Part shown: in pieces, positions 1 to 32,756 of the stretch
Numbering within the stretch: position 1 is the stretch's first letter
Layout: every line of letters starts with the position of its first letter
Assembly (NCBI RefSeq): GCF_024213555.1
Contig: NZ_JANAVO010000030.1
Span: 1 to 32,756, forward strand
DNA length: 32,756 nt
Source: Allokutzneria sp. A3M-2-11 16
GTDB taxonomy: Bacteria > Actinomycetota > Actinomycetes > Mycobacteriales > Pseudonocardiaceae
Reading direction: 5' to 3'
Position numbers and translations under genes: made by a program
The notes under the pieces: model-generated
What the model was told of the DNA's origin: nothing
Seen by the model: the letters and a program-made list of their open reading frames with translations, nothing else
The model's database searches: none

Positions 1-154
1 CGGGATACCGGCGTTCATCCCGCCGAAATGGATCGATCCTGATCAAGTGCCGTTGCGGAACATCAGGGTGGACTGCCCATTGGTGCTATAACGCCGGGAC
101 GGCCATAGTGGACGGACGTCCCGGTATGGGCTGGAAGGTAAGGGGCGCAACGGA
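1..154 (+). repeat. Left copy of terminal inverted repeat
   Basis: Bases 1-125 match the reverse complement of 32756-32632 with about nine mismatches. After a gap of about 45 bases, a further block ending GGTAAGGGGCGCAACGGA (137-154) matches the right copy with one mismatch. The repeat covers the DUF222 gene 3' end and its downstream flank, so it is a duplicated gene end rather than a transposon terminus. The left copy lacks the hairpin found in the right copy. Confidence 0.9.
2..91 (+). CDS. DUF222/HNH endonuclease (13E12-type), 3' end only
   Basis: Only the last 29 codons are inside the window; the frame is open to the left edge and stops at TAA (89-91). The visible tail contains PPKWIDPDQVPLRN. 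This matches the conserved C-terminal block (PP.WIDP...P.RN) that follows the HNH motif in DUF222-HNH proteins, the 13E12 repeat family that is multicopy in mycobacteria and relatives. The HNH residues themselves lie outside the window, so activity cannot be judged. An inverted copy with an identical 29-residue tail lies at the right edge (32666-32755). In mycobacteria these genes are known mainly as dispersed repeats that can serve as prophage integration sites; whether that applies here is unknown. Confidence 0.72.
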   Translation, partial: GIPAFIPPKWIDPDQVPLRNIRVDCPLVL

Positions 155-259
155 TCGGAGGCTTTACCTGGGGTGCGCGTGCCATACGCTCGCGCGCGGG
201 GGCCGGGTTCCCTCCCGTGCCCGCCCGGCAGGCCCTCGGCACGCGCGAGGGGCCCCAGG

Positions 260-1255
260 TCAAGCCGACCCCGCACCGGAACCCACCGCATAAGCGGCCG
301 CCATGGCGCGCGCGGTGGCGGCCAGGCGATCCCGCAACTCAAGGGGCGCAAGGACTTCAGCGTCAGCGCCGAACTTCAAAACCTCAGTGTGGCCGATCTC
401 AACGGACTCGAACGGCAGATCGGCGATCACCCAACCGTCGGCATCGGGCTCACCAGCGGTCGCACGCACCACCCGCTTCTCGTGGAAGCCCAGGACGTAC
501 GGCACCTTCGCCATGCCCGCGGGCGAGAAGCGGACGCGGGCGGTGAAGCGGAACTGCTCAGCCTCGAAGCGCTCGGCCCAGGCGCGCCAGAACTCGGCGA
601 GGTCGAAATCCTTGGGGCGCTCGAACGAGGAGCCGGTATCGGTCACCTCCAGGACACGGGAGACGCGATAGGTCAGATCACGGGAACCGGAGCGGGCGAC
701 CAGGTACCAGACGCCGCCCTTCAACACCACGCCGAGCGGCCACAGGGTGCGCTCAACCTCGGGCGGATCGCCCCAACGGCGGTAGCGGATGCGGACCGCG
801 CGGCTGTCCCACACGGCATTGGCCAGCTCGGACAGACAGGGCACGCCCTCGGACTCGCGGAACCACACCGTGGCGTCGAGGTGGAAGCACTCGCGGATGC
901 GACCGGCGCGGGACGCCAACTCCGGAGGCAGTGCAGCCATCAGCTTCAGCTGGGCGGCGGTCAGCTCAGCGCTGAGGCCCAGATCCGTTGCGGGACCGGG
1001 CATTCCGGTGAACGCGAGGGCCTCCGCCTCGGCACCGGTCAGGCCGGTGAGCCGGGTGCGGTAGCCGTCGAGGAGCTGGTAGCCACCGGCCCTGCCCTGG
1101 TCGGCGTAGACGGGGACGCCCGCGGCGGACAACGACTCGATGTCGCGGTAGACGGTGCGCGGGGACACCTCCAGGGCCCGCGCGAGTTCGGTCGCGGACA
1201 TCCGCCCACGGGTCTGCAACAGCATCAACAACGACAGCAGTCGACCGGCACGCAC
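260..1255 (-). CDS. WYL-domain transcriptional regulator (YafY/DeoR-type HTH)
   Basis: A DNA-binding regulator of about 331 residues. An N-terminal winged helix-turn-helix (about 18-41, TELARALEVSPRTVYRDIE) is followed by a linker and a WYL domain with GVWYLVARSG at 181-190 and the basic stretch YRVSR at 196-200. WYL domains sense ligands, possibly nucleic acid or nucleotide effectors; the target here is unknown. The GTG at 1253-1255 is chosen because the family usually begins a few residues before RLLSLL; no good Shine-Dalgarno is visible. It starts 16 bases after the stop of the GGDEF gene and is probably co-transcribed with it. Its 3' end faces the left DUF222 gene. Confidence 0.88.
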   Translation of the reverse strand: MRAGRLLSLLMLLQTRGRMSATELARALEVSPRTVYRDIESLSAAGVPVYADQGRAGGYQLLDGYRTRLTGLTGAEAEALAFTGMPGPATDLGLSAELTAAQLKLMAALPPELASRAGRIRECFHLDATVWFRESEGVPCLSELANAVWDSRAVRIRYRRWGDPPEVERTLWPLGVVLKGGVWYLVARSGSRDLTYRVSRVLEVTDTGSSFERPKDFDLAEFWRAWAERFEAEQFRFTARVRFSPAGMAKVPYVLGFHEKRVVRATAGEPDADGWVIADLPFESVEIGHTEVLKFGADAEVLAPLELRDRLAATARAMAAAYAVGSGAGSA

Positions 1256-1271
1256 GGGAGGAGTCTCGCAC

Positions 1272-2786
1272 TCAGGCGGACGCGGTGCCGTGCACCACGA
1301 GGGTGCCCTTGCCCTGGCGCTTGGCCGCGTACATCGCCGCGTCGGCCCGGCTGAGCAGGTCATCGGGCGACAGGTCGGGGTCCATCGCGCCGAAGCAGAC
1401 CAGGCCGATGCTGGCGCGCACCATGCGGTTCTCGCCCCGGATGCCGTAGGGCGCCTCCAGCACGGTGAGCACCCGCGCGCCCACCTGCTCGGGGTCGCCG
1501 TCGCCGGTGGTGATCAGCACGGCGAACTCGTCACCGCCGAGCCGGGCGACCACGTCCTCGGCCCGCACGGCGGCGCGCAGCCTGCCCGCGACGGCGCACA
1601 GGACCTCGTCGCCCACGGCGTGGCCGTAGCGGTCGTTGACGGTCTTGAAGTCGTCGACGTCGACGAACAACAGGATCAGCTGCTGCGAGGAGCGCAGCGC
1701 GGTGCCGAGGCACTCCTGGAACAGCGCGCGGTTGGCCAGGCCGGTCAGCGGATCGTGGTAGGCCTGGTACTGCAACTGCTTCTGGCTCTGCCGGATCTCC
1801 TCCAGTAAAGCCACGTTGTCCGTCATCGTGATCAGCTGCCGGACGATCACCAGCGCCACCACGGCGAGCCCGAAGTAGACCTCGGTCGGGCCCAGCGTGA
1901 TGCCGGTCGCGGTGCCGACGCCGACGAACATCCCGGTGATCAGCAGCGGCAGGTACGGCACGGCCAGGTGCAGGTAGTCGCCGGTGCGCAGCGGGTCGGG
2001 GCCCGGCTCGCGCAGCGGCTGGGTCGGGGCCCACGGGGCCAGCGCGTAGAACACCGGGCACGCCATGAACCCGATGTCGGCCCAGGGCGGGATGCTGGCG
2101 GCCCCGTTGGCCACGAGGTAGGTGAAGATCCAGCCGGAGGTGCTCTGCGCGACGAAGGCCAGGCCGAGGAACAGTAACGGCAGCTGCCAGGCCACCCGGT
2201 GCCGCCGCGCGACCAGCAGCACCAGCACGATCACCACCAGGTACAGCGTCGGGTGCAGCACGGTGGTGAGCAGCCCGGCCAGGTCGGAGGTCCAGATCCG
2301 CACCACCGACTCGCCCGCGGTCACCAGGGTCAGCACCAGGATCGCGCCGAGGATGATCAGCCCGTCCAGCACCCGCAGCCACGGGCCGCGCGGCCGCGGC
2401 GTCGTGGTCGGGCGCTGCCCCCTGGCCAGGGTGAGCACGGCGAAGAGCGCGAACACCGGGGTCATCATGAACCCGATCGGCGCCAGGGTGGACGCGGGCA
2501 GCCCGATCCCCATGAACACCAGGCCCCAGGTCCAGGTCACCAGCCCGATGGTCAGGCTGGCCATCGCCGCGGCCATCCACAACCGCCACCTGCGGTCGCT
2601 GCCCTCGGTGCGGCGCGCGGTCACCAGGAACCCGGCCAGGCCCGCCGCCGAGGCGAGCACCTGGCCGAACTTGTCCACCGCCTGGGTGGCCTCCGGACCG
2701 AACCAGCCGAGGACGACCACGAGCACCATGAGGGTCAGCGCCGCCATCGCGGTCGCTGCCAGCAGGGTGAACTTCTTCGGCGACAT
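1272..2786 (-). CDS. Membrane-bound GGDEF diguanylate cyclase
   Basis: A predicted 504-residue membrane protein that makes the second messenger c-di-GMP from two GTP. The first 300 or so residues hold eight to nine hydrophobic segments, the first at about 6-27. A short linker (EEIRQSQKQLQYQAYHDPLT) leads into the GGDEF domain. The catalytic signature RLGGDEF is intact (GGDEF at 417-421), and an inhibitory-site RxxD (R408-D411) lies five residues before it, so an active, product-inhibited cyclase is expected. No EAL or HD-GYP domain is present. The ATG at 2784-2786 is preferred over upstream in-frame starts because it directly precedes the first membrane helix and lies about 40 bases below a good promoter. 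The sensor domain is not a recognised named type. Confidence 0.9.
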   Translation of the reverse strand: MSPKKFTLLAATAMAALTLMVLVVVLGWFGPEATQAVDKFGQVLASAAGLAGFLVTARRTEGSDRRWRLWMAAAMASLTIGLVTWTWGLVFMGIGLPASTLAPIGFMMTPVFALFAVLTLARGQRPTTTPRPRGPWLRVLDGLIILGAILVLTLVTAGESVVRIWTSDLAGLLTTVLHPTLYLVVIVLVLLVARRHRVAWQLPLLFLGLAFVAQSTSGWIFTYLVANGAASIPPWADIGFMACPVFYALAPWAPTQPLREPGPDPLRTGDYLHLAVPYLPLLITGMFVGVGTATGITLGPTEVYFGLAVVALVIVRQLITMTDNVALLEEIRQSQKQLQYQAYHDPLTGLANRALFQECLGTALRSSQQLILLFVDVDDFKTVNDRYGHAVGDEVLCAVAGRLRAAVRAEDVVARLGGDEFAVLITTGDGDPEQVGARVLTVLEAPYGIRGENRMVRASIGLVCFGAMDPDLSPDDLLSRADAAMYAAKRQGKGTLVVHGTASA

Positions 2787-2832
2787 TATTTCGTGACCAT
2801 TCAGCGAGAATTCAGGCAGCCGACAATTACCC

Positions 2833-2861
2833 ACTGTAGTAATCCGGAAAAACAGTGTCGA
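2833..2861 (-). promoter_or_regulatory. Candidate sigma-70-type promoter for the GGDEF gene
   Basis: On the minus strand a -35 box TCGACA (2856-2861) is separated by 17 bases from a -10 box TACAGT (2833-2838), fitting the actinobacterial TANNNT pattern. The predicted transcript would start near 2826, giving a leader of about 40 bases. The rest of the 2787-3052 gap shows no convincing gene. Confidence 0.5.
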
Positions 2862-3052
2862 CCACCTCCACACGGTTTCGCCGCATTATCCCGATCACGT
2901 CAGCTGATCGGTCTAGTGCCCGCCGTGACCTGCATGTTGCACACGCAACGAGGTGACGGGGAAAAGGATTGGATCGCGCGCCCGTCCGCCCGGCGCAAAT
3001 CCGTCCGAGTGGCGCTTGCACGAACGGAGCACACCGCTAAACACGCGCAGTA

Positions 3053-3375
3053 TCAAGTGCGCGCCCCGCCCAGTTGCAGCGCGGTCACGCCGAGCACGAC
3101 GAGCGCGAACCCGGCCAGCTGCAACCAGGTCAGCGTCTCCCGGAAGAACAGGTACCCGGCGACCGCGACCAGGCCGACACCTACCCCGGACCAGATCGCG
3201 TACGCCGTGCCCACGGCCATGCCCTGGTTCAGCGACAGCGAGAACAGGAAGAACGCCACGCCGTAGCAGACCAGCACGACCACCGTGGGGACGAGCCTGC
3301 TCATGCCCTCGGAGAGCTTGAGGGCGACGGTGCCGGTCACCTCGAACAGGATCGCCGCCCCCAGCAGCAGGTACA

Positions 3376-3376
<1 letters not shown>
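3053..3376 (-). CDS. Small multidrug resistance (SMR/EmrE-type) efflux protein
   Basis: A 107-residue inner-membrane protein with four transmembrane helices, the usual SMR length. Helix 1 carries the essential acidic residue (ILFEVTGT, about residue 12), which in EmrE binds protons and cationic substrates. The family motif YAIWSGVG is present near residue 60, and TLTWLQLAG leads into helix 4. SMR proteins act as dual-topology dimers exchanging protons for cationic drugs or guanidinium-like compounds; the substrate here is unknown. Its ATG (3374-3376) overlaps the TGA of the GH2 gene (TGATG), so it is translationally coupled. A short inverted repeat CGCGCA/TGCGCG (3044-3063) spans its stop and could aid termination. 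Confidence 0.9.
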
Positions 3377-5229
<1,853 letters not shown>

Positions 5230-5259
5230 GGGCACAGCCTCCTCGATCTCGGGAGGCCC

Positions 5260-5296
5260 ACTGTATTCAGTCGACGATTCAGACTGCGGTTCAGTC
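5260..5296 (-). promoter_or_regulatory. Three 12-bp-spaced direct repeats at a candidate GH2 promoter
   Basis: Read on the plus strand, ATTCAGTC (5265-5272), ATTCAGAC (5277-5284) and GTTCAGTC (5289-5296) recur at exactly 12-base intervals. On the minus strand they lie just upstream of a TACAGT -10 hexamer (5260-5265), where a -35 box should be but no good one is seen. This looks like an activator or repressor site for the GH2-SMR pair. The third repeat overlaps the stop region of the cytosine deaminase gene. Confidence 0.45.
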
Positions 5297-5743
5297 CAGG
5301 CCGATGTCCTCGTTCCACAGTCGCGGGTTCGCCGCGATGAACTCCTTCATCAGCTCGTAGCAGCGCGCGTCGTCAAGCAGGACGACCTCGACACCGGCGG
5401 AGGCCAGCCACTCGTGCTGCCCGGTGAACGTCCGCGACTCGCCGACGACGAGCCTGGTGATCCCGAACTGCCGGACCAGCCCGCTGCAGTACCAGCAGGG
5501 CGACAGCGTGGTCACCATCGTGGTGCCGCCGTAGGTGCGCTGGCGGCCCGCCGCCCGGAACGCGCAGGTCTCCGCGTGCATCGACGCGTCGTCGTCCTGG
5601 ACCCGCCGGTTCCTCCCCCGCCCGAGCAGCTCCCCGTCGGCGCCGAACAACGCCGCCCCGATCGGGATACCGCCCTCCGCGCGCCCCGCCTCGGCCTCGG
5701 CCAGGGCCACGCCGAGCATGCGCACCGCATCGCTGTGTTCCAT
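5291..5743 (-). CDS. Cytosine deaminase, zinc-dependent (yeast FCY1-like)
   Basis: A 150-residue member of the cytidine/deoxycytidylate deaminase fold. The zinc site is intact: HAETC (H56, catalytic proton shuttle E58) and SPCWYC (C83, C86). The C-terminal pattern (D-ARC-ELMKEFI...W-EDIG) closely follows yeast cytosine deaminase, which converts cytosine to uracil plus ammonia for pyrimidine salvage; the unrelated E. coli CodA is an amidohydrolase. Specificity for cytosine rather than a related base such as isocytosine or guanine is inferred. Start at ATG 5741-5743. It is the first gene of the minus-strand set ending with GH2 and SMR, 61 bases before GH2, and is divergent from the GNAT gene. 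Confidence 0.86.
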   Translation of the reverse strand: MEHSDAVRMLGVALAEAEAGRAEGGIPIGAALFGADGELLGRGRNRRVQDDDASMHAETCAFRAAGRQRTYGGTTMVTTLSPCWYCSGLVRQFGITRLVVGESRTFTGQHEWLASAGVEVVLLDDARCYELMKEFIAANPRLWNEDIGLD

Positions 5744-5775
5744 AACGCCATGATGCTCCGCCGCGGGCAATCCGG

Positions 5776-5804
5776 ATGAACCATTCCGGCTCCGCCACTA
5801 GCGT
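5776..5804 (+). promoter_or_regulatory. Candidate promoter giving a leaderless GNAT transcript
   Basis: A -35-like ATGAAC (5776-5781), a 17-base spacer and a -10 hexamer TAGCGT (5799-5804) end only 7 bases before the ATG at 5812. Transcription would start at the initiation codon, and no Shine-Dalgarno sequence precedes it. Confidence 0.5.
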
Positions 5805-5811
5805 CGCCGGC

Positions 5812-6372
5812 ATGCGCCCATCCCTGCCGATCGAGACCGATCGCCTGCTGCTCCGCGCCTACCGGCTCGACGACTTCGACGTCTTCCACGACATCCGGTC
5901 CCGCCCCGACGTGGTCCGCTACCTCTACTTCGACGTGCAGTCGCCGGAGGAGTCGCGGGAGTCGCTGGCCAAGCGGGTGGACCAGTGGTACGTGGAGAAG
6001 GAGGGTGAGGCGCTGATCCTGGCGGTGGAGCGCAAGGACACCGGCGAGCTGATCGGCGACGTGGTGCTGTTCTGGCACAGCGAGGTGCACAGGCGCGGTG
6101 AGCTGGGCTTCATCCTCCACCCCGACCACCACGGGCACGGCTTCGGCGCGGAGGCCGCGCGCGAGGTGCTGCGGCTGGGCTTCGAGGAGCTGGGCCTGCA
6201 CCGCGTCGAGGGCCGTTGCGACGCCCGCAACACCGCGTCCGCGCGGCTGCTGGAGCGGCTCGGCATGCGCCGGGAGGGGCTGTTCCTGGAGAACGAGTTC
6301 GTCAAGGGTGAGTGGTGCGACGAGCTGGTCCTCGCCATGCTCGACCGGGAGTGGAAGGGAACACAGGCATGA
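5812..6372 (+). CDS. GNAT-family N-acetyltransferase (RimJ/RimL type)
   Basis: A 186-residue acetyl-CoA-dependent acetyltransferase. It opens with IETDRLLLRAYRLDD, typical of the RimJ/RimL (Acetyltransf_3) branch, followed by GELGFILHPDHHGHGFGAEA with the acetyl-CoA pyrophosphate-binding R/Q-x-x-G-x-G/A-type loop (HGHGFG) and the late NTASARLLERLGMRREG motif. The acceptor is unknown; relatives acetylate ribosomal protein N-termini or small molecules. The ATG at 5812 is chosen because the conserved domain begins at once and a leaderless promoter ends just upstream. The gene overlaps the following LLM oxidoreductase by ATGA, indicating one operon. Confidence 0.9.
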   Translation: MRPSLPIETDRLLLRAYRLDDFDVFHDIRSRPDVVRYLYFDVQSPEESRESLAKRVDQWYVEKEGEALILAVERKDTGELIGDVVLFWHSEVHRRGELGFILHPDHHGHGFGAEAAREVLRLGFEELGLHRVEGRCDARNTASARLLERLGMRREGLFLENEFVKGEWCDELVLAMLDREWKGTQA

Positions 6373-7322
6373 CGTTGGGCATCACCGTCCCTTTGGGACA
6401 GTCACTGCACGAGCACGCCGACCTGCTGCGCGCGTTGTACGACGGCGGTTACACCGACTTCTGGAGCAGCGAGACGGCGGAGCTGGACGCGTTCACGCCG
6501 CTGGCCTACGCGGCGGCAGTGCTGCCGGATGCGCGGTTCGGCACGGCCATCGCCTCGGTGTTCACCAGGGGCCCGGCGTTGCTGGCGATGAGCGCGGCCG
6601 CGATGGCGGAGGCGGCTCCCGGCCGGTTCACCCTGGGCATCGGCGCCTCCTCCCCCGCCATCGCGCAGCGGTGGAACGCCGTGCCCTTCGAGAAGCCGTT
6701 CAGCCGCGTGCGGGACACGCTGCGCTTCCTCCGCCCCGCGCTCGCCGGTGAACGGGTCGACCAGTCCTACGACACGTTCCAGGTCAAGGGTTTCCGCTTG
6801 GAACGCCCGGTGTCCTCGGACCTGCCGATCGTGGTCGGAGCGCTGCGGGAGCGCATGCTCGGCCTGGCCGGTGCGGAGGGCGACGGCGCGGTGCTGAACT
6901 GGCTGTCCGCGTCGGACGTCGCCAAGGCGGCCCCGATCGTCGGCGCGGGCAAGCAGCTCGTCGCGCGGATCTTCGTGTGCGTCTCGGAGAACGCGGACCT
7001 GGTGCGCTCGGTGGCGAAGCGGTTGATCACCGGCTACCTGACCGTGCCCGCCTACGCGGAGTTCCAGCGGTGGCTTGGCCGCGACGAGGCGTTGGGTCCG
7101 ATGTGGACGGCCTGGGCGGCGGGCGACCGGAAGGCGGCGGTCGCGGCGGTGCCGGACTCCGTGATCGACGAGCTCGTGGTGCACGGCAGCCCGGAGGAGT
7201 GCGCGGCGCACGTCCGGCGCTACGCCGATGCCGGGATCACCACGCCGGTGACCATGTTCCTGCCGCTGGACCCGTCCCGGGACCTCGCCAAGGACGTGCT
7301 GGCGCTCGCGGCGGCCTACTGA
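6369..7322 (+). CDS. LLM-class (luciferase-like) F420- or flavin-dependent oxidoreductase
   Basis: A 317-residue TIM-barrel protein of the luciferase-like monooxygenase superfamily. Family features include the N-terminal GITVPLGQSLHEHADLLRALYDGGYTDFWSSE, a strand with GTAIASVFTRGP, and the central RFTLGIGASSPAIAQRWN segment that in relatives contacts the cofactor phosphate. Actinobacterial members of this length are usually F420-dependent; FMN cannot be excluded. The substrate is unknown. The ATG (6369-6371) overlaps the GNAT stop (ATGA), so the two are coupled. It ends 18 bases before a strong terminator. Confidence 0.87.
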   Translation: MTLGITVPLGQSLHEHADLLRALYDGGYTDFWSSETAELDAFTPLAYAAAVLPDARFGTAIASVFTRGPALLAMSAAAMAEAAPGRFTLGIGASSPAIAQRWNAVPFEKPFSRVRDTLRFLRPALAGERVDQSYDTFQVKGFRLERPVSSDLPIVVGALRERMLGLAGAEGDGAVLNWLSASDVAKAAPIVGAGKQLVARIFVCVSENADLVRSVAKRLITGYLTVPAYAEFQRWLGRDEALGPMWTAWAAGDRKAAVAAVPDSVIDELVVHGSPEECAAHVRRYADAGITTPVTMFLPLDPSRDLAKDVLALAAAY

Positions 7323-7340
7323 GCTACTGGCCACTGATGC

Positions 7341-7374
7341 GAGAAGGGCCCCGGCCGGAGCCGGGGCCCTTCTC
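7341..7374. terminator. Strong bidirectional hairpin terminator
   Basis: A perfect 15-base-pair stem (7341-7355 with 7360-7374) closes a 4-base CGGA loop. It lies between the convergent LLM and L11-like genes, 18 bases after one stop and 14 bases beyond the other. There is no U-tract on either strand, as is common in actinobacteria. Confidence 0.88.
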
Positions 7375-7388
7375 GTTCAGCCTGGTGT

Positions 7389-7823
7389 TCAGCCCGCGAC
7401 GGAGACGCCCATGGAGCGGGCGCAGCCGGCGACGATCTTCTCGGCGGCGTCGACGCTGGTGGCGTTGAGGTCCGGCATCTTGCGCTCGGCGATCGCGCGC
7501 ACCTGCTCGGCGGTCAGGGTGCCACCGGACGTGTGGCCGGGCTGCTCGGAGCCCTTCTGCGCGCCCATCGCCTGACGGATCAGGAAGCTGGTCGGCGGCG
7601 TCTTGTACCGCAGCGAGTGGGTGCGGTCCTCGTAGACCGTGACCACGACGGGGAGGATCTCGCCGCGGTGCGCGGCGGTGGCCTCGTCGTACTCAAGCTT
7701 GACGCCACGGGTGTTCACACCGGTCGGACCCAGCATCTTGCCGAGGTCGACCATAGCGGCGTTGCCGGCCTCCAGTTCGAGCGTCGCCTCGAACGTCACG
7801 CGCAACTTCTTCTTGGGCGGCAT
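7389..7823 (-). CDS. Divergent ribosomal protein uL11 paralogue
   Basis: A 144-residue protein of normal L11 length. The C-terminal rRNA-binding domain is well conserved: KTPP hinge (74-77), AEQVRAIAERKMPDLNAT, DAAEKIVAGCARSMG. VTVYEDR is also kept in the N-terminal domain. The N-terminal domain is otherwise altered: where canonical L11 has the proline-rich NPAPPVGPALGQHGVNI, this protein has NAAMVDLGKMLGPTGVNT, shortened and without those prolines. In ordinary L11 that face contacts translation factors, RelA signalling and thiopeptides such as thiostrepton. It stands alone, not beside nusG or rplA, so it is an accessory copy rather than the housekeeping rplK. Start ATG 7821-7823, with an AAGGGG-like ribosome binding site 9 bases upstream. 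Function is inferred only: an alternative, possibly drug- or stress-resistant ribosomal stalk base. Confidence 0.88.
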   Translation of the reverse strand: MPPKKKLRVTFEATLELEAGNAAMVDLGKMLGPTGVNTRGVKLEYDEATAAHRGEILPVVVTVYEDRTHSLRYKTPPTSFLIRQAMGAQKGSEQPGHTSGGTLTAEQVRAIAERKMPDLNATSVDAAEKIVAGCARSMGVSVAG

Positions 7824-7982
7824 TCCGCGAACCCCTTGTCCTATTACTACTGGTGTCAACGTCAGTGGGGGAGCCTAGTCCAGCCAGCGTTAGCGGCGGT
7901 GAGCGCCCCAAGGGCTGCCGGGCAAGCCAGCAGCTCAGAGCAGTCTAACACCGCTGAGAGGCACCCCCGAACCACCCCGCGC

Positions 7983-9632
7983 TCACCCCAGCGAGGCCAG
8001 GTGCGGGCGCACCGTGTTGGAGAACCGGTCGCCGCTGGACTTGTCCCAGTTGATCGACCAGGTCATGGCCCCGCGCAGGTCCGGGTAGGTCTTCGACGGC
8101 TTGAAGCTGCCGCAGCCGGTGCCCTTCGCCAGGCAGCTCAGCGCGTTGTTGACCACACCCGGGTCGACGTAGCCGCTGCCCGCCCCGGAGGGCGAGGCTG
8201 GCACGCCGAGCGCGACCTGGTCGGCCCGCAGCGTCTCCAGCAGGATGCACGCCTGCGCGGTGATGAAGTCGACCCCGCCCTGCGAGTAGACCTTGCCGTC
8301 GCAGCCGTTCATCGAGCCGGAGTTGTAGTACTGCGTGTGCACGACCGTGGTGATGTCCTTGATCTTCGCCAGCAGCTGGAGGTACCGGCCGCCCGGCTGC
8401 GTGTCGATGGTCTGCGGCGCCATGGTCAGCACGAACCCGGAGCCGATCCGCTGCTGGAGCTGGCGCGAGGCCGCGGCGACGTTGTCGACGTGCATGCCGT
8501 GTTCGAGGTCGATGTCCAGGCCGTCCACGCCGAACCTGCGGATCAGCGCCTCCATGGAGGACACGAAGTTGGCCACGTTCGCCGAGCTGCTGAGGTCGAC
8601 GTTGCCCTTCTCGCCGCCGATGGAGAACACGAACTTCTTGCCCTGGGCCCGCTTCGCGGCGATGTCGGCGATCATGTCCGCGTCGGAGTAGCCGCCGAGC
8701 GCCGACGACAACCCGGAGTCCACCTTGAACGTGACCCCGCCCGGCTTCGTCGTGTCGGCGTCGGCGAAGGCGATCGCGATGATGTCGTAGTGGTTGTTGA
8801 CGTCGCGGATGCGCAGCGGCGCCGCGCCGTTGACGAAGTTCTGCCAGTAGCCGGTCAGCAAGTGCTTGGGCAGCGCGGGATTCGGCTCTCCCTCACGCCC
8901 GGTCGTCGCGCTGATCGTCGCCGAACGCGCGGACTCCCCCGCTCCGTTGTAGGCCGCCACGGCGTAGGTGTGCGTTGTGGAGGGCTTGAGCCCGGTGTCG
9001 GTGTAGCCGGTGCTCGTGGAGTCGCCGACCTTCGCGCCGTCGCGGTAGACGCTGTAGCCGTCCGCGCCTGTGACCGCGCTCCACGCAAGGGAAATCGTGT
9101 TGGACGAGGAGCCCGTCGAGGACAGTCCACTGGGGATGGTGGGCAGTTCGGGCTGGCCTCCGGAGGCGCCGTCGAGGACGACGTCGTCGACCTGGTAGGC
9201 GGGCTGGCCGTACCAGCCGTGGGTGAACACGCCGACGCTCGTGGTGGTGGCGCCGGTGGTGAAGCTGAGCGAGAGCTGCGTCCAGTCCGCGCCGCCCGGA
9301 GTCCAGGTGCTCGTCCCGGTCATCCCGGCGCCGCCCGCGCCGAGGTAGACGAGGCCGCCCTTGACCCACGCGGAGAGCTTGTACGTGGAGTTCGGCTGGA
9401 CCCGAACCGTCTGCGTGCAGCGCGCCTGGTCCTGCCCGGCCGGGGTCGCGGAGAGCGCGTGGTTCCCGCTGCGGGCCGTGGCGGTCACCTCACCTCCGGC
9501 GCACGACCAGCCCGCGAGGTTCCCGGTCTCGAAACCGGGATTGGACAACAGGTTCGCCGCGGCTGACGCGGCTGACGCGGGTGTCGCGAGGGCCGCGACG
9601 GTGAGTGCGGAAACGGCCAATGCGCGGAACAT
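7983..9632 (-). CDS. Secreted GH18 chitinase with CBM and fibronectin III domain
   Basis: A 549-residue exported endochitinase. Order: Sec signal peptide (1-21, ending ATPASA), a jelly-roll carbohydrate-binding module (about 27-155, NLLSNPGFETGNLAGW), a fibronectin type III domain (about 165-245) and the GH18 barrel (about 257-549). The catalytic signature DGLDIDLE is complete (D370, D373, D375, E377), with SIGG upstream and late MAPQ and W-S-I-NWD segments. It hydrolyses chitin by substrate-assisted catalysis and resembles Streptomyces ChiC/ChiD-type enzymes. Start ATG 9630-9632 has GGAGG 8 bases upstream. A DasR-like operator overlaps its promoter, predicting induction by N-acetylglucosamine-derived signals. 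It is divergent from the membrane protein gene. Confidence 0.93.
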   Translation of the reverse strand: MFRALAVSALTVAALATPASAASAAANLLSNPGFETGNLAGWSCAGGEVTATARSGNHALSATPAGQDQARCTQTVRVQPNSTYKLSAWVKGGLVYLGAGGAGMTGTSTWTPGGADWTQLSLSFTTGATTTSVGVFTHGWYGQPAYQVDDVVLDGASGGQPELPTIPSGLSSTGSSSNTISLAWSAVTGADGYSVYRDGAKVGDSTSTGYTDTGLKPSTTHTYAVAAYNGAGESARSATISATTGREGEPNPALPKHLLTGYWQNFVNGAAPLRIRDVNNHYDIIAIAFADADTTKPGGVTFKVDSGLSSALGGYSDADMIADIAAKRAQGKKFVFSIGGEKGNVDLSSSANVANFVSSMEALIRRFGVDGLDIDLEHGMHVDNVAAASRQLQQRIGSGFVLTMAPQTIDTQPGGRYLQLLAKIKDITTVVHTQYYNSGSMNGCDGKVYSQGGVDFITAQACILLETLRADQVALGVPASPSGAGSGYVDPGVVNNALSCLAKGTGCGSFKPSKTYPDLRGAMTWSINWDKSSGDRFSNTVRPHLASLG

Positions 9633-9674
9633 GCCCCACCTCCAGATCGTGCTGGATGATGGCGGCGTGTCCCG

Positions 9675-9703
9675 AAAATGGACTAGACCACTCGCGCTGT
9701 CAA
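9675..9703 (-). promoter_or_regulatory. Candidate chitinase promoter
   Basis: On the minus strand a perfect -35 TTGACA (9698-9703) lies 17 bases from a weak -10 CATTTT (9675-9680), predicting a start near 9668 and a leader of about 36 bases. The DasR-like site sits within the spacer and -10. Confidence 0.5.
9677..9692 (-). promoter_or_regulatory. DasR-type (dre-like) operator at the chitinase promoter
   Basis: The plus strand reads AATGGACTAGACCACT, differing at two positions from the dre consensus A(C/T)TGGTCTAGACCA(G/C)T. Its place between -35 and -10 fits repression by the GntR-family regulator DasR, whose binding is relieved by glucosamine-6-phosphate. The dasR gene itself is not in the window. 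Confidence 0.65.
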
Positions 9704-9740
9704 GGATGTGAACCCGGTTGGTCCATTCGAGAGATATATG

Positions 9741-9752
9741 TTGGTAGACCAA
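9741..9752. promoter_or_regulatory. TTGGT-AG-ACCAA palindrome upstream of the membrane protein gene
   Basis: A 12-base palindrome, perfect except for its 2-base centre, adjoins a good -10-like TATCAT (9754-9759). It has the outer bases of a dre site but lacks two central positions, so it may be a variant operator of the same or another GntR-type regulator for the plus-strand gene. Confidence 0.35.
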
Positions 9753-9798
9753 TTATCATTCGCCGCGCCGAGCAGGCCGACGAACGGGGGACACCGAG

Positions 9799-10758
9799 AT
9801 GGCCATGACCTGGCAGCGGCCCGGGCCGTATCAGCCGCCGTGGACCGGGCCGCCGCCGCAACGGGTCAGCCCCGGGGTGCTCGCGGGGGTCAGCGCGTGG
9901 CGGCTGCTCATCGTCGTCTTCGCCCTCTACGGGTTCAGCGACGCGACCGGCTGGACCAAGAACTGGGCCGGGCTCAGCCAGCAGGCCAGCCTGGCCACCG
10001 GGATCATCTACACCTTCCTGCTGCTCTACCCGCTGTTCACCGGCGGGCGCAGGCACGAGCCCGAATCGCCCTGGCTGCGCGGCGCGACCACGGTGCTCCT
10101 GCTGCTGGTCATGGGCACCTTCTTCGGGGTCATGGGTGGCGATTTCGACGAGCAGCCGTTCGAGCACGTGTGGACGCCGCTGGTGGTGCTCATCGACTGG
10201 ATCTTCGTCGGCCGCAACCAGGCGCGGACCAAGTGGTGGTACCCGCTGACCTGGATCGCCTTTCCGCTCGCCTACCTCGTCTACTTCCTCTCGGCCGAGG
10301 TCTACCGCAAGCTCTACAAGTTCCTGAACCCGACGAAGAGCGGCTTCGCCGGGACGATCATCGGCTTCCTGCTCGCGGTGATCGCCGTCGGCTTCCTGCT
10401 CTACGGCCTCGCCAAGCTCCGCGAGATGTTCGCCGGGCGCAGCCTCGCCACGCAGCCGCAAGGACCCAGCCCGATCTCGGCGCCCTTCCCCGCGCAGGGT
10501 CCCGGTTTCGGCCCGCAGCCCGGTCCCGGGCAGGCGGGCTACGGTCCGCAGCCCGGGTACGGGCCGCCCCCCACCGGCCCGCAACCGGCGTACGGGCCCC
10601 CGCTGTCCGGCCCGCAACCGGCGTACGGGCCCCCGCTGTCCGGCCCGCAGCCGGGTTATGGACCGCCGCCCACCGGTCCGCAGGCCGTTCCCGGTCCGCC
10701 TCCTGGTCAGGGCCCGCCGCCCGGCTACGGGCCGCCGCCGGGACCGCCCCGGCAGTGA
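9799..10758 (+). CDS. Six-helix membrane protein (Pr6Pr/FAR-17a-AIG1-like) with Pro/Gly/Tyr-rich tail
   Basis: A 319-residue membrane protein. A short proline-rich N-terminus precedes six hydrophobic segments at about 31-48, 65-82, 94-113, 122-138, 147-165 and 184-204. The pattern EHVWTPLVVLIDWIF (122-136) and WYPLTWIAFPLAYLVYFL resembles the actinobacterial Pr6Pr family, related to eukaryotic AIG1/FAR-17a threonine hydrolases. Candidate catalytic residues would be T67 and H123, by analogy only. The last 100 or so residues are a repetitive GPQPxYGPP tail, predicted disordered, that includes an exact 33-bp duplication. The ATG at 9799 follows a GGGGGA ribosome binding site by 8 bases. It lies between a chitinase and a hexosaminidase, so a role in the chitin response or cell surface is possible but unproven. 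Confidence 0.72.
   Translation: MAMTWQRPGPYQPPWTGPPPQRVSPGVLAGVSAWRLLIVVFALYGFSDATGWTKNWAGLSQQASLATGIIYTFLLLYPLFTGGRRHEPESPWLRGATTVLLLLVMGTFFGVMGGDFDEQPFEHVWTPLVVLIDWIFVGRNQARTKWWYPLTWIAFPLAYLVYFLSAEVYRKLYKFLNPTKSGFAGTIIGFLLAVIAVGFLLYGLAKLREMFAGRSLATQPQGPSPISAPFPAQGPGFGPQPGPGQAGYGPQPGYGPPPTGPQPAYGPPLSGPQPAYGPPLSGPQPGYGPPPTGPQAVPGPPPGQGPPPGYGPPPGPPRQ
10576..10641 (+). repeat. Exact 33-bp tandem duplication in the Pro-rich tail
   Basis: Bases 10576-10608 and 10609-10641 are identical and encode two copies of GPQPAYGPPLS. A degenerate third unit follows. The in-frame repeat suggests slippage-driven length change of the disordered tail. Confidence 0.95.
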
Positions 10759-10770
10759 CCTCACCCCCGG

Positions 10771-10781
10771 TGGTCTAGACC
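10771..10781 (+). promoter_or_regulatory. DasR (dre) operator core upstream of the hexosaminidase
   Basis: TGGTCTAGACC is an exact match to the central 11 bases of the dre consensus. It directly abuts the -35 box TTGACA (10782-10787), which suits repression of the gene by DasR. Confidence 0.75.
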
Positions 10782-10810
10782 TTGACACCGGACATACCGC
10801 CGGATATCCA
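10782..10810 (+). promoter_or_regulatory. Promoter of the hexosaminidase gene
   Basis: TTGACA (10782-10787), a 17-base spacer and TATCCA (10805-10810) form a good vegetative-type promoter. The predicted leader runs about 100 bases to the GTG at 10917. Confidence 0.6.
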
Positions 10811-10916
10811 TGGTTCGGACCGACCCCGGAAGCCCAGGGCGGTCCCTGCTCGGGCGCCGCCGCCGCGTATGTCCGCCGCCTGGTGCATGTGCACGACTCC
10901 ACCGGGAAGGATCACC

Positions 10917-12689
10917 GTGAGATCACCACGCATCGGCGCGCGGCTGGGCAGCGGCCTGGCCGCCGCGCTGCTCGTCGCCACCGGGCTCGCCGCGAGCGCG
11001 CCCGCGGCGCTGGCCCAGGCTCCCGAATCGGCCTACGCCGACGTCGTCCCCGCACCCGTGAAACTCACCCCGAACGCCGCGGTGAAGTTCACGATCTCCG
11101 CGACCACCAAGATCTTCGTCCAGCCCGGCCCGGAGGCCGCGGGGGTCGGCGCGTACCTGGGCGAGCTGCTGCGCCGCCCCACCGGCTTCCCGCTGCCCGT
11201 GGTGCCCTCGGCCGCGGCGCACGCCAACAGCATCTCCCTGCTGCTGACCGGCGCGGACCCGGCCGTCGGCGACCAGGGCTACCAGCTCGACACGACCGCC
11301 GACCGCGTGGTCGTCCGCGCCACCAAGGCGGCGGGCCTGTTCGCCGGGGTGCAGACGCTGCGCCAGCTGCTGCCCGCGGCGGTGGAGAGCGGCAGCGTCA
11401 AGCCCGGCCCGTGGACGGTGCCCGGCGGTTCGGTGCTCGACCACCCGCGCTTCGGCTACCGCGGCGCGCACCTCGACGTGGCCCGGCACTTCTTCCCCGT
11501 CGCGACCGTCAAGCGCTACATCGACGAGATCGCCGCCTACAAGATCAACACCCTGCACCTGCACCTGACCGACGACCAGGGCTGGCGCATCGAGATCAAG
11601 AGCTGGCCGAAGCTGGCCACCTACGGCGGCAGCACCCAGGTGGGCGGCGGCCCCGGCGGCTACTACACCCAGGAGCAGTACAAGGAGATCATCGCGCACG
11701 CCGCGTCCCGGCAGATGACCGTGATCCCCGAGTTCGACATGCCCGGCCACACCAACTCGGCGCTGGCCTCCTACGCGGAGCTGAACTGCAACGGGGTCGC
11801 CCCGCCGCTGCGCACGGACATCGAGGTCGGCTACAGCTCCTTGTGCATCAACAAGGACATCACCTACAAGTTCGTCGACGACGTCGTCCGGGAGATCGCC
11901 GCGCTGACGCCGGGCAGGTACTTCCACCTCGGTGGCGACGAGGCGCACGCGACGTCGGAGGCCGACTACAACACCTTCATGGCCAAGGTCATGCCGATCG
12001 TGGCCAAGCACGGCAAGACCGCGATGGGCTGGCACGAGGTCGCCAAGGCCAAGCCGGACGTGCCGACCTCCACCGTGATCCAGTTCTGGGACACCAAGGC
12101 CAACAACCCCGCCGTGGCCGCTGCCGCCGCGCGCGGCAACAAGGTGCTCATGTCGCCTGCCAACAAGGCGTACCTGGACATGAAGTACAACGCGAACACC
12201 CCGCTCGGCCTGAACTGGGCGGGCTACATCGAGGTGCAGGACGCGTACAACTGGAATCCCGCCACCTACGCGCAGGGCGTCGGCGAGTCCTCGGTGTTCG
12301 GAGTGGAAGCTCCACTGTGGTCGGAGACGCTGAAGACGTTGTCCGACATCGAGTTCATGGCCTTCCCGCGCCTGCCCGCGGTCGCCGAGCTCGGCTGGTC
12401 CCCCGCGTCCTCGCACAACTGGGACGCGTTCAAGCAGCGCCTCGGTGCCCAGGCCCCGCGCTGGGCCGCCGCGGGCATCAACTACTACAAGTCCCCTCAG
12501 GTCCCGTGGCGCACTCCGGTCACCGGCACCTGTGACAACCCGGCCTGGGCGCCCGCGTCGGTCTACACCGGCGGAACCCTTGTCTCCCACGGCAACCACG
12601 AGTGGCGCGCCAAGTGGTGGACCCGCGGCGACGAACCCGGCACCACCGGCCGCTGGGGCGTCTGGGAAGACCTCGGCACCTGCGCCTAG
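10917..12689 (+). CDS. Secreted GH20 beta-N-acetylhexosaminidase with chitin-binding domain
   Basis: A 590-residue exported enzyme that trims N-acetylglucosamine from chitooligosaccharide ends, completing chitin breakdown begun by the chitinase. Order: Sec signal peptide (1 to about 33, ending APAALA), GH20b N-terminal domain (about 40-165), GH20 barrel (about 175-520) and a C-terminal CBM5/12-type chitin-binding domain (539-590, CDNPAW...EWRAKWWTRGDEPG). The catalytic pair is D341-E342 in HLGGDEAH; LHLTDDQGWR is also present. The GTG at 10917 has GGGAAGGA 5 bases upstream and gives a clean signal peptide; the frame is open for 45 codons upstream, but that stretch contains the promoter. Regulated by the adjacent dre site. 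Confidence 0.94.
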   Translation: MRSPRIGARLGSGLAAALLVATGLAASAPAALAQAPESAYADVVPAPVKLTPNAAVKFTISATTKIFVQPGPEAAGVGAYLGELLRRPTGFPLPVVPSAAAHANSISLLLTGADPAVGDQGYQLDTTADRVVVRATKAAGLFAGVQTLRQLLPAAVESGSVKPGPWTVPGGSVLDHPRFGYRGAHLDVARHFFPVATVKRYIDEIAAYKINTLHLHLTDDQGWRIEIKSWPKLATYGGSTQVGGGPGGYYTQEQYKEIIAHAASRQMTVIPEFDMPGHTNSALASYAELNCNGVAPPLRTDIEVGYSSLCINKDITYKFVDDVVREIAALTPGRYFHLGGDEAHATSEADYNTFMAKVMPIVAKHGKTAMGWHEVAKAKPDVPTSTVIQFWDTKANNPAVAAAAARGNKVLMSPANKAYLDMKYNANTPLGLNWAGYIEVQDAYNWNPATYAQGVGESSVFGVEAPLWSETLKTLSDIEFMAFPRLPAVAELGWSPASSHNWDAFKQRLGAQAPRWAAAGINYYKSPQVPWRTPVTGTCDNPAWAPASVYTGGTLVSHGNHEWRAKWWTRGDEPGTTGRWGVWEDLGTCA

Positions 12690-12753
12690 CCAGTTCGGCG
12701 GTCTTCAAGTACCCCCAACCCCCGCCCTGAGCATCTCAAACAGCTACTAACCC

Positions 12754-13830
12754 TCAGCACCGCTGTGGTGGTCTCCGGAACGCGACGTCGCCGACGTAGT
12801 CGAACGAGCACGGCGTCACCGTGTTGCCGGAGACCATCACATCGCTGATCGGCTGCACCGCCCTGATCCCCACGCCGGGCCGGGTCCTAGTGCCCGAGAC
12901 CGTGTTGCCGGTGATCTCGAAGGTCTTGTTGGCGTCGGCGGACTTCACGTAGATCCCGCCTTCGCAGTTCTCCACCCTGTTGCCGAGAATCCGCACGTTC
13001 TGCCAGTTGTACGCACCGATGCCGTCCCACCGCGCGTTCCGCACCACGTTGTTCTCGACCAGTACGTCGCTGTGCGTCACCCCGGGATGCGTCGTGTGCG
13101 ACCCGGTGAACTGCCCGAACCCCAGCTGCGATCCCGACTTGTCGCAGGTGTTGCCCCGCATCACGATGCTCCGGCACGGCGTCCCGTCCGCCTTGCCCGC
13201 CCACGTGTTCGCGCCCGTCGGCAGGTCCAACTGGAGTGCTTCCCCGTGCCACAGCCCCTGTTTCGGGTCCGCGATCCACCCCAGCAGCGCGCAGTTGCGC
13301 ACTGTCGCGTCGCGGATCGCGTTCAGCTCGATCGCGTGCCAGTGCTTGGTGTTGTAGATCGTGATGCCGTCCAGCACCACGTTCTTGGTGTGGATCAACG
13401 TGATCACGTTCATCGGCGGCGCTTTGTCCCCCACACCGCGCTGGAAGAAGTCCCACGTCGGGTCCCACGATCCGCCCGTGATCGCGATGTTCCCCGGCGC
13501 GTCATACCCTCCCGTGCTCGCCGCGACCGCGTTCAGCACCATCGTCTTCTTCACGCCCGTCGCCGGAAACCGCGCCACAATCCGGATTCCAGTGACGTCG
13601 AGGTGCGTGTCGCCATGGATGATCAGCGGCTCCGTGAGGAGGTAGGTCCCCTTGCCCGGCTTCGCGATGAACCGCCCCGCCGCGTCCTTCGGCCCCTTGC
13701 CATCGCGCGCTTTGTCCAGCGCTTCCTGGATCACCTTGCCGCTGATGTAGTTCGGCAGCGCTTCCGCCCGCGACGCCCCGAGCGCCACCGCCCCGACCGC
13801 CCCCAGAAACGCCCGTCGCGTGTGTCCCAT
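12754..13830 (-). CDS. Tat-exported right-handed beta-helix protein
   Basis: A 358-residue protein. The N-terminus MGHTRRAFLGAVGAVALGASRAEA carries a twin-arginine motif (RRAFL) and a probable cleavage site after ASRAEA. The mature part shows successive parallel beta-helix coils with repeated N-x-V/I and G-N-x-V/C patterns (NVVLDGITIYN, ATVRNCALLGW, VLVENNVVRNARWDG, VRILGNRVENCEGG, FEITGNTVSGT). Such folds occur in pectate-lyase-like and polysaccharide-depolymerising enzymes. No specific active site is recognised, so the substrate is open. The frame runs 39 codons further upstream, but this ATG (13828-13830) matches the Tat signal and a leaderless promoter. It begins 20 bases after the neighbouring immunity-like gene and converges on the hexosaminidase. 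Confidence 0.82.
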   Translation of the reverse strand: MGHTRRAFLGAVGAVALGASRAEALPNYISGKVIQEALDKARDGKGPKDAAGRFIAKPGKGTYLLTEPLIIHGDTHLDVTGIRIVARFPATGVKKTMVLNAVAASTGGYDAPGNIAITGGSWDPTWDFFQRGVGDKAPPMNVITLIHTKNVVLDGITIYNTKHWHAIELNAIRDATVRNCALLGWIADPKQGLWHGEALQLDLPTGANTWAGKADGTPCRSIVMRGNTCDKSGSQLGFGQFTGSHTTHPGVTHSDVLVENNVVRNARWDGIGAYNWQNVRILGNRVENCEGGIYVKSADANKTFEITGNTVSGTRTRPGVGIRAVQPISDVMVSGNTVTPCSFDYVGDVAFRRPPQRC

Positions 13831-13838
13831 GCGGTCGG

Positions 13839-13867
13839 ACGCTACTCGGTCAATCTGTACTGGTCGC
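13839..13867 (-). promoter_or_regulatory. Candidate leaderless promoter of the beta-helix gene
   Basis: On the minus strand GCGACC (13862-13867), a 17-base spacer and TAGCGT (13839-13844) end 8 bases before the ATG. The -10 hexamer is the same as that of the leaderless GNAT promoter. Confidence 0.4.
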
Positions 13868-14206
13868 TCCCCCGACAAAGGCCCTGATGTCGTCGAGCGC
13901 GTCTTCCGCAGTACCACCCAGTTCCGGATCGTCGAGAAACTCTTCAAGTCGCCTTATCGCATCAGAACTTACGGCGCGATGAATTCGCCCGACATGCCCG
14001 AGGCAGGTTACAGCCAATGCCTTGACCTGGTGGTCGACTTCAGAAGACAGGAATCCGAGCAAGAGAGCCTCAATCCGGCTGCGGTCCGGATCATCATATG
14101 TCACCGCCAGCAGCGCCCCCGTGATCAGACTAGTGTCCGAACTCGCAAGATCGCGACTCATGGCCGCCCGCCAGCCTTCCAGATCCCGCTCTTGACGATC
14201 TGTCAT
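13850..14206 (-). CDS. Small HEAT-like alpha-helical protein, candidate immunity protein
   Basis: About 118 residues, acidic and predicted all-helical, with two or three HEAT-like helical pairs (DTSLITGALLAVTYDD, DHQVKALAVTCLGHVGRIHR, SDAIRRLEEFLDDPELGGTAEDALDDIRAF). No named family is recognised with certainty. HEAT-like small proteins are common immunity proteins in Rhs loci, and this is the last of four such genes downstream of an Rhs toxin. The start ATG 14204-14206 is uncertain: the frame remains open to 14428 and would add a hydrophobic segment (LAPLMVILLSLIG), but that extension does not look like the rest of the protein. Composition is less GC-rich than flanking genes. Confidence 0.6.
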   Translation of the reverse strand: MTDRQERDLEGWRAAMSRDLASSDTSLITGALLAVTYDDPDRSRIEALLLGFLSSEVDHQVKALAVTCLGHVGRIHRAVSSDAIRRLEEFLDDPELGGTAEDALDDIRAFVGGATSTD

Positions 14207-14543
14207 GGAGTCCAAACCTGCCCCGCCTTGATAGCCTTTCGCAGCGCACTCTGCGCTTTTGCCATACCAGGGTCCGATCAAGGATAACAGTATCACCATT
14301 AGAGGGGCCAATTCCAACCCGACGCGACGAAGCAGACTTGATCTGCACCGAGTTGTCCGGCGCACCTTGTCCATTCTGGGGTTCAGCACTGTTCTCACCA
14401 CGAAGACTTCCTCGCGCCTGTGATCCATGCTTTCCGCCTGGCTCGTATCTGTTCACCAGAGTTATGAACAAGAGCCGAAGTGACACCTGCCAGCACATAG
14501 TACGCGTCGAACCCCACAAGAAGGGTTGCTCCCGGATCGACGA
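14207..14543. other. 337-base stretch without a supported gene
   Basis: Low-GC spacer between two immunity-like genes. One minus frame is open across its left part, as a possible N-terminal extension of the downstream gene, and another is open from 14519; neither shows family motifs. It could be a decayed toxin or immunity gene. No clear promoter or terminator is seen. Confidence 0.5.
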
Positions 14544-15110
14544 TCAGCCGTGCGCAGATGACTGTTCGAGCCAATATAGAGCCGCGTCGCGAGCGCTCAC
14601 GAAAACGTCCTGCCTCGCAAAATACCGCAGAGCGCGCGAAACTCTGTCACGATCGAGATCTACTTCCCAAAGCAGATCCAAAGCACTGGACCGAACATGA
14701 TCCGATGCCCGAAGGAGCAACGAGTAGTAGACCCAAGTGCCTTCTTCGATCGCCCGCTTGCACGCTTCCCCGATATTCTCTCCATCTTCACAAGCGGACG
14801 TCGACCTAACATTCCCCGAGTTCAGCTGTATAAGAAGCTCCAGCAAGCGATGTGACACCCAGTCCGAAAACTCTCCGGCAAGTGCAGCGATCACGACAGG
14901 AATCAAGGGCAGAGACGACTCATACACTTCGGCCTGCACTACAACGGAGTTGTCAAGCTCCCAGTACGCGGAATCTGCTTGATCGTCGTTCTCAGACGAG
15001 AGCAGTCGGCGGACCGCGCTCGGAACGTGCTCCGCAGTACCTCCACTGCAGCGCAACTCACTCCAGTTCACGCACGCCAACTGCTGCTCGACAAGAAAAT
15101 TCTTCATCAC
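14544..15110 (-). CDS. HEAT-like protein, candidate immunity protein of an Rhs locus
   Basis: 188 residues, predicted mostly alpha-helical. Recognisable features are AYWELDNSVVVQAEVYESSLPLIPVVIAALAG, a helical pair recurring in actinobacterial HEAT-like proteins next to Rhs and other polymorphic toxins, and a C-terminal SALDLLWEVD...AALYWLEQ repeat. No catalytic residues, signal peptide or membrane segments. The start ATG at 15110 (or the next codon) lies 18 bases after the preceding gene, so co-transcription is likely. The gene has visibly lower GC than the Rhs gene. Immunity is inferred from position and fold; the matching toxin is not identified and may have been lost. Confidence 0.66.
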   Translation of the reverse strand: MMKNFLVEQQLACVNWSELRCSGGTAEHVPSAVRRLLSSENDDQADSAYWELDNSVVVQAEVYESSLPLIPVVIAALAGEFSDWVSHRLLELLIQLNSGNVRSTSACEDGENIGEACKRAIEEGTWVYYSLLLRASDHVRSSALDLLWEVDLDRDRVSRALRYFARQDVFVSARDAALYWLEQSSAHG

Positions 15111-15128
15111 GAGCCCATGCTCCCCGTC

Positions 15129-15428
15129 TCAGAGCAGAGCTCTTTCAACCATACGAAACCAGTCGCAGATCTCAATTCCATCGTCTCGCGGGTCGTAGGA
15201 CGCCTGAGCTCGCTCCAGCCAGACAGCGATCAACTCATCATGCGACTTCGCTTCGATCAGAACTCTCCGCACTGCCACCCGAAGTGAATCCACCACTGCT
15301 ACGGGTTCGGACCGCCGAAACTCCGCTACGACCTGAATCGGCGTTTCGGCCTCCAGGTCATAGTCCTGATGAAAGTACCCTTGCGCCAAGTAGGCTATTG
15401 GGTCCCCCTGTATCACTGCCCCAAACAA
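15129..15428 (-). CDS. CdiI-type contact-dependent inhibition immunity protein
   Basis: 99 residues. The segment AYLAQGYFHQDYDLE resembles the YFHQD motif of the CdiI_2-type immunity family of contact-dependent inhibition systems; the rest (VVAEFRRSE..., RVAVRRVLIEA, YDPRDDGIEICDWFRMVERAL) fits that family's helical layout and length. It would bind and block a specific toxin tip in the cytoplasm. The start is uncertain: the longest form begins at TTG 15426-15428, and a GTG four codons later (15414-15416) is an alternative; neither has a convincing ribosome binding site. It lies 86 bases after the DUF4265 gene. It is probably an orphan immunity gene, since the HNH tip already has a closer partner. 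Confidence 0.7.
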   Translation of the reverse strand: MFGAVIQGDPIAYLAQGYFHQDYDLEAETPIQVVAEFRRSEPVAVVDSLRVAVRRVLIEAKSHDELIAVWLERAQASYDPRDDGIEICDWFRMVERALL

Positions 15429-15514
15429 GAAGTAAGAGCTAGTTACTCATCCGACATGGATGTGCACAAGGTCGATCAATCTTCGACTTGCCTCGACCGC
15501 GCTCACAGCCAAAC

Positions 15515-16054
15515 TTAGTCACCGCCCATGCGATGAGATGCAGAAACGGCTCCTTCTTCGAGATCAATCTTTCCGTTCTCTTTCAGGTCAACGAGCGCCG
15601 ACCGCAGCCCCCTGTAGTCAACCGAAGGAGGAACGTCGACTGCCCACAGAATTCCACTCGAGTCGATCTCCCAGGAGCAGCCAGATGCAGTCAACGTAGA
15701 TTCAACGACTTCCGCCGCATCGCCACTCATGATAATTATCCGCACCGTCGAATGCCCAGACTCCGAGACAAGGCTCTCGAATACCAGCTCTCTGCGATCG
15801 TGATCGGCAACCACCCGAACCCGGTCACTCAAGGAGATCGCCTTGACATAAAATGGCACGTTGCAGATCTCCACCTCCATCGTCACCGCAGTCTTTCGAG
15901 CCCACAGACGCTCAGTCGGCGCAGGAGCCCAAGCGGCCGTGTCCGCAGGCAGGTCAAAGGCCACCTTGTACAACTTCTCAGCCTCACCCTCTCGCCTTTC
16001 TCGTGAAGGCAACTCCGGCCCGCTATGCGGCGAGGAAATCTCTGAGTTCATCAT
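15515..16054 (-). CDS. DUF4265 protein, probable cognate immunity of the HNH toxin
   Basis: 179 residues. The DUF4265 pattern is clear: KVAFDLPADTAAW...ERLWARK, MEVEICNVPFYVKAISLSDRVRVVADHD, ESGHSTVRIII, ILWAVDVP, and a C-terminal helix followed by KIDLEEGAV. The molecular function of DUF4265 is unknown. The gene begins inside the Rhs gene: its ATGATG (16049-16054) overlaps the last 32 bases of the toxin frame and is preceded by GGAAGAG, so its translation is coupled to the toxin's. This tight overlap with the HNH tip is the best argument that it is the specific immunity protein. Either of the two adjacent ATGs could be used. Confidence 0.82.
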   Translation of the reverse strand: MMNSEISSPHSGPELPSRERREGEAEKLYKVAFDLPADTAAWAPAPTERLWARKTAVTMEVEICNVPFYVKAISLSDRVRVVADHDRRELVFESLVSESGHSTVRIIIMSGDAAEVVESTLTASGCSWEIDSSGILWAVDVPPSVDYRGLRSALVDLKENGKIDLEEGAVSASHRMGGD

Positions 16055-19000
16055 CCCACTCTTCCAGCGTCTTGTTAGACTTGCTTCTGTTGCAGTTGCG
16101 ACAGGCTACCGCCCCATTATGATCCCCGCCGTGCCCCCCACGCGACTTGGGCTCGATGTGATCAATCTGAGCGTCGTCCGGACGCCCGGGAACACCAGGG
16201 GTCGAAGGCCGTCGAACAACTTCTCGGCCACAGTATTCACATTTAAGCACACCACCATTCTTTGCCCTGTTGGCTTCGTAAACCTTCTCCCTGCCCGCAT
16301 CCGTGAAGTCCATGCCGGGACGTTCGCAATTATGGTTCAGTAGCGGCATTTCACCCGTAAAGACGTAGTAGGTGTGCATGCCTTCGACGGTCAGGTTGAA
16401 GACTTGGCGGTACTCCGACGCCGAGCGGACCGCAGTGACTGGCACGAATTCCTTCGAGGGCGTCAACAGTGCATCCCCGGGAACGAGCTGCCCAGCGTCC
16501 TCCCACTGGGAGGTCTTGGCGTTCCAGAACGGGTGTCCGGCGGTCGCGGTGACGGTCGATATGGCAGGCCCAGAACCCACGGTCAGCTCGACGAGCTGCT
16601 TCGTCCCCGAACCGATGATCGTCGCGACCACAGCACGTGCGCCGGTCTCCCCGGTCACAGGATCGGTCGACAGGACTTGATCGCCGAGCTTCACCTCCTC
16701 GATGGGTTTCCGCGAGCCGTTGGCCATCAGCACCAACGTCCCGGGCACGAAGCTGTTGCACGGTGGCTCGTTGCGCCGAGCGTTCTCGACGATGGAGTCG
16801 AGGCGGCGCAAGGTGGCACGTGCCGCGGCGACCTCGTCGATCCAGCGGTTGGCGGCACTGATCGCGGCGGCGATGCGCCCGGCACTGCCGATGACCTTGA
16901 ACAGACGACCCCACGGGATCAGGCCGAAGCACGCGAACAGGTCGCCGCCGGTGAAACAAGACTTGACGTCGTTGATGCCGATGAGATCACCGACGATGTC
17001 GCCCGCGTGGTCCAGGACGACATCCCACCAACCCTTCTTCGAAGCGGCCAGGGCACGGGCGCGCTCGTACTCCGCGCGGCTGGCACCCTCCCGAGCGAGA
17101 GCGGCGGCGACGTGGTCGCTGATGTCGCGTGTCGGACCGGAGATGCGTTCGGAGCGGCCGTTCTTCTTGTGGTGGTAACGACTTCCGTCGGGCATGCGCT
17201 CGATGTGGCCGCCGCCAGGTGTCGGGATGACGACGTGCTCGCAGCGGTCGTCGATGCACATCTGCATCGGCTGCAACCCGTCGGGGTCGCTCATGGTGAT
17301 CGGCGAGTTGTTGGCGTAGGAGTAACCGTTGGTCTGCTGCGGATCGGCGAGGTCCATCACCGGGTCGACGGACAGGAACCGTCCGGTACCAGGGTCGTAC
17401 TCGCGTGCGCCGAGATGGGTCAGGCCAGTGGAATCCTGTGTGCCACCAACGAATCCCTTGTCGTCGGGCCACGTCCCGGTGCCGCCGCGGAGGTTGCCGA
17501 AGGGGTCGTGGTAGCGCTGGGTCACGGGTTGGCTGTTCTTGGCGAACGCCTCCTTCCCGGTGCCCTGGTGGTCATCGGTCAACAGCGTCAGGCCGCCCCA
17601 CGACGTCCGCATGGCGACGGTGTCCGAACCGTGGTTGTAGTAGCGCTTGCCTCGGACGACGTCGAGGTCCTTCTCCAGGACGAGTTCGGTTCCGCCGAGG
17701 TAGAGCACGGTGGACTTCGGTTCGCGCTTGAGCAGCCTGGAGCCGTCCGCGCCGTAGACGTACTCGGAGGTCTGCCCGTTGGCGTGGGTCACCTTCGCCA
17801 GGCGGCCCTCGGAGTTCCAGTCGAGCTTCTGCGCGTCACCGGCGATCTTGCGGGTGGTCGTCTCGCCGTTGGCGTTGTAGCCGAACTCGTCGCGCGACTC
17901 GCCGGTCGGGCCCTTCTGGGTCACCGCGCGCAGCGTGTGCGGTTGCGGCTCACCGACCTTCGGGTACTCATAGGTCCGGGTCGTGTCGCCCTGCGCGGTG
18001 TGCTTGGTCTCCGTCTTGCGGTTGCCGAGCTTGTCGTAGCTGAAGTCCACCCAGTACGGCGCGGGACCGCCCAATGTGGACACTGCCGGGTCAGGAGCAC
18101 AGTCGCTTGTGGACGGTGTGAACGCCTTGGTAAGTCGGCGCAGGTGGTCGTAGCGGAAGCACTGCGTGTCGGTGGCGCGCTTCTCCCCCTTGTCCGTGAG
18201 CTTGGTGATGTTGCCCGCGGGGTCGTAGGAGTACGTGCGCTCGTAGATCCGCCACATGTCGCCGGACAGGCGGTTGCCCATCTCGGTCTCCAGGCGGCGG
18301 GTGCCCTCCTCGTAGAAGTTGATCCGTTCGATGAGCTGATCACCTTCGCCGAGAAACACTTTCAGCGTCTCGCCGTACTTGGTGTACATGTGCTCTTGCC
18401 CGTAGACCGACAGGCCGTGGGTCTTGGTGAGCTGCCCCAGCTCGTTGTGCTCGTACTTCACTTCCTCTGCGGCGAGCCCACCCGCGGCGGGCAGGTCGTT
18501 CGATCGCACGAGCCCCGTGTTGGGCGTGTACTTCGTGCCGAACACATAGGTTCCCGCGAGCTTCCCCTCCGCCGGGGGAATGACGACCTGCCGCGCTTCA
18601 GGACGGTTCTGGGCGTCATAGGCCGTGACGCTCTCCGTGTACGCGTGACCGTTGACGAACCGCGTGGAACTGGTCGGCAAGCCCTTCTTTAGCGTGTCGA
18701 AGGTCCATTCGGCGAGCTTGGTCGACCCTTCGTACATCGCCGTCTTACGGCGCAGATCGTCGTACTCGTACGTCAGCGTCTGACTGCGCGCGTCTGTGGT
18801 CGTCTTGACCTGGTCGAGCGCGTCGTAGGTGTACGTCGTGGTGCCCTTGTCGCGGTCGATGTCCTTGCGCTTGCGCCCGAGCTCGTCGTACTCGTAGCGC
18901 CATTGGCTGCCCGCGGCGTCGGTGATGACTTCAAGCCGACCAAAGCGGTCATAGCCGTACTTGGTCACGTCCGCCGGACCAGTGGTGGTCCTGCCCTGGT

Positions 19001-22000
19001 ACTGGTGCCGCTCCGTCACCTGCCCCTGCGCGTTGGTGACGACGGTCGTCGGGGTGTCTCCCGCAGGCGGGACAAGGTGTGTGCGGTCGCCGCCGTAGAC
19101 CGTCGACGTGGCCCACTGCTCGACACCGAGCTTGCGATAGACCGCCTTCGTCGCCCTACCCATCTCGTCGTACTCGGTGATGGTCTGGTTCGGCAGGTTG
19201 TTGTCGAGCACGCCGAGCAGTTCGGGCTTCGGGTTCTCGTCGTTGTAGTACGCGCCGTTCGCTTTCGCGACCAGACCGCGGTCGTCGTAGATGCTGTCGG
19301 TGATCAGGCGTCCGCCCGCGACGGTCGGCGTCTGGTTCTGCCGAAGCCGCATAAGGCCGTCGTAGAGCGCGTATGACGTCGCGTAGGTGTTGTCCTCGCG
19401 CAGCACCTTCGTTGCTACGACAACGGGTTTGTCCGGCGCGTAGGTATAGGCGAACTCACGCGACGGAGTCTGCTTCGCCTCCTTCGACCTTCCTGGCCCC
19501 CACACACGCGCGGTGCGCCCCAACGGGTCGTAGTCGATGTCAACGCGTTCCTTGTTCGGGCCCACCTCCGTAACCGGCTGAGCCCAAGCGGGCTCAACGG
19601 TGTTCACCGAGACATGCCCGCGAGGATTCGTCGTGGTCACAGTTCGCGCGGCGAAGCCGGAAGCAGGCACGAAGGCCGTTGTCACCTTCGCGTTCGCGGC
19701 GTCGACCGCTTCAACGGCGCGGCCATAGGCGTCGTACTTGGTTCGCGCGACGTCTTGATAGCCGTCCTTGGTCCAGCGCTGTGCGGTGGTCACCTCACCA
19801 CGCGTCGGCGGTGTTCCGAACGCCTTGTTGTCGTACAAGGAACGCACGTCGCTGACGATGTCCGCGTTGGTGCCGTCGCCCTTCGCGCACGGAAGCGCGA
19901 CAGTGCGCACCTGCGACGCGTAATTCAACATCCACGCGCCCTCATTGCGCGCGTACGTGGTGCGCGTGCACTTCTCGTCACCGGCAACATCGATGTCGCC
20001 CGCATCGTCGACCTTGGTGGCGATCCCCTGCTCGTTGAACTCCGTGGAGACCTGTGTCCTGCGGAACTTTCCCTTCTCCAGCAAGGTTTTTCCGCGAACG
20101 GACTCGGTGTTCAGCAGGAACGCCTGCTTGTCCCCGTTGGTCGCGGTCGGTCCCTGGACCTTGGGCTCGTTGATCGAACCGGAGACGATCTTGCCCTTGT
20201 CGTGCTGCACGGTCTCCCGGACGAACCCCTGGAGCCGCTCGTGGTCGCGCAGCTTGCCGCCGTCGGTGTCGGGCACCCAGGCTTCGCGTTTGCCACCACC
20301 GGGAAGCGGATCGCCGTCCATACCGCGCATGTAGCGCGTGTCCGTCAGCGTCAACGTCTTTCCGGGCTCACCGGCCCACGTGCGCACCCAGCGGTACCCG
20401 CGCCAAGACGAGTAGGTCCGGTGCTTCATCTCGGCGAACTCGTTCTCGTCGAAGTGCCACGCGGCGCCCTCGTGGTACTCGTAGTGCATCTTCTTCAGCG
20501 CCGACGCGCCGGTGCGGTCGCCTTCGACGACCACGCGCACGACGTACTTGTGGAACCAGTCGAGGATCGGCTCGGGTGCGTGCTCCGGCGTCCAGAACAT
20601 CGGGTAGCACCGCATGGTGTTGTGCTCGGCGTTGGGCGGCATCTTGCCGTCGCGCTTGCATTCTGGCTCGGCGTAGCCGATCTCCGTGTAGCCACCGGCC
20701 TCGTTGATGATGCGCCGCAGTCGCGGGCGTTCGATGGGGGCCAAGCCCTCGTTCGCGTCGACCCGGTTGGACATGGAGACGCCGTGGAACACCAGCTCCG
20801 GCACGGACGCCTCACCGCCCACGTGTCCCGTTCTCGTGATCCCGGCCAGCCACAGTGCGGGATCGAGGCCATCCGTCGTCGCCGGGAAGAACTGGCGCAG
20901 GCTCCAGGAATCGACCGCGTGCCACTTCAGCGCGTCGCCGGTGTTGTCCCTGCGGATCTCCGTGACGACCTTCGTCAAGCGCTTGCGGCTGAAGAACGAT
21001 GGCGCGAGCCGGTTGGTGCACTGCTCCCCCGAAGCACACAGGCGGTCAAATGGCACGTCGGGCCAGGACTTCGCGGTGTCCTTGTTCAGCTGACCGGGCT
21101 CGCAACGGAACGTCGGAGTCGGCACGCACCGCTCCGTGTAGTCGAAGCGCACCTGGTTGGGCGCCGCGCCGTACACCGCGTCCGAGCGGAGTCCGTACTC
21201 GATCCGGGTGAGGAAACCACCGCGGGTGTAGGCGGTCGCGTCCGCGGGCTTGGCGTTGCGGCCGTAGTGGTTGATCTCCGGCTCGTAGTAGTAGGTCGTG
21301 ACGTTGCCCTTGGGATCGACGACGTAGTCGAGGTTCCACCGCCACGCCTGGTTGCACCACGAGTCGGCGAACGCCGCCTTGTTGCACGGCTCGTTGCCGT
21401 TGTTGCCGTACACGGGAACCGACCACGTGGAGCGGGTTTCCGGCTTTCCCTCCGCCCAGCCGGGAAGCCGGTTCATGCCAAGGAAGTACTGGGTTCCGTC
21501 GGTGGTGGTGACCTTCCAGTGCTCACCGTTGTCGTCACCATTGGCGCCGCCGAAGATCTTCTCGACCCGAGAGCCGTCGTCCCGCTTCGGCCGCCACACC
21601 GTGTCGGAGACCTTCACCAGCTCCGAGGTGGTTCCACCGAGGCTCAGGGTGGCGTTGTCCGTCGCCCAACACAGGTCACCGGTCTTCGTCTGGCCCTGGT
21701 TGCCACCCAGGTCCTGGGCGCATCCCTTGTAGCGCCGCTCGATGGAGCCGCCCGCCGCCAACTCCCAGCCGTCGCCCGCCACCGACGCCTGGTTGTTCGT
21801 GGAGCTGGTGCGGCCGTCGATGCTGCCGGAGGAGTACCCGAGCGAGACCGCCGGGCCCTTCGCGCCTGGCGCCGGAGGCAGCCGGAACGGGTAGGAGTAG
21901 CTGAAATCACCGGAAGAGCCGCCCGCGGACCAACTTCCCGCCGGTGACAGCGGTGTCGCCTCGTACGTGCCGCCCGAACCGGAACCCGCTGCGGCCGCGG

Positions 22001-22634
22001 CCAAGACCGCCCCGGACGGCACCTCCGCGGTGAGGGTTCGCTTGGTCGCGTTGTTGTCGGTCCGGACCGGCGTGCTCTTCCGGCACTCGGCCTTCTCCGG
22101 TGTGGTCAGCGCGCACTCGGGCAGCAGGTGGAAGCCGAGACGAGAACCGTACGCACCACCCAGCGCGTTCTCAAACGCCTTGTAGTCCAGTCGAACCGAG
22201 AGTGGACCGTCCACACCGGACACTCGGAGCAGTGTTCCGGAGACGCCCGCGGCGACGGCCTGCTTCTGGTCGAACGTCTCAACCTGGACCTTGCCCCCGT
22301 TCTGCTGACGAGCCCGCGCCGATTCGGGCCTGCCGACGGAGACCGGCGTGCGCCCGGCTTGGCGGAGCTGCGCGCCGGGAGCCTGCGCCCCGAGGTCGAC
22401 CTCGGCCTTCGCGGCCGCGGGCCAGGCGGGCACCGGGGCCTTCCTGTTGAGGAGTGGCTGGAGTTCGTTGCCGGGCAAGGGTTGCGCAGGAACGGGCGTG
22501 CCGGGAACGACGCGTTCCTTCTGCAACTCCACCACACGGTTGGGCGCGCTGAGCGCCTGCGGTGTCAGCGCGACACCGGACACGACGAGCGAGGCCGCGA
22601 CAGCCGCCGCGAGCACGCGAAGACCACGAATCAC
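16023..22634 (-). CDS. Secreted Rhs polymorphic toxin with PT-Hint and C-terminal HNH nuclease
   Basis: A 2203-residue protein. Order: Sec signal peptide (1 to about 30), an N-terminal region with the actinobacterial Rhs block SYSYPFRLPPAPG...DGWELAAGGSIERRY (about 245-310), many YD repeats (about 1000-1700, e.g. YEYDELGRKRK), the Rhs core motif AREYDPGTGRFLSVDP ending at SDPDG (to 1786), a hydrophobic helical pre-toxin linker (1787-1958), a pretoxin Hint domain (1959-2102: C1959, TAGHPFW, terminal NHN before C2103) and an HNH nuclease tip (2103-2203). The tip has two CxxC pairs (C2132/C2135, C2178/C2181), IDHIEP with H2159, and N2173. The Rhs shell should encase the tip, Hint self-cleavage release it, and the nuclease cut target DNA. 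GTG start 22632-22634 follows AAAGGG. The final 32 bases overlap the DUF4265 gene. Confidence 0.93.
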   Translation of the reverse strand: MIRGLRVLAAAVAASLVVSGVALTPQALSAPNRVVELQKERVVPGTPVPAQPLPGNELQPLLNRKAPVPAWPAAAKAEVDLGAQAPGAQLRQAGRTPVSVGRPESARARQQNGGKVQVETFDQKQAVAAGVSGTLLRVSGVDGPLSVRLDYKAFENALGGAYGSRLGFHLLPECALTTPEKAECRKSTPVRTDNNATKRTLTAEVPSGAVLAAAAAGSGSGGTYEATPLSPAGSWSAGGSSGDFSYSYPFRLPPAPGAKGPAVSLGYSSGSIDGRTSSTNNQASVAGDGWELAAGGSIERRYKGCAQDLGGNQGQTKTGDLCWATDNATLSLGGTTSELVKVSDTVWRPKRDDGSRVEKIFGGANGDDNGEHWKVTTTDGTQYFLGMNRLPGWAEGKPETRSTWSVPVYGNNGNEPCNKAAFADSWCNQAWRWNLDYVVDPKGNVTTYYYEPEINHYGRNAKPADATAYTRGGFLTRIEYGLRSDAVYGAAPNQVRFDYTERCVPTPTFRCEPGQLNKDTAKSWPDVPFDRLCASGEQCTNRLAPSFFSRKRLTKVVTEIRRDNTGDALKWHAVDSWSLRQFFPATTDGLDPALWLAGITRTGHVGGEASVPELVFHGVSMSNRVDANEGLAPIERPRLRRIINEAGGYTEIGYAEPECKRDGKMPPNAEHNTMRCYPMFWTPEHAPEPILDWFHKYVVRVVVEGDRTGASALKKMHYEYHEGAAWHFDENEFAEMKHRTYSSWRGYRWVRTWAGEPGKTLTLTDTRYMRGMDGDPLPGGGKREAWVPDTDGGKLRDHERLQGFVRETVQHDKGKIVSGSINEPKVQGPTATNGDKQAFLLNTESVRGKTLLEKGKFRRTQVSTEFNEQGIATKVDDAGDIDVAGDEKCTRTTYARNEGAWMLNYASQVRTVALPCAKGDGTNADIVSDVRSLYDNKAFGTPPTRGEVTTAQRWTKDGYQDVARTKYDAYGRAVEAVDAANAKVTTAFVPASGFAARTVTTTNPRGHVSVNTVEPAWAQPVTEVGPNKERVDIDYDPLGRTARVWGPGRSKEAKQTPSREFAYTYAPDKPVVVATKVLREDNTYATSYALYDGLMRLRQNQTPTVAGGRLITDSIYDDRGLVAKANGAYYNDENPKPELLGVLDNNLPNQTITEYDEMGRATKAVYRKLGVEQWATSTVYGGDRTHLVPPAGDTPTTVVTNAQGQVTERHQYQGRTTTGPADVTKYGYDRFGRLEVITDAAGSQWRYEYDELGRKRKDIDRDKGTTTYTYDALDQVKTTTDARSQTLTYEYDDLRRKTAMYEGSTKLAEWTFDTLKKGLPTSSTRFVNGHAYTESVTAYDAQNRPEARQVVIPPAEGKLAGTYVFGTKYTPNTGLVRSNDLPAAGGLAAEEVKYEHNELGQLTKTHGLSVYGQEHMYTKYGETLKVFLGEGDQLIERINFYEEGTRRLETEMGNRLSGDMWRIYERTYSYDPAGNITKLTDKGEKRATDTQCFRYDHLRRLTKAFTPSTSDCAPDPAVSTLGGPAPYWVDFSYDKLGNRKTETKHTAQGDTTRTYEYPKVGEPQPHTLRAVTQKGPTGESRDEFGYNANGETTTRKIAGDAQKLDWNSEGRLAKVTHANGQTSEYVYGADGSRLLKREPKSTVLYLGGTELVLEKDLDVVRGKRYYNHGSDTVAMRTSWGGLTLLTDDHQGTGKEAFAKNSQPVTQRYHDPFGNLRGGTGTWPDDKGFVGGTQDSTGLTHLGAREYDPGTGRFLSVDPVMDLADPQQTNGYSYANNSPITMSDPDGLQPMQMCIDDRCEHVVIPTPGGGHIERMPDGSRYHHKKNGRSERISGPTRDISDHVAAALAREGASRAEYERARALAASKKGWWDVVLDHAGDIVGDLIGINDVKSCFTGGDLFACFGLIPWGRLFKVIGSAGRIAAAISAANRWIDEVAAARATLRRLDSIVENARRNEPPCNSFVPGTLVLMANGSRKPIEEVKLGDQVLSTDPVTGETGARAVVATIIGSGTKQLVELTVGSGPAISTVTATAGHPFWNAKTSQWEDAGQLVPGDALLTPSKEFVPVTAVRSASEYRQVFNLTVEGMHTYYVFTGEMPLLNHNCERPGMDFTDAGREKVYEANRAKNGGVLKCEYCGREVVRRPSTPGVPGRPDDAQIDHIEPKSRGGHGGDHNGAVACRNCNRSKSNKTLEEWDDELRDFLAA

Positions 22635-22657
22635 GATATTTCCCTTTGTTCACAGGG

Positions 22658-24676
22658 CTAAGCGGACTGAACGCGGATCTCGTACCGCAGGATCTCGGAC
22701 AGGTTGTTCGCCCGATCGACCGAGCGCAGGATCAGGTAGTGGCTGCCCGGCTTCGTCGGAGTCCAGGTCACGGTCGCCTCGCCACCGAGGCGACCGGCGT
22801 CGACCACGCGAGTGGGCTCGTCGTTCTGCCACTCCGAGAAGGTGTAGCGGTACTGGCGGACATCGTTGCTGCCATTGGGTTTCAGCGTGAACGTGCCCTG
22901 TTTCCCGACACCGGGTGAGACAATCCCCTCGGGGTACTCCTTCGAACTGGCCGAAGGGACTCCCGGCGGGACCGTATCGATCTCGAACTCGCAGAACCGG
23001 GACCACCGGCTCGTCGAGTAGTCGCCTGCCCAGACGTGCCACGTGAAGACGCCGTGCCCGGGGATCACCCCGCTCCCGACCTGGACCTCCGCGAACAGCC
23101 CGGAAGGCACGTCGGCGACGCGGAACTCGTTGCCGTCCCAGGTGTGGTTGTCGTGCGGCCCGCGCAGGACCCGGAACCCGGCGTCCATGAGCCCGTCGTC
23201 CGGATCGGACAGACGCGCCCGCAGCTTCGGCGTCCTGGTGAACACGACCGGACGTTCGGGGCCGACCGCACAGGGGATCAGGCCGCCCTCCATGCCCAGC
23301 TCAGCGGGCTCGTTCGGCGGCGAGTTGTAGCGCACCACCAAGGCCGGGTTCACCTCGTAGCGGCGCCAGTCCTCGGACACACCCTCGTTGCGGGCACGCA
23401 GGCCGATCGTCACGTGGTGCCAGCCCTCCACGGCGCCCTGGTGCACCGCGCGCGTGACGTCGAACTCGGCTCCCCCATGCCCTGGGCAGTAGCGCGCGTT
23501 GTTCGAGACGGCCACGTTGGCGACCTGGTAATGCCAGGCCGGTTGGTGCAGCCAGGTCGTGTCCGCGCCGATGGGACCCGTCAGCCACGCCTCGGTCGGG
23601 CCGCCGGAGCAGCCGTAGGAGTGGATCACCCTGGTGCGCAGGGTCGCGGAGAAGATCTGCTTGCCGCGCATCGCGGAGGAGTCCATCTCCACGAACGAAC
23701 GCGAGTCGAACGTCCGTCCGCGCTCCTGCGCGTAGCCCGCCTTCAGCTCGTTCAGGTCGCCATCCGTGCGGTCGTAGTTCCTCGCGTCCGGCCACGCCGA
23801 CTGCACGACCGCGTGATGGTTTTTCCCACCGTGCCAAACGAACTCCGGGTCGAGGAACACCGGGAACGTGGTCGCGGGGTCGGCGAGGAAACCCTGGTCC
23901 GGGCTGATCGCGATGTCGCTCGCCGACAGCTCGACGCCCATGACCGCGCTCCGGCCGCCCTCGCCCGGACCGACAACGCCGCTCGCGGTGCCCGACGAGT
24001 CCCACATCCGCGTTGCGTCACCGGAGAACACCACGGAGCCGGAGCGGTCCACAGCCTCCAGACCGCCCGTCCGCGACCGTGCGACACCCACCTGACGCAC
24101 GGTCACGTCCTTCGTGTGCTGGCCGAACGCGATCTTGCGGAGCTCCGGATTGCCTGCCGCCTGGGCGTTCTTGACGACGAGGACCTGGCGGAAGCCCTCG
24201 ACCTGAGCGCGGACGACGAGGTCCACGCCGGGCAGGACTTCGCGATAGGTCGCCTGCGGTCCGTCCAGCACCGGCACCGGAAGCTCGTTCCGCCAGCGCA
24301 GTCCGACCTCGCGCGCATCCCGTCCCAGAACCACCAACGGGGAGCTGTTTCCCTTTCCCCCACCGGAAAACCGGAGATCGACCGGTGCCGCGGCGGGCGC
24401 GATCGAGCCGTCGGAGCGCTTGACGAGCTTCAGGTCCACCGGCACCCAGCCGGTGCCTCGCCGCACGCGGACGGGCTGGAGGTGCTCCGTCCAGGTGTGG
24501 CTGCCGTCCGGGTTCGCCACCACCTCGGTGGTCTCCGTGGTCATGGACCCGACGTCCGCGGCCTCGGCCGGAACAACCAAGAACCCCGCGAACAGAACCG
24601 CGAGCATGCCTAGTACGGGCGTGCGCGCACGCCACTTCCCCCTGCTGAACACCCTTTCCCCCTGTGTGAACGGCAT
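22658..24676 (-). CDS. Secreted DNRLRE-like partner protein of the Rhs toxin
   Basis: About 672 residues. A long basic n-region and a hydrophobic core (MLAVLFAGFLVVPAEA) form a Sec signal peptide. It is followed by a conserved region (TWTEHLQPVRVRRGTGWVPVDLKL...) that opens many actinobacterial secreted proteins encoded before Rhs genes, a DNRLRE-like beta domain (about 320-450, ATLRTRVIHSYGCSGG...WLHQPAW), and two C-terminal Ig/FnIII-like domains (about 460-672). No catalytic site is recognised; a surface or wall-attachment, adhesion or delivery role for the Rhs protein is inferred. Its TAG is 23 bases before the Rhs start, so the two are one operon. ATG 24674-24676 is preferred (GGGG 5 bases upstream); an in-frame ATG at 24692-24694 would add six residues. 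A hairpin covers both starts. Confidence 0.78.
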   Translation of the reverse strand: MPFTQGERVFSRGKWRARTPVLGMLAVLFAGFLVVPAEAADVGSMTTETTEVVANPDGSHTWTEHLQPVRVRRGTGWVPVDLKLVKRSDGSIAPAAAPVDLRFSGGGKGNSSPLVVLGRDAREVGLRWRNELPVPVLDGPQATYREVLPGVDLVVRAQVEGFRQVLVVKNAQAAGNPELRKIAFGQHTKDVTVRQVGVARSRTGGLEAVDRSGSVVFSGDATRMWDSSGTASGVVGPGEGGRSAVMGVELSASDIAISPDQGFLADPATTFPVFLDPEFVWHGGKNHHAVVQSAWPDARNYDRTDGDLNELKAGYAQERGRTFDSRSFVEMDSSAMRGKQIFSATLRTRVIHSYGCSGGPTEAWLTGPIGADTTWLHQPAWHYQVANVAVSNNARYCPGHGGAEFDVTRAVHQGAVEGWHHVTIGLRARNEGVSEDWRRYEVNPALVVRYNSPPNEPAELGMEGGLIPCAVGPERPVVFTRTPKLRARLSDPDDGLMDAGFRVLRGPHDNHTWDGNEFRVADVPSGLFAEVQVGSGVIPGHGVFTWHVWAGDYSTSRWSRFCEFEIDTVPPGVPSASSKEYPEGIVSPGVGKQGTFTLKPNGSNDVRQYRYTFSEWQNDEPTRVVDAGRLGGEATVTWTPTKPGSHYLILRSVDRANNLSEILRYEIRVQSA

Positions 24677-24697
24677 GTGGGCCCCAATCCACATGCC
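24672..24697 (-). promoter_or_regulatory. Hairpin over the start codon of the DNRLRE-like gene
   Basis: GGCATGTGG (24672-24680) and CCACATGCC (24689-24697) form a perfect 9-bp stem with an 8-base loop. In the mRNA the loop holds the G-rich ribosome binding site and the stem includes the ATG at 24676. A second palindrome, CGGGCCATGGCCCG (24697-24710), adjoins it. This could gate translation of the toxin operon. Confidence 0.45.
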
Positions 24698-24713
24698 GGG
24701 CCATGGCCCGTCG

Positions 24714-24741
24714 CCGGAACTACGAGTCCGGAACTACGAGT
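24714..24741. repeat. 14-bp exact tandem repeat
   Basis: CCGGAACTACGAGT occurs twice in succession (24714-24727 and 24728-24741), between the DNRLRE-like gene and the relic fragment upstream of it. The second unit overlaps the stop of the relic frame. Confidence 0.9.
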
Positions 24742-24985
24742 GCTGAACGTTCTCCGCCCACATGCGCCAGGCCGACACGCGCGCCCGCAGCTCCGGCGTC
24801 CTGGTGAACACGAACGGACGATCCGGTCCGACGACGCGGGGGATGACTCCCCGCTGCATACCGAGTTCGGTCGGCTCGTCCGGCGGCGTCCCCGCGCTCG
24901 CGGGCACCGCCTGAACGAGCAGAAAAGACGCGCGTGAGCGCAGCACTGCATCCCCCTTGGACGATTGCGGCTGCGTGCCCCCCAT
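24734..24985 (-). pseudogene. Relic fragment of a duplicated DNRLRE-like gene
   Basis: An 83-codon frame whose centre (PPDEPTELGMQRGVIPRVVGPDRPFVFTR..., within 24772-24890) closely matches an internal segment of the intact neighbour (PPNEPAELGMEGGLIPCAVGPERPVVFTR..., within 23211-23325). The similarity is also obvious in the DNA. Upstream of it is a signal-peptide-like piece (RASFLLVQAVPASAG); downstream the frame ends after an unrelated short tail. No ribosome binding site is visible. The best reading is the remnant of a second copy of the partner gene after deletion of most of it. A short secreted protein cannot be excluded. Confidence 0.68.
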
Positions 24986-25069
24986 AGCGCGCGAACCGTC
25001 ACGAAAGCCGACACAGCTTCACTGTGGGCACACCCCTGGCGCAATCGGCCGTTCGGACGACGGTGGGCC

Positions 25070-25097
25070 TTGACAGGCTGACAGGGGTTTGTAACCT
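25070..25097 (+). promoter_or_regulatory. Promoter of the ethanolamine operon
   Basis: TTGACA (25070-25075), a 16-base spacer and TAACCT (25092-25097, TANNNT type) predict a transcript start near 25104. The GntR-type operator lies just downstream at 25113-25134. Confidence 0.6.
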
Positions 25098-25112
25098 CCC
25101 TCACACGGCAGC

Positions 25113-25134
25113 AATGGTCTAACTGTGGACTATT
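25113..25134 (+). promoter_or_regulatory. GntR-type operator 1 (upstream of the permease)
   Basis: AATGGTCT, five bases, then TGGAC, built on the inverted pair GGTC-N8-GACT. The same pattern recurs on the opposite strand at 27315-27338 upstream of the ligase gene (15 of 22 aligned bases identical, including AATGGTCT and TGGAC). The position just after the predicted transcription start suits a repressor, most simply the FadR/GntR protein encoded second in the operon. Confidence 0.6.
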
Positions 25135-25167
25135 TGCGTTCCGGGCGGCGAGGGCTGGAGGCGGTCG

Positions 25168-26598
25168 GTGAGCAGGGACGCGCACTACGACGACGTCGGG
25201 CAGGGCTATCTGGAGAAGCGGCAGCTGCGCACCGGGCGGGCCGGGTGGGTGCTGCTGGCCGGGCTCGGAGTCTCGTACGTGATCTCCGGGGACTTCTCGG
25301 GGTGGAACTCCGGGCTGGCGCAGGGCGGCTGGGGCGGGCTGCTGCTGGCCACCGCGTGCATGGCGCTGATGTACACCTGCATGGTCTTCGGCCTCGCGGA
25401 GATGGCTTCGGCGATGCCAGTGGCGGGCGCGGGGTACGGCTTCGCGCGGCGGGCGCTCGGGCCGCTGGGCGGGTTCGCGACGGGGACGGCGATCCTGATC
25501 GAGTACACGATCGCGCCCGCCGCGATCGTGGTGTTCATCGGCGGCTACGTGGAGTCGCTCGGACTGTTCGGGCTGACGAACTCCTGGCCGGTGTACCTGG
25601 TCTGCTACGCGATCTTCGTGGGCGTGCACCTCTACGGCGTCGGCGAGGCGCTGAAGCTGATGTTCGTGATCACCGGGGTCGCCGTCGTCGGCCTGCTGAT
25701 CTTCGTCATCGGCATGCTGCCCGCGGTCGACTGGGCGAAGCTCTTCGACATCGCGCCGACGAATGCCTTCGGTGCCAGCACGTTCCTGCCGTTCGGCATC
25801 GCCGGGGTGCTGGCCGCGTTCGTCTACGGGATCTGGTTCTTCCTCGCGGTGGAAGGGGTTCCGCTCGCCGCGGAGGAAGCTCGCGACCCGTCGAAGGACA
25901 TGCCGAGGGGCATCGTCGCGGCGATGCTGGTGCTGCTGGTGTTCGCGGCGCTGATCCTCGTCGTGGCGCCCGGCGGCGCGGGCAGCAAGACGCTGATGAC
26001 CTCCGACAACCCGTTGGTGCACGCGCTGCGCGCGGCCTACGGCGGCAACTCGGTGCTGGCGGGCGTGGTCAACTACATCGGGCTGGCGGGGCTCGTCGCG
26101 AGCTTCTTCTCGATCATCTACGGATACTCGCGGCAGCTGTTCGCCCTGTCCCGCGCGGGATACCTGCCGCGGGCGCTGTCGCTGACCGGGCGCAGGAAGA
26201 CCCCGTACCTGGCGTTGATCATCCCGGCCACGATCGGTTTCGCGCTCGCGGCGATCACCCAGAACGGCGCGAAGCTGATCAACATCGCGGTGTTCGGCGC
26301 GGCCGTGTCCTACGTGCTGCTGATGGTCTCGCACATCGTGCTCCGCGTGCGCGAGCCGAACCTGCCCAGGCCCTACCGCACCCCCGGCGGCGTCGTGACG
26401 ACCGGCGTCGCGCTCGTCCTCGCGTGCGCGGCCGTGGTGGCCACCTTCCTCGTGGACATCGCCGCCGCCGGGGTCACGGCGGGGATTCTCGTTGCCGCGC
26501 TTGCCTATTTCTGGTTCTACAGTCGGCATCGCCTTGTCGCGCAAGCACCGGAAGAGGAGTTCGAGGCGATCCGGCGGGCCGAGGCCGACCTGGAATGA
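25168..26598 (+). CDS. APC-family permease, ethanolamine-permease type
   Basis: A 476-residue inner-membrane transporter with about 12 transmembrane helices. The N-terminal WVLLAGLGVSYVISGDFSGWNSGLAQGGWGG segment and the MPVAGAGYGFARRALGP motif are characteristic of the ethanolamine permease branch of the amino acid/polyamine/organocation superfamily. The substrate is inferred from family and context: the next genes encode a gamma-glutamyl ligase and oxidising enzymes. Start GTG 25168 with GGAGG 6 bases upstream. The stop overlaps the ATG of the regulator gene (ATGA). A related amine cannot be ruled out by sequence alone. Confidence 0.87.
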   Translation: MSRDAHYDDVGQGYLEKRQLRTGRAGWVLLAGLGVSYVISGDFSGWNSGLAQGGWGGLLLATACMALMYTCMVFGLAEMASAMPVAGAGYGFARRALGPLGGFATGTAILIEYTIAPAAIVVFIGGYVESLGLFGLTNSWPVYLVCYAIFVGVHLYGVGEALKLMFVITGVAVVGLLIFVIGMLPAVDWAKLFDIAPTNAFGASTFLPFGIAGVLAAFVYGIWFFLAVEGVPLAAEEARDPSKDMPRGIVAAMLVLLVFAALILVVAPGGAGSKTLMTSDNPLVHALRAAYGGNSVLAGVVNYIGLAGLVASFFSIIYGYSRQLFALSRAGYLPRALSLTGRRKTPYLALIIPATIGFALAAITQNGAKLINIAVFGAAVSYVLLMVSHIVLRVREPNLPRPYRTPGGVVTTGVALVLACAAVVATFLVDIAAAGVTAGILVAALAYFWFYSRHRLVAQAPEEEFEAIRRAEADLE

Positions 26599-27314
26599 AC
26601 ATCGATCACACGGTGTTCCGCCCGGTGCGCAGCGGGAACGCCTTCGAGGAGGCCGTGGAGCGGATCCTCCAGTCGATCAAGCTGGGCATCGTGCCGACGG
26701 GCGAGCGCCTGCCGCCGGAGCGCGAACTGGCCACCCGGCTCGGGGTCAGCCGGATGACGCTGCGCGAGGCGATCCGGGCGCTGCAACAGGCGGGCTACGT
26801 CGAGTCGCGGCGCGGGCGCTTCGGCGGCACCTTCGTCGCCTACCGGGCCAGCGCGGCGCCGCACGACCCGGACGCGCTCGCCAAGGTCGTCGCGAACATG
26901 TCGACGGACCTGGACGACGTGCTGACCTACCGCTGGGTGCTGGAGGTCGGCGCGGCCCGCTCCGCCGCGGCGCGGACGCTCACCGCTCAGGAGCGGGACC
27001 ACCTGGTCACGATCCAGGCCGAGGTGGAGCGGTCCGACGAGGGAACCTACCGACAGCTCGACTCGCGGCTGCACCTGGCGATCGCCGAGATCACCGGATC
27101 GCCCTCGCTGGCCTCCTCGGTGGCCGACAACCGGATGCGGGTCAACGAGCTGCTGGACGCGATTCCCTTGTTGCAGCACAACATCGAGCACTCGCACGCG
27201 CAGCACCGGGGCATCGTGCAGGCCATCCTGTCCGGCAACGCCGAACGGGCGGGCACCGCGATGGCCGAGCACCTGGACGGGACCGCGGCGCTCTTGCGCG
27301 GCTTCCTGTCCTGA
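26595..27314 (+). CDS. FadR-subfamily GntR transcriptional regulator
   Basis: 239 residues. The N-terminal winged helix-turn-helix (about 12-75) includes GERLPPERELATRLGVSRMTLREAIRALQQAGYVESRRGR, the standard GntR signature. The C-terminal all-helical FCD-type domain (about 95-235) carries DSRLHLAIAEITGSPSL and an H-x3-H element (HSHAQHRGIV), whose histidines commonly bind a metal and the effector. It overlaps the permease gene by ATGA and lies 35 bases before the ligase gene. Matching inverted-repeat operators flank it, so it probably represses the operon and is released by ethanolamine, a glutamylated intermediate or another pathway signal. Confidence 0.92.
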   Translation: MNIDHTVFRPVRSGNAFEEAVERILQSIKLGIVPTGERLPPERELATRLGVSRMTLREAIRALQQAGYVESRRGRFGGTFVAYRASAAPHDPDALAKVVANMSTDLDDVLTYRWVLEVGAARSAAARTLTAQERDHLVTIQAEVERSDEGTYRQLDSRLHLAIAEITGSPSLASSVADNRMRVNELLDAIPLLQHNIEHSHAQHRGIVQAILSGNAERAGTAMAEHLDGTAALLRGFLS

Positions 27315-27338
27315 AATAAGGTCCATTTTCAGACCATT
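27315..27338 (-). promoter_or_regulatory. GntR-type operator 2 (upstream of the gamma-glutamyl ligase)
   Basis: On the minus strand AATGGTCT, five bases, then TGGACC; the inverted pair is GGTC-N8-GACC. It fills the gap between the regulator stop and the ribosome binding site GGAGG (27339-27343) of the ligase gene. It may control an internal promoter or act as a roadblock. Confidence 0.6.
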
Positions 27339-27349
27339 GGAGGCAACCA

Positions 27350-28708
27350 GTGCCGCACCCCCCGATGTCCGTCAGCCAGCTGCGGGACCTGGTCGACCGC
27401 GGTGAGATCGACACCGTCGTGCTGGCGATGACCGACATGCAGGGCCGGTTGCAGGGCAAGCGCCTGGACGCGCGGCACTTCCTGGACGACGTGCTGCCGC
27501 ACCACGCGGAGGCGTGCAACTACCTGCTCGCCGTCGACGTCGAGATGTCCACTGTGGACGGATACGCGATGTCCTCGTGGGAGACCGGCTACGGCGACTT
27601 CGTCCTCGACCCCGACCTCGGCACGCTCCGCCGCACCCCGTGGCAGCCGGGCACCGCGCTGGTGTTCGCCGACGTCATCTGGGAGGACGGCAGCCCGGTC
27701 GCGGCGTCGCCGAGGCAGATCCTGCGCGGCCAGCTGGAGCGGCTCGCCGAGCGCGGGCTGACCGCGATGGTCGGCACGGAGCTGGAGTTCATCGTCTTCC
27801 GTGACAGCTACGAGCAGGCGTGGGACAAGGGCTACGACAAGCTCGTCCCGGCCAACCAGTACAACGTGGACTACTCGCTGCTGGGCACCGCGCGGGTGGA
27901 GCCGCTGCTGCGGGCCATCCGCAACGGCATGGCGGGCGCGGGGATGAAGGTGGAGTCGGCCAAGGGCGAGTGCAACCTCGGCCAGCACGAGATCGTCTTC
28001 CGCTACGCCGACGCGCTGACCACGTGCGACAACCACGGCCTGTACAAGAACGGCGCCAAGGAGATCGCCGCGCAGCAGGGCATGAGCCTGACGTTCATGG
28101 CCAAGTACGACCAGCGCGAGGGCAACTCCTGCCACATCCACATCAGCCTGCGCGGCACGGACGGCGAGCTGGTCTTCACCGGTGACCATCCACATGGTAT
28201 GTCCACAATGGCCGAACACTTCCTCGCGGGCCAGCTCGCCGCGCTGCGCGAACTGACGCTGCTGTTCGCGCCGAACATCAATTCCTACAAGCGTTTCGTG
28301 CCGGGGAGCTTCGCACCGACCGCGGTCGCGTGGGGCCGGGACAACCGCACGTGCGCGCTGCGGCTCGTCGGCAAGGGCGCGGGGCTGCGCATCGAGAACC
28401 GGGTCCCCGGCGGAGACGTGAACCCCTACCTCGCGGTGGCCGGGCTGATCGCGGCCGGGCTGCACGGGATCGACAACGAGCTTCCGCTGACGGACGAGCT
28501 GACGGGCAACGCGTACGCCAGCGACGCCGAGCGCGTGCCGACGACGCTGCGCGATGCCGCGGAGTTGTTCCGTGCCAGCGACATCGCGCGTTCCGCGTTC
28601 GGCGATGAGGTGGTCGAGCACTACGTCAACGCCGCCCGGGTGGAGCAGGCGGCCTTCGACGCCGCGGTGACGGACTGGGAGCGGGTGCGTGGTTTCGAAC
28701 GCCTCTGA
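27350..28708 (+). CDS. Glutamine-synthetase-like gamma-glutamyl ligase (GlnA4-type, ethanolamine)
   Basis: 452 residues with the glutamine synthetase fold. Active-site elements are kept: ELEFIVF (metal-binding glutamates), AKGECNLGQHEI (second metal site), GNSCHIHISL (catalytic-loop histidine), NSYKRF with PGSFAPT, and RIENRVPGGDVNPYLA. Unlike nitrogen-assimilating GlnA, it belongs to the amine-glutamylating branch. In Streptomyces coelicolor GlnA4 makes gamma-glutamylethanolamide from ethanolamine, glutamate and ATP, while GlnA3 acts on polyamines. The ethanolamine-type permease, SDR and aldehyde dehydrogenase beside it favour ethanolamine here. GTG start 27350 with GGAGG 6 bases upstream. 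It overlaps the next gene by 20 bases. Confidence 0.88.
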   Translation: MPHPPMSVSQLRDLVDRGEIDTVVLAMTDMQGRLQGKRLDARHFLDDVLPHHAEACNYLLAVDVEMSTVDGYAMSSWETGYGDFVLDPDLGTLRRTPWQPGTALVFADVIWEDGSPVAASPRQILRGQLERLAERGLTAMVGTELEFIVFRDSYEQAWDKGYDKLVPANQYNVDYSLLGTARVEPLLRAIRNGMAGAGMKVESAKGECNLGQHEIVFRYADALTTCDNHGLYKNGAKEIAAQQGMSLTFMAKYDQREGNSCHIHISLRGTDGELVFTGDHPHGMSTMAEHFLAGQLAALRELTLLFAPNINSYKRFVPGSFAPTAVAWGRDNRTCALRLVGKGAGLRIENRVPGGDVNPYLAVAGLIAAGLHGIDNELPLTDELTGNAYASDAERVPTTLRDAAELFRASDIARSAFGDEVVEHYVNAARVEQAAFDAAVTDWERVRGFERL

Positions 28709-29408
28709 AGTTCCCGTCATCGGCATCAGCACGTACCTGGAGGAGACGAGCTGGGGCGACTGGAGCCGCCGCGCCGCGCTGCTGCCGGAGAACTACCTCA
28801 CGGCGGTGACGAAGGCCGGGGCGATCCCTGTGCTGCTGCCGCCGATGGACGTCGACGTGGCGACCGTACTGCGGCGGCTGGACGGGCTGTTGCTCGCCGG
28901 AGGCGCGGACCTGACGCCGGAAAGCTATGGCGCCCAAGCACATCCGAAGACCATCGGCGTCCGGCCCGAGCGGGACGGCTGGGAACACCGGCTGCTGGAA
29001 GCCGCGCTGGCGGTGGACATGCCGGTGCTCGCGGTGTGCCGGGGCGCCCAGCTGCTGAACGTCGCGTGCGGCGGGACGCTGCACCAGCACCTGCCGGAGG
29101 TGGTCGGCAACGACACCCACCGCATCTCCCCCGGCGTGTTCGGTCCGGTGTCCGTGCGACTCGACGAGCAGCAGCTGCCGGGAAGTCTCCTTGGCTCGCA
29201 AGTGAAAGTGCGCTGCTACCACCACCAGTCGCTGGACGCGCTCGGTTCCGGGCTCGTCGCGAGCGGCTGGGCCGAGGACGGTACGGTCGAAGCGGTCGTG
29301 CTGCCGGACCGCGAGTTCGTGGTGGGTGTGCAGTGGCACCCCGAGGAAACCCTTGACGACGTGCGGCTGTTCGCCGCTTTCACCGAGGCTGCCAGGAGGC
29401 CGTCATGA
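28689..29408 (+). CDS. Class-I glutamine-amidotransferase-like gamma-glutamyl hydrolase (PuuD-like)
   Basis: 239 residues, peptidase C26/PuuD branch. The catalytic triad is intact: nucleophile C117 in VLAVCRGAQLLN, and H217 and E219 in VGVQWHPEE. LLAGGADLTPESYG is the usual oxyanion-side loop. PuuD cleaves gamma-glutamyl-GABA in putrescine breakdown; here the likely substrate is a gamma-glutamyl-glycine-type product of ethanolamine oxidation, releasing glutamate and glycine. The GTG start at 28689 lies inside the end of the ligase gene, preceded by GGGAG. The stop overlaps the aldehyde dehydrogenase ATG. Confidence 0.88.
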   Translation: MVSNASEVPVIGISTYLEETSWGDWSRRAALLPENYLTAVTKAGAIPVLLPPMDVDVATVLRRLDGLLLAGGADLTPESYGAQAHPKTIGVRPERDGWEHRLLEAALAVDMPVLAVCRGAQLLNVACGGTLHQHLPEVVGNDTHRISPGVFGPVSVRLDEQQLPGSLLGSQVKVRCYHHQSLDALGSGLVASGWAEDGTVEAVVLPDREFVVGVQWHPEETLDDVRLFAAFTEAARRPS

Positions 29409-30790
29409 AGGCCGAAGACCCGCTTGCGCGGTCGAGCATCGACGTGGTCAACCCCGCCACAGAGCAGGTGGTGACCGAGGTCGAGCTGCTGGGCGAGGCC
29501 GAGACCGACGCGGCGATCGAGCGCGCGGTCAAGGCAGGTCCGGCCTGGCGCGCTGTGGCGCCCGGCGACCGCGCCCGGCTGCTGGCCCGCTTCGCCGACG
29601 CCGTAGACGCCGACCTGGAGCACCTGGCGCGCCTGGAGGTCACCAACTCCGGGCACACGCTGGGCAACGCGCGGTGGGAGGCGGGCAACGTCCGCGACGT
29701 GCTCCGGTACTTCTCCGGTGCGCCAGAACGCTTGTTCGGCAAGCAGATCCCCGTCGCAGGCGGGTTGAACGTCACCTTCCGCGAACCGCTCGGCGTCGTC
29801 GGGATCATCGTGCCGTGGAACTTCCCGATGCCGATCGCCTCGTGGGGTTTCGCTCCGGCGCTCGCGGCGGGCAACACGGTCGTGCTCAAGCCCGCCGAGC
29901 TGACCCCGCTGACCGCGCTCCGGCTCGCCGAGCTGGCCCGCTCCGCCGGTATCCCCGAGGACGTCTTCCAGGTGCTCCCGGGCCGTGGATCGGTTGTCGG
30001 GCAGCGGTTCGTGACGCATCCTGCCGTGCGCAAGCTGGTGTTCACCGGCTCCACGACGGTCGGCAAGCAGGTCATGGCGGGCTGCGCGGAGCAGGTGAAG
30101 CGGGTGACCCTGGAGCTGGGCGGGAAGAGCGCCAACATCGTCTTCGCCGACTCCGATCTGGAGAAGGCGGCCGCGACCGCGCCGTACGGGGTCTTCGACA
30201 ACGCGGGGCAGGACTGCTGCGCGCGTTCGCGAATCCTGGTGCAGCGCGGTGTCTACGACAAGTTCCTGGAGCTGCTCGAACCAGCGGTGCGCGGTGTTCG
30301 CGTCCAAGATCCGTCCACTGAGGACAGCGAGATGGGCCCGCTGATCTCGGCGACGCAGCGGGACCGCGTCGCGTCCTATGTGGACCCTGACCGGATCGCA
30401 TTCCAGGGAACGTGCCCCTCAGGTTCGGGATTCTGGTATCCGCCAACGGTTCTGCTGCCTGTCGACTCACAGGATCGGGCGTGGCGCGAGGAGGTCTTCG
30501 GCCCGGTGGTGTCCGTGCTGCCGTTCGAGGACGAGGCGGACGCCGTGCGGCTGGCCAACGACACCGAGTACGGCCTGTCCGGTTCGATCTGGACCCGTGA
30601 CGTCGGGCGGGCGCTGCGCGTCTCCCGCGCGGTCGAGGCGGGCAACCTCTCGGTGAACTCGCATTCCTCGGTGCGGTTCTGGACGCCGTTCGGCGGTTTC
30701 AAGCAGTCCGGTCTCGGCCGGGAGCTCGGCCCCGACGCGCTGGACGGGTTCACCGAGGTCAAGAACGTCTTTGTGGCAACGGAGGAATGA
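29405..30790 (+). CDS. NAD(P)-dependent aldehyde dehydrogenase
   Basis: 461 residues of the ALDH superfamily. Cofactor and catalytic elements are complete: PWNFPMPI, FTGSTTVGK, LELGGKS with general base E237, and NAGQDCCARSR with nucleophile C271. In this operon it should oxidise the gamma-glutamylated aminoaldehyde to the acid. The ATG at 29405 has GGAGG 5 bases upstream and overlaps the hydrolase stop (ATGA). It is slightly shorter than many ALDHs (about 480-500 residues) but lacks no core motif. An alternative aldehyde substrate is possible. Confidence 0.92.
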   Translation: MKAEDPLARSSIDVVNPATEQVVTEVELLGEAETDAAIERAVKAGPAWRAVAPGDRARLLARFADAVDADLEHLARLEVTNSGHTLGNARWEAGNVRDVLRYFSGAPERLFGKQIPVAGGLNVTFREPLGVVGIIVPWNFPMPIASWGFAPALAAGNTVVLKPAELTPLTALRLAELARSAGIPEDVFQVLPGRGSVVGQRFVTHPAVRKLVFTGSTTVGKQVMAGCAEQVKRVTLELGGKSANIVFADSDLEKAAATAPYGVFDNAGQDCCARSRILVQRGVYDKFLELLEPAVRGVRVQDPSTEDSEMGPLISATQRDRVASYVDPDRIAFQGTCPSGSGFWYPPTVLLPVDSQDRAWREEVFGPVVSVLPFEDEADAVRLANDTEYGLSGSIWTRDVGRALRVSRAVEAGNLSVNSHSSVRFWTPFGGFKQSGLGRELGPDALDGFTEVKNVFVATEE

Positions 30791-30795
30791 GGGTC

Positions 30796-31560
30796 ATGCA
30801 ACGTCTCCAGGACAGGGTCGCCGTGATCACCGGCGGGGCCAGCGGTATTGGGCTCGCCACCGCAAGGCGCTTCGCCGAGGAGGGCGCGCGGGTCGTCATC
30901 GTCGACCTCGACTCCTCCGCGGGCGAGGCCGCAGCCAAGGAGGTCAACGGCGACTTCCAGTACGCCGACGTGGCCAACGAGGAGGACGTGCGCCGGTTGT
31001 ACGCGGCCGTGCACGGCATGCACGGGCGCATCGACATCGCGTTCAACAACGCGGGCATCTCACCGCCCGAGGACGACTCGATCCTCACCACCGGTATCGA
31101 GGCGTGGCAGCGGGTCCAGCAGATCAACCTGACGTCGGTGTACCTGTGCTGCAAGTACGTGCTGCCGTACATGCGGGAGGCGGGCAAGGGCTCCATCATC
31201 AACACCGCCTCGTTCGTCGCCGTGATGGGCGCCGCGACCTCGCAGATCTCCTACACCGCGTCCAAGGGCGGCGTCCTCGCGATGAGCCGGGAGCTCGGTG
31301 TGCAGTTCGCCCGCGAGGGCATCCGCGTCAACGCGCTGTGCCCCGGCCCGGTGAACACCCCGCTGCTGCGCGAGCTGTTCGCCAAGGACCCCGAGCGCGC
31401 CGCGCGCCGCCTCGTCCACGTCCCGCTGGGCCGCTTCGCCGAGGCCACCGAGATCGCCGCCGCCGTCGCGTTCCTGGCCAGCGATGACTCCTCGTTCATC
31501 ACCGCGTCGCAGTTCCTCGTGGACGGTGGCATCTCCGGCGCCTACGTCACCCCGCTCTAG
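30796..31560 (+). CDS. Short-chain dehydrogenase/reductase
   Basis: 254 residues, classical SDR. The Rossmann motif TGGASGIG (12-19), NNAG (84-87), catalytic S139, and YTASK with Y153 and K157 are all present, as is the PG motif CPGPVNTP. In the operon it is the natural candidate for oxidising the hydroxyl of gamma-glutamylethanolamide to the aldehyde used by the preceding dehydrogenase; this assignment is inference. ATG 30796 is chosen because it is 10 bases from GGAGG and starts at the conserved N-terminus. The ATG at 30787 overlaps the previous stop but sits one base from that ribosome binding site. Confidence 0.92.
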   Translation: MQRLQDRVAVITGGASGIGLATARRFAEEGARVVIVDLDSSAGEAAAKEVNGDFQYADVANEEDVRRLYAAVHGMHGRIDIAFNNAGISPPEDDSILTTGIEAWQRVQQINLTSVYLCCKYVLPYMREAGKGSIINTASFVAVMGAATSQISYTASKGGVLAMSRELGVQFAREGIRVNALCPGPVNTPLLRELFAKDPERAARRLVHVPLGRFAEATEIAAAVAFLASDDSSFITASQFLVDGGISGAYVTPL

Positions 31561-31585
31561 GTCAGAGCACGCACGCGGGTCGGTC

Positions 31586-31617
31586 GCCGCCCTGTTCGGG
31601 AACTCGACCAGGGCGGC
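31586..31617. terminator. Hairpin terminator between convergent genes
   Basis: GCCGCCCTG (31586-31594) pairs with CAGGGCGGC (31609-31617), a 9-bp GC-rich stem with a 14-base loop. It lies 25 bases after the SDR stop and 13 bases beyond the methyltransferase stop, so it can serve both. Confidence 0.75.
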
Positions 31618-31630
31618 CCGAACCTGCCAG

Positions 31631-32287
31631 CTAGTTGTGCTCAGGGGCTTCGAGGACGAAGAACAGGAAGCCCGGGAAGGCGTTGAGGATGTCGAACTCG
31701 CCCGGGAACTGCTCGCGCGCGGCGGGCACGGGTTTGGCCTCGTGGATGACGGAGATCCGGAATCCCGCCGCGGTGAAGGCGCCGGTCATCGCGTGCAGCG
31801 GCCGGTTCCAGAAGGTCAACTTCGTGGTCCGGCCGCCGAGGGTCCACTCTTCGACGCGGTGCTCCGTCGCGAAGTAGTTGGGCTGGGCACCGGCTTGATG
31901 CTGGAGGAGGACGATCGCGAACGGGTTGTCCACCGAGACGATGAGCCGACCCCCGGGCCTGAGCACGCGTCGCACCTCGGCGAGCGGCGGTTCCCAGTCC
32001 CGCAAGTAGTGCAGCACCAGGGATGCCACGACGTCGTCAAAGGAGTTGTCGGCGTACGGCAACGGTTCCGCCAGATCAGCGACCCGCAGGTCCACGTCGG
32101 CGCCGAGCCTCCTGCGGGCCTGCTCCAGCATCCCCGCGCTGGCGTCGAAGCCGCTCACCACGGCGCCCCGCTCACGCAGCTCGGCGAGCAGCTGCCCCGC
32201 CCCGCACCCGGCGTCCAAGATTCGCCGACCGGCCACATCCCCCGCGAGGGCCAGGGTCGCGGGCCGCTCGTAACGCCTCCTCCCCAT
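31631..32287 (-). CDS. Class I SAM-dependent methyltransferase, N-terminally truncated
   Basis: About 218 residues from ATG 32285-32287. Motif I (RRILDAGCGAGQLLAEL) and later motifs (VSGFDAS, DDVVASLVLHYL, VRRVLRPGGRLIVSV) show an intact SAM-binding Rossmann core; the substrate is unknown. Relatives normally have 30-40 residues before the YERPA..LAGDV segment, forming an N-terminal cap; here the reading frame enters YERPA directly out of another gene, in a different frame (see 32172-32522). The only available ATG is inside that gene. It is either a shortened but usable enzyme or a pseudogene formed by a deletion. Confidence 0.72.
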   Translation of the reverse strand: MGRRRYERPATLALAGDVAGRRILDAGCGAGQLLAELRERGAVVSGFDASAGMLEQARRRLGADVDLRVADLAEPLPYADNSFDDVVASLVLHYLRDWEPPLAEVRRVLRPGGRLIVSVDNPFAIVLLQHQAGAQPNYFATEHRVEEWTLGGRTTKLTFWNRPLHAMTGAFTAAGFRISVIHEAKPVPAAREQFPGEFDILNAFPGFLFFVLEAPEHN

Positions 32288-32522
32288 CGATGTGCAGCAG
32301 GAAGTCCACGACGGCCTCGGCGACGCGTTCGTACGTCGATTCCCATGCCGCATCATCGAACGGCTCCGCGCTGAGCAGACGGAGTTCATCCACGAAGAGC
32401 GGGCGCACCGCTTCGAATCCGAGGCGGGGCCGCAGGCGCGCCGTGAACCACGGCATGTCCACGGTGACGTCGTGCAGCTCCGCGAGGACCGTGTCCCCGG
32501 AGCGCACCAGCCACACTTCCAT
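32172..32522 (-). pseudogene. Small conserved hypothetical gene with its 3' end lost
   Basis: It begins normally: ATG 32520-32522 with GAGGG 7 bases upstream. It reads MEVWLVRSGDTVLAELHDVT..., VRPLFVDELRLL and VVDFLLHIDGEEA, a small actinobacterial protein of unknown function that usually ends shortly after the LHIDG motif. After about 32280 the frame continues as low-complexity Arg/Gly/Ala sequence, which is the shifted frame of the methyltransferase gene, to a stop at 32172. The natural end and the start of the methyltransferase have been joined by a deletion. Confidence 0.62.
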
Positions 32523-32601
32523 CACGCTGCCCTCGCTATCTGTTCCTCGTGAACGGCGTGGGTCCGTTGCACCCCTTACCTTTTCAGCCCACGCCCGCAC
32601 C

Positions 32602-32627
32602 ACGCTGGAACCGTCACGTTCCAGCGT
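32602..32627 (-). terminator. Hairpin downstream of the right DUF222 gene
   Basis: ACGCTGGAAC (32602-32611) and GTTCCAGCGT (32618-32627) form a perfect 10-bp stem with a 6-base loop, 38 bases after the right DUF222 stop. The corresponding left copy lacks this segment. Confidence 0.7.
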
Positions 32628-32665
32628 CACTTCCGGGCCGTCCGTCCACTGTGGCCGTCCCGGGG

Positions 32666-32755
32666 CTATAGCACCAATGGGCAATCCACCCTGATGTTCC
32701 GCAACGGCACCTGATCAGGATCGATCCACTTCGGAGGGATGAACGCCGGTATCCC
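32666..32755 (-). CDS. DUF222/HNH endonuclease (13E12-type), 3' end only (second copy)
   Basis: The last 29 codons of a minus-strand gene entering from the right edge and ending at TAG (32666-32668). The residues are identical to those of the left-edge gene, including PPKWIDPDQVPLRN, the C-terminal block of DUF222-HNH proteins. The five codon differences, counting the stop, are all silent. A hairpin follows 38 bases downstream. The catalytic part is outside the window. Confidence 0.72.
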   Translation of the reverse strand, partial: GIPAFIPPKWIDPDQVPLRNIRVDCPLVL

Positions 32756-32756
32756 A

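What the first reader, a model, noticed from the sequence alone, without database searches (positions are those of the whole stretch)
7389..7823. Stand-alone ribosomal protein L11 paralogue lacking the key N-terminal prolines
The rRNA-binding domain is conserved, so the protein should still enter ribosomes. The N-terminal face NPAPPVGPALGQ is replaced by NAAMVDLGKMLG, losing the prolines known to matter for thiostrepton-type binding and for RelA and factor signalling. Far from nusG-rplK-rplA, this looks like a swap-in subunit that could give thiopeptide resistance or tune the stringent response. I know of no described system of this kind.
Basis: partly seen in the sequence, partly recalled or inferred. 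Interest (0 to 1): 0.75.

Follow-up and report, generated by a model that had tools for sequence, protein, structure and literature searches.

The report
Divergent L11 displaced the universal one
In this soil actinobacterium a strongly altered version of ribosomal protein L11, lacking the prolines that thiopeptide antibiotics grip, appears to be the only L11 in the cell, because the normal gene is missing from its usual place in the genome.

Summary
In detail: complement(7389..7823) encodes a full-length uL11 in which PPVGP is replaced by VDLGK. The interpretation must be turned round. This is no extra, swap-in subunit: it is the only L11 found in this genome and in both sister species searched (one on a single contig), and nusG is followed directly by rplA with rplK missing. 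Of 390 Pseudonocardiaceae genomes, 12 have only this form ("L11B"), all with that junction; two named Actinoplanes-group species also show only L11B. The 14 sole copies form one clade (B1); the other 29 L11Bs examined (B2) all coexist with canonical L11. A species tree rejects a single loss. The RNA-binding domain is conserved and under purifying selection. One sole-L11B genome also carries 23S A1067G, the only non-A1067 match among the 390, at the classic thiostrepton position. Best reading: a divergent, probably transferred uL11 repeatedly displaced the universal one, giving ribosomes whose thiopeptide cleft lacks its proline face. Thiopeptide escape is the likely but unproven driver. TclQ, the micrococcin/thiocillin immunity L11, is the known precedent, with a milder change and as an accessory. 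No phenotype could be tested.

The parts
7389..7823 (-). L11B (B1-type uL11), 144 aa, the only L11 gene found in this genome
7725..7763 (-). remodelled N-terminal loop/helix, residues 21-33 (NAAMVDLGKMLGP), in place of the canonical xANPAPPVGPALGQ; one residue shorter; P20, P22, P23 and P26 lost
   Evidence: alignment with 29 canonical and 42 other L11B sequences; predicted helix 24-34
7398..7604 (-). C-terminal rRNA-binding domain (PF00298) with conserved TPP (just before it) and GCARSMG
7824..7889 (-). upstream region, 66 nt identical in sister species G002, similar with an indel in G001; holds TTGACA; probable promoter/leader (inferred)
   Evidence: promoter reading by eye

Best explanation
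The gene encodes the cell's working uL11. A divergent uL11 lineage (L11B) exists in Pseudonocardiaceae and Micromonosporaceae. In its B1 branch it has displaced canonical rplK, apparently several times and probably after horizontal transfer. Its C-terminal domain should bind the 23S GTPase-associated centre (H43/H44) as usual. Its N-terminal domain presents VDLGK instead of the PPVGP face, so the thiazole rings of thiostrepton-type drugs lose the surface they stack on, and these ribosomes should be intrinsically thiopeptide-resistant. Shown here: sole copy, rplK missing from its slot, clade structure, conserved RNA-binding domain, purifying selection. Inferred: incorporation into ribosomes, thiopeptide resistance, thiopeptides as the driver, transfer as the route.
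For: Only one L11 by PF00298 and TIGR01632 in G000 and one by TIGR01632 in both sister species, one of them a single contig. nusG-rplA gap of 76-186 nt without rplK in 13 of 34 parsed genomes: all 12 family L11B-only genomes plus G013, in which no L11 was found; the other 21 have 584-777 nt with rplK. B1 clade 96/96, 99/96 with loop columns removed; 14 of 14 B1 are sole copies and 29 of 29 B2 coexist with canonical L11. One single loss is rejected on an rplA+nusG tree (AU p=0.010; at least 6 changes on the tree, at least 3 forced by well-supported branches). dN/dS 0.05-0.33 in nine close pairs of B1 genes. A1067G in G010, a sole-L11B genome, and no such match in the other 389; G010 also has U1097A. 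The fold model matches solved L11s. uL11 prolines stack on thiostrepton, and changes of A1067, A1095 or the prolines give resistance (PMC5960728, passages); P22S, P23L and G25V are such changes in Bacillus megaterium (PMC9769715, passages).
Against: No ribosome proteomics, drug or growth data. The window's own 23S keeps A1067 and A1095, as do all but one of the 17 genomes read; two sole-L11B genomes (G045, G052) gave no 23S match. No thiopeptide gene among the window proteins scanned with Pfam (3, 10); the rest of the genome was not searched for one. With 12 of 390 genomes sole-L11B the A1067G coincidence alone has about a 3% chance; the number of those 390 with an assembled 23S is unknown, and the exact 20-base pattern would miss variants with a second change. 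Change across both domains (24 of 85 conserved positions) fits drift or other adaptation too. The AU test assumes the group was named in advance; the species tree rests on two proteins, the L11 tree on 144 columns. For the two Actinoplanes-group genomes completeness is not reported and the nusG-rplA junction was not read.
Confidence: 0.62

Rival explanations
1. The loop change arose for reasons unrelated to antibiotics (altered handling of EF-G, IF2 or Rel, or drift), and thiopeptide resistance is a side effect or absent.
For: 24 of 85 strongly conserved canonical positions are replaced in L11B, in both domains and not only on the drug face: NTD 18 of 49, CTD 6 of 36. A1067 is unchanged in the window genome. 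No thiopeptide gene among the 13 window proteins scanned with Pfam.
Against: P23 and P26 are lost in 43 of 43 and P22 in 42 of 43 L11Bs, and the only non-A1067 genome of 390 is a sole-L11B genome.
Confidence: 0.25
2. These cells run L11-less ribosomes, as in viable L11-null laboratory mutants (recalled), and L11B has a non-ribosomal role.
For: L11 is dispensable in several bacteria (recalled, no call).
Against: RNA-binding signatures kept in 43 of 43 and purifying selection; rplK loss goes with one particular L11B clade.
Confidence: 0.06
3. Swap-in subunit beside a canonical L11.
For: This is the arrangement in all 29 B2 genomes examined.
Against: No second L11 found in G000, G001 or G002, and the rplK slot is empty in all three.
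Confidence: 0.03
4. As to route only: one old duplication in Actinomycetota with differential loss of either copy, rather than horizontal spread of B1.
For: B2 occurs in many genera of the family and also in Micromonosporaceae.
Against: B1 is one clade whose genomes are scattered on the species tree; G052 is the only one of the 16 genomes of its genus without a canonical-level L11 match; L11B is rare across the class (3 of 394 genomes identified).
Confidence: 0.3

Closest known systems
TclQ (and TclT), immunity L11 paralogues of micrococcin P1 / thiocillin gene clusters in Bacillota
   Same: A paralogous L11 with the drug-contacting proline motif altered, proposed to replace native L11 in ribosomes (PMC12724294, passages).
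   Different: The L11 of pBac115 keeps PPVG and changes P26 to T, and lies beside a thiazolyl-peptide gene and a YcaO gene. L11B loses P23 and P26 (P22 in 42 of 43) and shortens the loop; no such genes were seen beside the window gene; in B1 the canonical gene is gone. TclQ falls on the canonical side of the tree, on a long branch.
Canonical uL11 (rplK, TIGR01632)
   Same: Full length, two domains, conserved rRNA-binding C-terminus, same predicted fold.
   Different: Below the TIGR01632 cut-off, on the other side of a 100/99-supported branch, outside the nusG-rplA operon, no PPVGP.
rplK point mutants resistant to thiostrepton/micrococcin (e.g. P22S, P23L)
   Same: Same residues changed (PMC9769715, passages).
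   Different: Natural, clade-wide, multi-residue variants rather than laboratory mutants.
Thiostrepton-resistance 23S methylation at A1067
   Same: Same drug site altered (PMC5960728, passages).

Membership tests
Bacterial ribosomal protein uL11 | PF03946 + PF00298 domains above curated cut-off | tested here: met
Bacterial ribosomal protein uL11 | Score above the TIGR01632 equivalog cut-off | tested here: not met
   126.7 vs 141.85 bits: a divergent uL11, not the canonical equivalog; four of the 14 well-known control genomes also fall below this cut-off
Bacterial ribosomal protein uL11 | Proline motif PPVGP in the N-terminal domain | tested here: not met
   present in 0 of 43 L11B
Bacterial ribosomal protein uL11 | uL11 fold | tested here: met
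   AlphaFold model mean pLDDT 82; best Foldseek PDB hits are L11s, TM (query) 0.76-0.85 in the best three
Bacterial ribosomal protein uL11 | Presence in 50S subunits | not testable with these tools
   needs proteomics or cryo-EM
Thiopeptide-immunity L11 (TclQ-like) | Encoded in a thiopeptide cluster | tested here: not met
   13 window proteins scanned with Pfam, including both neighbours, show no such gene; rest of the genome not searched
Thiopeptide-immunity L11 (TclQ-like) | Coexists with canonical L11 | tested here: not met
   met for the 29 B2 relatives
Thiopeptide-immunity L11 (TclQ-like) | Confers thiopeptide resistance | not testable with these tools
   no phenotype data

The most novel reading that the evidence does not exclude
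A transferable alternative uL11 has replaced the universal one several times, founding lineages whose GTPase-associated centre works, including factor binding and stringent-response signalling, without the conserved proline face: natural proof that this face is dispensable, and a built-in target-replacement resistance to a whole antibiotic class.
Probability: 0.4. Interest if true: 0.85.

Novelty: new variant of a known kind. Interest (0 to 1): 0.7.

Why it matters
The L11 proline face is regarded as central to thiopeptide action, and L11 to activation of the stringent factor (the latter recalled). Here are bacteria, several with single-contig genomes, whose only L11 lacks it. That makes the role of the face testable in natural ribosomes, predicts intrinsic thiopeptide resistance in named soil actinomycetes, and is an uncommon case of a core ribosomal protein displaced repeatedly by a divergent relative.

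Tried and rejected
G073, G223 and G322 first looked divergent by score, but their sequences are broken or partial canonical L11s, so they were not counted. G013 (74% complete) shows the empty rplK slot but no L11 was found; it is counted only for the junction. Seven of 390 family genomes had no L11 match. G037 (rplA at a contig end) was left out of the junction count. L11B was not seen on plasmids: all 78 records with a match are under 60% identical to the window protein, and only the best 8 rows were read. In viral contigs 3 relatives were found, 36-50% identical, not followed up. Rfam on the rplK-less region gave a tRNA above cut-off and one hit below its gathering score. A shared gene neighbourhood around B1 loci of different genera was not found in the flanks held, about 1.5-8 kb. 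Paper searches for an L11 paralogue or replacement showed nothing describing L11B in the titles and abstract starts listed or the passages read; PMC9290621 (passages) lists rplK among duplicated or incongruent genes that mark producers. PMC11406533 (passages) reports a thiopeptide producer in Actinokineospora; no link to these genomes was made.

Full report
The thing itself. Complement(7389..7823) encodes a complete 144-residue uL11 with both Pfam domains above cut-off, but below the cut-off of the canonical bacterial L11 model (126.7 vs 141.85 bits). I call this kind L11B. In an alignment of 29 canonical actinobacterial L11s and 43 L11Bs, P23 (to D or E) and P26 (to K) are replaced in all 43, P22 in 42 (G352 keeps it), and P20 in all 14 B1 and 12 of 29 B2. 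One loop residue is missing in all 43. TPP and GxARSMG in the RNA-binding domain are kept in 43 of 43. Of 49 strongly conserved canonical positions in the N-terminal domain 18 are replaced in L11B and 16 kept; in the C-terminal domain 6 of 36 are replaced and 17 kept; the rest are mixed. An AlphaFold model (mean pLDDT 82) matches solved L11 structures, and the sequence matches L11 chains of the PDB.

It is the only L11 found. PF00298 and TIGR01632 each find one L11 in the 8.8-Mb, 43-contig, 100%-complete genome. nusG and rplA lie together on another contig with 86 nt between nusG's stop and rplA's start and no rplK. The two other genomes searched in the genus, one a single contig, have the same state. 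Of 34 genomes whose nusG-rplA region was parsed, 21 have a gap of 584-777 nt that holds rplK and 13 a gap of 76-186 nt without it. In 13 of 13 shortened gaps a GTGGGAG...ACCAC element is left before rplA; the same pattern was found in 14 of 21 canonical regions. A review places the L1 autoregulatory site before the L1 gene in Actinobacteria (PMC10931766, passages); that this element is that site is inference.

Distribution. Among 390 genomes of the family, 12 have only L11B: G000-G002, G010, G041-G045, G052, G394 and G395, in six genera, 92-100% complete, five of them single contigs. All 12 show the rplK-less junction; G013, 74% complete and with no L11 found, shows it too. Three low-scoring genomes were canonical fragments, and seven had no match. 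The family is Pseudonocardiaceae: G142 and G803 (Amycolatopsis kentuckyensis) give the same contig number and coordinates for canonical L11 (lineage). In 394 genomes drawn evenly from the class at 95% completeness or more, 389 had a match, L11B was recognised in three (G000, G587, G552), and only G000 was L11B-only (the second copies of two more two-match genomes were not examined). Ten named carriers from a capped scan were searched whole: Paractinoplanes rishiriensis and Winogradskya humida (the former Micromonosporaceae) have one L11, the L11B; the other eight (two Dactylosporangium, a Micromonospora, a Kibdelosporangium, two Kutzneria, Pseudonocardia nigra, Amycolatopsis kentuckyensis) have two. 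Completeness is not reported for these ten.

Evolution. L11B and canonical L11 are separated with 100/99 support. The sole-copy L11Bs, including the two Actinoplanes-group ones, form one clade, B1 (96/96; 99/96 with the loop columns removed). So 14 of 14 B1 genomes lack a canonical match, and 29 of 29 B2 genomes have one. On an rplA+nusG tree of 34 genomes the rplK deletions need 6 changes (5-6 in bootstraps), and well-supported branches force at least 3; one clade is rejected (AU p = 0.010, with the caveat that the group should have been named before the tree was seen). G052 is the only one of the 16 genomes of its genus without a canonical-level match. Repeated displacement, probably after transfer of B1, is the simplest reading; differential loss after an old duplication is not excluded. 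Close pairs of B1 genes have dN/dS 0.05-0.33 (nine pairs). Relative to rplA+nusG, L11B distances are smaller among sole-copy genomes than among genomes with both (ratios 1.68 over 66 pairs and 2.42 over 105 pairs), as expected if the sole copy is under stronger constraint.

The drug site. Thiostrepton-type drugs sit between the uL11 N-terminal prolines and A1067/A1095 of 23S rRNA; changes in any of these give resistance, and eukaryotic ribosomes are naturally resistant, most probably through uL11 differences (PMC5960728, passages). P22S, P23L and G25V are resistance changes in Bacillus megaterium (PMC9769715, passages). The 23S pattern matched in 17 of 21 genomes searched; 30 loci from those 17 were read. 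G000 and all others but one keep A1067 and A1095; sole-L11B genomes G045 and G052 gave no match. G010, a sole-L11B genome, has A1067G and U1097A; its 23S locus is otherwise family-like (86-92% identical to ten relatives over the aligned parts). An exact pattern for non-A at 1067 matched 1 of 390 family genomes, namely G010; how many of the 390 have an assembled 23S was not determined. With 12 of 390 genomes sole-L11B, the coincidence has about a 3% chance, so it is suggestive only.

Swap-in relatives. In 10 of 29 B2 loci, and in none of the 14 B1 loci, L11B is followed 0-27 nt downstream by a small protein weakly resembling ABATE/zf-CGNR ('putative stress-induced transcription regulator' in Pfam's words, below the curated cut-offs), and a serine hydroxymethyltransferase gene lies downstream in 11 of 29 (flanks about 1.5-8 kb). 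This hints that B2 is a conditionally expressed accessory and B1 its promotion to sole subunit. That is inference.

Known relatives. TclQ is an L11 paralogue of micrococcin clusters proposed to replace native L11 (PMC12724294, passages). The L11 of pBac115 lies among thiopeptide genes and keeps P20, P22 and P23 but has P26 to T. L11B plausibly works like TclQ but is not a member: different branch, different change, no thiopeptide gene among 13 window proteins scanned, and in B1 no canonical partner. Stringent-factor consequences could not be tested; A1067 changes alone leave activation of RelA by starved complexes largely intact in E. coli (PMC5829649, passages).

Verdict. That it is the working uL11 I hold at about 0.9; that thiopeptide escape drove it, at about 0.5.

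Noticed in passing
L231 (genome G010), 23S GTPase-centre loops: A1067G and U1097A in the only 23S locus matched in this draft genome, whose sole L11 is L11B.
   Followed up: partly
L038:4423-4842 and equivalents in 9 other B2 loci: Small ABATE/zf-CGNR-like protein directly downstream of B2-type L11B in 10 of 29 loci, in Pseudonocardiaceae and Micromonosporaceae; absent from the 14 B1 loci.
   Followed up: partly
L038:4849-6222: Serine hydroxymethyltransferase gene downstream of L11B in 11 of 29 B2 loci, and a gamma-carbonic-anhydrase-like hexapeptide protein upstream in 9 of 29; link to L11 unexplained.
   Followed up: no
L034:3719-3804: The shortened nusG-rplA gap keeps a GTGGGAG..ACCAC element in 13 of 13 deleted genomes (14 of 21 canonical ones by the same pattern), possibly the L1 autoregulatory site.
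   Followed up: partly
window 16023-22634 (-): 2203-aa RHS-repeat protein with a pretoxin HINT domain and a C-terminal HNH endonuclease domain (Pfam): polymorphic-toxin layout.
   Followed up: partly
window 25168-31560 (+): Amino acid permease, GntR-type regulator (by eye), glutamine synthetase, peptidase C26/glutamine amidotransferase, aldehyde dehydrogenase and short-chain dehydrogenase in a row, resembling a gamma-glutamylation polyamine-use cluster (recalled).
   Followed up: partly
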